In this document: positions 1 through 47,630 of the stretch, one piece after another
How the letters are laid out: the number at the start of each line of letters is the position of its first letter
Numbering within the stretch: the first letter of the stretch is position 1
Assembly (NCBI GenBank): GCA_905234865.1
Contig: CAJOJE010000013.1
Coordinates: 1 to 47,630 of the forward strand
DNA: 47,630 nucleotides
Source: Candidatus Gastranaerophilales bacterium
GTDB lineage: Bacteria; Cyanobacteriota; Vampirovibrionia; Gastranaerophilales; Gastranaerophilaceae
Direction of reading: 5' to 3'
Translations under genes and position numbers: made by a program
Notes under the pieces: generated by a model
What the model was told of the DNA's origin: nothing
Databases searched by the model: none
Seen by the model: only the letters and a program-made list of their open reading frames with translations

Positions 1-130
1 CTGTTGACGTTTTCAGAAAAAAGGTAGGTATATTGTGACATGATAAAACCGTTATTTAGTGTACGTTTATCATAAAACACAAAAAGGAGATTTTTATACA
101 TGGTAAATGTGTTTTTTAAATAAAGAAAGA
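1..130. other. Left edge, no gene recognised
   Basis: An SD-like AAGGAG precedes an ATG at 100 that opens only a 7-codon frame ending with TAA at 121-123. A TTGACG at 4-9 lies upstream but has no convincing -10 at standard spacing. This could be a leader peptide or the stump of a lost gene; nothing more can be supported. Confidence 0.4.
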
Positions 131-925
131 TTATTTTACGCAAACAACCAAAGCACTGCTTTGGTCACGCCCATTTTTGTCAGGTTCTTGAGTTGAATTT
201 GCGGTATAAACACGAGCAAGGGCTTGGCTATTGACTCCTACTCCTTCATCCTTGCCCCATATTACAAAACCGCCTGCAACAGCAAGCTCGGGCGCAAGAT
301 TTGATAAAACATCCGTTTTCAAAGTAACATTATTATTGATAGCGGTAGAATATGTATATATCCGCTTGGAATATCATAAATTACTTCTGCAAAGGCAGTA
401 AGGGCAACTCTATCGGGTAATTTATCTTTTCCGCCGCATATATCAACTGCTTTTGTCCATACGTCACCGGAGGTACCGCCGCAAGTTCCTCCACAACACA
501 TAATTCCGTATTTTCCTGCTATTGCGGAGCATTCACTTCTTGTAAGTCCTTGCCGTATGAGAACGGGTGATGTCCATTTATATGTTATGCCGTTATAAGT
601 AAATTTTATGCCTGAAGTTCCGAGTTCTTTAGCATTGAATAAAACAACGTCTTTATTAAATACATTCGGTTTTTCATTGTCGTTTATATCTATGGTAATT
701 GCGACATATCCTGTTGTTTTGTTTGTGTTGCCGCTCCATTCGTATACTTTAGCTTCTTTAACGGAGCATTTTATTCCATGCTATTACCGTTGAAACTCCG
801 TCTATCGTAATAATTCCTGCGGTATCTCCAGTATAATCGTTGGTGTCATTTTCATTCATTCCGAATACTTCACCGTCTTGCATATTATTAAAATCGGATT
901 TAACAAAAAGGAAAAGTAGGGAAAT
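131..925 (-). pseudogene. Decayed prepilin-family protein (N-terminus missing, two frameshifts)
   Basis: Read on the minus strand, three stretches in different frames together give one protein of the same family as the genes at 36442, 37682 and 46964. The first (about 925-783) is preceded by an in-frame TAA and lacks the prepilin helix. The second (about 780-345) carries the family block DINDNEKPNVFNKDVVLFNA and a Cys-rich CCGGTCGGTSGD segment. The third (about 345-131) ends VVCVK. Frame changes fall near 780 and near 345. The intact relatives are secreted or pilus-like proteins with an N-terminal type IV prepilin segment. Either the gene is inactivated or the assembly has indels, but the missing N-terminus argues for true decay. 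Confidence 0.75.
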
Positions 926-1273
926 TTAGCCATAATGCTTCATTTAAAATAAAAACAACATGCAAAACGAGTGAAAAAAACATTATTTAAAAAAGTATTT
1001 TTAGGTAAAGATTTTATATTTTAGACTTGAAAAGATTGAATTATTAATTTATTTTAACAAGATTTAAGAATTTTAAATTAGATAAAACAAACATAATTAA
1101 AAGTTTAATGTAAGCAAAATGCACAGCCTGAAAAGAAAGGAGGGTTTTTAATTTAGCGGATAAAAAGATTATTTGTGAATTTTTAGTTAAATCACCTCAA
1201 GACAATAATATTTTCGTAATATAATGTAAACAGAAGATAGTGGTCATGTTATTTATTGGAAGAAAGGTAAGCT
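926..1273. other. Intergenic region with -10-like box for the downstream small gene
   Basis: About 350 AT-rich bases without a credible ORF. TATAAT at 1220-1225 is suitably placed for the gene at 1274, with no good -35 box. An SD-like AAAGGAGGG near 1137-1146 is not followed by a start codon and may be a remnant. Confidence 0.4.
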
Positions 1274-1507
1274 ATGGAATACATTGCGGATTTTAACTAT
1301 TATTTTCGAGCATTTTTAAAACAAAACCAAACGAGTTTGCAGGAAGTAATAAAAAAATATGAAGAAGAAAAAGGAAGAGTGGACGGATTTAGTTATAATA
1401 ATATAAGCGTTAAACTCAGGAATAATACGATTTCTTATAATCAGGTAGTTGAATTGCTTGATATTATAGGATATGAAGTAGTTTTTAAAAAGAAAGATAC
1501 AAAGTAA
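1274..1507 (+). CDS. Small HTH-like protein of unknown role
   Basis: A 77-residue protein preceded by AGAAAGG at good spacing. It is mostly helical by composition. An N-terminal segment (SLQEVIKKYEEEKGR, about 21-35) is followed by NISVKLRNNTISYNQVVELL and then IIGYEVVFKKK. This resembles short Xre-type helix-turn-helix proteins of gut bacteria and phages, in which a recognition helix is followed by a beta hairpin of the form GYEVxFKKK. The family is inferred from pattern only. It stands alone between a decayed prepilin gene and the ribosomal operon terminator. It could be a DNA-binding regulator or a phage remnant; the target is unknown. Confidence 0.55.
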   Translation: MEYIADFNYYFRAFLKQNQTSLQEVIKKYEEEKGRVDGFSYNNISVKLRNNTISYNQVVELLDIIGYEVVFKKKDTK

Positions 1508-1518
1508 AAGTAAAACAT

Positions 1519-1569
1519 AACGTGCTCTTATAAGTTTGTACAAACATTAAACCTATAAGAGTATTTTCC
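1519..1569 (+). terminator. Hairpin after the small HTH-like gene
   Basis: CTCTTATA and TATAAGAG form an 8-bp stem enclosing the inner palindrome GTTTGTACAAAC, followed by a broken T-rich stretch. It is probably a terminator for the upstream gene, though the U-tract is imperfect. Confidence 0.45.
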
Positions 1570-1635
1570 GTATTTTTTTAAAAAAATATAATGTTACACT
1601 AAAAATATTTTATTTATTTATTCTTATTTAAAATT

Positions 1636-1673
1636 TTAAAAAATTACCCGCAACTAATAGCTGCGGGTAATTT
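1636..1673 (-). terminator. Terminator of the S10-spc operon after rplR
   Basis: AAATTACCCGCA (1641-1652) and TGCGGGTAATTT (1662-1673) form a perfect 12-bp stem with a 9-nt loop. On the minus strand it runs into a T-rich stretch, 27 bases past the rplR stop. It shows that the operon ends after L18. Confidence 0.8.
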
Positions 1674-1699
1674 AAAATTATAAGCAAAAAACAGCAAAA

Positions 1700-2068
1700 T
1701 TAGAAGTTTAATCCGCCTTCTCTTGCTGCATCAGCGAGCGCTTGAACTCTGCCATGGAATAAAAATCCGCCTCTGTCAAATACGACGTCTTTAATTCCTT
1801 TAGCAAGAGCTTTTTTTGCAATATCTTCACCGACAACTTTAGCAGCTTCTATATTTCCGCCATGAGGAAGTTTTGAAGCCAAGTCTTTAGCTTTTGTCGA
1901 CGAACTTGCAAGAGTTACACCGTTTACGTCATCAATAACTTGAACATAGATATGTTTTAAGCTTCTGTATACGGCGAGCCTCGGGCATTCAGGAGTGCCT
2001 TTAATTTTAACTCTTACTCTTTGATGTCTTTTTTGTGTTTGTTCTTTTTTATTAATCGTTTTAATCAT
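1700..2068 (-). CDS. rplR: 50S ribosomal protein L18
   Basis: uL18 binds 5S rRNA and helps anchor it in the large subunit. The family signature is clear: [19 protein letters not shown] near the middle, then [19 protein letters not shown] and a C-terminal [14 protein letters not shown] start at the ATG at 2068 rather than the one 15 bases upstream, because GAAAGGAAG sits correctly before it; this gives 122 residues. It is the last gene of the operon and is followed by a strong hairpin. In most bacteria rpsE, rpmD, rplO and secY come next, but here they do not. Confidence 0.97.
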
Positions 2069-2128
2069 TTTTCTTCCTTTCACCTTAACCTAACTTGTAA
2101 AAAACAAGGGTTTATTTAGGCTTATTTA

Positions 2129-2668
2129 CTACTTCTTACCTGTTTTTCCGGCTTTACGTCTTACATATTCGCCTTCATATCTGATGCCTTTGCCTTTGTA
2201 TACTTCAGGTTGACGTTTAGACCTGATTAAAGCTGCAATATCTCCGACAGCTTGTTTGTTTGAACCTGAAACGGTAATTTTGGTATTAGCTTCAACGTCG
2301 ATTTTAATACCTTTTGGGGGTTCAATTAAAATCGGGTGAGAATATCCGAGTTGAAGGTTAATTGCAGTTCCCTGCATATTTGCTCTGTAACCTACGCCTT
2401 GGATTTCAAGTTTCTTTTCAAATCCGTCTTTAACGCCTTTAATAACATTAGCTACCAAAGTTCTCGAAAGACCATGAAGCGAACGAGATTTTCTGTCGTC
2501 ATTAACTCTTGTCAAAACAACATGATTATCTTGAAGTTCAACTTTGATTTCATCTCTGATTTGAACCTGTTCTTCACCTTTGGGACCTTTAGCCTTAACT
2601 AAATTGTCAACAACGGTAACTTCAACCCCTTGAGGGATTTCAACAGGTAATTTACCTATTCTGGACAT
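2129..2668 (-). CDS. rplF: 50S ribosomal protein L6
   Basis: uL6 is a two-domain protein near the sarcin-ricin loop and the factor-binding site. The N-terminus SRIGKLPVEIPQGVEV and the C-terminal signature QPEVYKGKGIRYEGEYVRRK with KAGKTGKK are typical, and 179 residues is the usual length. An AAGGAG-type SD precedes the ATG. A gap of 274 bases, filled by a 123-bp repeat element and flanking repeat fragments, separates it from rpsH upstream, where a few tens of bases would be normal. Confidence 0.97.
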   Translation of the reverse strand: MSRIGKLPVEIPQGVEVTVVDNLVKAKGPKGEEQVQIRDEIKVELQDNHVVLTRVNDDRKSRSLHGLSRTLVANVIKGVKDGFEKKLEIQGVGYRANMQGTAINLQLGYSHPILIEPPKGIKIDVEANTKITVSGSNKQAVGDIAALIRSKRQPEVYKGKGIRYEGEYVRRKAGKTGKK

Positions 2669-2819
2669 ATTTTTCTCCTTTTGCTTTATTTTGTGATAAA
2701 ATAGCGGGAACGCTTCGAGTATTTGCTCAAATTAACCCATTTTAAAAAGTTTTTTTAAGTATTTTGCTCTACGGAACTCATTGGCTTTGCCTCTTCGTCC
2801 GTCAGAAATTTCGCTTCTT

Positions 2820-2944
2820 GAAATTTCCTAGCGGTTCAAACCTTTCATTCCGCTCAGCCGATTTTATCGGCTTTCGCTTCATCGGGTTTTCACTTTGGCG
2901 GGTTTCACTTCCTTGCGGTCGTTACACCCTACGGAAATTTCGCT
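2820..2944. repeat. 123-bp intergenic element, copy 1
   Basis: 2822-2944 matches 3568-3690 at all but about three positions. It begins at GAAATTTCCTAG (2820-2831) and ends at CTACGGAAATTTC (2929-2941), which are imperfect inverted repeats of each other. Inside is the hairpin GCCGATTTTATCGGC. It abuts and slightly overlaps the stop codon of rpsH and fills the rpsH-rplF gap. It is richer in G+C than its surroundings. A fragment resembling its right end (AGAAATTTCGCTTC) lies just to its left, suggesting nested or tandem units. No transposase is encoded, so it is best described as MITE-like or REP-like. Confidence 0.8.
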
Positions 2945-3338
2945 ACCAGATGTAGCAAAGAACTTCTCCGCCGATATTTTCTTTTCTTGCAGCTTTATCG
3001 GTCATTAAACCTTTGCTGGTTGAAACAACGGCAATACCCAAGCCGTCAAAAACTCTGGGAAGGTTTTTAGCCTTTGAGTATGTTCTGAGACCGGGTGTCG
3101 AAACTCTTTGTAAGCCTTTAATAACCGATTTATTATCGGTATATTTAAGGTTTACGTTAATAACATCAAAATTACCTTCTTTGATAATTTGATAATCTTC
3201 AATGTACCCTTCTTCCTTTAAAAGCTTAACAAGAGAAACTTTTAATTTTGATGAAGGAATTTTAACTTCGCTATGATTAACCATAGCACCATTTCTGATT
3301 CTTGTAAGTAAATCAGCAATAGGATCGGTAACTGTCAT
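2943..3338 (-). CDS. rpsH: 30S ribosomal protein S8
   Basis: uS8 binds helix 21 of 16S rRNA and in many bacteria represses its own operon. The sequence begins MTVTDPIADLLTRIRNG and ends with the diagnostic ARKENIGGEVLCYIW. The ORF is open further upstream, but the ATG at 3338 is the family start and has GAAAGGAAA before it; this gives 131 residues. Its stop codon overlaps the end of repeat copy 1. Upstream lie two small hairpins, a terminator-like hairpin and repeat copy 2, an unusually elaborate leader for an internal operon gene. Confidence 0.97.
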   Translation of the reverse strand: MTVTDPIADLLTRIRNGAMVNHSEVKIPSSKLKVSLVKLLKEEGYIEDYQIIKEGNFDVINVNLKYTDNKSVIKGLQRVSTPGLRTYSKAKNLPRVFDGLGIAVVSTSKGLMTDKAARKENIGGEVLCYIW

Positions 3339-3358
3339 AAAAATTTCCTTTCTACTTG

Positions 3359-3407
3359 CAAGGTAAACCTTGTAGTTTAGCTGGTAACAAACTTGAATAA
3401 ATTCAAG
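3359..3407 (-). promoter_or_regulatory. Two small hairpins in the rpsH leader
   Basis: CAAGG-TAAA-CCTTG (3359-3372) and CTTGAAT-AA-ATTCAAG (3392-3407) are perfect stems just upstream of the S8 ribosome-binding site. Their placement suggests translational control of rpsH. Binding by S8 itself is possible but not shown. Confidence 0.35.
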
Positions 3408-3452
3408 TACACTAATTTTAATTGAAACAAAAAAAATATGCAATTAAATATT

Positions 3453-3476
3453 TAAAAAAGCGCCAAGAGGCGCTTT
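3453..3476 (-). terminator. Terminator-like hairpin between rpsN and rpsH
   Basis: AAAGCGCC-AAGA-GGCGCTTT (3457-3476) is a perfect 8-bp stem with a 4-base loop. On the minus strand it is followed by Ts, six in total counting those in the stem. It sits inside the ribosomal operon in the direction of transcription, so it would act as an attenuator or partial terminator. Confidence 0.6.
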
Positions 3477-3567
3477 AAAGATTATATTATGTTCAATCAA
3501 GGCGATAAATGCAAAGATATAAAATTATCTTACACATAGAATGTAAAACATTCACACCTAAAGGCTG

Positions 3568-3690
3568 AATTTCCCGGCGGTTCAAACCTTTCATTCCGCT
3601 CAGCCGATTTTATCGGCTTACGCTTCATCGGGTTTTCACTTTGGCGGGTTTCACTTCCTTGCGGTCGTTACACCCTACGGAAATTTCGCT
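3568..3690. repeat. 123-bp intergenic element, copy 2
   Basis: Nearly identical to 2822-2944 and in the same orientation. It ends a few bases before the rpsN stop codon, just as copy 1 ends at the rpsH stop. The left end (GAATTTCCCG) is a poorer inverted match to the right end than in copy 1. Confidence 0.8.
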
Positions 3691-3697
3691 TCATAAG

Positions 3698-3904
3698 TTA
3701 CCATGAAGATTTGGTAACACCGGGCAATAAACCTCTGTGAGCAAATTCTCTCAAGTGAATTCTGCAAAGACCAAAATCTCTGTGAAAGCCATGAGGTCTG
3801 CCACAAATTGAACAACGGTTATGAAGTCTTACTTTAGGGTATTTACCAACTGCAGCAAGAGCCTCTCTTTTTTGTTCTTTATCAATCATGGATTTTTTAG
3901 CCAT
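3698..3904 (-). CDS. rpsN: 30S ribosomal protein S14, short zinc-type with CxxC...CxxH
   Basis: uS14 lies in the 30S head and is needed for late assembly. This is the short, zinc-binding class (68 residues here). C31, C34 and C47 are present, but the fourth ligand of the usual CxxC...CxxC set is His50 (CRIH). Histidine can bind zinc, so the site is probably still functional. The C-terminus [10 protein letters not shown] is typical. The gene lies between rplE and rpsH as expected, with a good SD (AAAGGAG). Its 3' side is unusual: repeat copy 2 and a terminator-like hairpin separate it from rpsH by 359 bases. Confidence 0.95.
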
Positions 3905-3925
3905 TAATTATTTCTCCTTTATGAA

Positions 3926-4483
3926 TTAATGTTTTTTGAAAGGCATACCTAAATGTTTAAGCAAAGCTCTTGCTTGTTCATCATTTGGAGCCGTAGTAAT
4001 AATAGATACGTTCATACCTTTTACGATATCAACTTCGTCAAAATGAATTTCAGGGAACAAAGACTGCTCTTTTAAACCAAAAGTGTAGTTACCTCTGCTG
4101 TCAAAACTCTTGGGAGAAATTCCTCTAAAGTCACGAATTCTGGGAAGAACAACGCAATTTAATTTTTGAAGAAAATCATACATGCGATCTCCTCTTAACG
4201 TAACCATAGCACCAACCGGCATGCCTTCTCTTAATTTATATGACGCAATAGATTTTTTTGCTTTTGTTGCAAGTGCTTTTTGTCCTGCAATTTTTGAAAG
4301 CTGATTAACGATAGATTCAGCAAGTTTAGAATTGTGGCTTGCTTCGCCGACGCCCATATTTAAAACGATTTTATGGAGCTTGGGAATTTGCATATCATTA
4401 GATAAGTTAAACTCTTTCTTTAATTCAGCTCTGATTTCATTATAATAACGCTCTTTTAAGCTGGTAGTTTTTTTAGTTGACAT
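3926..4483 (-). CDS. rplE: 50S ribosomal protein L5
   Basis: uL5 binds 5S rRNA and contacts the P-site tRNA and the small-subunit head. Family blocks seen include [16 protein letters not shown] near residue 35, [35 protein letters not shown] and the C-terminal LLKHLGMPF. At 185 residues it has the usual length for the longer bacterial form. It follows rplX after an 82-base intercistronic stretch that contains two hairpins; other gaps in this part of the operon are much shorter. Confidence 0.97.
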
Positions 4484-4493
4484 AATTTTTATT

Positions 4494-4565
4494 CCTTTTT
4501 TAGCCTTTGAGATTTTTACCTTTAGGGCCTGTCAAATCTCAATGCCGGGGTCATCCCCTTTTGTA
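4494..4565 (-). promoter_or_regulatory. Structured rplX-rplE intercistronic region
   Basis: GAGATTT (4509-4515) pairs with AAATCTC (4534-4540), and GGGG-TCAT-CCCC occupies 4547-4558. In E. coli the S8 repressor site of the spc operon lies at the rplX-rplE junction. The position matches, but I cannot show that the fold mimics the S8 site of 16S rRNA. Confidence 0.35.
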
Positions 4566-4898
4566 TTATACGTCTAAAGTTTCGCCGCATTTTTTGCAAA
4601 CACGAACTTTTTTATCATTCTTAATCTCAAACTTAATTCTTGTTGCTTTTTCGCAAGCAGGGCAAACAACCATAACATTTGAAGAATCAATCATTGATTC
4701 AACTTTGTTTAAGCCGCCTTCAATTCCTGCCATAGGGTTTGGTTTTTGAGCTTTTGTTTTCAAATTTACACCCTCAACAAGGACTTTACCTTTATCGAGA
4801 TTAACTTTTTTTACGGTTCCCGTTTTACCTTTGTCTTTCCCTGCAAGAACGACAACTTTGTCACCGGTTTTTGTATGAATTGATTTTTTTTCTGACAT
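4566..4898 (-). CDS. rplX: 50S ribosomal protein L24
   Basis: uL24 is an early-assembly protein of the large subunit. An N-terminal KOW segment (about 10-37: TGDKVVVLAGKDKGKTGTV) is followed by the family motif KPNPMAGIEGG near residue 53. A C-terminal zinc ribbon has C79, C82, C101 and C104 (CPAC...CKKC). Its 110 residues match the zinc-bearing long form. It starts 11 bases after the rplN stop, as in a normal spc operon. Confidence 0.97.
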   Translation of the reverse strand: MSEKKSIHTKTGDKVVVLAGKDKGKTGTVKKVNLDKGKVLVEGVNLKTKAQKPNPMAGIEGGLNKVESMIDSSNVMVVCPACEKATRIKFEIKNDKKVRVCKKCGETLDV

Positions 4899-4909
4899 TG
4901 TCTTATTCC

Positions 4910-5278
4910 TTATATAACTTCAGGTGCCAAAGAAACTATTTTCATGTAGTTTTTATCTCTAAGTTCCCTTGCCACCGGCCCAAATACACGAGTACCTTTA
5001 GGATTACCGTCTTTATTGATAATAACGGCAGCATTGTCGTCAAATCGGATAACCGAACCGTCATTTCTTTTAATGTCGGCTTTGGTTCTGACAACAACAG
5101 CAGTAACAACTTCTGATTTTTTAACCGTCATATTCGGGGTAGCTTGTTTAACTGCAGCAATTATAACATCGCCAACACCGGCATATTTTTTGCACGAAGA
5201 ACCCATAACACGAATGCACAAAAGTTCTTTTGCGCCCGTATTATCTGCAACTTGCAATCTTGTTTCTTGTTGTATCAT
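4910..5278 (-). CDS. rplN: 50S ribosomal protein L14
   Basis: uL14 sits at the subunit interface and forms bridges with 16S rRNA. The sequence is a full-length, canonical 122 residues: [20 protein letters not shown] at the start, [20 protein letters not shown] in the centre and [19 protein letters not shown] at the end. It is the first gene of the classical spc half and lies 32 bases after rpsQ, with no promoter visible between them, so the S10 and spc groups are probably transcribed together. Confidence 0.97.
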
Positions 5279-5310
5279 TGTTTTTACCTTTATTACTTTA
5301 TAATTGTTAA

Positions 5311-5556
5311 CTATTTCTTAGCTTCAACAACTTTATCCAATACCCATCTAACTTGTCCGGAGATGGGTCTGTTTTCAATAATTGAAACAACATCGCCTTC
5401 TTGACAGGTATTTTCGTTATCTCTGACTTTATAATTTTTTGTCATTATTGTTCTTTTTTTATATTTATCATGCATTTTGTGTTCGCTAACTTGGACAACT
5501 ATTGTTTTATCCATTTTGTTGCTAACTACAACGCCTTGTTTAACTTTTTTAGGCAT
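5311..5556 (-). CDS. rpsQ: 30S ribosomal protein S17
   Basis: uS17 is a primary 16S rRNA-binding protein of the small-subunit body. The family pattern is clear: [18 protein letters not shown], then the [11 protein letters not shown] segment and [18 protein letters not shown]. The 81-residue length is normal. It follows rpmC directly in the standard order. Confidence 0.96.
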
Positions 5557-5583
5557 CTTTTTTTATTCCTTATCCTTATTAAC

Positions 5584-5781
5584 CTACTTTTGAAGTTCTT
5601 TTTCTCTCAAAACAGTTTTCATTTGTGCAATCTGTTTTTTCAAGTTTTTGATTTGTGCAGGATTTTCTAAGGGAGTCATTTTGTTGTGTTTGATTTTCAA
5701 TTGAAACAACTCAGCCTTAGCGCTCAAAATCGCTTCATGCAATTCTTCAATAGTTTTATCTTTAATTTCTTGAAGTTTCAT
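5584..5781 (-). CDS. rpmC: 50S ribosomal protein L29
   Basis: uL29 is a small two-helix protein at the exit of the nascent-peptide tunnel, near the docking site for SRP and trigger factor. The sequence (65 residues) shows the expected helical hairpin: EIKDKTIEELHEAILSAKAE, then PAQIKNLKKQIAQMKTVLRE. It begins 8 bases after the rplP stop codon, consistent with translational coupling. Confidence 0.95.
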   Translation of the reverse strand: MKLQEIKDKTIEELHEAILSAKAELFQLKIKHNKMTPLENPAQIKNLKKQIAQMKTVLREKELQK

Positions 5782-5789
5782 TATATCAC

Positions 5790-6194
5790 CTATTTTTCTA
5801 TTATTCTTGTTTTAATCGGTAACTTTTGAGCGGCAAGTTCAAGAGCCTTAATTGCTTCTTCTCTGACGGAATACTCAAGTTCAAAAAGCATTCTGCCGGG
5901 TTTTACAACGGCTACCCAGTATTCAGGGTTTCCTTTACCTTTACCCATACGAGTTTCAGCAGGTTTCTTTGTAATTGGTTTATCAGGGAAAATCTTAATC
6001 CATACGTTACCGCCCCTTTTAATCTGTCTTGTCATGCAACGACGTGCAGCTTCAATCTGACGTGATGTAATCCAAGCGGGTTCGGTTGTAGCAAGCCCGT
6101 ATGAACCAAATTCAAGAGAAGTACCTCTTGTTTCTGACCCTTTCATATTGCCTTTTTGTTTTTTTCTGAATTTTGTCTTTTTAGGCATTAACAT
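5790..6194 (-). CDS. rplP: 50S ribosomal protein L16
   Basis: uL16 organises the A-site region of the large subunit. The start [15 protein letters not shown], the central [12 protein letters not shown]-like segment ([20 protein letters not shown]) and [19 protein letters not shown] are diagnostic. I keep the first ATG (6194), since AAGGAG lies about 9 bases before it; the second Met two codons later would be too far. This gives 134 residues. Confidence 0.97.
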
Positions 6195-6226
6195 TTTTAT
6201 TTGCTCCTTAATTCAATTAAGTTTTA

Positions 6227-6976
6227 CTAGGCTTCAGCTTCAGCCTGTACAGGGGCATCGGATTTCTTTCTCTTAGGGTTGAATCTGCCTTGCCCTTTAT
6301 CTTGTGTAACTTTTTTGGTTTTGATATTTTGATCAGCTTTTTCACCGGGCATTAAGTCCGATTTGAATACCCAAACTTTAACGCCGATTTTGCCCATTAC
6401 GGTATCAGCTTCCGCAAAACCGTATTGAACGTCAGCTCTTAATGTTTGCAAAGGAATTCTTCCTTCTTTAGCCCATTCGCTTCTTGCAATTTCGGCACCG
6501 CCCAAACGTCCCGATACCATAACTTTGATACCTTGAACGCCCGCTCTCATGGTTCTTTGCATTGCCTGTTTCATAGCTCTTCTGAACGCAATACGTTTTT
6601 CAAGCTGGAGAGCAATATTTTCTGCAACCAATTGAGCGTCGACATCAATTCTTGCAACTTCAACAACGTCAATTGAAACATTTTGGTTGTTGATTAATTT
6701 TTGAACGGAACTTCTTAATTCATCAATGCCCTGTCCGCCACGACCGACTACAATACCGGGTTTTGCGGTAACAACAGTGATGTTTACGCTTTGAGCTTTT
6801 CTTTGAATATTAATTCTTGAAACGCCCGCAGTATAAAGTTTTTTCTTAACAAATTTCCTGATTTTTGCATCTTCGGCAATATTTTCAGCATATTGTTTTC
6901 TTTTGGCAAACCATGTTGAAACCCATGGCTCGATTATTCCTATTCTAAATCCTGTCGGATGTGTCTTTTGTCCCAC
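6227..6976 (-). CDS. rpsC: 30S ribosomal protein S3
   Basis: uS3 lines the mRNA entry channel and has helicase-related contacts. Its N-terminus [14 protein letters not shown] is typical. A KH domain carries [15 protein letters not shown] (about residues 73-87), and the C-terminal domain has [13 protein letters not shown]. At 249 residues it carries a Lys-rich, then Ala/Glu-rich tail of about 30 residues past the conserved core, a variable part of this family. It sits between rplV and rplP in standard order. Confidence 0.97.
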
Positions 6977-6993
6977 TTTTACTTTACTCCTGA

Positions 6994-7329
6994 TTAGTTA
7001 CTTGTTAACTTTACTGTTATGTGCGATGTTCTTTTAAACCTTTTGTACATTCTGCCTTGAGCACGAGGCCTTGCTCTTTTGTATGTAACGGATTCGTCGG
7101 CAAAGATTTCGGAAACTTTTAAATTGTCAGCTCTGCCGTCGAATTTTTCTTGAGCATTAGCCACAGCAGCAGTAAGGTTTTTTTCAACAATCCTGGCAGC
7201 AAAGTAGGGCATGTATTTTAGCATTCTTAACGCTTCAGATGCGACTTTGCCTCTTATTTCGTTAATGACACGGCGAAGTTTTCTAGCCGGCATTTTTATA
7301 TTAGTCTGTTTAGCTGTTGCTTGTTGCAT
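6994..7329 (-). CDS. rplV: 50S ribosomal protein L22
   Basis: uL22 has a long loop that lines the peptide exit tunnel. Conserved parts seen are [35 protein letters not shown] and the C-terminal [20 protein letters not shown] that includes the tunnel hairpin. The 111-residue length is normal. It lies directly after rpsS with a 15-base gap. Confidence 0.97.
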
Positions 7330-7344
7330 TTTTCTTATCCTTTA

Positions 7345-7626
7345 TTACTTTTTCTTAGCGGTTTTATCTTGTCCGGCATGACCTTTGAAGGTTCTGGTTA
7401 CCGCAAACTCGCCGAGTTTATGACCAACCATTTGTTCTGTAACATATACAGGAACATGAGATTTGCCGTTATGAACCGCAATCGTGTGACCTAACATGTC
7501 AGGAATAATCATTGAAGCTCTTGACCATGTTTTGATAACCTTCTTTTCTTGCGCTTCATTTAATTTATTTATCTTTTTTATTAAAGAGTCATGAACAAAA
7601 GGACCCTTTTTTAATGAACGAGGCAT
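7345..7626 (-). CDS. rpsS: 30S ribosomal protein S19
   Basis: uS19 is in the 30S head and, with S13, contacts the large subunit and the A-site tRNA. The sequence starts [19 protein letters not shown] and contains [20 protein letters not shown] and [15 protein letters not shown], all canonical. At 93 residues it is full length. It lies 14 bases after rplB. Confidence 0.97.
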
Positions 7627-7640
7627 TTATCTATGTTCTC

Positions 7641-8468
7641 CTATTTTTTTCTTCTTCTAACTATGAGCTTACTTGAAGCTTTCTTTGAATTTCTTGTCTT
7701 TTGACCCAAAGCAGGTTTGCCCCAAGGAGTCTTAGGATTGCCGCCGGGACCGGTTTTGCCTTCACCACCGCCATGAGGGTGATCAACGGGGTTCATTGTT
7801 ACGCCACGAACCGTAGGCTTAATTCCAAGATATCTTTTTCTTCCTGCTTTACCTAAAGAAAGGTTTTTATATTCTTGATTACCGAGAACGCCTATTGTAG
7901 CTAAGCATTCTTTTCTAATCATTCTCATTTCGGATGAGGGCAATTTAACCGTTACATAATCGCCTTCTTTAGCCATTAATTGAGCCGCATCGCCTGCGGA
8001 ACGAACCAATTTTGCTCCACGACCGGGGATAAGTTCGATGTTATGAATCATAGTACCTAAAGGAATCATCTCCAAAGGTAATGCATTTCCGGTTTTAACA
8101 TCGGCATCATGTCCTGAAATAATCGTATCGCCGACATTTAAACCTTCGGGGGTTAATATGTATCTTTTTTCACCGTCAGCATAAACGACAAGGGAAATTC
8201 TAACGTTTCTGTTCGGATCATATTCAATCGATTTAATAAAACCGATGATACCGAATTTTTCACGTTTATAATCAATCATACGATATTTACGTTTATGACC
8301 GCCGCCTATATGTCTTGTAGTTATTCTTCCCGTATTATTTCTGCCGCCTGTTTTTTTAACAGGTTTAAGAAGCGACTTTTCGGGAGTTGCGGTTGTAATA
8401 TCCGCAAAATCCGCTCTTGTCATACCTCTTTGACCGGGGGAAGTAGGATTTATTTTACGAATTGCCAT
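7641..8468 (-). CDS. rplB: 50S ribosomal protein L2
   Basis: uL2 is required for subunit association and lies next to the peptidyl transferase centre. Diagnostic blocks are the N-terminal [16 protein letters not shown], the central [15 protein letters not shown], and the C-terminal [18 protein letters not shown] with its conserved active-centre His. At 275 residues it is full length. It lies four bases after rplW. Confidence 0.98.
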
Positions 8469-8472
8469 TGTC

Positions 8473-8781
8473 TTATACTCCCGTCAATTCTTGGATAGGT
8501 TCGCCTTCGATTGTAACGACGGCTTTCTTTCCTGATTGTGTTCTACCAAATTTCATGCCCAATCTTTTTGCGTGAGAAGGCATGTATACAGTTCTTACTT
8601 TCTTAACTTTTCTGTCAGGGTAAGCAAGTTCGATTGCCTGAGCAATTTCAACTTTTGTAGCATTTTTTTCAACTTCAAAAGTATATTGACCGTTTTGAAC
8701 AGCCATCATTGATTTTTCGGTAATTAAAGGTTTTTTAATTACGTCATATAATTTTTCTTTGTTGGTTCTAGTTTTAGCCAT
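8473..8781 (-). CDS. rplW: 50S ribosomal protein L23
   Basis: uL23 flanks the tunnel exit and is the main docking point for trigger factor and SRP. The family motifs [12 protein letters not shown] and [19 protein letters not shown] lead into the positively charged loop with [13 protein letters not shown]. It has 102 residues. Its ATG overlaps the rplD stop codon by one base (TAATG), which implies coupled translation. Confidence 0.96.
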
Positions 8782-9413
8782 TATTTTACCAACCTTTCGG
8801 TAATTTCATTGACAGCAGATTCGGTAATAACGATTGAATCAGCTTCGATTAAGTCTTTAACGTTTAAATTTGAAGGTAATAAAAGTTTGACGGAAGCGAT
8901 ATTTCTAGCGCTTAATACCAAATTTTTATTTTTTTCGTCTTTTAAATCGGCAACGATTAAGATTTTACCTTCAGCTTTGATATCGGATAAAATTTTAACC
9001 ATAGTTTTTGTTTTAACTTCGCTTAATTCAGAAAAATCTTTAACGATTGTAACTGCTTCAAGTTTAGCTGACAAAGCTGATTTGAGAGCCAATTTTCTCG
9101 CTTTTGAAGGAAGTGAAATTTCATAACCTCTCGGTTTAGGTCCGAAAGAAACGCCGCCGCCTGCAAATAACGGACTTCTGATTGAGCCGGCTCTTGCTCT
9201 GCCTGTACCTTTTTGCTTCCAAGGTTTTCTTCCGCCGCCCGATACTTCGGATCTGGTTTTTGTATTAGCGGAACCTTGACGTGCATTATTTAATTGTCTT
9301 TTAAGAGCAAGGTGCATAACATTGATATTGGGTTCAACGCCAAACACTTTGTCATCTAAATTCATTTCGCCTATTTGGCTTCCTTTTATGTCTAATAATG
9401 TTTTTTGAGTCAT
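8781..9413 (-). CDS. rplD: 50S ribosomal protein L4
   Basis: uL4 reaches into the exit tunnel with an extended loop and, in some bacteria, represses the S10 operon. The loop region is clear (SGGGRKPWKQKGTGRARAGS), followed by FGPKPRGYEISLPSKARKLA. I start at 9413 because AGAGGT lies properly before this ATG; the upstream ATG at 9434 overlaps rplC and has no SD. The protein is then 210 residues. Order and spacing are standard. Confidence 0.96.
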   Translation of the reverse strand: MTQKTLLDIKGSQIGEMNLDDKVFGVEPNINVMHLALKRQLNNARQGSANTKTRSEVSGGGRKPWKQKGTGRARAGSIRSPLFAGGGVSFGPKPRGYEISLPSKARKLALKSALSAKLEAVTIVKDFSELSEVKTKTMVKILSDIKAEGKILIVADLKDEKNKNLVLSARNIASVKLLLPSNLNVKDLIEADSIVITESAVNEITERLVK

Positions 9414-9424
9414 TTTATGTACCT

Positions 9425-10060
9425 CTAATTCCATTTTGTTCTTGAGGGTTTAACGGTAACTAATTTACCCTCAGGACCCGGAACTGAGCCCTTAACTAGT
9501 AATAAATTTTTATCGGCGTCAACTTTAACGACCGTTAATTTTGACGTGGTAACTCTTTCGTTACCCATGTTCCCTGCCATTCTTTTGCCTTTAACTACAC
9601 GACCGGGAGTAGTGCCTGCACCGATTGAACCGGGTTCTCTGTGGTTTTTTGAACCATGCGCCATAGGCCCTCTTGAGAAGTTATGACGTTTTACGGTACC
9701 TTGAAAACCTTTACCGATTGATTTACCAGTTACGTCAACCTTTTGAACATCAGCTAAAATATTCAAATCAATTTTTTGACCTACGGTATATTCAAGGGGG
9801 TTATCTACTCTAAATTCTTGCAAGTGACGGAAGTTTTCAAGATTGTTTTTCTTGAAATGTCCGATTTGCGCTTTTGTTAAGTGTTTTTCCTTAGCAGGAA
9901 CAACGCCGACCTGGATAGCATTGTACCCGTCCGTTTCTTCGGTTTTAACCTGACAAACGGTAAGAGGGTCAACTTTAATTACCGTAACCGGAATACACAA
10001 GCCGTTTTCGTCGTACACTTGTGTCATTCCGAGTTTTTCTCCAATAACACCTAATGTCAT
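9425..10060 (-). CDS. rplC: 50S ribosomal protein L3
   Basis: uL3 starts large-subunit assembly together with L24. Seen are the N-terminal GVIGEKLGMTQVYDENG, the GKGFQGTVKRHNFSRGPMAHGS loop region that approaches the peptidyl transferase centre (including the Gln that PrmB methylates in some bacteria), and GAGTTPGRVVKGKRMAGNMG. Length 211 is normal. A 174-base gap separates it from rpsJ, longer than usual, and contains a CCCGAT...ATCGGG hairpin. Confidence 0.97.
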   Translation of the reverse strand: MTLGVIGEKLGMTQVYDENGLCIPVTVIKVDPLTVCQVKTEETDGYNAIQVGVVPAKEKHLTKAQIGHFKKNNLENFRHLQEFRVDNPLEYTVGQKIDLNILADVQKVDVTGKSIGKGFQGTVKRHNFSRGPMAHGSKNHREPGSIGAGTTPGRVVKGKRMAGNMGNERVTTSKLTVVKVDADKNLLLVKGSVPGPEGKLVTVKPSRTKWN

Positions 10061-10234
10061 TCGATTTTACCTTTCTGTTGTGAGAGCTGCCATATAATGG
10101 TTTTTCTCTTAGTTTTGTACTTCATCTAAGGTTTTGTTTCGTCTGAAACTCTGCCTTCTTCACAGTTCACATTTATTATTTAATTTTCAAAATGCTTCTT
10201 GTAAAATTTCCCGATTTAATCGGGTAAAACAAAC
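10061..10234 (-). promoter_or_regulatory. rpsJ-rplC intercistronic region with hairpin
   Basis: A 174-base gap inside the S10 operon. CCCGAT-TTA-ATCGGG (10210-10224) forms a 6-bp hairpin just after the rpsJ stop codon, followed on the minus strand by AAATTTT. It may be a weak attenuator or an mRNA-stability element. No ORF is seen. Confidence 0.35.
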
Positions 10235-10555
10235 TTAAAGTCTTACTTCAATGTCTACGCCTGCAGGCAAGTCCATTCTTGAAAGTTCTTCGGTCGTTTG
10301 TTGTGTAGGATCATAGATATCTATGATTCTTTTGTGTGTTCTCATTTCAAAATGTTCACGAGATTTTTTGTCTACGTGAGGAGATCTTAAAACGCAGTAA
10401 ATTCTTCTTTTTGTAGGTAACGGAATAGGACCCGATACTGTTGCATCGGTTCTTTTAGCCGTTTCAACAATTTTAAGAGCGGAAGAATCAATTAATTTAT
10501 GATCGTACGCTTTAAGACAAACTCTAATTCTTGGTCTTTTTGTTGTATTTTCCAT
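10235..10555 (-). CDS. rpsJ: 30S ribosomal protein S10
   Basis: uS10 is part of the 30S head and, in many bacteria, also serves as NusE in antitermination. Conserved parts are [36 protein letters not shown] and the C-terminal [13 protein letters not shown]. At 106 residues it is full length. It is the first gene of this operon; fusA and tuf, often upstream, are not in the window. A good promoter lies about 60 bases upstream. Confidence 0.97.
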
Positions 10556-10587
10556 TGTTCAGTTTTCCGATTTTTCACTCTAATTAC

Positions 10588-10602
10588 GCACAAATTCTGT
10601 GC
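10588..10602. promoter_or_regulatory. Inverted repeat in the S10 leader
   Basis: GCACA-AATTC-TGTGC is a perfect 5-bp stem lying between the predicted promoter and rpsJ. It could be an RNA hairpin in the leader or a protein-binding site. Confidence 0.35.
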
Positions 10603-10608
10603 ATTTCA

Positions 10609-10637
10609 AATTTAATATAAACAAAATTCCCCGTCAA
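10609..10637 (-). promoter_or_regulatory. S10 operon promoter
   Basis: On the minus strand, TTGACG (10632-10637) and TAAATT (10609-10614) are separated by 17 bases. The whole element closely resembles the rpsU promoter at 20412-20440, including the spacer core ATTTTGTTT. Confidence 0.6.
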
Positions 10638-10691
10638 CACTTATTTTTGAAAAAATTAAAAAAATTATTTGCTTTTTTACAAAAATTAAAA

Positions 10692-10720
10692 TTAGACAAA
10701 AAAAATTTAAAAACTATACT
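10692..10720 (+). promoter_or_regulatory. Promoter of the endonuclease IV-like gene
   Basis: TTAGAC (10692-10697) and TATACT (10715-10720) have 17-base spacing. The predicted transcription start falls at about 10727, the A of the ATG, and there is no SD upstream, so the transcript would be leaderless. Confidence 0.5.
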
Positions 10721-10726
10721 AATAAT

Positions 10727-11536
10727 ATGGATAAATTAAATTTTTTAACAGCCGGTATACCGATAAAGGCAAAAGATTACGAAAGCGGATTTGCCGTTTT
10801 AAACGAAATGAAACTCGACGGAATGGAACTTGAATTTGTGCGAGGAGTCAGAATTTCGGATAAGTCAAAAGATTTTATAATTAATAATAAAAAAAATTTG
10901 GTTCTAACGGCGCATGCACCGTTTTACGTTAACCTTAATTCAAAAGAAGAAGAAAAAATAGAAGCCTCGATTGAAAGAATAATAGAAACCGCTCGGGCGG
11001 CAGACCTTTTGGGGGCATACTCAATAACTTACCATGCCGCTTTTTATATGGATAAAGATAAAGACACCGTTTTTAAAAAGGTTGTCGAAGGACATAATAA
11101 AATTTTTGAAAAAATTTCGCCAAACACTTGGGTGCGCCCCGAAACAACGGGCAAAAAAAGTCAATGGGGAGATATTGATGAAATAATTGCGCTTTCAAAG
11201 GAATTTGAAAAAGTTCTTCCCTGCGTAGACTTTTCTCATATCCACGCCAGAGAAAACGGGCTTTTTAATACATACGATAAATTTGCTTCCATATTTGAAA
11301 AAATAGGAAATAACCTCGGAAGAAAAGCTCTTGATAATTTCCATGCACATATTGCAGGAATAGAATATACTTCAAAAGGCGAAAAACAACATCTAAACCT
11401 TGAAGATAGCGACTTTAATTATAAAGATTTATTAAAGGCATTTAAAGATTTTGAAATTAAAGGCGCCATAACATGCGAAAGTCCGAACATTGAAGATGAT
11501 TGCAAACTTCTAAAAGAATATTATTTATCTCTTTAA
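10727..11536 (+). CDS. Endonuclease IV-like (AP endonuclease 2 family) TIM-barrel protein
   Basis: Members of this family are zinc-dependent TIM-barrel enzymes. Endonuclease IV cuts DNA 5' to abasic sites, while relatives isomerise sugars. The 269-residue protein has metal-ligand-type residues in the expected strands: H63 (LTAHAPFYVNL), H103 (TYHAAFY), E139 (RPETTGKKSQWG), D168 and H171 (CVDFSHIHAR), H206/H208 (FHAHI), H222 (KQHLNL) and E251 (ITCESPNI). The PETTGK and VDFSHIHAR spacing favours the short Nfo-like form over sugar isomerases. It is divergent from the S10 operon, has no SD and is probably leaderless. It converges on the HD-domain gene with a 4-base overlap. DNA repair is the likeliest role. 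Confidence 0.75.
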   Translation: MDKLNFLTAGIPIKAKDYESGFAVLNEMKLDGMELEFVRGVRISDKSKDFIINNKKNLVLTAHAPFYVNLNSKEEEKIEASIERIIETARAADLLGAYSITYHAAFYMDKDKDTVFKKVVEGHNKIFEKISPNTWVRPETTGKKSQWGDIDEIIALSKEFEKVLPCVDFSHIHARENGLFNTYDKFASIFEKIGNNLGRKALDNFHAHIAGIEYTSKGEKQHLNLEDSDFNYKDLLKAFKDFEIKGAITCESPNIEDDCKLLKEYYLSL

Positions 11537-14070
11537 ATTAAAATTACGGGTAAGTTATTTTCTTTTGCAAAATCTAAAAAAGCCTTGGGAACTTCAGTTA
11601 TATCCTGCGCTTTTCCGATAACTCCCTTAATTTTCGGAGTATACCCTATTATTTCATTGTGACCCGTCGGATTTTGTCTTGTAAGATTTTTTTGAATTTC
11701 GATTAACGCTTTCTTAATTTCCAATCCCGTATAAGTCTTATTTCCTATTTTATATTCTTTAGAATCCGAAAAATTGGAAAGAGAATTTTTACTCGTTAGA
11801 TATTTTTTATAAAATTCCCCATATTCTTCATCACTGAATGCAGAATTATTTTTACAAAGAAATTCTCTAAATCGGTTTTTGTATTCACCTCTTGAAGAAG
11901 TAAACATCAGCCTTGAAAAATCGCTTCCGTCTTTTTTATAACCGGAGCCTTGATTATGAGAATTAACACTTATGACATCCGAATTATTTTGGGATAACAA
12001 AACTCCGAAAGAACGATTTTTATAAGTTCTTTTAATACCGACGGGGCTTATTAAAGATTCGGACAAAATTCCGCCCGTTACGGAATCGCACAAATATTTT
12101 AAAGAATTAAGCTCTTTTGAAGGATTAACGTTTGGAACCATATGAACCAGAAGATTTATATCCGATTTTTTCTTATTCGGTTCAAACCCGAATTTACCCA
12201 TATCGGTTTCATTGTCTATTTTATTAAAATTAATAACTTTATAATTCACCCCGTTGAAATTTTGTATTAAATTATTTTTGTCTTTTAAAATAACGGGATA
12301 ATCCGAAAAAATGGCACATCCCGTTTGTTGAAGATATTTTACGTTGTCCTCAATCGGTTTAAGATTATCTTCATCAATTGCATTTCCCGCTAAAAAATAA
12401 AATAAAAATCCGACGGATTTCATATCGGCTTGAGTCATAATTTTAGATAATTCGTAATCGTTTGACCTCCTAAAATAACATGCCGCAGTTTTTGCAGCTT
12501 CGGTTTTATCTTTTGATTTTTGATATTCGCCAAGCCATTCATGGTTTTTAATTATACCTATAATCCTATCTTTCGAGCTTTCGTTTTTAATATATCTGTC
12601 AACTATACCGAATGCCGATATTGCAGATGCCATGGGGTGGTCTTTATCACGTTCTTTTTCTTTCTTTTCAATATCATGAAACATAGCTGAAGTTTTTAGA
12701 ATTGTTTTATCTACTTTTGAAAGTTTTTGAAATTCTTCATCGTCAAGTATTGTTGAATAAACCAAAAGAGTGTGAATATCTAAAGGAAATTCATGTCCCC
12801 CATGTTGAAATTTTCCTGCCATATTTAAAAATTCGGGACATCCTTCAATTATGGTATCAAAAATTTCATCAAGCTTTTTGTCGCCCGTTTCCGATTTATT
12901 TTCATAAAAATACTTATGGCAAATTTTATACAACGGGTCATCTTCACTTAAATCGCTCATGGAAACAACTCCGTTATAACCCGTTATTTTTCCGTTTTCA
13001 AAACGAGGCTTTACTCTCAATTTTTCATAAGCATTATCATCGTTCAGAGAATTAATATCTTTTATAAAATCAACTCTCGAATATTTAAGCGGTATACCTT
13101 GAGTCATATTTCTCATTCTCGGTTGAGCAGAGATTAATTTTTGTTCAAAATCAGGATTCGGAAAAAGAATTTTTGAAGCAAAATTAAGAGCTTTATCTTC
13201 ATCAACTTTCATTACGTCTTTTGAACCCATTATTGATGAGGCAACTCTGTTTGAAATTATATTAAGGTTAATTTTTATTCCGGCTAAATCGAGGACATCG
13301 CCGTATTTATTTTTAAGAACGTTTGCTTCCGATAAAAGTTCGATTTTTTTGCTTATTGATTCAGAATGTATATCGTTATAAGAGGACAGGAGAAATAAAA
13401 CCCTGTACGGAGGGATTGTTTTTTCAATTTCTTTTTTATTTTTGAAAATATGAATTGAAGTATTAAATAATCTGTCATTAAAAGAATTGTCTTTTTTTGT
13501 ACACTGTTGATATGTCGTTACAAAATCCGCCAATTCCAAATTTTCGTCTATTAAAAATTTATTCGCTTTTTCAATAACGTTATTATCAATTTTTCCGTTT
13601 TCATCGGTGAAATATTCAAAAGCAAGGAGCGACTCTCTTAAATCGGGTCTTTTTTGCGCTAAATCGCACAAAAAAGAAAAATTAGACATTCTTTTATTGC
13701 CCTTATCATCAAAACAAAGAGCCGAAAATTCGGGAAAATCTTCAAGAGCGTTTTGTTTATCTTTATAAAAAGAAGCGCAGGTTTTAAGAACATCTTCCCT
13801 TTTGTCGACAGGATAAGATAAATATTTTTCGTACATCCTGTATAAATCACGATTATTACTTTGTTTTGCGTAGTTGAAAATACCTGAAGGAACTAAATCT
13901 TGCCCTTTTGTGTTATTTGAACCGAAAGATAAAGTATAATAATTTGAAGGGTAAGAAAAATTAATTATGTTTTTTTCTTGTACATTCCGTTCTTTATTTT
14001 TTGGTAATACTTTATTATCGGTACTGCAATAAGTACTTATATTTTGTAAATTTATTCTCTCTAACATCAT
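11533..14070 (-). CDS. Large HD-domain protein with N-terminal SFG tag
   Basis: A protein of 845 residues with no signal peptide or membrane segment. Near residue 48 it has the short tag YTLSFGSNN after a disordered, Asn/Lys-rich start. An HD-type metal phosphohydrolase region lies in the middle: GGHEFPLDIHTL at about 420-435, the HD pair H465-D466 in SAMFHDIEKK, DHPMAS about 15 residues later, and KNHEWLGEY about 40 residues on. These match the order H...HD...H...H of that superfamily. The regions before and after the HD domain are not recognised. HD proteins hydrolyse nucleotides, cyclic dinucleotides or phosphoesters, so the substrate here cannot be named. No SD is evident. The gene stands alone between the nfo-like gene and secG. 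Confidence 0.65.
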   Translation of the reverse strand: MMLERINLQNISTYCSTDNKVLPKNKERNVQEKNIINFSYPSNYYTLSFGSNNTKGQDLVPSGIFNYAKQSNNRDLYRMYEKYLSYPVDKREDVLKTCASFYKDKQNALEDFPEFSALCFDDKGNKRMSNFSFLCDLAQKRPDLRESLLAFEYFTDENGKIDNNVIEKANKFLIDENLELADFVTTYQQCTKKDNSFNDRLFNTSIHIFKNKKEIEKTIPPYRVLFLLSSYNDIHSESISKKIELLSEANVLKNKYGDVLDLAGIKINLNIISNRVASSIMGSKDVMKVDEDKALNFASKILFPNPDFEQKLISAQPRMRNMTQGIPLKYSRVDFIKDINSLNDDNAYEKLRVKPRFENGKITGYNGVVSMSDLSEDDPLYKICHKYFYENKSETGDKKLDEIFDTIIEGCPEFLNMAGKFQHGGHEFPLDIHTLLVYSTILDDEEFQKLSKVDKTILKTSAMFHDIEKKEKERDKDHPMASAISAFGIVDRYIKNESSKDRIIGIIKNHEWLGEYQKSKDKTEAAKTAACYFRRSNDYELSKIMTQADMKSVGFLFYFLAGNAIDEDNLKPIEDNVKYLQQTGCAIFSDYPVILKDKNNLIQNFNGVNYKVINFNKIDNETDMGKFGFEPNKKKSDINLLVHMVPNVNPSKELNSLKYLCDSVTGGILSESLISPVGIKRTYKNRSFGVLLSQNNSDVISVNSHNQGSGYKKDGSDFSRLMFTSSRGEYKNRFREFLCKNNSAFSDEEYGEFYKKYLTSKNSLSNFSDSKEYKIGNKTYTGLEIKKALIEIQKNLTRQNPTGHNEIIGYTPKIKGVIGKAQDITEVPKAFLDFAKENNLPVILI

Positions 14071-14154
14071 GGCAATTTAGTAAAACTTGTAAAGTTTTTA
14101 ATTTGTTGCTTTTGACAATTTTTTATGTTAAAAAATAATAAGATTGGAGGCAAA

Positions 14155-14382
14155 ATGGTTCAATTTTTATACATAATACAAGTTTTATCAGGCATGTTGT
14201 TAATTCTGCTTGTTCTTCTTCATTCGCCAAAAGGCGACGGCATGGGCGGAATGATGGGTTCTGCAAGCCAATTGTTTGCTTCTCAAAAGACGGCAGAAAA
14301 GGGATTGAACAAAGTCACTTATGTTGTAGGCGGTATTTTTATCGTGATGACATTAATTTTAGGTTTGGGAATTATTAAATAA
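14155..14382 (+). CDS. secG: Protein translocase subunit SecG
   Basis: SecG is the small accessory subunit of the SecYEG channel. It has 75 residues with two membrane helices (about 3-24 and 50-73), joined by a loop with the family signature LLHSPKGDGMGGMMGSASQ. I start at 14155 because TTGGAGG lies directly upstream; the ATG 30 bases earlier has no SD. The gene faces the secD-secF operon and is separated from it by a shared terminator, so three Sec components cluster here although secY does not. Confidence 0.93.
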   Translation: MVQFLYIIQVLSGMLLILLVLLHSPKGDGMGGMMGSASQLFASQKTAEKGLNKVTYVVGGIFIVMTLILGLGIIK

Positions 14383-14401
14383 AATATTTAAAATATAAAA
14401 T

Positions 14402-14434
14402 AAAAAGCGAGGGTTGAAATCCTCGCTTTTTATT
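14402..14434. terminator. Bidirectional terminator between secG and the HTH/zinc-ribbon gene
   Basis: AAAAAGCGAGG (14402-14412) and CCTCGCTTTTT (14421-14431) form a perfect 11-bp stem with an 8-nt loop. A/T runs on both sides let it serve both convergent genes. Confidence 0.85.
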
Positions 14435-14873
14435 ATGAATGTAATTGAAACGGACATTTTGTACATCTTGCTTTGGGATGAAGAATTAAATTATCCTCAA
14501 GGTCATATAATTTTGCAATTCTTGTTATTAATTTTGAGCCGCAAACAGGACAAAGAGCAACATAAGATTTATTGTCGGCATTAAATAAAATGTCTGCTTT
14601 AAGATTTTCGATTATCTCTTTTGAAGTAAAGTTATAATCCTCATTTTTTTCATACAATTTAATTTCATCCAAAGAAACTCTTAAGCCTTTTGCAAGTTTT
14701 TGTCTTACGGTTGTAGATAAAAAAAGTTCCAAGCCTGATTCGATATTAATAATCACGTTTTCTTCAAGGTTGCATTTTTTTGCAAGTCCCGAAACGGAAA
14801 GCCCTGTCTGTTCCCTTTCGGAGGAAACAAATCGGGCTAAACTGTCGTATTTTTTAACTTTTTTTAAAACCAT
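14433..14873 (-). CDS. Xre-type HTH protein with C-terminal zinc ribbon
   Basis: With the start at 14873 the protein has 146 residues. An Xre/Cro-like helix-turn-helix spans about 10-70 (REQTGLSVSGLAKKCNLEEN, then RQKLAKGLRVSLDEI). A linker follows, then a zinc ribbon with C108, C111, C137 and C140 (CPVCG...CTKC). The ATG overlaps the end of secF closely, with AAAGG in the secF tail, so it is the third gene of the secD-secF operon. The longer ORF start inside secF has no SD. The combination suggests a DNA-binding regulator with a structural or redox-sensing metal site. I do not recognise a named family, and the link with protein export is inferred from the operon only. Confidence 0.7.
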   Translation of the reverse strand: MVLKKVKKYDSLARFVSSEREQTGLSVSGLAKKCNLEENVIINIESGLELFLSTTVRQKLAKGLRVSLDEIKLYEKNEDYNFTSKEIIENLKADILFNADNKSYVALCPVCGSKLITRIAKLYDLEDNLILHPKARCTKCPFQLHS

Positions 14874-14875
14874 TA

Positions 14876-15982
14876 TTATGCCTTTGCTTTTTTTGCGCCG
14901 ACTATTTCTTTTTCCCATGCCAAAAGTACACTTGCAAAGAAAATACTGGAATAAGTACCGATTGCAATACCTAAAATCATGGCAAGTACAAAATCTCTTG
15001 TTGTTGTTCCGCCGAAAACATACAAGGCTAAAAGCGTTACCAAAGTCGTAATTGAAGTATTAACACTTCTTGCAAGAGTTTGATTAACGGAAGCATTTAT
15101 AATTTCATCGGTTGTATATTTTTTAGCCAAGAATCTGTTATTTTCTCTTACCCTGTCAAATACAACAATCGTATCGTGGACGGAAAAACCGATAACCGTT
15201 AAAACTGCGGTTATAAATAAGCTGTCTGCATACCAATCAAAAAATATACCCATTATTGCAAAAAAACCTATAACAAAAATTGCATCATGCGCCAAGGCCA
15301 AAAGAGCAATGATTGCATAAGCCGCTTGGAACCTGAACGAAATATAAACAACAATTCCTACAAATGCCAAACATAGAGCAATTAAAGAATTTTTCAATAA
15401 TTCCGCTCCTAAAGAAGGACCGACCGAATTTGTCTGTACGAGTTCGGCATCGCTTACGGTATTTTTTACGATATTTTCGACTTTATCTATGCCTTCGCCT
15501 TTATTATCGCCCAAGAACGAAGTTTTAATCGAGATAATTGTTTTCGGTGCGGGCTTATTTTCTTTTTGAACCGTATTGGCGGCTTCTTTTGAATTATCAT
15601 CGGAAACGGCATTATTGGCGGAATTATTTTCTTCATTATTTTGTGAAGTTTCTTCCGTTTTCTTTTCGGTTTCCGTTTGAACACCGGTTTGATTGTTAAT
15701 GGTTTGAACAACGGGGGTTAAAAACCCGTCCGATTGCAAATCTTTTCTTATTTTATTAACACTGTCAACGGAAACGTCTTCTTGCGTTGCATATTGTAAA
15801 ATCGTACCGCCCGTATAATCAATACCCAATTTAACGGGAGCATGGTTTGATTGGGTTGCCATAAGGTAAACTATTGCGCAAAAGCATGGAATTAAAAGTA
15901 TAGCACTTATGGAAAGCCAAAGAGGCCTGTATTTAATAACATCTATTATGTTTTTTTGTTTCATTAATTCGGGATTTGCCAT
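14876..15982 (-). CDS. secF: Protein translocase subunit SecF
   Basis: SecF pairs with SecD and uses the proton gradient to pull exported proteins across the membrane. There are six predicted membrane helices: the first at about 20-42, the others within 195-360. Signatures are KLGIDYTGGT (51-60), SVGPSLG (186-192) and FSVHDTIVVFDRVREN (about 266-281). The periplasmic domain carries a low-complexity insert at about 95-147, rich in Asn, Glu, Thr and Ser, that standard SecF proteins lack. The total of 368 residues is about 50-60 longer than usual. The gene lies 17 bases from secD. Confidence 0.95.
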   Translation of the reverse strand: MANPELMKQKNIIDVIKYRPLWLSISAILLIPCFCAIVYLMATQSNHAPVKLGIDYTGGTILQYATQEDVSVDSVNKIRKDLQSDGFLTPVVQTINNQTGVQTETEKKTEETSQNNEENNSANNAVSDDNSKEAANTVQKENKPAPKTIISIKTSFLGDNKGEGIDKVENIVKNTVSDAELVQTNSVGPSLGAELLKNSLIALCLAFVGIVVYISFRFQAAYAIIALLALAHDAIFVIGFFAIMGIFFDWYADSLFITAVLTVIGFSVHDTIVVFDRVRENNRFLAKKYTTDEIINASVNQTLARSVNTSITTLVTLLALYVFGGTTTRDFVLAMILGIAIGTYSSIFFASVLLAWEKEIVGAKKAKA

Positions 15983-15999
15983 TTTTACTCTCCTTAACC

Positions 16000-17310
16000 T
16001 TAATTTAAAACGCCGAATTTGGCTTTTTCTTTTTTAGTTTCAACAGCCTGATAAGACTTATTAATATCGGAAGCTCTCAAACCGAATAATTCCGGATGTT
16101 TAAGTTCGCCCGTTCCGAATACCAAGTGCATAAAGTTTTTTGTAACGTTAATTGCACTGAACATAGAAACCAAAACACCGATTGCAAGAGTTAATGCAAA
16201 CCCTTTAACCGTACCTGTTCCAAGTAGATAAAGAATGACACAGGTAATAATCGTTGACATATTTGAATCAAAAATACTGGTAAACGCTCTGTCAAAACCT
16301 GAGTTGATAGCGGTAAAGAGACTTCTCCCCGTTTTCAATTCTTCTTTTGTTCTTTCAAAGATAAGAATATTTGCATCGACCGCCATACCGATAGAAAGAA
16401 TAAATCCTGCAATACCTGCAAGGGTTAGCGTAACGGGAATTAACTTAAATATTGCAAATACGATAATCGAATAAATTACAAGAGCAACGCTTGCAATAAA
16501 CCCCGGAACCCTATAATAACAAATCATAAAGAGCATAACGAGAGAAATTCCGATTATGCCTGCAAATTTGGATTTATCAATACTGTCTTTACCGAGTGAC
16601 GGACCGACGGAATTTTCTTCGATAATTTTAGCTCCGACAGGCAAAGCGCCGGCATTTAAAAGGTCAACCATGTTTTTAACTTCGGAATATTCGAAGCCGC
16701 CTTCGCCGCCGCCTGAAATTTGAGCATGACCGCCTACGATTTCTTCGTTAATTCTCGGTGCGGATTGAAGCTTACCGTTGAAGAAAATTGCCATTTGTTG
16801 ACCAACGAGTTTTTTTGTTAAATCAGCAAATTTCCTTGCACCTTCAGCGTTGAATTCCAAAGAAACAACCCATTCGCCCGATGAAGAAGTTGAAGCCGAA
16901 GCTTTTTTCAAATCTTTACCGGTTAATCCCGTTGAAACCCATTCTTGCATGCCGTCAATCGTTTGTCCGGGTTCTTTAAATTCCAACTGGGCGGTTTCAC
17001 CTAAAAATTCTTTAGCTTTTTTTGTATCGGTAATGTTTGGTATTTCAACCATTAAACGCTTATCGCCGACTTTTTGAACGACGGTTTCACCGACACCCAA
17101 AGCATTAACCCTGTTTTCAATAGCATATTGCAAACTGTCCATGACATCCGGAGTAATTTTCTTTACATCCGATGACGGAACAGCTTCCAAAACGAGCCTT
17201 GCGCCGCCTACTAAATCCAATCCCAAAGACGTCGGTTTCATTTTAATGGCGACAAGTCCTGCGATTGCAAGTGCAACGATAATCCAAAACAGTATAATTT
17301 TGTTTTTCAT
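16000..17310 (-). CDS. secD: Protein translocase subunit SecD
   Basis: SecD forms the export motor with SecF. From the ATG at 17310, which has GGAG upstream, the protein has 436 residues, close to the short bacterial form. One membrane helix lies at about 5-22, followed by SLGLDLVGGARLVLE. A periplasmic P1 domain includes the ENRVNALGVGE block, and five C-terminal helices carry SVGPSLGKDSI and GMAVDANILIFERTKEE. The order secD-secF is standard. Transcription probably starts at the TTAAGA/TATATT promoter upstream. Confidence 0.95.
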   Translation of the reverse strand: MKNKIILFWIIVALAIAGLVAIKMKPTSLGLDLVGGARLVLEAVPSSDVKKITPDVMDSLQYAIENRVNALGVGETVVQKVGDKRLMVEIPNITDTKKAKEFLGETAQLEFKEPGQTIDGMQEWVSTGLTGKDLKKASASTSSSGEWVVSLEFNAEGARKFADLTKKLVGQQMAIFFNGKLQSAPRINEEIVGGHAQISGGGEGGFEYSEVKNMVDLLNAGALPVGAKIIEENSVGPSLGKDSIDKSKFAGIIGISLVMLFMICYYRVPGFIASVALVIYSIIVFAIFKLIPVTLTLAGIAGFILSIGMAVDANILIFERTKEELKTGRSLFTAINSGFDRAFTSIFDSNMSTIITCVILYLLGTGTVKGFALTLAIGVLVSMFSAINVTKNFMHLVFGTGELKHPELFGLRASDINKSYQAVETKKEKAKFGVLN

Positions 17311-17709
17311 TTTGTTATCACTCCTCAAATCTTTTCTTAAATAATATATCAAAAATTATTTTTTGTCTTAAAACTAAAAAACATTTACCAAACAGAACTA
17401 ATTCCGAATGAATAAATGCTTTTTTCTCCCTTTTTACAAGTCCGGTGACCGCTAAAATTTACTCTTTTGTTAATAATCCATAATAAAATTCCAATCTCTA
17501 AAACACCCGTATAGTAAGGGTTAAAGCCATCACTCCCTTCCTCGTTTCGATAATTAAAGTAAACCTAAAAATAACTTTAACTTCAAGTAAAAAAGTATTA
17601 AAAAAATTTTACATATAACCATGCCCCTTGTCACAATTAAGAAAAAAGATTTTTAAAAAACTTAATGAAAATATATTAAAAAAAATGAAAAAAAAGCCAA
17701 AGCGGACAA
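17311..17709. other. Divergent intergenic region secD / amiC
   Basis: About 400 AT-rich bases. On the minus strand TTAAGA (17366-17371) and TATATT (17343-17348) with a 17-base gap form a plausible secD promoter. No clear promoter for amiC and no credible gene were found. Poly-A and poly-T runs dominate 17580-17700. Confidence 0.45.
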
Positions 17710-19617
17710 ATGTTGATAAAATATGTAATCATGAGGAATTTTATCCGATATTTTATATTAATATTAACAATATTTTTAACTTCGTTTATGCCTTGTTTAT
17801 CAATCGAGAATTTAAAAATAGAAAATCTTATGTTTGATAATGCGGACGGAATTATTTTCGTTGAAACAAAAGGTGAGATAAACGAATTAAATACAATTAA
17901 AAAAGGTTATTTAAAAGAACCCGACAGAATATATATCGATATTGAAAATTCAATTTTAACGACACCGAAAAAAGAATATATACAAAAATATTCTTCCTTA
18001 AATAACGTAAAAATTTCCCAATTTTCAACAAACCCCGATATTGTAAGGCTTGTTTTCGAATATAATAATAATCTTGAGCTTGCAAATTTTAAAGTTTTAA
18101 AATCAAATAAGGGTTTATTTATTAAATTAAAAAAAGATACGGTAAAATCACCGAAATTAAAAACGGTATATAATAATACAAAAACGGAAGAAAGAAACGT
18201 TTATTGCAAAGGAACAAAAGCGGAACTTGTTCAGGAAAAAGAAGCGGACGATACGATAAATAAAGTTCCTTCAAGTGAAATTTTAAACGAAGTTGTAGCC
18301 GTAACAAAAAAGGATACGGAAAAAGAAAAATCCAAAATAACGGCGTCTAATTATTATATATCTTCCGTTTCAAGCGCAAAAAACGGTTTTTTAATTAACG
18401 GAGCGGGAAAAATTAACGTCATCCCTTCTTTTAAACTTACAAACCCCGACAGACTAATAATCGATCTTGACGATACAATCGTAAATCCCGAGATAAGAAA
18501 TTCCGTTTATAATATAAATTCCGAAAATCAAACGGGCGAAACGTTAAAAATAGGTCAAAACAATCAAAGTATTGCAAGACTTGTTATTGAAGGAGAAAAC
18601 GCAAAAGATTACAGATGGATAATTTCTCCCGATTCAAAAACAATGTATTTAACAAATAAAAAAAATGTTATAAATACAACAATGTCCGATATAAACGCCA
18701 ACCTTAAAAAATCGGCGTATTCAAACTCGAACGGACAGGATATAATCGCCCTTACGTTTGATGACTCCGTTTGTTACGGTATTTTTGAAGAAAATTCAAA
18801 TTTGTATCTTGATATAGTTAATTTGGAAACTTTTGAAGATGAAATTTTAGACCCGATTAAAAGAGCGGGGTTTGAATATAAAACAATAAGGCTTGCTCTT
18901 GATAAATTCAGATTTATTGTCCCAATCGGAGAAAAAACCTATAACGTTAAAACAAACCCCGATAATACGGAAATAAGAATAGCGACAAAGCCCGTCGTTA
19001 AAGAGAGAAAATCAATAGGTTCAATCCTTCTGCCCGTTGCGGCAACAAAAAAAGATACGTCGGAAATTTCAAATTATTTTACGGTGGTAATTGATGCAGG
19101 TCATGGCGGAAGTGATGTCGGAGCAACAAGAGAAGGGATATACGAAAAAGATATCACTTTAAAAATCGCAAAAATGATTGAAAAAAATTTAAACAAGAAA
19201 AAAGTTAAAACGTATATGGTAAGAAATAAAGATATTTACGTTTCTCTGGCAGACAGGTCAATATTTTCTAACGAAAAAAACCCCGACCTTTTTGTTTCAA
19301 TCCATGTAAATTCAAGCACAAACGAAGAAATAACGGGCATAGAAACACATTGGTGGAAAGAGGACAGTTTAAATTATGCAAAATCGGTGCATAACGAAAT
19401 GACAAAAAAGAATAAAACATGGAAAACAAAAGACAGGGGTTTATTCAAATCGCAATTTTATGTTATAAATCATACGGAAGCACCTGCAATTTTGTGTGAA
19501 ATCGGTTTTATTTCAAATACAGGCGAAAGAAATGAAATCATAAAAGAAAAAAGACAACAGGAAATCGCCGATGCCATTAGCGACGGAATATACAACTATT
19601 TAAAGACGAGAAAATAA
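17710..19617 (+). CDS. amiC: N-acetylmuramoyl-L-alanine amidase with AMIN-like domains
   Basis: The enzyme cuts the bond between muramic acid and the peptide stem, separating cells or remodelling the wall. An N-terminal hydrophobic signal segment (about 8-31) is followed by three AMIN-like beta domains (roughly 33-130, 210-310, 330-430), which target the protein to peptidoglycan. The C-terminal Amidase_3 domain has zinc ligands H465 (DAGHGG), E479 (GIYEKD) and H532 (SIHVN), and catalytic E597 (CEIGF). Total 635 residues. The start is uncertain: ATG at 17710 or 17731, neither with a strong SD. murI begins one base after the stop, so the two wall genes form an operon. The symbol is by type; amiA/amiC assignment is not certain. 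Confidence 0.92.
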   Translation: MLIKYVIMRNFIRYFILILTIFLTSFMPCLSIENLKIENLMFDNADGIIFVETKGEINELNTIKKGYLKEPDRIYIDIENSILTTPKKEYIQKYSSLNNVKISQFSTNPDIVRLVFEYNNNLELANFKVLKSNKGLFIKLKKDTVKSPKLKTVYNNTKTEERNVYCKGTKAELVQEKEADDTINKVPSSEILNEVVAVTKKDTEKEKSKITASNYYISSVSSAKNGFLINGAGKINVIPSFKLTNPDRLIIDLDDTIVNPEIRNSVYNINSENQTGETLKIGQNNQSIARLVIEGENAKDYRWIISPDSKTMYLTNKKNVINTTMSDINANLKKSAYSNSNGQDIIALTFDDSVCYGIFEENSNLYLDIVNLETFEDEILDPIKRAGFEYKTIRLALDKFRFIVPIGEKTYNVKTNPDNTEIRIATKPVVKERKSIGSILLPVAATKKDTSEISNYFTVVIDAGHGGSDVGATREGIYEKDITLKIAKMIEKNLNKKKVKTYMVRNKDIYVSLADRSIFSNEKNPDLFVSIHVNSSTNEEITGIETHWWKEDSLNYAKSVHNEMTKKNKTWKTKDRGLFKSQFYVINHTEAPAILCEIGFISNTGERNEIIKEKRQQEIADAISDGIYNYLKTRK

Positions 19618-19618
19618 A

Positions 19619-20377
19619 ATGGAAAATAAAATTACAACGGGAGTTTTTGATTCGGGAGTAGGAGGTTTAAGCGTCCTTAAAAAGATTATGTTAAACGGCG
19701 GAAATTATATTTATTTCGGCGATACAAAAAATCTTCCTTACGGAAACAAAACAAAAGAAGAAATTATTTTTTTTACAAGAAACATAATTAATTTTTTTAT
19801 AGAAAAAAACGCAACTCAGGTCGTCATGGCTTGCAATACAAGTTCTGCACTGGCGTATGAAGTTTTACAAAAAGAATTTAAAGACAAAATTAAAATTTTC
19901 CCCCTAATTCAAACAGCCGCTCCGAAAATAGCGACATCGGGCAAAAAAATCGGCATTATGGCAACGGAAGCAACGTATAAAAGCAGAGCTTATACAAAAG
20001 AATTATTAAAATATAATCGAAATCTTGAAATACTTGAAATTCCCTGCCCAAAGTTTGTTCCCATCGTTGAAAACAAACTGTACGACAAAAAAGAAAGCAT
20101 AGATAATATCAAAAAAACGGTTAGAGAATTTGTAAATTTCAAAGCCGATAGAGTTATTTTAGGGTGTACTCATTATCCTTATTTATTACCGATTATGACA
20201 AAATACGCCCCGAGAGAACTTTTTACGGATCCTGCGGATTATATGGCGGAAAAAATTCAAAAGAGCAATACTCCTTTAAATATTGAATTTTATGTATCCG
20301 ATAATCCCGACAAATTTGTTGATAACGCTAAAATCTTTATGGATATTAAATCGGTGCATAAAATTGATTTACAATAA
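19619..20377 (+). CDS. murI: Glutamate racemase
   Basis: MurI converts L-glutamate to D-glutamate for the peptidoglycan stem peptide. The 252-residue protein shows GVFDSGVGGLSVL (D11 region), MACNTSSA with catalytic C72, and GCTHYPYLLP with the second catalytic C183, the standard two-base arrangement. It lies one base after the amidase stop, which couples synthesis and turnover of peptidoglycan. The next gene, rpsU, has its own promoter. Confidence 0.96.
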   Translation: MENKITTGVFDSGVGGLSVLKKIMLNGGNYIYFGDTKNLPYGNKTKEEIIFFTRNIINFFIEKNATQVVMACNTSSALAYEVLQKEFKDKIKIFPLIQTAAPKIATSGKKIGIMATEATYKSRAYTKELLKYNRNLEILEIPCPKFVPIVENKLYDKKESIDNIKKTVREFVNFKADRVILGCTHYPYLLPIMTKYAPRELFTDPADYMAEKIQKSNTPLNIEFYVSDNPDKFVDNAKIFMDIKSVHKIDLQ

Positions 20378-20411
20378 AAAAATAATTTTAGCTCAAACTC
20401 TTACCCCACGA

Positions 20412-20440
20412 TTGACATGGGATTTTGTTTTTGTTAAATT
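20412..20440 (+). promoter_or_regulatory. rpsU promoter
   Basis: TTGACA (20412-20417) and TAAATT (20435-20440) are separated by 17 bases. The element matches the S10 operon promoter along most of its length, including the ATTTTGTTT spacer core. Confidence 0.65.
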
Positions 20441-20484
20441 ACTGATAAACAGTACAAAATTCTTTTAAAAGGAGGTGAAAAAAC

Positions 20485-20658
20485 GTGCCTGAAGTAAGAG
20501 TAAGAGAAAACGAAAATATCGAAAGCGCTCTTAAACGCTTTAAGAAAAAAATTCAAAAAGCAGGAATCTTATCTGAAATCAAACGCAGAGAAAGATACGA
20601 AAAGCCTTCCGTTAAGAGAAAAAGAAAATCGGAAGCAGCAAGAAAAAGAAGAGTGTAA
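20485..20658 (+). CDS. rpsU: 30S ribosomal protein S21
   Basis: bS21 acts in translation initiation near the mRNA exit and the anti-SD of 16S rRNA. The 57-residue protein starts with GTG, preceded by a near-perfect SD (AAAGGAGGTG). It reads [20 protein letters not shown], continues with [20 protein letters not shown], and ends in a run of Lys and Arg, all typical. It leads the rpsU-yajQ-nadK-recN group. A GC-rich hairpin follows its stop codon and may limit read-through to the other genes. Confidence 0.95.
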
Positions 20659-20667
20659 TAAAAAACA

Positions 20668-20700
20668 GGGGGTTTAACCACCCCCGTTTTTAAATCGGGG
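20668..20700 (+). terminator. Terminator/attenuator with an alternative hairpin after rpsU
   Basis: GGGGG (20668-20672) pairs with CCCCC (20681-20685), followed by GTTTTT, giving a short intrinsic terminator. The same CCCCC can instead pair with CGGGG (20696-20700), which lies at the yajQ ribosome-binding site. The two folds exclude each other. Confidence 0.55.
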
Positions 20701-20710
20701 AGTTTTTAAA

Positions 20711-21211
20711 ATGGCAAAAGAATGCAGCTTTGATATAGTATCGGAATTTGACAAACAAGAATTGGTTAATGCAATCGACCAAACCAAAAGAGATATTTCG
20801 GCAAGATTTGATTTAAAAGATTCTAATTCCGATGTAATTTTGGAAGCCGACAAAACAATTACGATTACCACAAACGACGAAATGAAGCTAAAAAATATCG
20901 TCGATATTTTGCAGTCCAAAATGGTAAAAAGAAATTTAAGCATAAAAATTCTCGACCCGAAACCCTTTGAAAACGCTCTCGGCGGAAACGTTAAGCAGGT
21001 TTTCAACTTAAAAAAAGGTTTAACACAAGATTTAGCAAAAAAAATAACATCAGAAATTAAAAATTCCAAATTAAAAGTACAAGCCTCGATACAAGGCGAA
21101 CAAATAAGAGTAACGGGGAAAAGCAAAGACGATCTTCAAGAAGTCATTAAACTTATAAGAAGTAAAGAAGATGTTTTTCAAATTCCTCTACAATTTGTAA
21201 ATTACAGATAA
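20711..21211 (+). CDS. yajQ: YajQ family nucleotide-binding protein
   Basis: YajQ proteins are small double-RRM-like proteins; in Xanthomonas one binds cyclic di-GMP. The 166 residues fit the family: the start AKECSFDIVSEFDKQELVNA, SARFDLKDSNSD, KPFENALGGNVKQVF-type centre and the end SKEDVFQIPLQFVNYR. It lies between rpsU and nadK, with the nadK ATG one base after its stop. The cellular role in this lineage is unknown. Confidence 0.93.
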   Translation: MAKECSFDIVSEFDKQELVNAIDQTKRDISARFDLKDSNSDVILEADKTITITTNDEMKLKNIVDILQSKMVKRNLSIKILDPKPFENALGGNVKQVFNLKKGLTQDLAKKITSEIKNSKLKVQASIQGEQIRVTGKSKDDLQEVIKLIRSKEDVFQIPLQFVNYR

Positions 21212-21212
21212 A

Positions 21213-22007
21213 ATGATTGATTTAAAAAAAGCAAAAGTTGTATATAAGCCCACAATAGAAAATGCAAAAGAATATGCCTCAAATATTGCAAAAAAATTGG
21301 GGTGCGAGTTTTGCACAATTAACGAAATAACAAATTCCGCAAGCGTTATCATTGTTATTGGCGGCGACGGTACTCTTTTAAGGTGCGTAAGGTATGCAAG
21401 CGAATATGACATACCTGTTTTTGGTTTTAACATGGGGCGTTTGGGCTTTTTATCTCAAGCCGATTTAAAAGAGGAAGATTACGTTCTTGAAAAACTTTTG
21501 AACGGTGATTTTAGAATTGAAGAAAGATTAATGTTATCCGATACAAAAGGAAATACTGCACTAAATGATATCGTGATAAAAAATGCGGAATACACTAAAA
21601 CTTCGGAACTTGAACTTTTAATAAATAATAAACCTGTATGTTCTTACCTTGCCGACGGTCTTATTATTTCTACCCCGACAGGTTCAACCGCATATAACTT
21701 ATCGGCGGGAGGTGCGGTTATTGCGCCTGAAATAGAATGCATAACGATAGTCCCGATTTGTGCTCATACTTTAAGCGCACGTCCGATAGTCGTTTCTGCC
21801 GATGATACCATAACCATCAGACTACATTCAAAATCAAAATATTTTCTTATATCGGACGGAACGTCAAAAGATATCGAAGAAACATCGGTTACAATCAAAA
21901 AGCATACAAAAAAAGCCGAGTTAATTCTTTTAAACTCCGAAAATAAAAGTTTTTACGACGTTTTAAGAACAAAATTACATTGGGGAGTTGCACCCGGAGA
22001 AAAATGA
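21213..22007 (+). CDS. nadK: NAD kinase
   Basis: NadK phosphorylates NAD to NADP, the only route to NADP(H). The GGDGT motif is at 50-54 (VIGGDGTLLR), with FGFNMGRLGFLSQ next, the ADGLIISTPTGSTAYNLSAGG region in the C-terminal half and the HTLSARPIVV strand. At 264 residues it is a compact member of the family. It is coupled to yajQ upstream and overlaps recN by four bases (ATGA). The pairing nadK-recN is common in bacteria. Confidence 0.95.
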   Translation: MIDLKKAKVVYKPTIENAKEYASNIAKKLGCEFCTINEITNSASVIIVIGGDGTLLRCVRYASEYDIPVFGFNMGRLGFLSQADLKEEDYVLEKLLNGDFRIEERLMLSDTKGNTALNDIVIKNAEYTKTSELELLINNKPVCSYLADGLIISTPTGSTAYNLSAGGAVIAPEIECITIVPICAHTLSARPIVVSADDTITIRLHSKSKYFLISDGTSKDIEETSVTIKKHTKKAELILLNSENKSFYDVLRTKLHWGVAPGEK

Positions 22008-23608
22008 TAAAGTCAATTTTAATAAAAAATTTCATTCTTATTGATTTTATGGAGCTGAATTTTGATAAAGGCTTTAACGTTTTCTTAGGTGAAACCGGAG
22101 CCGGAAAAAGCATCATAATAAAATCCATTGATACGGTTTTAGGCGCAAAAATTTCAAAAGATGTTTTAAAGGATAATAAAATTAAAGGGCTAATTGAAAT
22201 TACTTTTGATGATAACGGGGAAGAACTCATTATATCAAGAGAAATTTCAACAACGGGAACAAAATGCAGGATAAACGGAGTTCTTGTAAGCATAGACGAA
22301 ATTAAAAAAGAGCGTGAAAGATTAATCGACATACATACCCAGTTTGAAACATACACATATATGTCCTCAAAAAACCACATCAAACTTCTTGATTCATACA
22401 TAACAATGAAAGATGAAAGTTTTTGCACACAATTAAATGAACAGGAAATCGAGTTTAAAAGATACAAAGAAGCAAAAACGCTGCTTGAAAAAATTAACGA
22501 GCAATCATCATCAAACAAAGAAAGACTTGACCTTTTAAGATTTCAAGTTGATGAAATCGAAAAAGCGGAAATAGAAGAAAACGAAGAAGAAGAATTAAAT
22601 AAAGAATTAGAAATTTTATCAAACGTACAAGAATTAAAAGAACTGTCCTACGGGGTTCATTTTACGCTGGGCGGAGAAGATAACTCTATTTTGGAAGCAA
22701 TGTCAAAAATCGGATATAATATATCAAAAATAAAAGATTTTGACCCGAATATGAAAGAGGTTGAAGAAAATTTTTATAATTCGCTCGAAATTTTAAGAGA
22801 TGTAAATTCAACGCTTAGGAGCTACTCGGATTCTCTGGAAGATAATCCGCAAAGACTTGATGAGATTAATGAAAGGCTTGAATTAATCCAAAAATTAAAA
22901 AGAAAATACGGAGATATTTTTGAAGCATACGAAAAATTTAAAAATGAACTTGAAACTTTGGAAAAGGAAAACATTTCATCAAAAGATTTAGAAGAAGAAA
23001 TCGAAAGTCTTTTAGTTTCAATGGAAAAATTATCTACGGAAATTGAAGAAAAAAGAAAGCTTTATGCAAAAGAGTTATCGGAAAAAATTATAATCGAATT
23101 AAAGAAACTCGAATTTGAATATCCGAATTTCCAAATTGAAGTAAGAGAAACGGAATTAAACGCAAAAGGTAAAAACGACATTGAATTTATGCTGACGACA
23201 AACCTTTCAAAATCACTGTCACCTCTAGTTAAATCAGCCTCGGGCGGAGAAATTTCAAGAATTATGCTTGCGCTTAAAACCGTTTTTGCGCTTTCTGATA
23301 AAGTTTCAACGGTTATATTTGATGAAATTGATACGGGAATTTCAGGTAAAACCTCTTGCATGGTGGCAGAAGAAATTAAAGAATTATCCAAAACGAAACA
23401 AGTTTTTGCCATAACACACCAACCGATTATTGCCGCAAAATCAAACGGCGGATATTGGATATCAAAAAGCCAAAAGGACGGAGTAACAAACGTTCTTGCA
23501 ACCAAATTGGATGAAAATAAAAAAATAGAAGCCCTTGCTCAATTATCATCGGGCGTTATAAACGAACAATCGCTAAGTTTTGCAAAAGAATTGTTACTGA
23601 AAAATTAA
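22004..23608 (+). CDS. recN: DNA repair protein RecN
   Basis: RecN is an SMC-like ATPase that acts in recombination repair of double-strand breaks. From the ATG at 22004, with GGAG before it, the protein has 534 residues. The Walker A motif is GETGAGKS (29-36). A long coiled coil rich in Glu, Lys and Leu occupies about 150-350. The signature ASGGEISRIMLALK, Walker B VIFDEIDTG and the H-loop ITHQPIIAAK follow near the C-terminus. The start overlaps the nadK stop. No terminator was recognised directly after it. Confidence 0.95.
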   Translation: MIKSILIKNFILIDFMELNFDKGFNVFLGETGAGKSIIIKSIDTVLGAKISKDVLKDNKIKGLIEITFDDNGEELIISREISTTGTKCRINGVLVSIDEIKKERERLIDIHTQFETYTYMSSKNHIKLLDSYITMKDESFCTQLNEQEIEFKRYKEAKTLLEKINEQSSSNKERLDLLRFQVDEIEKAEIEENEEEELNKELEILSNVQELKELSYGVHFTLGGEDNSILEAMSKIGYNISKIKDFDPNMKEVEENFYNSLEILRDVNSTLRSYSDSLEDNPQRLDEINERLELIQKLKRKYGDIFEAYEKFKNELETLEKENISSKDLEEEIESLLVSMEKLSTEIEEKRKLYAKELSEKIIIELKKLEFEYPNFQIEVRETELNAKGKNDIEFMLTTNLSKSLSPLVKSASGGEISRIMLALKTVFALSDKVSTVIFDEIDTGISGKTSCMVAEEIKELSKTKQVFAITHQPIIAAKSNGGYWISKSQKDGVTNVLATKLDENKKIEALAQLSSGVINEQSLSFAKELLLKN

Positions 23609-23988
23609 CGCTTAAATCTTCTTATGTTTTGTTTATAAATTATAACTTGGCAATAAACATACGGCTTTTAAAAGACAGATAAATTTACGATAAAATTTTT
23701 AAAATTATCATCCCGATTTAATACAAAAATCATTGGAAGTTATTTCTTAGACAAAGTATTTATAAAAAATTCCGAATAATTTTATTGCAAAATAAATAAT
23801 TGTTCCTTTTTTATCGGATATTGAAAACTTATTTGGTAAGATAGTTTAAAGAGTTTTGGCAGATATCATATTTGAGTTGTCAAAATAAATTATATTAAAT
23901 ACAGCAAAAAATCGGACGAAATACGCCCGATTTTGAAAAATTTTTGCAAAGAATTTGAAAAAGTGGTTTGAAAAATAATTTTTGAAAA
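23609..23988. other. Convergent intergenic region recN / rpsI
   Basis: About 380 AT-rich bases between two convergent operons. Apart from the rpsI-side terminator at 23904-23935 I see no gene and no strong repeat. Confidence 0.5.
23904..23935 (-). terminator. Terminator of the infA-rpsI operon
   Basis: AAATCGG and CCGATTT arms, with an inner CG pair, enclose a short loop. On the minus strand the hairpin is followed by six Ts. Confidence 0.75.
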
Positions 23989-24393
23989 TTATCTTTTTGA
24001 GAACTGAAATCTTTTTCTTGCTCTTTTTCTACCGTATTTTTTACGTTCTTTAATTCTTGAATCTCTTGTAAGCAAGCCTTCTTGTTTCAAAACAGGTTTA
24101 TATTCTTCATTCATTGCAAGAAGTGCTCTTGAGACAGCATGTTTAATCGCATCGGCTTGTGCGCTGACACCGCCGCCCACAGCTTTAACTCTGATATCAA
24201 GTTTATCTTGGTTATCCGTTAAAACCAAAGGTCTAAAAATTAACATCTCTAAAGAAGGACGGTTACCAAAATAGCCTTTCAAAGTTTTGCCGTTGACAAA
24301 AATTCTACCTTTGCCGGAAACAACTTTAGCTACGGCAATTGAGCATTTTCTTCTGCCTGTTTTTACGATTTCGTTTTTATTTTCAACTGCCAT
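23989..24393 (-). CDS. rpsI: 30S ribosomal protein S9
   Basis: uS9 reaches the P-site tRNA with its C-terminal tail. Seen are GRRKCSIAVAKVVSGKGRIF, VKAVGGGVSAQADAIKHAVS and the C-terminal KYGRKRARKRFQFSKR with the conserved terminal KR. Length 134. The start overlaps the rplM stop by one base. In cyanobacteria rpmE and prfA usually come next, but here a terminator follows and those genes are 15-17 kb away. Confidence 0.97.
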   Translation of the reverse strand: MAVENKNEIVKTGRRKCSIAVAKVVSGKGRIFVNGKTLKGYFGNRPSLEMLIFRPLVLTDNQDKLDIRVKAVGGGVSAQADAIKHAVSRALLAMNEEYKPVLKQEGLLTRDSRIKERKKYGRKRARKRFQFSKR

Positions 24394-24836
24394 TATTTGT
24401 TTTCTCCTTTAAACTCATATTTAACAGGTTTTTGTGCAGCATGTTCATGCTTATCGCCTGTATAAATTTTCAACTTTGTGAATTGTTGTTGACCTAATGT
24501 ATTATGAGGAAGCATACCTTTAACGGCTTTTTCCAAAGGAAGTCTTGCATCTTTCTCCATTAATTCTTTAAAAGAAGCTTGACGAAGCCCGCCCGGATAA
24601 CCTGTGTGGTGGTAATACATTTTATCGGTTTCCTTAGCGCCGGTTACTTTGATTTTGTCAGCGTTAATAACAATTACAAAATCTCCTGTATCAACATTAG
24701 GCGTATATTGCGGTTTATGTTTGCCACGAAGAAGATTTGCAACAACAACGGCAACTCTGCCCAAGTGTTGTCCTTCAGCATCTATTAAATGCCATTTTCT
24801 TTCTACTTCAAGCGGCTTTGCGCTATAAGTTTTCAT
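24393..24836 (-). CDS. rplM: 50S ribosomal protein L13
   Basis: uL13 is an early-assembly protein of the large subunit. The sequence contains [37 protein letters not shown], the [13 protein letters not shown] signature and [14 protein letters not shown]. It has 147 residues. Its start codon lies inside the end of truA (14-base overlap), so its ribosome-binding site is in truA coding sequence. Confidence 0.97.
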
Positions 24837-25614
24837 TTATAATGCCTTTCATTAGTTTATCTACATAAATTTCAGGATTATCATACCCTGTTTTAATCAG
24901 CGTGAGCCCAACGGGAGAAACATTCGCTCCTGCGTTTTTTCTCATTTTTGAGTTTAAAACGTACTCCATATAGTCTTGGGTTAAATTTTTAGATTCTATA
25001 AGGAATAATGTACCCACTATTGCTCTTACCATATTATAGAGAAATCTGTTCCCGACAATATCAATAAGAATATACCCGTAAACATCTTTTCTTACATTTG
25101 CATAATAAATAATGCAATCTACATAAGGATTAGAAGAAACGGATTTAAAACAACTAAAATCATGCTCACCCAAAATATAATTTAAACAGTTATTCATCCT
25201 CTCGATATTCAATTGCATTCGATTATGTAAAACATTAATATCAAAAGGAGATGAGATAAGATTGTTATTAATTACATACCGGTAATGCCTGTAAGTTGCG
25301 GATTTCTGAGCATGAAAAGAAGCAACATTTTCAATTTCAAAAACCCTTACACCCGAAGGCAAAAGAGCGTTTAAGGAAAGAAGAAACTTATTTTTATCTT
25401 GAACTTTATCTTCAAAATCAAAATGTGCCGACTGATTATATGCGCTAACGCCCCTATCGGTTCTTCCCGCCATAACGACTTTAGTTTTATTATTTTTTGT
25501 CAAAGTGCAAAGTGCTTTTATAAGCTCTCCTTGAACAGTAATTCCTTCTTTTTGAATTTGCGAACCCCAAAAATCGGAACCGTTATATTCAAAAGAGATT
25601 TTGTACCTGTTCAA
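24823..25614 (-). CDS. truA: tRNA pseudouridine synthase A
   Basis: TruA makes pseudouridine at positions 38-40 of the tRNA anticodon stem. The catalytic Asp is D53 in [13 protein letters not shown]. Other conserved parts are [12 protein letters not shown] near the start, [16 protein letters not shown] and [13 protein letters not shown]. The protein has 263 residues. The position between rplQ and rplM is the order known in cyanobacteria. It starts two bases after the rplQ stop and overlaps rplM. Confidence 0.96.
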
Positions 25615-25616
25615 TT

Positions 25617-26045
25617 TTATACCAATTGAATAAGTGCCATTTCGCTTGCGTCGCCTCTACGGGGTACAAGTCTTTGAATTCTTGTATATCCGCCGTTTCT
25701 TGCAGCATATTTTTTGCCGATAACAACAAACAGTTGTCTTAAAACGGTTTGTTTGGGTAACTTTTCGTTTTCAGCCAAAGTGTCTTTTAACTCACCCGTT
25801 TCAAGGTTAATATATTTATCGGTTTCTTTATCGAAAATAAATTTAAGAGCTTGTCTTCTTGAAGCAAGGTCGCCTTTTTTTGCAAAAGTGATGATGTTTT
25901 CCGCATAAGGTTTCAATGCTTTAGCTCTTGCCATTGTTGTAGTTATTTCACCATGTAAAAAAAGCTCGGTTGCCAAAGAACGCATTAAAGCTTTTCTTTG
26001 ATCAGACGCTTTTGATAAATGATGTTTTTTGCATTGGTGTCTCAT
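25617..26045 (-). CDS. rplQ: 50S ribosomal protein L17
   Basis: bL17 is a tunnel-exit protein of the large subunit. The N-terminus MRHQCKKHHLSKASDQRKAL and the following MRSLATELFLHGEITTT are diagnostic. At 142 residues it is longer than the shortest versions because of an insert at about 75-95 (FDKETDKYINLETGELKDTL). It follows rpoA by 23 bases. Confidence 0.95.
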   Translation of the reverse strand: MRHQCKKHHLSKASDQRKALMRSLATELFLHGEITTTMARAKALKPYAENIITFAKKGDLASRRQALKFIFDKETDKYINLETGELKDTLAENEKLPKQTVLRQLFVVIGKKYAARNGGYTRIQRLVPRRGDASEMALIQLV

Positions 26046-26068
26046 TTTTATCTACCTTTTTTTATTTA

Positions 26069-27049
26069 CTAAATTAATTCCAAGTCATCAACGCCCTCGG
26101 GATTAGGTTGGAGATCAAGTCCGAGTTCGTGAAGTTTTTCAATAACTTCATCAGAAGATTTTTTACCGAAATTTTTAATATTCAATAAATCATGTTCCGA
26201 TTTCTTTAGGAGCTCAGCCATTGAGTTAATGCTTGCTCTTTTTAAACAATTATATGCTCTAACGGAAAGCTCAAGATCTTCAATCGTATAATTTGAAGTT
26301 TGTTCTTCCTGTTCTTCTTCAACTACATCTTCGGTAATAATTTGAGATGTAACAGGTTGACCGGTTATTGCCGCAATTTGTTTAAAGTGGTCGATTAAAA
26401 GATTAGCTGCTTTAGCAAGTGCGACATTTACGTCGACAGAGCCGTTTGACCAAATTTCGAGAGTTAATTTGTCATAATCAAGAACTTCTCCGACTCTGGC
26501 AGGCTCAACAACATAACTTACACGTTTAATAGGCATAAATGCCGCATCAATCGGAAGCATGTCTATCGGCATACCGTTTTTTTGCTCTTTAAGAGGATCG
26601 ATATTAATATATCCTTTACCCGTACTTACGACGATATCGGCGTGAATTGAACCGCCTTCCGCCAAAGTACAAATCAAGCAGTCAGGATTAACGATTTTTA
26701 CACCTGCGGGAAGTTGAATATCAGATGCCAAAACTGCGCCTTCTTTTGCAACATCAAGTCTTAAATGCTGTTCTTCGTTTGTATCGCATTTTAAAACAAG
26801 TGATTTCAAATTAAGCATAATGTCAATAACATCTTCAACTACACCGGGGATTGAAGTATATTCATGAGTAATTCCTTCAATTCTGACGGCAGTAACCGCA
26901 GAACCTTCAAGACTCGATAATAATACACGTCTTAAAGAATTACCGATTGTAGCTCCATATCCTCTTTCCAACGGTTCAATAAAGAATTTTCCGTATTGAG
27001 ATCCGTCTGAACTTGTGGTCGTATTAACGTTTTTAATCTTAAGTTCCAT
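26069..27049 (-). CDS. rpoA: RNA polymerase subunit alpha
   Basis: The alpha subunit dimerises to start polymerase assembly and contacts UP elements and activators. The N-terminal domain (about 1-228) includes YGKFFIEPLERGYGATIGNS and LRRVLLSSLEGSAVTAV. A flexible acidic linker (DVVEEEQEEQT) follows, and then the C-terminal domain (about 250-326) with SVRAYNCLKRASINSMAELL and LLNIKNFGKKSSDEVIEKL. At 326 residues it is full length. It lies between rpsD and rplQ, 10 bases after rpsD. Confidence 0.97.
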   Translation of the reverse strand: MELKIKNVNTTTSSDGSQYGKFFIEPLERGYGATIGNSLRRVLLSSLEGSAVTAVRIEGITHEYTSIPGVVEDVIDIMLNLKSLVLKCDTNEEQHLRLDVAKEGAVLASDIQLPAGVKIVNPDCLICTLAEGGSIHADIVVSTGKGYINIDPLKEQKNGMPIDMLPIDAAFMPIKRVSYVVEPARVGEVLDYDKLTLEIWSNGSVDVNVALAKAANLLIDHFKQIAAITGQPVTSQIITEDVVEEEQEEQTSNYTIEDLELSVRAYNCLKRASINSMAELLKKSEHDLLNIKNFGKKSSDEVIEKLHELGLDLQPNPEGVDDLELI

Positions 27050-27059
27050 TATTCACTCC

Positions 27060-27662
27060 TTATTTAGAATAATACTCGATAACGAGCTGTTCTTTAAATT
27101 CAGGGTCCATTTCTTCTCTCTGGGGGACTCTGTCATAAACAATCCGCATATTGTCGTAATCAACCGTAATCCAAGCGAAGTTTAAAGCCATATCAATTGA
27201 TTCTTTAACCGATTTAACGAAGTTCCTGCTGGATTCTTTAACTGTTACAACGTCACCCGCTTTTAAGATGTATGAAGGAACGTCAACTTTTTTACCGTTT
27301 ACCAAAACATGAGCATGGTTTACGATTTGTCTTGCCTGTTTTCTCGTAATTGCAAATCCAGCTCTGAATAACACGTTATCAAGACGGCTTTCCAAGATTT
27401 GAAGCATGATTGTACCGGTTACTCCGGTTCTTCTTGAAGCAACTTCATAATATTTTGCAAATTGTTTTTCCGAAACTAAGTATGTTAATCTGATTTTTTG
27501 TTTTTCTTTTAATTGTAAAGCGTAATCAGAAGGTTTTTTTCTCATTGCGCCATGTTGCCCTGAGGGATTAGTCCTCATTGACGACGTTAATTTACGGTTG
27601 GACAAATCCTTAACGCCGTAGTTTCTGTATAATTTATTTGAAGGTCCTGTATATCTAGCCAA
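27060..27662 (-). CDS. rpsD: 30S ribosomal protein S4
   Basis: uS4 starts assembly of the 30S body and helps fidelity. The N-terminus MARYTGPSNKLYRNYGVKDL lacks the zinc-binding cysteines of some S4 proteins. The S4 RNA-binding domain (about 90-150) has ESRLDNVLFRAGFAITRKQA followed by RQIVNHAHVLVNGKKV. The C-terminus QLVIEYYSK is typical. Length 200. It sits between rpsK and rpoA, whereas many cyanobacteria keep rpsD elsewhere. Confidence 0.97.
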   Translation of the reverse strand: MARYTGPSNKLYRNYGVKDLSNRKLTSSMRTNPSGQHGAMRKKPSDYALQLKEKQKIRLTYLVSEKQFAKYYEVASRRTGVTGTIMLQILESRLDNVLFRAGFAITRKQARQIVNHAHVLVNGKKVDVPSYILKAGDVVTVKESSRNFVKSVKESIDMALNFAWITVDYDNMRIVYDRVPQREEMDPEFKEQLVIEYYSK

Positions 27663-27679
27663 TTTTATTGCTCCTTATG

Positions 27680-28066
27680 TTATACTCTGCGTTTCTTAGG
27701 AGGACGGCATCCGTTATGGGGGATGGGCGTTACATCCTTAATGAGTGTAATTTCCAGTCCGGCTGCCTGAATAGCTCTGATTGCGGTTTCACGACCTGAA
27801 CCCGGACCTTTTATAAATACTTCAACTTTTTTCATGCCTTGATCGACTGATTTTTTAGCAACTAATTCAGCTGCAGATTGAGCGGCAAACGGAGTGCCTT
27901 TTCTAGCTCCTTTAAAACCGCAAGCACCTGCTGAAGCCCAAGCTACTGCATTACCTTGCGTATCGGTTGAAGTTACGATGGTATTGTTGAATGTACTTTG
28001 AATATGTACAACACCTTGCAAGATATTCTTTCTTTCTTTCTTTTTGGTTTTTATCGGTTTAGCCAT
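27680..28066 (-). CDS. rpsK: 30S ribosomal protein S11
   Basis: uS11 lies on the 30S platform near the mRNA exit. The sequence contains [54 protein letters not shown] and the end [18 protein letters not shown], all canonical. It has 128 residues and sits in its normal place between rpsM and rpsD. Confidence 0.97.
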
Positions 28067-28101
28067 TATATTTATTCCTTTTTAGTATTCTTTAATTTAA
28101 A

Positions 28102-28470
28102 CTATTTCTTTTTACCTGCAATAGGTCCGGTTTTTTTGCCGCGTCTTGTTCTGGCATTTGTTTTAGTTCTTTGACCTCTTACGGGAAGTTTCTTTTTGTG
28201 GCGAAAACCTCTGTAAGAGCCGATTTCTTGAAGTCTTTTAATATTTAAAGATTCGTTTCTTTTTAAGTCACCTTCGATTGTGTAATGAGCGATTTCGTTT
28301 CTTAATTTCTTAATATCTTCATCGGTCAAGTCGTCGGTTCTTAAATCTTCAGAAATATTGCAAGCAGCCAATATATTTTTTGACAACGTAGGCCCGATGC
28401 CGTAAATATATGTCAATGCAATTACCATTCTTTTATTACGGGGCAGGTCTACCCCAACAAGTCTTGCCAT
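28102..28470 (-). CDS. rpsM: 30S ribosomal protein S13
   Basis: uS13 bridges the 30S head to the 50S subunit and contacts P-site tRNA. Seen are [20 protein letters not shown] at the start, the helical centre with [20 protein letters not shown], and the tail [19 protein letters not shown]. Length 122. A 214-base gap, partly filled with a diverged copy of the 123-bp element, separates it from rpmJ upstream. Confidence 0.97.
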
Positions 28471-28545
28471 GTTATTTTATTCTCCTTTGATTATTTTTGT
28501 GTTTGAAAGAAGTTTTGTGCATGTTATTTGCTTTTAAATTCTAAT

Positions 28546-28677
28546 GTTTGAACCTTTCATTACGCTCCGCCGATTTCATCGACTTTCGCTTAACCGGTTT
28601 TGCTTCACCGTTATATTATTTACATCGGTTCCGCAACGGAATTTCACCGTCTTGAAATTCCCTGCGGTTCAAACCTT
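28546..28677. repeat. 123-bp intergenic element, diverged copy 3
   Basis: 28549-28608 aligns clearly with 2838-2898 in the same orientation (ACCTTTCATT, CGCTC, GCCGATTT and CTTTCGCTT blocks). The rest is diverged. GAAATTCCCTGCGGTTCAAA near 28654-28673 resembles the left end of copy 1, so this may be two overlapping units. It ends eight bases before the rpmJ stop, again directly 3' of a ribosomal protein gene. Confidence 0.65.
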
Positions 28678-28684
28678 GATTTTG

Positions 28685-28801
28685 TTACCCTTGTCTTTGT
28701 TTGTGTTTAGGGTATTTTTTGCAAACAACGGTTACACGTCCCCTTCTTTTAATTACTTTGCAATCTTTGCAAATAGGTTTTACTGATGCTCTGACTTTCA
28801 T
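28685..28801 (-). CDS. rpmJ: 50S ribosomal protein L36
   Basis: bL36 is a zinc-binding protein near the factor-binding side of the large subunit. The 38 residues begin [20 protein letters not shown] and continue with [18 protein letters not shown]. The zinc ligands are C11, C14, C27 and H32, the standard C+ set. It lies between infA and rpsM as in most bacteria. A repeat element follows its stop codon. Confidence 0.95.
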
Positions 28802-28813
28802 TTTTGTATTCCT

Positions 28814-29029
28814 TTATTTAAGTCTGTATGTAATTCTGCCTCTTGTGAGGTCATAGGGCGTCATCTCAACTTTTACTTTATCTCCGGGCAAAATTCTTAT
28901 GAAATTTTTTCTGATTTTTCCCGAAATATGAGCTAAGATTTCATGTCCGTTCTCAAGTTCTACTCGAAACATTGCATTGGGCATTGCTTCTAAAATAGTT
29001 CCCTCAAATTCTATTACGTCTTTTGACAT
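28814..29029 (-). CDS. infA: Translation initiation factor IF-1
   Basis: IF-1 is an S1/OB-fold protein that occupies the A site during initiation. The 71 residues include [40 protein letters not shown] and [20 protein letters not shown]. It is the first gene of the alpha-type operon, which continues with rpmJ, rpsM, rpsK, rpsD, rpoA, rplQ, truA, rplM and rpsI. The genes that often precede it (secY, adk, map) are absent; instead a divergent prenyltransferase gene follows 300 bases away. Confidence 0.96.
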
Positions 29030-29340
29030 TTGATACCTTATTATTCGTACATTACATTGCTTTATCGTACTAAAGCATAATCAATCATACATGTTAAATT
29101 CTTAAAATCAAGAGTATAAAACGATTTCAAAGGGAAATTTCAGCGTTTTTTCATATTTGTTTTTTGAAATATATTAACTTATATAATAAGAAATATTGTC
29201 TGTTTTATTATTATGTTTGCGTTTCAGATTGAAATATAAATTTTTGTAACAGTTTTAATAATATCTTTATTTAATAAAACAATCGTGTATAAACCGTTTT
29301 TAATCATGTTATAATAAACAAAAAATAAGGAGTGTTCGGA
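29030..29340. other. Divergent intergenic region infA / UbiA-family gene
   Basis: About 310 AT-rich bases. TATAAT at 29310-29315 on the plus strand is a likely -10 for the UbiA-family gene, with no good -35. I could not choose a convincing infA promoter. No ORF or repeat is seen. Confidence 0.4.
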
Positions 29341-30378
29341 ATGGGGAAATCTTTCAATCATCTGACAAGAGGGTACACGCTTTCCATGTCAATTATGCCG
29401 TTTTTGGTTGTCCTTGCCTGTGCAATTAAATCACCGCTGTTTATCGACGGAAGATTTATCATTAATTCGATACTGTGTCTTGCAGGGATTCTGCTTGTGC
29501 ATATGGCGGTAAATTTATACGATGATATTGTTGATATAGAATATTTGTTAAACAAGGGGATTAATTTTAAAGATATCTGCTTTTCAAATAAAAGAAAGGC
29601 TTGCGCCATATTAAACGGAAGTTATTCTTTAAAAGAAGCAAAAATAATTTTATATATAATTCTTTTTGCGGCATTTTTGTGCGGACTGTATTTTGTTTAT
29701 TTAAGGGGCGGTTTAATTATCCTTTTTATGCTGCTTGCAATTTTAGCGGGAATGTTTTACCCTAAATCCGCCAATTACGGACTTTCGGAATTGACGGTAG
29801 GACTTGTTTTCGGTCCACTGCTTGTAAATAGCGCATATTTCGCAATAACGGGGTATTTTAATATTTCAATTTATTACCTTTCTTTTGCAATAGGAATTAT
29901 GACGACAATTCTTCTTATAACGCACAGTCTTATGGATTATGAGGATGATAAAAAGAAAAATAAAAAAACGCTTCCCGTTATGTTGGATAATAAGAATTTA
30001 ACAATAAATGTTATATCTTTATTAATATTACTGTCTTTTGCAATTTTGTACAAAGAAGGTTCAAACATGTTCCGGCCTCAATGTGCGGTTTTTATCCCCA
30101 TACTTTTAACGCTTCCCGTTTCAGTTAAGCTAATTCTTTCTTTATACGAATACATACAAATTAAAGACGTAAAATTTATTCCCGAGTGGTACTTTGGAAG
30201 AATGGAAAACTGGGAAGAAATTAAATCAAACAATATGGAATATTTTATGTTCAGATTTTATTTATCAAGAAATCTGGCGACAATCTTTAACGCAACATTG
30301 GCGATTGTTTGTTTATTAGCTTTTGATTGCGGCTTTAGAGAAATTATGTATTTTAAATTTGATAATTTTATATTTTAG
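29341..30378 (+). CDS. UbiA-superfamily membrane prenyltransferase
   Basis: UbiA-type enzymes move a prenyl chain onto an aromatic or other acceptor within the membrane, as in quinone, heme O or lipid synthesis. The 345-residue protein has about nine membrane segments. It has the two Asp-rich motifs: N58, D61, D62 and D65 in NLYDDIVDIEY, and D199, D202 and D203 in HSLMDYEDDKKKNKKTLPV. These resemble MenA-type proteins most. I start at the ATG at 29341, with AAGGAG at 8 bases. No other quinone gene is nearby, so the acceptor is unknown. A PEBP-like gene follows 9 bases later and is probably cotranscribed. Confidence 0.75.
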   Translation: MGKSFNHLTRGYTLSMSIMPFLVVLACAIKSPLFIDGRFIINSILCLAGILLVHMAVNLYDDIVDIEYLLNKGINFKDICFSNKRKACAILNGSYSLKEAKIILYIILFAAFLCGLYFVYLRGGLIILFMLLAILAGMFYPKSANYGLSELTVGLVFGPLLVNSAYFAITGYFNISIYYLSFAIGIMTTILLITHSLMDYEDDKKKNKKTLPVMLDNKNLTINVISLLILLSFAILYKEGSNMFRPQCAVFIPILLTLPVSVKLILSLYEYIQIKDVKFIPEWYFGRMENWEEIKSNNMEYFMFRFYLSRNLATIFNATLAIVCLLAFDCGFREIMYFKFDNFIF

Positions 30379-30387
30379 GAGAAAATT

Positions 30388-30867
30388 ATGCTCGATTTTA
30401 CGATTTCTACCACATCATTCAATAATGGTGACATACTGCCTATGGAACAGGTTTTAAATGCGCATGGATGTACGGGAAGCAATATTTCACCCGATTTAAA
30501 ATGGGAAAATATTCCTCAAAACACAAAAGAGTTTGCGCTCATTGTTCATGACCCCGATGCTCCCGTTCAAAACGGCTGGTATCATTGGATTGTTTTAAAC
30601 ATTCCCGTATCAAAAACAAGTTTTAAAAAAGGAGAAAAAATCAATTCTCCCATGGTTGAAACAGGCACAAGCTTTACCGACGTAAAAGGTTATGGCGGGG
30701 CTTGTCCTCCGATAGGACATGGAATTCATCATTATAATTTTACAATCTATGCACTTAATGAGATTCTGGACAAATCCACTTCTCTTTTATCACCTTTTGA
30801 AATAGAGAAAAAAGTTAAAGCACATACCATAAAAAGCGCAACGGTAAGTGCAATTTATCAAAGATAA
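30388..30867 (+). CDS. YbhB/YbcL-type phosphatidylethanolamine-binding-like protein
   Basis: This family (PEBP, called Raf kinase inhibitor-like in bacteria) has a small ligand pocket; its bacterial role is not settled. The 159-residue protein has the hallmark DPDAP at 55-59 (VHDPDAPVQNGWYHWIV) and YGGACPPIGHGIHHY from residue 102, which form the pocket. No signal peptide is present, so it is cytoplasmic. AGGAG precedes the ATG. It is the second gene after the UbiA-family protein and is followed by a terminator. Confidence 0.93.
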   Translation: MLDFTISTTSFNNGDILPMEQVLNAHGCTGSNISPDLKWENIPQNTKEFALIVHDPDAPVQNGWYHWIVLNIPVSKTSFKKGEKINSPMVETGTSFTDVKGYGGACPPIGHGIHHYNFTIYALNEILDKSTSLLSPFEIEKKVKAHTIKSATVSAIYQR

Positions 30868-30878
30868 TTTTGTTTGAA

Positions 30879-30927
30879 TTTTCCTGTCGTAAGGTTAAAT
30901 TCACCCCAAGGCAGGAAAATGTTTTTT
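30879..30927 (+). terminator. Terminator after the PEBP-like gene
   Basis: TTTTCCTG (30879-30886) pairs with CAGGAAAA (30912-30919), with further pairing inside, followed by TGTTTTTT. Confidence 0.65.
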
Positions 30928-30946
30928 CGGATATAATAAATTTATT

Positions 30947-31377
30947 ATGGATAAAGTTTTATCTTTTTGCAAAAAATTAAGACAGTATTTCTTTTTAAGG
31001 ATTGTAATATTCATAAATCTTACAAATGCAATTTGGTGGATATTAGCGCAAATTCGTCCGTTGGCGGAAGATATCGACAGGGCGAAATATACGGATGCTA
31101 CAATTGATTTTATTTTAGTTTTGAGCATACTTTCATTTATAAGTTTTACTTTTTTGTCAACGAATTAGTTATCAGGTTTATTATACATAAGATTTCAAAA
31201 AGAAAAACTCACTATGTTCAACATTCAAATAAAATCATTGCCCGATTGGATGATACCGATGCTGCGTTATTTGCGTTTATGGCTGCTTTACCTCCTTTGA
31301 GCTATTCTTTTTTGTTTTTGTCATTATTTATTCTTATATATACATTAATCGGATTAATCGGATTAATTCCCGTATAA
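30947..31377 (+). pseudogene. Small membrane protein split by a frameshift at a T6 run
   Basis: The frame from ATG 30947 stops at 31166-31168 after 73 residues (ends FLSTN). A shift of frame at the TTTTTT run (31150-31155) gives continuous coding to 31377 (FVNELVIRFIIHKISKRK, then LDDTDAALFAFMAALPPLSY and a hydrophobic end). The joined protein would be about 143 residues with three or four membrane segments and would be unrecognised. The first frame begins three bases after the start predicted from a TATAAT at 30932-30937, so it would be leaderless. A natural mutation, an assembly error or slippage on the T run are all possible. Confidence 0.55.
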
Positions 31378-31461
31378 TTTGCGAGTTTTATTTTATATAC
31401 TGCAATTTAAAGCTCGAGAAGCGATACAGCCTGAACTTAACAAACAGTTACAAATATTCTT

Positions 31462-33426
31462 TTACAGTTTTACTCCGCCATAAGTCAGAAGATAATTCCA
31501 ATAAGAAGAATAAACTTTTTTGATGTATTCTTTTGTTTCTTGATAAGGGATGTTTTCAACGGTCAAATCAAAAGAAACATCCTCATTTAACCATTTTTTT
31601 ACGGCGTTTGGACCCGAATTATAAGATAAAACGCACAAACTTTCATCATTAGAAAAAACTTTCATTAAATATGCAAAATATCTCGTACCTAAATCAATAT
31701 TTAATTTCGGTTCAAGAAGATTTTCAATAGTATAATCTTTTCCCGAAACCATTTTTGCCGTAGAAGGCATTATTTGGGTTAATCCGGTTGCTCCTACATA
31801 GCTTCTTATATTGGGGTCAAAATGACTTTCTTCTTTAACGAGCGCCAAAAATAAATAAGGATTCAAGTTTCTTATTTTTGCATAATGATTGATTTCATCG
31901 GCATAATACACAGGGTAAGCGAGTTTTCTTGCAGTTTTTGAATTTTTCAGCTTTGACGTATCGGTATTTTTTAAATAATCTCTTGCAATAACGGAAGATA
32001 GCGCCCTATTGCCTTTTTTATATTCTATCCAGCTCAATAAGACAGGGTCCTTTATTCTAAAATCGGATAAAATATCAAAACCGTTTACATCAATCACCGC
32101 TTCAATAAAAGTTTCAAGATTTTTATTGTTTTCAATCGGAAATTCTATATTTTGCGAGGCTTTTTCAATAGGAAGCGTTCTTTTTGCATAAAACTTTTTA
32201 TTTACAAAAGTCGAATAAGCTCTGTATGTATAATAAGAATGGGGATAATCGGATAAAAGCCTGCTTAAATCGGATTTATAAGTTAAATCCATATTTTTGT
32301 TTTTAATTAGAATAGTAAAATAAAGTATGCAAGGAGTTAGATTTTTTTCATCATAATGAGTAAGATAAATTTTTGAATATTTAAGCGCAAGGCGGGGTTT
32401 ATTGTTTTTTACGGCATTCATAAAAAGAGTAAATAAAACTTCGCCCGAAAATTTTGATTGCGGGTAATTTTCAACCAATTTAATTTCTTTGGACCTCTTT
32501 AATTCGGGCGTCGACAATTTTGCGGAATTATAAAGAGCAATCGCCTTAATTTTTTCATCATTTGTTTTATTATAAATATCGTCCCAAATTTTGATTTTAT
32601 CGCCGCTTTTGTGTTTGACGTAAATTTTTAAGGCTTCGGATAAAATTTCCTCATCATGTATTGAATTATCAAGCCCGAGCCCTGTTTCAGCAACAAGGAC
32701 AACGTTTGATGAAGAATTTAATTTATCAAGACATTTAACAAGATACACCCAGCTTTCCTGAACGGGCAATTCTTTTAAAACGGTAATTGCTCTATTATTG
32801 GCGTCGTTCAAGTATAAAGTTTGAGCAAATACAATTTTTTCAAAATTCGTAAACTTAATTTTTTCATCGGATACCGCAGAAAGAAGGACATCATGAATAT
32901 ACTTTCCGTTAGGAGAATTTTTCATATATTCTAAATAAAATTCTTTCTTTTTTTCAATCGGGAAAGAAAGTTTTGTAAGCATATAATTTGCGGCAATGCC
33001 GTATTCGGAGTCGGGATAATCTTTTTTTAATCTTAAAAATGTTTTTTTGGCTTTATGGTTTTTACCGTTTGAATAATAAATTTGCCCTAACCTCCAAAGG
33101 ATGTAAGGAGAAACGTATTCATTTTTAAAGATTTTATCAAAAATAAAATATTTTTCTTGCGCCGTTTTAAAATCTTGCAGTTTATCTGCGGCTTTTGCCT
33201 GCATAAAAACGGCAGTGGGATACATAGAACTTAAAAAAGAAATTTTTGAAAAATTATAGTAAGCATTTGAATAATCTTCATGTTTTATAAATTCCACACC
33301 CTGTTCATAAAACCTTGAAGAATTTTTCAATTCATAAACATTGTAAATTAATCCAAACAAAATAAAAGAAACTAAGACTATGAAAAATCCTAAAACAAGT
33401 TTCTTTATAAGCCTCTTTATCTCCAT
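31462..33426 (-). CDS. slt: Soluble lytic murein transglycosylase (Slt type)
   Basis: The enzyme cuts glycan strands with formation of 1,6-anhydromuramic acid. Of 654 residues, the first 30 include one membrane helix (about 9-30: LVLGFFIVLVSFILFGLIY), so it is anchored outside the cytoplasm. A long helical superhelix with TPR-like repeats follows (about 35-480; for example ILWRLGQIYYSNGKNHKAKK). The C-terminal SLT domain starts at about 510. Catalytic Glu is E533 in VKEESHFDP; GATGLTQIMPSTAK, NIDLGTRYFAYLM and LSYNSGPNAVKKW complete the fold. It stands alone and probably works with AmiC in wall turnover. Confidence 0.92.
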   Translation of the reverse strand: MEIKRLIKKLVLGFFIVLVSFILFGLIYNVYELKNSSRFYEQGVEFIKHEDYSNAYYNFSKISFLSSMYPTAVFMQAKAADKLQDFKTAQEKYFIFDKIFKNEYVSPYILWRLGQIYYSNGKNHKAKKTFLRLKKDYPDSEYGIAANYMLTKLSFPIEKKKEFYLEYMKNSPNGKYIHDVLLSAVSDEKIKFTNFEKIVFAQTLYLNDANNRAITVLKELPVQESWVYLVKCLDKLNSSSNVVLVAETGLGLDNSIHDEEILSEALKIYVKHKSGDKIKIWDDIYNKTNDEKIKAIALYNSAKLSTPELKRSKEIKLVENYPQSKFSGEVLFTLFMNAVKNNKPRLALKYSKIYLTHYDEKNLTPCILYFTILIKNKNMDLTYKSDLSRLLSDYPHSYYTYRAYSTFVNKKFYAKRTLPIEKASQNIEFPIENNKNLETFIEAVIDVNGFDILSDFRIKDPVLLSWIEYKKGNRALSSVIARDYLKNTDTSKLKNSKTARKLAYPVYYADEINHYAKIRNLNPYLFLALVKEESHFDPNIRSYVGATGLTQIMPSTAKMVSGKDYTIENLLEPKLNIDLGTRYFAYLMKVFSNDESLCVLSYNSGPNAVKKWLNEDVSFDLTVENIPYQETKEYIKKVYSSYWNYLLTYGGVKL

Positions 33427-33578
33427 AGAACGATTATATCACAGCCAAATCAAAGTTTTTGGCATGGTTTACGATAAAGTATCAATTTAATATTTCTTAA
33501 CAATATCATTTTTACATGGCAATTCTATTAAAAGTAAATACTTTATATATACAAGTAGAGAGATGAAAAGAGGATACC

Positions 33579-34286
33579 ATGACGAGTGAAATGTCGGGTA
33601 AATTTGATTACAGCGGATTAAGAAGCGCACTTAAAGATAATGGGGTAAAAACCCAATTTTTAAACAGCGCAATCAGACGTGTCGCAAAAGAAAACGGGAT
33701 AGACACTCCCGAACAAATCGATAAATCTCAACAGATTAAAGTTTCTAAAAGTATTTTTGAAATATACGCAGACAAACCCGCTGAAGAAACTCTCGCACCA
33801 TATACGGAAATTGACGGCATAATTGAAAGCGATAAACCGGAAAAACTCCCTGAAATTTTCAACGATGACGACTATGAAGTTGCAGAATATGATGATTATT
33901 ACAATTTTCAAACACCGACCATTGCTGCAACAAATCCGATAGAACATAAAGAACCCTCAAAAGCAAAAAACGACAAAAATTCTTCATTGAATTTTGAACA
34001 ATTTAAAGATAAATACGGAAGCACATTCTCTGATAATTCAACAGGTAATACGGATAATCAGGATGAATTTTTAAAACAGATATTCAATTTAGCAGATGTT
34101 AATTCAAATCAACTTCTCGACAAATCGGAATTATCGGGCGCATTCTACGCAGCGCAAATGTTAAAAGGACAAGGGAATAACTTTGAGTTTCGACCAAAGG
34201 AACCGACCGAGGAGGACCTTGACCCGTTCAATTCCGATATGATACAAACGGAAATGTCGGGAGATTCATTTAATCCTCAAGGGTAG
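33579..34286 (+). CDS. Acidic protein with one EF-hand loop
   Basis: A 235-residue, strongly acidic, Asn- and Ser-rich protein with no signal peptide or membrane segment. Residues 173-184 (DVNSNQLLDKSE) match a canonical calcium-binding EF-hand loop, with Asp, Asn, Asn, Asp and Glu at positions 1, 3, 5, 9 and 12. It is flanked by helices FLKQIFNLA and LSGAFYAAQML. The N-terminal 70 residues look helical (KDNGVKTQFLNSAIRRVAKE). EMSG occurs both at residues 4-7 and near the C-terminus. AGAGG precedes the ATG. The family is not recognised. One EF-hand alone suggests dimerisation or a structural calcium site. A strong terminator follows. Confidence 0.65.
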   Translation: MTSEMSGKFDYSGLRSALKDNGVKTQFLNSAIRRVAKENGIDTPEQIDKSQQIKVSKSIFEIYADKPAEETLAPYTEIDGIIESDKPEKLPEIFNDDDYEVAEYDDYYNFQTPTIAATNPIEHKEPSKAKNDKNSSLNFEQFKDKYGSTFSDNSTGNTDNQDEFLKQIFNLADVNSNQLLDKSELSGAFYAAQMLKGQGNNFEFRPKEPTEEDLDPFNSDMIQTEMSGDSFNPQG

Positions 34287-34313
34287 ATTAGGAAAGATTG
34301 GAGAACGGTTAAA

Positions 34314-34345
34314 AGGGGAATATAAATTCCCCTATTTTTTATTTT
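34314..34345. terminator. Bidirectional terminator
   Basis: AGGGGAAT-ATAA-ATTCCCCT (34314-34333) is a perfect 8-bp stem followed by a T-rich run. The stop codon of the opposing methyltransferase gene lies in the stem. Confidence 0.85.
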
Positions 34346-35105
34346 TTGAAATTATGTAATTCATATCTTGCGAAATTTTTGATTTTAATTCGGAAGCATT
34401 TCTTGCATATATCATTGCACTGTTTTTTACAACGTTTATAAAATCGTCTTCTTCAATTTTTTTTGAGGTAAAAAGATGATATGAACCGCAAGACAAAAGT
34501 TTTTTATTAAATTTTTCCGCAATAAAATTGAGTGTTTTTTTAGAATAAAAACTTATATGCTGACCGCTTTCAGGCGCATAATACCACCATAAATTCAAAG
34601 CCGGAGGGGGCGCTTCAAAAATTTCTTCCGATATTAAAAGATTATCCGCTATATTAAATATTTCATCTAACTCAACAAAAGGAAAGGAGAGATGTTCTAA
34701 AACTTCAAAAGCCGTAACAAGCTCGATTTTGTGGCTTTTTTGATATTCAAACCCGATAGAAAAAAGATTTTTAGCATATTTATCATGCCAAACGAAGTCA
34801 AAGCCTATATCACGCATTAAGCGTGTCAAAACTCCGTATCCGCCGCCATAGTCAAGAAATTTGGCATTTATATCAAAAAAAGACAAAATTATTGCCGCAA
34901 CCAAAACGGAATTATTCAAATTTCTTTTCATAACTCCCGTATCTTGTGCTGCAATTGCTGTTGAATAAGCTATATCAAGCCAAGTCGGATTTTGAATTTG
35001 AAGAAATTCGCAATTCGGACAAAAATAATAATCGGTGTCAAATTTTGATAAAATTTTTCCCGAAAAAACTTTATGAACGTCGCCATTGCACAGTTTGCAC
35101 TTCAT
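34332..35105 (-). CDS. Class I SAM-dependent methyltransferase with N-terminal zinc finger
   Basis: A 257-residue protein. C3, C6, C29 and C32 form a zinc-ribbon-like start (CKLC...CPNC). The SAM-binding motif I is KFLDYGGGYGV (D85 to G91). The later EVLEHLSFPF motif and the QHISFYSKKTLNFIAEKF segment are typical of the Methyltransf_23 group, whose members act on small molecules, glycans or quinones. Its start is two bases after the stop of the DNA methyltransferase gene, so both are translated from one transcript. The substrate cannot be told from sequence. Confidence 0.8.
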   Translation of the reverse strand: MKCKLCNGDVHKVFSGKILSKFDTDYYFCPNCEFLQIQNPTWLDIAYSTAIAAQDTGVMKRNLNNSVLVAAIILSFFDINAKFLDYGGGYGVLTRLMRDIGFDFVWHDKYAKNLFSIGFEYQKSHKIELVTAFEVLEHLSFPFVELDEIFNIADNLLISEEIFEAPPPALNLWWYYAPESGQHISFYSKKTLNFIAEKFNKKLLSCGSYHLFTSKKIEEDDFINVVKNSAMIYARNASELKSKISQDMNYIISKNKK

Positions 35106-35107
35106 TT

Positions 35108-35971
35108 TCAGCCTTTAACAAATGTCATAATGTATTCATGTTCAAAAATGTTAAAACCGCCTGCAAGCGCTCTGTATCTCCACAGATTAGCGGTTTTTCC
35201 TTTTGCTTTTTCATTACCGGTTATGTTTTTTACAATAATTGCTTTTGTTATAAAACCGACTTTTTCCATTCTTTTCATACATTCAAACCCTAAAGGAACA
35301 ACTCTTGAGTTTTTGTATTCATCACCGATTATAAGGGCTGCGTATCTGTCTTTTTCAAGAAGGTCATAAGCATTTTTTGCAACTTTTTCAAACAAATCGT
35401 AAAATTCTTCCGTTGAGGAACAGTTCGATAAATCTTCTTTTTTATCGGAAAATTTAATTATATCATCGTACGGCGGATGAAGAACAACAAACTGCGCTTG
35501 TTTTTTACCCATAATTTCAAGTCTTGCTTTGACTTTTTCTTTTGCAATTTCGGTTGTAGAATCGGCACAAATAATATTAACCGAAGTTACAAGCTCTTTT
35601 TGGGTAAATTTTTCCGCAACATATTTTGTCATTTCTTCCTTTAATTCTACACCTATGCACCTTCTGTTCATATTAAGAGCTTCAATGCCTGAAGTGCCCG
35701 AACCGAAAAAGAAATCCAAAATTACATCATTTTGTTTTGTGTATCTTTCAAATAATTGAGTTGCTATTTGAGGTATATAATTACCATGATAATCATAACT
35801 GTGTCCGTTTGTTTTATCACGAGAAGCAAACTCCCAAAGAGAACCTGTTTTAATATGAGAATAAACTCTCCAATTTTTTAAGTCTATATCATTGTATTTT
35901 GTTGTTTTCGGCTTTTGGACCACCCTTAATTCAGGCAGCTTAATGTCCTGTTTAACTGATTTTTTTGGCAT
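35108..35971 (-). CDS. Probable DNA methyltransferase (amino-MTase fold, HPPY motif)
   Basis: A 287-residue protein with the two main motifs of N6-adenine/N4-cytosine DNA methyltransferases: SAM-binding motif I DFFFGSGTSGIEA (86-98) and catalytic motif IV at 165-168. The catalytic motif reads HPPY where DPPY, NPPY or SPPY is usual. RRCIGVELKEEM (motif II) lies after motif I, and the end NLWRYRALAGGFNIFEHEYI is not assigned. No restriction endonuclease lies next to it, so it may be an orphan enzyme marking DNA for regulation, or a remnant of a phage or a restriction system. An RNA or other substrate is not excluded. It leads a two-gene operon with a SAM methyltransferase. Confidence 0.7.
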   Translation of the reverse strand: MPKKSVKQDIKLPELRVVQKPKTTKYNDIDLKNWRVYSHIKTGSLWEFASRDKTNGHSYDYHGNYIPQIATQLFERYTKQNDVILDFFFGSGTSGIEALNMNRRCIGVELKEEMTKYVAEKFTQKELVTSVNIICADSTTEIAKEKVKARLEIMGKKQAQFVVLHPPYDDIIKFSDKKEDLSNCSSTEEFYDLFEKVAKNAYDLLEKDRYAALIIGDEYKNSRVVPLGFECMKRMEKVGFITKAIIVKNITGNEKAKGKTANLWRYRALAGGFNIFEHEYIMTFVKG

Positions 35972-36083
35972 ATACTACATTACTCCCTAATCAAAGTTAG
36001 AGTGTACATTATTCATGAGAAAATCAAATCATTCTTAAAGAGGAAAAAAATAAAATATACACCATTTAAACTATAATTTAAAA

Positions 36084-36200
36084 AAATCCTAAAGTTATTT
36101 TTAAATGTGCCGTTAAGAATAACATAAGTTAATTTGAAGGAAACTTCAAATTTAACCTCCTCCCCAAGTCTGGTAGCCGCAATTTTAGCGGCTTTTTTTT
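36084..36200 (+). ncRNA. Candidate small RNA with Yfr1-like architecture
   Basis: Two hairpins flank an unpaired pyrimidine-rich stretch. Hairpin 1 (36128-36156) has a 12-bp stem with one bulge and a GAAA tetraloop. The unpaired part (36157-36174) contains CTCCTCCCC, complementary to Shine-Dalgarno sequences. Hairpin 2 (AGCCGC 36175-36180 with GCGGCT 36088-36093 counted from 36000, i.e. the arm at 36188-36193) is followed by eight Ts. TATAAT at 36072-36077 would start the RNA near 36084, but there is no -35 box. Cyanobacterial Yfr1 has the same layout, with ACUCCUCACAC between two hairpins. Homology is not proven. Confidence 0.5.
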
Positions 36201-36274
36201 ATTCATTTTTTTATAAAAAAATTGTAAAGATTAGTTAATATATATTTTATATATATGTTATATATAATTTCAAC

Positions 36275-36391
36275 GTGGAATAATATAATTGGTTAGTTCT
36301 TCTCTTTTCCACTCCTTCCTCCATTATATACTAAATTTAAAGCGATGTTCAGACTTGCTCCAATCGGTCTTGAATTTATCGCTCTTTTTTT
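36275..36391 (+). ncRNA. Second candidate small RNA with long terminator hairpin
   Basis: AGCGAT (36341-36346) pairs with ATCGCT (36378-36383), and the inner TTCAGAC pairs with GTCTTGAA with one bulge; a C and seven Ts follow. Upstream is a pyrimidine-rich stretch (CCACTCCTTCCTCC, 36309-36323). TATAAT at 36263-36268 would place the start near 36275. No ORF of note lies inside. Confidence 0.45.
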
Positions 36392-36441
36392 ATGAAAATA
36401 ACCTCAACTGCATTAAAATCGGAATTTTTAAAATACATATA

Positions 36442-37662
36442 CTATTGTCTGCATAGCGTATACATCGCAGAGGCAGAACCCGTTGCGTATCTTTTTAGTT
36501 CATGCATCGTTACTTGATTTGTTCCAAAATTATAATAAAAAGCACCTATGTTATCATAACTTTCTTCGCCGGTTCCATACTTGTCCAAACTTTCTTCGCC
36601 CATCCATACCTTAAAACCCGGCTCAGGCAACCCGTAAGCAGTAGCGGTACCTGTATTGTATTGTAAATTATAATATGAAACACCGATAGCCTTTGACGAT
36701 GTTGAAGCGGATGAAGTGTTATAAAGAGCATTAATAAGCTCTATTAAATCATTTCTGCTTATCATTTTGTTGACTCCGCCGCATGCTGCAGCTGCTCCTG
36801 CCCAGTAGTCGTCTTTGTTATCAAAATTAAAGCAGCCTTTTATTCCCAAAGAATCCTTTTGCGCTTCGCATTGTGCATAAGTTAAAGGAGAAGGCACAAT
36901 GGCGCTTGAATAACATTTTCCGCCAATTGAAACGGCACATGTGGAACCCAATTTTGTAACATTTAAAAGAAATACATCTTTTCCTATTTTATTCGGTCCT
37001 TTTTCTCCGTTTACATCGTAAATTCCCGATATGCAGGATGTAACGGCACTTGTTAAGGGCTTACCGTCACTATATATCCAGGGGTATATCTCTCTTACCC
37101 TTCTTGTATTACTTATCATGGGGCAATTTGTATTAAAAACAAGAAGCCAATCAACGCCTTCTTTAGTTGTAAAAGAAACAGGGTATGAAGTGTACGCATG
37201 AGTACTATCGCTCAGGGAGTTAAAAAATGTACCGTTTGAAATACTTGAAATTTTTACCTCTTTATTATCCGCAGTCTTAAATTTTTGAGCGGTATAACAA
37301 CTCATATACTGTGACAAATTTGTCGTGGGACCGCCTGCGTTGTACGAGCCCGACAACCCGGTACTTGTCCCGCAATATCTTGTCATTTGAATATTTTTGT
37401 TAAGAAAAAGATTGAAAAACGTATTTGATGAACTGGCGGAAGAACCTACGTATGTGTAAGCAGAACTGGTATTAAGCAGGCCGATTTCAAGGGCTTTTGT
37501 TAATTTTGAAAGAGCCATTTGCTGTTTATTTTTATTTATCTTATCTTGAGTTCCTTGAACAATAACGGAAGTTGCATACATGGCAATTATGCCTATGACA
37601 GCGAGTGTCGTAAGCACTTCAGGCAATGTAAAAGCATTTTTTTTATTTTTAAAATTTAACAT
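36442..37662 (-). CDS. Prepilin-like protein with large extracellular domain
   Basis: A 406-residue protein with a type IV prepilin start: a short basic leader (NFKNKKNA), cleavage expected between A10 and F11, Glu at +5 (E15), and the hydrophobic helix VLTTLAVIGIIAMYATSVIV. The -1 residue is Ala where Gly is standard. The rest is a Cys-, Ser- and Asn-rich secreted domain with the family block CISGIYDVNGEKGPNKIGKD and an ACGGVNKMISRNDLIEL segment. It would be exported by a type II/IV pilus-type system and may form a pseudopilus or be held at the surface. It lies 19 bases after a paralog and is probably cotranscribed with it. The partner function is unknown. Confidence 0.8.
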   Translation of the reverse strand: MLNFKNKKNAFTLPEVLTTLAVIGIIAMYATSVIVQGTQDKINKNKQQMALSKLTKALEIGLLNTSSAYTYVGSSASSSNTFFNLFLNKNIQMTRYCGTSTGLSGSYNAGGPTTNLSQYMSCYTAQKFKTADNKEVKISSISNGTFFNSLSDSTHAYTSYPVSFTTKEGVDWLLVFNTNCPMISNTRRVREIYPWIYSDGKPLTSAVTSCISGIYDVNGEKGPNKIGKDVFLLNVTKLGSTCAVSIGGKCYSSAIVPSPLTYAQCEAQKDSLGIKGCFNFDNKDDYWAGAAAACGGVNKMISRNDLIELINALYNTSSASTSSKAIGVSYYNLQYNTGTATAYGLPEPGFKVWMGEESLDKYGTGEESYDNIGAFYYNFGTNQVTMHELKRYATGSASAMYTLCRQ

Positions 37663-37681
37663 TTATACCCGCTTTTTATTT

Positions 37682-38854
37682 CTATATTTTACATACACAG
37701 TATGCGGCACTTTTTGCGTTCCTGTTTGTTACATAATATACGGATTTCGTCGATTCAAAAGTTCTGGCGTATGAACACCTGCCCGTATAATTGCAAGTAT
37801 ACTGAATAGCGGGCGCCTCTTCATTTGTCCAAAGTACAAAAGGAAGGGAAGGGAACCCGTGAGATTCGGGGCGGCCGGACGTGTAATGACCGTTTGTTGT
37901 GCTATAATTACCGTCAGCGAGTCTGTCCCAACTTGAATCGTCATAACCGTAAAAATATCTGAATATTTTAAGCGTATCGGATTTGGTCAATACATGCGAA
38001 GTACCGCCGCATTCTTTAACACATCCTGCCCAATAATCATTGGTATTATAATCATAGCCCCAAGCACAAGCATCTTCACCCTCTGCAACCTCGTCTGCTT
38101 TTTTACACATGCAGTCGGATATACCTAATTCACCTTTTCTGTCTATACATTCCTGCGTGGTAACGGGAGAAGCATAAAAGGGTGCTCCGATACACAACCC
38201 CATTTCAGAAAACGCACAAGTCGTTGTTCCTAAACCGTTAGCATTAAAATAAACAACATCATGATTTACTCTGCCCGGGCCCCTTGAACCGTTAGCGTCA
38301 ATTATCCCCGTAAGACAAGTTGCGGCTTCATTTAAAACAGGCTCCTCGCCGTTCATAATCCAAGAAAAAATTTGCGGTCTGAGCTTTTTGCATTGGGTAT
38401 TGAAATTGAGTATCATATTGGTACCGTCAAGAAAAGAAACACCCATAACGGAAGAAGAATAGTCGCTTCCGCTCATATGGAATTTTCTAAAATCATACCC
38501 GTCTCTTAAATTTCTGATATCGTACGTATTTCCGCTATCATCAACCTGTATGACGGGTTTTCCCGTCCAACAGTCCGTTATATTGCTTCTTGTACATACT
38601 TTATTTATTGCTATATATTTTTTAAATTCATTAATAAATGCTTCCGTTGACGCATAAGGCTTCATTTTGCCTTGTAAAGCCATAACTTCGCATGCCTGAG
38701 ATACTTTATGTTTAGCCGTATTTGCCTGCGTCAAACTCAATTTTTTATTAACGTTTACATTTACGGAAGAAATCGCAAGAACAGCGGCAACTCCGACGAT
38801 ACCGAGAGTTGTTAATATTTCAGCTAAAGAGAAAGCATTTTTAAAATTTATCAT
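37682..38854 (-). CDS. Prepilin-like protein with large extracellular domain (paralog)
   Basis: A 390-residue protein of the same family. The leader is MINFKNA with cleavage expected between A7 and F8, Glu at +5 (E12), and the helix ILTTLGIVGVAAVLAISSV. The secreted part has at least fourteen Cys, the block CLTGIIDANGSRGPGRVNHD, DYWAGCVKECGG and a C-terminal YCVCKI. Many cysteines imply disulfide bonds and hence export. The SD is weak. A promoter with TTGAAT/TAAGAT just upstream separates it from prfA. Sequence identity to the downstream paralog is low apart from these blocks, so the pair is not a recent duplicate. Confidence 0.8.
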   Translation of the reverse strand: MINFKNAFSLAEILTTLGIVGVAAVLAISSVNVNVNKKLSLTQANTAKHKVSQACEVMALQGKMKPYASTEAFINEFKKYIAINKVCTRSNITDCWTGKPVIQVDDSGNTYDIRNLRDGYDFRKFHMSGSDYSSSVMGVSFLDGTNMILNFNTQCKKLRPQIFSWIMNGEEPVLNEAATCLTGIIDANGSRGPGRVNHDVVYFNANGLGTTTCAFSEMGLCIGAPFYASPVTTQECIDRKGELGISDCMCKKADEVAEGEDACAWGYDYNTNDYWAGCVKECGGTSHVLTKSDTLKIFRYFYGYDDSSWDRLADGNYSTTNGHYTSGRPESHGFPSLPFVLWTNEEAPAIQYTCNYTGRCSYARTFESTKSVYYVTNRNAKSAAYCVCKI

Positions 38855-38877
38855 TTCGTATTATCCCGACATTTATA

Positions 38878-38906
38878 ATCTTATCATTTTTAGAGCCTAA
38901 ATTCAA
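38878..38906 (-). promoter_or_regulatory. Promoter of the prepilin-like pair
   Basis: TTGAAT (38901-38906) and TAAGAT (38878-38883) on the minus strand have a 17-base spacer. The predicted start is near 38871, 17 bases before the ATG. Confidence 0.5.
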
Positions 38907-38913
38907 GATAACA

Positions 38914-39993
38914 TCAAATGCTTGCAAGCTTTTCAAGTTTTAACTTCTGGTCATATTCAATTAAGAGTTTAATAAGTTCATCCAATTCCCCTTCAATTAC
39001 CGTCCAAACATTTAGATTATGGTTAATTCTGTGGTCGGTTAATCTTCCTTGAGGAAAATTATACGTTCTTATCCTCTCGCTTCTATCGCCCGTTCCTACT
39101 TGCGAACGTCTTAAATCCGTTACTTCCTGCATTTGTTTTTGAACTTCGATATCGTACAATTTGGCTTTTAAAATTTGAAGTGCTCTTTCCTTGTTTTGCA
39201 ATTGAGAACGTTCTTCCGTACAAAAAATCATTATTCCCGTCGGTTTATGAAAAACTCTTGCCGCAGTTTCAACTTTATTAACGTTTTGACCGCCTGCACC
39301 ACCCGATCTTGCGGTTGTAATTTCAATATCATTCATATTAAGTTCAATTTCAACATCGTCAACTTCGGGCATAACGGCAACCGTTGCCGTTGATGTATGT
39401 ACTCTGCCTTGAGATTCCGTTTGAGGAACCCTTTGAACTCTGTGTACTCCGGATTCGTACTTTAATTGAGAATAAACATTTTCTCCCTTAACCGAAATTA
39501 CGACTTCCGACACTCCGCCCGCTTCGCATTCGTTAATTGAAAGAACTTTGGTCTGCCAGCCTTTATTATTGGCAAACTTCATATACATTCTCATAAGATC
39601 GCCCGCAAAAATATTTGCCTCATCTCCGCCTGCACCGCCTCTTATTTCAAGCATAATATCTTTATCATCCATAGGGTCTTTCGGAAGAAGTAAAACTTTC
39701 ATTTTTTCTTCATAGACGGGAATTTTGGCTTCATTATTTTGAATTTCGTTATTCAGATATTCTCTCATGGAAGAATCTTTTTCGCCATGAAGCATTTCTT
39801 TTGCTTCTTTTATGGCATCTTGTGCTTCTTTATAAGCATTATAAGTATTAACGGTTTCTTCCATTGCCTTTCTTTGTTTTGAAAGTTCTTTGAATTTCTC
39901 GTAATCGTTTACCGTAGCGGGGTCAGACAATTTTAACCCCAGTTCAATATATTTTTGTTCTATTTCCTTAATTTTATCTATCATATCATTCAT
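38914..39993 (-). CDS. prfA: Peptide chain release factor 1
   Basis: RF1 reads UAA and UAG stop codons and triggers peptide release. The recognition tripeptide is PQT (190-192, in [14 protein letters not shown]) and the catalytic GGQ is at 234-236 ([11 protein letters not shown]). [20 protein letters not shown] completes the signature. At 359 residues it is full length. Its start overlaps the end of thyX. In cyanobacteria prfA usually follows rpmE in the rpsI group; here thyX and a terminator come between. Confidence 0.96.
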
Positions 39994-40702
39994 TGGTGTT
40001 TCCGCCTAAAATTTCCTGTTTAGTCTTTTTTCTTCCGCAAGTTTTATCTTCGTCGCAGTATCCTAATCTTTCACATTTCGGAACAAGGTATTCTTTAAGC
40101 CAAGGTTCTTTTGATATAACCTCTTTTACCATCTCGCACACAAGGCACCTTATTTCATATTGTGCTCTGGCGCATAATCTTAAATTTGCAAGATGTATGA
40201 GTTCCCTTAAATTTAAACTTGCAACCATTGAGCTTGATGTTGCGTTTGGCAAAATACTTCTTGCATCTTCCGCTTTTATTCCCGCCTCAATAAATTCAGA
40301 ATATAAATTTGACGTTTGTAAAATAAAATCCTCAAATTTTTTCTTTAAGACAGGGTTATTTTCGATTGATTTCGGCATTATATAATCAATTTCGCCTTTT
40401 TCCGTCACATATCTTTGAGATTTTTGCGAAAAACTCATGTGACGATGGCGAACCAATTGGTGCGTGCAAGCTCTTGAAACGTTTTGAATAACAAAAGAAA
40501 GCTGAATATGCTCAATTGTGGAATAATGCCCCGAGCCTATAACTTTTTTAATAAGCGAGAGCATTTTTTGTTCATCGGGAGCATTTAAGAAATTATCATA
40601 AGGTAATTTTGCGCTGTAACAAGTCCTGCAAGCGGTATAAATTACTTTTAACAAGTTTTCAGGAATTGAAATTAGCTTAACCGAAAGTTTCTGATTTCCC
40701 AT
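39986..40702 (-). CDS. thyX: Flavin-dependent thymidylate synthase
   Basis: ThyX makes dTMP from dUMP with FAD, NADPH and methylene-tetrahydrofolate. The ThyX motif RHRxxSxxxxSxRY is at 85-98 ([14 protein letters not shown]), with [13 protein letters not shown] before it. The C-terminal part has the [19 protein letters not shown] helix and ends in a Cys-containing tail ([17 protein letters not shown]) seen in some ThyX proteins. Length 238. It overlaps prfA by 8 bases, so the two are cotranscribed. Confidence 0.95.
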
Positions 40703-40724
40703 TTTACCCCCTCCTTAGATAAGT

Positions 40725-40759
40725 AAAAAAAGCGGACGCAAAAAGACATCCGCTTTTTT
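40725..40759. terminator. Terminator between rpmE and thyX
   Basis: AAAAAAGCGGA and TCCGCTTTTTT arms form a long stem with a 12-nt loop and T-runs on both strands. It separates rpmE from thyX-prfA. Confidence 0.8.
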
Positions 40760-40772
40760 GTTTTGTAATCTT

Positions 40773-40973
40773 TTATTTGTTTTCGTAACGTTTTTTAAAT
40801 CTTTCAACTCTTCCTTCGGAGTCTAGGATTTTTTGATTACCCGTAAAGAACGGATGACAAGCATTACAAATTTCAACCGTTATATTATCTTCAACGGAAC
40901 CTGTTTCAATTTCGTTCCCGCAAACGCATTTAATTGTTGTTTTTTTATAATCGGGATGTATTCCTTCTTTCAT
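40773..40973 (-). CDS. rpmE: 50S ribosomal protein L31, zinc-binding type
   Basis: bL31 bridges the two subunits at the central protuberance. The 66 residues have zinc ligands C16, C18, C36 and C39 (CVCGN, then [10 protein letters not shown]), and the C-terminus [10 protein letters not shown] is typical. It is the zinc-containing (C+) type, which some bacteria replace with a zinc-free form under zinc limitation. It is monocistronic, with its own terminator. Confidence 0.96.
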
Positions 40974-41124
40974 TTTTATGTCCTTTTCCTTAAAGTTATT
41001 GTCACTATATCGGATTATACCCGATAAAGATTTAATTTCAAGTATATGTAAATTTCACTTATTATTTTTAATTTAATGTAACGTTATATTAACTTAATAT
41101 ATACACAAGCTCCTTTATAAAATT

Positions 41125-41154
41125 TTGACGTTATAAAATAAAAACGCATACTAT
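41125..41154 (+). promoter_or_regulatory. Promoter of the first NFKG protein
   Basis: TTGACG (41125-41130) and TACTAT (41149-41154) with an 18-base spacer. The CGCATACTAT block recurs at 41731-41740 before the paralog. Confidence 0.5.
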
Positions 41155-41181
41155 AAGCACGAGATAAAAGGAGAATTTTTT

Positions 41182-41598
41182 ATGCAAATATCACCAATAA
41201 CAAACAATAACACGAATTTTAAAGGCATGTGGGGCGAAACAACCTACATGGAAGGAACCGATAATGCCAATATGGTAGATTATTACTGGACAATAAGAAA
41301 ATATTACCCGTATAAAGATGAAACAAAAGAAGAAATTAAAAAAGTAGAAGAAAAATACAGCAAATACGATGTCTCCCCCGAACATCCCAATTGGGATCAA
41401 TACCAAACATTGTATGAGGAAGACGTTAGAGTTCAAGAACCTTTAGATTTTACAAAAGTTGATTATTATAACGCTATGGCAACAAAATATGAAATCTTAT
41501 TAAAGCAAGACGTATCAAAAGAAGCAAGGGAACAATCGGAATCAATTTTAAAAACGGTTGAAGAAAAGAATTTAACCACAGAACCTAAAAAAGAATAG
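41182..41598 (+). CDS. NFKG-tag protein, first of tandem pair
   Basis: A 138-residue, highly charged protein with no signal peptide or membrane segment. Near the start is NTNFKGMWGE (residues 10-19). The following region matches the next gene: YYPYKDETKEEIKK, QEPLDFTKVDYYNAMATKYE and SILKTVEEKNLTTEPKK. The function is unknown. AAAGGAG lies at good spacing and a promoter is visible. The N-terminal tag, here and in the paralog, suggests a sorting or partner-binding signal, which is inference. Composition and codon use look like its neighbours, so recent transfer is not suggested. Confidence 0.75.
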   Translation: MQISPITNNNTNFKGMWGETTYMEGTDNANMVDYYWTIRKYYPYKDETKEEIKKVEEKYSKYDVSPEHPNWDQYQTLYEEDVRVQEPLDFTKVDYYNAMATKYEILLKQDVSKEAREQSESILKTVEEKNLTTEPKKE

Positions 41599-41629
41599 TT
41601 ACCGATTAACTTTTTTAAATTTTGAATTT

Positions 41630-41670
41630 AACCCTAATGTCTGTTTTATAAAGATATTAGGGTTATTTTT
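41630..41670 (+). terminator. Terminator between the NFKG genes
   Basis: AACCCTAAT (41630-41638) pairs with ATTAGGGTT (41656-41664), followed by ATTTTTATTTT. The two paralogs are therefore separate units. Confidence 0.75.
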
Positions 41671-41713
41671 ATTTTAAATTTTCATGCTTTTAATTAGCAA
41701 CTTTTTTTATTCT

Positions 41714-41740
41714 CGGGTTTTATATAAACCCGCATACTAT
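41714..41740 (+). promoter_or_regulatory. Hairpin and -10 box before the second NFKG gene
   Basis: CGGGTTT-TATAT-AAACCCG (41714-41732) is a perfect palindrome, followed by CATACTAT whose TACTAT (41735-41740) is a likely -10. The hairpin overlaps the place of the -35 box and may be an operator. Confidence 0.4.
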
Positions 41741-41772
41741 TTACTCCAATATCAGAAAGGAAACAAGAGATA

Positions 41773-42240
41773 ATGCAGATTTCAAATGTGCAGAATTTTA
41801 CAGCCCAAAATTTTAAAGGTTTATGGGGCAATTCACATTTAAGAGAATACTCGGACGACAGATCGATGATTGATTCAATATCAACGACAATTGATTATTA
41901 CCCCTTTAAAGACGAGAAAGAAGAAAATATAGAAAAAACAAAAAGAGAATATATATTAGATGAAATTTCGCCTAAAGTTCCAAATTCTGACGAATACCGA
42001 TTAAAAAGAACCCAAAAAGTAAACGTTCAAAAACCTTTGGATTTTACGGAAACGGAATACTATAAAGCTCAGGCGACAAGATATCAGATTTTAATTAAAA
42101 AAGAAATTCCCGAAGAAACAAAAAAGCAGACAGAACCCGTTATAAAAACGGTTGATAAAATGAATTTAACGGAAAAACCGAAAAACCCGAGGTCAATATA
42201 CGGCTGCAACATAATTTTAACAAGACATAAAGAAAATTAA
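41773..42240 (+). CDS. NFKG-tag protein, second of tandem pair
   Basis: A 155-residue paralog of the preceding gene. It starts MQIS like its neighbour and has QNFKGLWGNS at about 12-21. Shared blocks are DYYPFKDEKEENIEKTKREY, QKPLDFTETEYYKAQATRYQ and VIKTVDKMNLTEKPK. It has a C-terminal extension of about 15 residues (IYGCNIILTRHKEN). The SD is AGAAAGG. The identical start, tag, order of blocks and promoter box point to tandem duplication followed by divergence. The function is unknown. Confidence 0.75.
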   Translation: MQISNVQNFTAQNFKGLWGNSHLREYSDDRSMIDSISTTIDYYPFKDEKEENIEKTKREYILDEISPKVPNSDEYRLKRTQKVNVQKPLDFTETEYYKAQATRYQILIKKEIPEETKKQTEPVIKTVDKMNLTEKPKNPRSIYGCNIILTRHKEN

Positions 42241-42317
42241 TCATAAATATGATATAATCAAAAATAAAGGTTTATTATATGAAAAAGATTTTTATATATT
42301 TATATAAGTATATAAAG

Positions 42318-43085
42318 CTATCCCACTTCGCCTTTTGCTTTTTTCCAAAGATTATCCCACTCAATTAAAGAAAGTTCTTCTAAAACAAGTTCTTTTTCTT
42401 TTGCAATTTCTTCCATTTTCCTGAATCTTTTTTCAAACTTTTTATTTGCCCTGATTAAAGCCTGTTCGGAATCAATTTTATTCCACCTTGCAAGATTTAC
42501 AAGGGCGAATAAAATATCCCCGAATTCCATTTCTTTATCATCAAAATTATCGGCACATAAAAATTCCTCTAATTCCCCCTTAACGCAATTTAAAACATCT
42601 TCTTCACTTTCCCACTCAAACCCGACTTTAACCGCCTTTTTAGATAATTTTTGCGCCGTCATTAAAGCGGATTGCGCTTTTGAAATGCCGTCCAAAACGG
42701 ATTTCCTGTGCGGTTTTTCTTCTTTTTTTAATTTATCCCAATTAGATAAAATTTCATCGACGTTATTAACTTTAACGTTTGAAAAAACATGGGGGTGCCT
42801 ATGGATTAATTTTTTATTCAATTCTTCCGCTATATCTTCAAAATTAAATTCACCGTTATCATCCGCAATCTGAGCATGAAGAACCACTTGCAGCAAAACA
42901 TCTCCGAGTTCTTCTTTTAAGTGTTTTATATCATTATCATTAATTGCATCAACCGCCTCGTACGCTTCTTCAAGCATATTTTGTCTTATTGATTGATGAG
43001 TTTGCTCTCTATCCCACTTACAGCCGTTTTCGCTTCTTAAAATTTTAATCGTGTTTAAAAGAGCTTCGATATTTTTTGTTTCCAT
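42318..43085 (-). CDS. mazG: Nucleoside triphosphate pyrophosphohydrolase MazG
   Basis: MazG hydrolyses (d)NTPs to monophosphates and can lower ppGpp by removing its precursors. The all-alpha NTP-PPase fold has the metal motif E39, E40 and E43 (LEEAYEAVDA) and E58, E59 and D62 (LKEELGDVLLQVV). A second, weaker copy of the domain follows (KGELEEF near residue 170, then EMEFGDILFALVNLARW). Length 255 is typical of the two-domain form. It starts 3 bases after hisG, so they are one operon, an unusual partner for hisG. Confidence 0.94.
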   Translation of the reverse strand: METKNIEALLNTIKILRSENGCKWDREQTHQSIRQNMLEEAYEAVDAINDNDIKHLKEELGDVLLQVVLHAQIADDNGEFNFEDIAEELNKKLIHRHPHVFSNVKVNNVDEILSNWDKLKKEEKPHRKSVLDGISKAQSALMTAQKLSKKAVKVGFEWESEEDVLNCVKGELEEFLCADNFDDKEMEFGDILFALVNLARWNKIDSEQALIRANKKFEKRFRKMEEIAKEKELVLEELSLIEWDNLWKKAKGEVG

Positions 43086-43088
43086 AAA

Positions 43089-43955
43089 TTACCTTACCAT
43101 TTGATCAACGGTCAAAATCAAAATTCCCTGTCCGCCGATTGCTTTTAAGTGGTTAATACTGTCATAAATTTTATCTTTATCGACAACCACATGGATTACG
43201 ACATTTTCGCTATCCCCCCAAAGAGTCGTAACCGTCGGGGAAGAAAGCCCCGGAAGAAAAGATTTTACTTCTTCGATTTTATTTTTTGGGATATGAACCA
43301 TTAAATATTTTTTCTCTCTTGCGTCTAACACCGCATCAATGGCTACAAGGAGTTCTTTAATCTGTTTTAAAATTTCATCGGGTAAATTCTTCCTTTGCAC
43401 GATAACGCAGCTTGAATCCATAATTTTATCAATAACTTTTAAACGATTTTGTTTTAGGGTTGAACCTGAACTTGTAATATCAACTATAACATCGGATAAT
43501 CCTAAATTCGGCGTAATTTCGACAGCGCCGTTTACTTCGATAATTTTTGGGGTTTTTCCTTTTTTTTCAAAATATTCTTTTGCAATATTCGGAAACGAAG
43601 TTGCAACATTTATAATATCGGGTAAATCTTCGGTTTTTTCAATTTTTTCATCTTCCCTCACCGCAACAACCATGTCGCAATATCCGAAATCAAATCTTTT
43701 TATAACATCAACGTCGATTTTTTCTTCTCTTACGATGTCAAGCCCCGTAAAGCCGATATCGGCAACTTTTGCATCCAAAAATTTCGGGATATCCTGAGTT
43801 CTGACAAAAATAAGGGAACATTTTTTATCATGGGTTTTAATATGCAAACATCTTTCCGATTTTGATTCAAAATTTAATCCTGCCGCATTTAAAAGTTCGT
43901 ATATTTTTTCCGATAATCTTCCCTTGTTCGGGATAGCAATTTTAAGTTCTTCCAT
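43089..43955 (-). CDS. hisG: ATP phosphoribosyltransferase, long form
   Basis: HisG joins ATP and PRPP in the first, feedback-controlled step of histidine synthesis. From the ATG at 43955, with GAGGT before it, the protein has 288 residues. The catalytic part has IAIPNKGRLSEKI, RTQDIPKFLDAKVADIGFTG and the PRPP loop SDVIVDITSSGSTLKQN. The C-terminal about 80 residues (from LMVHIPKNKIEEV) are the ACT-like domain that binds histidine. This long form does not need HisZ. No other his gene is nearby. Confidence 0.95.
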   Translation of the reverse strand: MEELKIAIPNKGRLSEKIYELLNAAGLNFESKSERCLHIKTHDKKCSLIFVRTQDIPKFLDAKVADIGFTGLDIVREEKIDVDVIKRFDFGYCDMVVAVREDEKIEKTEDLPDIINVATSFPNIAKEYFEKKGKTPKIIEVNGAVEITPNLGLSDVIVDITSSGSTLKQNRLKVIDKIMDSSCVIVQRKNLPDEILKQIKELLVAIDAVLDAREKKYLMVHIPKNKIEEVKSFLPGLSSPTVTTLWGDSENVVIHVVVDKDKIYDSINHLKAIGGQGILILTVDQMVR

Positions 43956-44056
43956 ATTTTTACCTCGATTTTCAAGATATTTGTAACAGAAAAACATTTT
44001 AAATTCAATTTTTTTGTCATATAATTGTTATTGCCTAAGTTATAAAGGATTTTATT

Positions 44057-46873
44057 ATGGAAGAAACAAAGAAAAAAGAATATAAAGATACACTGAATTT
44101 ACCGCAAACAACTCTTGCGATGAGAGCAAACGCAACCCAAAAAGAACTTGAAATTCAAAAATTTTGGGAAGAAAACAAAATTTATGAAAAAATGCTTGAA
44201 AATAAAGATAAAACAAATTCTTTCGTTCTTCATGACGGGCCTCCGTATTTAAGTTCGGATAAAATCCACGTCGGAACCGCATTAAATAAAATCTTAAAAG
44301 ACATTTTAAACAAATACAAAACTCAAAGAGGATACTACGTTCCTTATGTTCCGGGGTATGACGCTCATGGGCTTCCGATTGAAAATGCGGTCGTAAAAAA
44401 TTTAAAAGGCGGAAGAAATTCAATAACTCCGACCGAACTTAGAGCAAAATGCAGAGAGTATGCTAAAAACAGCCTAAAAGGGCAGGAAGCGGCGTTTAAA
44501 AGACTCGGCGTTTTAGGAAACTGGGAAAAACCTTATCTTACGATTGCGCCCGATTATGAAGCCGAACAAATAAGAGTTTTCGGCGAAATGTATAAAAAAG
44601 GATACATCGAAAAAGGCTTAAAACCGGTTTATTGGTGTGCTTCTTGCGAAACGGCGCTTGCAGAAGCGGAAGTCGAATATCAAGACCACACGTCAACAAG
44701 TATTTACGTTCGCTTTAAATTTGTCGAAGAAGATAAAAAGAAAGTTTATTCCATAATAAACGAAAAAGAAAACAAAGATTTATACGTTGTAATTTGGACA
44801 ACAACCCCATGGACCATTCCTTCAAACCTTGCGGTATGTTTAAATCAAAGGCTTGATTATACGTTGTTTGAATATGAAAACGAAAGATATATAACAGCAG
44901 AAGGATTGCTTGATTCTTTCTTAAAAGATGTTGAATTTGACCCTGAAAAAATTAAAAGGTTGGGAACGATAAAAGGCGGCGAACTTGAAAATATGAGTGT
45001 TTATCACCCCTTATACGACACAAAAAGTTTAATCATTTTAGGCGATCATGTTACGCTTGAAGCCGGAACGGGATGTGTTCATACGGCACCCGGGCATGGT
45101 CTTGAGGACTGGGAAGTTTGTCAAAAATACGGAATTGAAACGTTTTCGCCTTTAAATTCAAAAGGAGAATGGGAAAAATCGGAAAAGTTTAACGATACTG
45201 ATTTAATCGATGTCCCTTATTATAAAGGTAACGAAATCGTTATAGAAAAACTCGAAGCAAAAAAAGCGCTTCTTAAAAAACAAGACATAACGCACTCCTA
45301 CCCTCATTGCTGGAGATGTAAACACCCCGTTATTTATAGAGCAACGGCACAATGGTTTGTTAAAGTAGATAAATTCAGAGATAAAGCGCTTGAAGCAATT
45401 AAAAACGTTAAGTGGATACCAAATTCGGGCGAAAGCAGAATAGGCAATATGGTAGCGGGGCGTACCGACTGGTGCATTTCAAGACAGCGTGCATGGGGTG
45501 TTCCTATTCCGATTTTCTACTGCGAAGACTGCAAAGAAGTAATTTGCACCGATGAAACCATTGAAAACGTTGCAAAAATCTTTGAAAAAGAAAGTTCGGA
45601 TGCCTGGGTTTCAAAAACGGCGGAAGAATTGCTTCCCAAAAACTTTAAATGCCCAAAATGCGGCAAAAACCACTTCATAAAAGAAAAAGACATTATGGAT
45701 GTTTGGTTTGATTCAGGCATCAGCTGGAGAGCGGTTGTTGAAAAAAGAGCGGACGAACTTGGTCATACGCCCGTTGATATGTACCTTGAAGGGTCCGACC
45801 AACACAGAGGTTGGTTCCAAAGTTCTTTATTAACGGCAATTGCAACAAAAGGAATTGCCCCATATAAACAAGTTTTAACCCATGGATTTGTTTTCGGTGA
45901 GGACGGCAGAAAAATGTCGAAGTCGTTAGGAAATTATATCCGCCCCGATGATATTATTAAAAACTACGGCGCAGACATTTTAAGACTTTGGGCGGCTTCC
46001 GTTGATTATAAAAACGATATTAAAATTGGCAACAACATAATGGGGCAATTAGCCGAAATCTTCAAAAAAACAAGAAATACCGCAAGATTTCTCTTAGGGA
46101 ATCTTTTTGATTTTGACCCGAATAAAGATTATGTTAAATACGATGACCTAAAAGCAATCGACAAATTTGCGCTTCACAAATTGAACGTGTTGATTGAAAA
46201 TGTAACGGAAGCATTTGAAAATTACGAATTTTACAAATATTTTCAATATCTTCAAAATTTTGCCGCAGTAGATTTAAGCGCATTTTATCTTGATATCGTA
46301 AAAGACAGGCTCTACACTCAAGGTAAAAAATCTCTTTCAAGAAGAGCATGTCAGACGGTTATGTTTGAAATATTGCAAACTTTAGTCAGAATTTTGGTTC
46401 CCGTCATGCCGCATCAAGCTGAGGATATTTGGCAAAACACCCCCGAAGCTCAAAGAAACGGTATTATAAGCGCACTTTTGACCGATTGGCCAAAATATAA
46501 TACAAATTGGGAAAATAAAGCCATTGAAGAAGAATACGGAAAACTTCTAAAAGTAAGAGAAATCGTAACCAAAGCAATTGAACCTTTAAGAAGTTCAAAA
46601 ATAATCGGAAGTTCGCTAGAAGCCGACATTTTAATAAAAGGTGAAAATTTAGAAGTCTTGAAAAAATATAAAAATGAACTTGCGGATTTATTCATAGTAT
46701 CCCATGTATATATTAATGAAAAAACCGATTTTAACTCAATTTCATCTTTTGAATACGAAGATATTAAAATTGAAGTTCAAAAAGCGACGGGAGAAAAATG
46801 CCAAAGATGTTGGAAATATCGTGAGTTAAACTCTGACAATATTTGCTCCGATTGTTTTGAAGCAATTAAATAA
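44057..46873 (+). CDS. ileS: Isoleucyl-tRNA synthetase
   Basis: IleS charges tRNA(Ile) and edits misactivated valine. The 938-residue protein has the class I fold. The HIGH motif reads HVGT (71-74, GPPYLSSDKIHVGTALNKI), in which the final His is Thr. The CP1 editing domain includes WTTTPWTIPSNLAVCL and AGTGCVHTAPGHGLED. WFDSGISW and KMSKS (619-623) follow. A C-terminal zinc site has C915, C918, C930 and C933. AAAGGA precedes the ATG. It is the eubacterial type by its zinc tail. It stands alone, divergent from hisG-mazG. Confidence 0.96.
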   Translation: MEETKKKEYKDTLNLPQTTLAMRANATQKELEIQKFWEENKIYEKMLENKDKTNSFVLHDGPPYLSSDKIHVGTALNKILKDILNKYKTQRGYYVPYVPGYDAHGLPIENAVVKNLKGGRNSITPTELRAKCREYAKNSLKGQEAAFKRLGVLGNWEKPYLTIAPDYEAEQIRVFGEMYKKGYIEKGLKPVYWCASCETALAEAEVEYQDHTSTSIYVRFKFVEEDKKKVYSIINEKENKDLYVVIWTTTPWTIPSNLAVCLNQRLDYTLFEYENERYITAEGLLDSFLKDVEFDPEKIKRLGTIKGGELENMSVYHPLYDTKSLIILGDHVTLEAGTGCVHTAPGHGLEDWEVCQKYGIETFSPLNSKGEWEKSEKFNDTDLIDVPYYKGNEIVIEKLEAKKALLKKQDITHSYPHCWRCKHPVIYRATAQWFVKVDKFRDKALEAIKNVKWIPNSGESRIGNMVAGRTDWCISRQRAWGVPIPIFYCEDCKEVICTDETIENVAKIFEKESSDAWVSKTAEELLPKNFKCPKCGKNHFIKEKDIMDVWFDSGISWRAVVEKRADELGHTPVDMYLEGSDQHRGWFQSSLLTAIATKGIAPYKQVLTHGFVFGEDGRKMSKSLGNYIRPDDIIKNYGADILRLWAASVDYKNDIKIGNNIMGQLAEIFKKTRNTARFLLGNLFDFDPNKDYVKYDDLKAIDKFALHKLNVLIENVTEAFENYEFYKYFQYLQNFAAVDLSAFYLDIVKDRLYTQGKKSLSRRACQTVMFEILQTLVRILVPVMPHQAEDIWQNTPEAQRNGIISALLTDWPKYNTNWENKAIEEEYGKLLKVREIVTKAIEPLRSSKIIGSSLEADILIKGENLEVLKKYKNELADLFIVSHVYINEKTDFNSISSFEYEDIKIEVQKATGEKCQRCWKYRELNSDNICSDCFEAIK

Positions 46874-46885
46874 AATTTTAAAGCA

Positions 46886-46916
46886 TTTAAAAGTCCTCAT
46901 TTTGAGGACTTTTAAA
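46886..46916. terminator. Hairpin after ileS
   Basis: TTTAAAAGTCCTCA and TGAGGACTTTTAAA form a perfect 14-bp stem with a TTT loop. The Ts are in the stem, not after it. It probably ends both ileS and the opposing prepilin-family gene. Confidence 0.65.
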
Positions 46917-46963
46917 GTAATAATAAATTTTATTCAAAATTAATATTAATCAAAAGATGAGCG

Positions 46964-47630
46964 TTATCGAACAACGGAACAGAATAAATAACTTTCGGCA
47001 GGCATACTTGAAGCGCCATGCATTTTGCTTGATGACCATGATACACCCCATGGATAAACGCAAATTCTTTCATTATAGCGAGTGGTTGTATTTATTGCAC
47101 TGTCGCTAATACAAACAGAGCCCGTCGTTCTTGGGTCAGGCAAACCGAGTTTTGCAAATTTTTTATAATTAGCATCCGTCATAGTAACGGTTACATTCAT
47201 ACCGTCGCCCGAACCACCGTTAAAAGCGGTCGTATCATAAACCCAATTCAACATTTCCGCTATTCTCGCCCTTGCAATAATGCGACCTGCCTTTTGACAT
47301 TCTCTTACAAGGGCCATATACCAATTTTCGTCCCCGTTTAATACACCGACGTCGTTAGAATAAAGAGCACATCTTTCACCCGATACGCCCCATTCGCTGT
47401 TGCTTTTTTCCTGACATTCAGACATTGTAACAAAACCCTTTGAAGCTATAATGTCACCTATTTTCTTCGGACGGTAATAACAAAGTCCTATTTGTTCTCC
47501 GATTGGGCATTCGCCGCCCAAAGATTGAGCAGAGCCGAATAAATAAACATCTTCATCCATTTTATTCGGGCTCTTTCCGCCGTTAATATCCGCAACGCCC
47601 GCAATACACGCTGCGGAAGTATCACCGACA
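46964..47630 (-). CDS. Prepilin-family protein, C-terminal part (5' end beyond the window)
   Basis: The frame is open to the right edge, so only the last 221 residues are seen. It has the family block ACIAGVADINGGKSPNKMDE and then DVYLFGSAQSLGG. At least eight Cys are present (CPIGEQIGLCYYRPKK, MSECQEK, GERCALYSND, VRECQKAG), and it ends YLFCSVVR. The block order matches the genes at 36442 and 37682, so an N-terminal prepilin helix is expected outside the window. An ATG at 47558-47560 is internal to this frame and is not the real start. Export and disulfide bonding are expected from family membership. Confidence 0.75.
   Translation of the reverse strand, partial: VGDTSAACIAGVADINGGKSPNKMDEDVYLFGSAQSLGGECPIGEQIGLCYYRPKKIGDIIASKGFVTMSECQEKSNSEWGVSGERCALYSNDVGVLNGDENWYMALVRECQKAGRIIARARIAEMLNWVYDTTAFNGGSGDGMNVTVTMTDANYKKFAKLGLPDPRTTGSVCISDSAINTTTRYNERICVYPWGVSWSSSKMHGASSMPAESYLFCSVVR

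Follow-up and report, generated by a model that had tools for sequence, protein, structure and literature searches.

The locus considered here lies in a 47,630-nt stretch of DNA (hereafter, the window) from a Gastranaerophilales bacterium, between a gene resembling N6/N4 DNA methylases and one resembling pseudopilins, and raises two questions: does it encode a small RNA and, if so, is that RNA related to Yfr1 of cyanobacteria? The initial annotation had described a hairpin, an 18-nt linker and a terminator with eight Ts, on the strand opposite to both flanking genes, as a candidate small RNA. This layout proved exact to the base (Table 1) and, because both neighbours are encoded on the minus strand, so did the strand assignment. 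The promoter at 36090–36116 and a second conserved RNA element at ∼ 36275–36391 are additional to that description. As detailed below, the candidate is a genuine RNA gene, judged by its order-wide conservation and by covariation, and it belongs to a real, previously uncatalogued family that has no counterpart in Rfam.

Table 1. Features of the small RNA locus, in window positions.
Feature	Position	Strand	Sequence	Basis or remark
DNA-methylase-like gene	35108–35971	−		PF01555; conserved across the order
−35 box, sigma-28 (FliA) type	36090–36097	+	TAAAGTTA	fixed spacing before orthologues
−10 box, sigma-28 type	36109–36116	+	GCCGTTAA	11 nt past the −35 box
Inferred transcript, ∼ 77 nt	36124–36200	+		start (± 1–3 nt) from promoter spacing; end from T run
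Match to covariance model R1	36132–36200	+		64.2 bits
5′ hairpin, GAAA tetraloop	36128–36156	+	GTTAATTTGAAG-GAAA-CTTCAAATTTAAC	fold; one bulge (sequence reading); other hairpins with compensatory changes in other genera
GAAA loop	36140–36143	+	GAAA	
Near-invariant stretch	36154–36178	+	AACCTCCTCCCCAAGTCTGGTAGCC	77 copies; predicted unpaired anti-Shine-Dalgarno-like seed
Seed part	36156–36170	+	CCTCCTCCCCAAGTC	predicted unpaired
Linker, 18 nt	36157–36174	+	CTCCTCCCCAAGTCTGGT	contains CTCCTCCCC
Intrinsic terminator and eight Ts	36175–36200	+		sequence; compensatory changes
Terminator hairpin	36175–36193	+	AGCCGC-AATTTTA-GCGGCT	
Unbroken T run	36193–36200	+		eight Ts
Second RNA-like element	36231–36391	+	TATATATGTTATATATAAT	promoter-like stretch
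Hairpin of second element	36275–36312	+	GTGGAA...TTCCAC	
Pseudopilin-like gene	36442–37662	−		

Folding of the segment 36100–36205 gave z = −3.07 (2 of 200 shuffles were equally good), and the terminator of the small RNA was the sole terminator-like site in 35800–36500, where 0.1 would be expected. The same core was first traced by DNA search in the genus and in 80 loci around relatives of the methylase-like gene, and a covariance model, R1, was built from 21 copies. R1 matched 275 of the 286 sampled genomes of Gastranaerophilales (96%), usually in a single copy, and 2 of the 96 genomes from other orders of the class (both totals derive from the listing of R1 matches). The best relatives of the locus also come from Gastranaerophilales, in agreement with the non-photosynthetic sister lineage in which the initial annotation had tentatively placed it. 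Genomes of family f4 carry two or three copies, three of them in tandem in G352, and G360 (family f5) has at least three; near-identical tandem copies are spaced by ∼ 362 nt in locus L217 (G352) and by 157 nt in locus L326 (G310). Among the 11 genomes without an R1 match, G316 has a degenerate copy behind a sigma-28-type promoter that agrees with 15 of 16 consensus positions. The position of the small RNA relative to genes shifts from genus to genus. A search against other Rfam families at permissive thresholds produced only sub-threshold chance matches (ctRNA_pT181, RsaF and others), and a literature search restricted to open-licence papers retrieved no report of a small RNA from Gastranaerophilales.

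Comparison of 77 non-redundant copies showed that the sequence CCUCCUCCCCAAGUCURGUAGCC is almost invariant; CCTCCTCCCCAAGTCTAGTAGC is invariant or close to it at almost every position, with an A/G wobble at one. The two copies from another family of the class retain CCTCCTCCCCAAGTC and diverge afterwards. The sequence of the 5′ hairpin varies by lineage, being GAAGGAAACTTC in the window, ACGGATGGAAATTCCATCCG in the sister species and GAAAAACGAAAGTTTTTC elsewhere. Both sides of the hairpin have changed in 11 of the 12 model pairs, with 185 compensated cells compared with 63.5 in shuffles (0 of 500 shuffles scored as high) and a covariation score of 0.469 compared with 0.192 for shuffled and 0.03–0.14 for slid controls. 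The alignment behind these figures was fitted to the model and is biased towards it; folding of the hairpin relative to shuffles (mean z −4.3 for the 77 copies) is alignment-free and independent of that bias. Compensatory changes are also seen in the terminator stem. Both the hairpins and the CCUCC stretch are kept across the order, with the covariation that the initial annotation had proposed to look for in related Gastranaerophilales. The seed is predicted to be mostly unpaired (mean unpaired probability 0.65–0.97 at positions 1–15) and the most conserved part of the molecule is this linker rather than the hairpins. Free hairpin sequences combined with a frozen linker form the pattern required of a pairing RNA.

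The consensus of FliA (sigma-28) promoters is TAAAGTTT-N11-GCCGATAA, and nearly all copies of the small RNA are preceded by a promoter of this type, which appears as TAAAG-N14-NCCGWWAA with ATAAGG ∼ 7 nt further on. The window copy, directly upstream of the small RNA, agrees with 14 of the 16 consensus positions, copies in other families with 15 or 16, and one copy from another family with all 16. Scores of at least 13 of 16 were obtained for 44% of the 77 copies compared with 0.6% of dinucleotide shuffles, although a few copies have weak scores (9–10 of 16); the distance from promoter to core is nearly always 30–47 nt in this set. Genome-wide, the small RNA site is the sole exact match of TAAAGN14GCCGWTAA in the window genome. 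A scan for housekeeping promoters yielded no site on the plus strand ahead of the small RNA, whose transcription, as judged from these promoter sequences, is probably sigma-28-dependent.

The window genome encodes a FliA/WhiG sigma factor (TIGR02479, 249.8 bits, cut-off 189.6) and a close relative of this protein is found in 143 of 146 genomes of the order, including all 136 of good quality. A stricter promoter pattern, TAAAGTTTN12CCGWWA, has 31 sites in the genus compared with 5 for the reversed-pattern control, and many of these sites are located ∼ 15–60 nt ahead of genes of a few recurring families, which share the start ATAAGGAAGG. The enrichment of the pattern and the location of its sites shortly ahead of recurring gene families indicate that a sigma-28-type regulon exists. 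Genes with such promoters (in L150, L155, L165, L170, L171, L173, L179 and other loci) include a recurring family whose products start with MTDFKIGSYTITNKEIYEVLKQENVSDG, carry an EF-hand-like DVNGDKKITEDEL and are plausible exported proteins; their mRNAs begin with ATAAGGAAGG. The flagellar gene sets of most Gastranaerophilales are reported to be incomplete (PMC4040986). No flagellin match was found in the window genome, and FlhA is kept there and in all nine genomes of the genus; flhA is clustered with fliH, fliF, fliE and a lytic transglycosylase gene (G000:C5:91600–98500; L275:11602–18479). A second, shorter FHIPEP-like gene, corresponding to the C-terminal half (∼ 485 aa), is present in most genomes of the genus.

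Which mRNAs might the seed contact? In the window genome, the fliA leader carries ACUUGGGGA, 11–21 nt ahead of the start codon, and its CACTTGGGGAA would form nine contiguous pairs with the seed at −20 to −12. The predicted energy of this pairing, −16.1 kcal/mol, ranks seventh among 419 predicted leaders (a sample comprising ∼ 395 kb of the window genome and the window), and the candidate duplex would cover the ribosome-binding site with about 9–11 pairs. For 13 fliA leaders from the genera g1, g18, g19 and g25, the mean energy was −15.8 kcal/mol compared with −9.4 ± 1.7 for permuted seeds, with p ∼ 0.001, a value that is optimistic because these leaders are related and not independent; the complementary forms AGACTTTGGGGA, GGACATTGGGGA and GGACTTGGGA are found within otherwise diverged leaders. 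The complementarity did not reach significance in the genera outside this group (p 0.13) or in other families (p 0.10), and the 419 leaders overall paired with the seed no better than with shuffled seeds. The lineage is AT-rich, and a CCUCC seed of any kind can pair with many of its Shine-Dalgarno sites. The sigma-28 mRNA is thus a good candidate target, from leader complementarity, in the genus of the window and in g18, g19 and g25, and since the remaining genera gave no significant signal, we retain the fliA feedback loop as a clade-level candidate. The flhA leader showed favourable pairing in G000 and moderate pairing in the one usable relative, G007, and we make no target claim for it. In several relatives, the leader of the methylase-like gene contains TTGGGGAG, which is complementary to the seed of the nearby small RNA.

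The initial annotation had left it open whether the RNA is a relative or an analogue of Yfr1. Yfr1 comprises two stem-loops around an unpaired linker of 16–20 nt with an ultraconserved CUCCUC-containing stretch, and a terminator (PMC2190773), and is constitutively abundant (PMC6778093). The Gastranaerophilales RNA likewise has two stem-loops, supported by covariation, with 18 unpaired nucleotides between them; like Yfr1, it is single-copy and near-universal in its lineage, its second hairpin is the terminator, its linker is single-stranded and contains CUCCUC, and it is proposed, from its sequence, to pair with mRNAs. This shared layout (PMC2190773), the sister-lineage relationship and the complementary distribution of the Yfr1 motif and the small RNA within the phylum are what a diverged orthologue of Yfr1 might be expected to show, and yet such an origin is very improbable. 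A search with the Rfam model of Yfr1 (RF01116), the check that had been suggested for kinship, gave no match in 35900–36400 at E-values up to 10, and none of 13 orthologous loci reached the gathering score, whereas 7 of 12 cyanobacterial control loci exceeded it; conversely, model R1 found no matches when run against Yfr1. The seed, CCUCCUCCCCAAGUCURGU, differs from the Yfr1 undecanucleotide ACUCCUCACAC, which is absent from the linker. The extended motif CACTCCTCACACC occurs in 122 of 156 genomes from other classes of the phylum compared with 2 of 131 in the order, being absent from G000 and from 129 of those 131. Neither trxA nor guaB adjoins the small RNA, and the sigma-28-type promoter implies control quite different from that of Yfr1. 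With the family model, motif and neighbours all negative and the cyanobacterial controls positive, we rejected homology to Yfr1; the resemblance in layout stands as analogy.

Other readings of the locus can be weighed against the same data. The presence of a canonical intrinsic terminator could mean that the hairpins merely terminate or attenuate transcription of a neighbouring gene, an explanation with hardly any probability left, as there is no plus-strand gene before or after the small RNA in the window, the element has its own promoter, the linker is better conserved than the hairpins and the locus moves between genera. It is also improbable, if somewhat less so, that a housekeeping sigma factor transcribes the small RNA from ATATAAG or AACATAAG as the −10 box and that the sigma-28 boxes are coincidental: a TATAAG-like string does overlap the presumed start in many copies, but it lacks a conserved −35 box at 17 nt, the ATAAGGA string also trails sigma-28-type sites of protein genes, and TAAAG is found 28 nt upstream at a fixed spacing, with GCCGATAA in between and up to 16 of 16 matches to the FliA consensus. 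A further alternative takes the small RNA as real and has it work chiefly through protein binding or as a general decoy that mimics the anti-Shine-Dalgarno tail of 16S rRNA. Invariance that extends past the anti-Shine-Dalgarno part into AAGUCURGUAG would fit this proposal, as would the behaviour of the sampled leaders with shuffled seeds; nevertheless, the motif is predicted to be unpaired and is C-rich like those of the mRNA-pairing Yfr1 and alpha-r14 RNAs (PMC6778093, PMC10746234), and its CCCCAAGUC part finds matches in the fliA leaders of four genera, so that we regard this mode of action as unlikely, though the least so of the alternatives.

Partial parallels exist in two other known systems. 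The alpha-r14 or cuckoo RNAs of Rhizobiales (RFMSmelA075, NfeR1) carry CCUCCUCCC in unpaired parts and have variable stems (PMC3927594, PMC10746234). The anti-Shine-Dalgarno motif CCUCCUCCC is identical in the small RNA, but alpha-r14 RNAs, which occur in several copies, display it in three or four hairpin loops, whereas here the motif is not repeated in several loops; CCTCCTCCC occurs once, in the linker, and continues, unlike in alpha-r14, into AAGUCURGUAGCC. The FliA-made small RNAs, which include CJnc170/FlmR and CJnc10 (CjNC1/CjNC4 paper) of Campylobacter and UhpU, MotR, FliX and FlgO of Escherichia coli, are considered to exert feedback on the flagellar cascade (PMC11187230, PMC4626219, PMC10578931). 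The RNA described here resembles them in its promoter, and its genome likewise encodes a FliA/WhiG sigma factor; its sequence bears no apparent likeness to the Campylobacter or E. coli RNAs. The E. coli sigma-28 RNAs are UTR-derived, whereas that of Gastranaerophilales is stand-alone, with the sigma factor mRNA itself as the candidate target, and is conserved over an order mostly without a complete flagellum (PMC4040986).

The second RNA-like element, located downstream on the same strand (Table 1), has a core, GGTTAGTTCTTCTCTTTTCCACTCCTTCCTCCATTATATAC, that is identical in nine of nine genomes of the genus, and a variable terminator. It bears the anti-Shine-Dalgarno-like CUCCUUCCUCC and is also found in g18 and g19 (12 of 146 genomes of the order); in relatives it occupies another locus. 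An apparent copy of it downstream of the small RNA in L221 was rejected as a short coincidence.

The reading we favour, and consider quite likely on sequence grounds, is a gene of Gastranaerophilales for a trans-acting small RNA that would be made under sigma-28, pair through its seed with Shine-Dalgarno regions and block translation. Sequence evidence supports its parts: the gene stands alone, behind a FliA/WhiG (sigma-28) type promoter of its own, and encodes a 5′ hairpin kept in shape but not in sequence, an intrinsic terminator and an essentially invariant seed, CCUCCUCCCCAAGUCURGU, 15–24 nt in length and predicted to be unpaired. Activity of the FliA/WhiG sigma factor would lead to synthesis of the small RNA, whose hairpins may stabilize it and keep the seed open; the seed could then pair with Shine-Dalgarno regions bearing (GAC)UUGGGGA(G) or GGGGAGG, and translation would be blocked. 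With the sigma-28 mRNA as candidate target, a negative feedback loop might result in the genus of the window and in g18, g19 and g25. More tentatively, and with the odds rather against it, repression of the sigma-28 mRNA by the small RNA might represent an RNA-based negative feedback that was kept where flagellin was lost and that is older than the order, since two genomes from a different family of the class also carry both seed and promoter; on the same tentative footing, gut lineages could have retained the sigma factor together with a flagellar-type export apparatus.

The near-universal presence of the small RNA in the order suggests a core regulatory role. Through it, post-transcriptional control would be tied to a FliA/WhiG sigma factor that persists in genomes without flagellin, and this link may offer a handle on the role of leftover flagellar-type genes in gut bacteria. 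Lacking Yfr1, the lineage sister to photosynthetic cyanobacteria thus possesses a near-universal RNA of its own with that same architecture.
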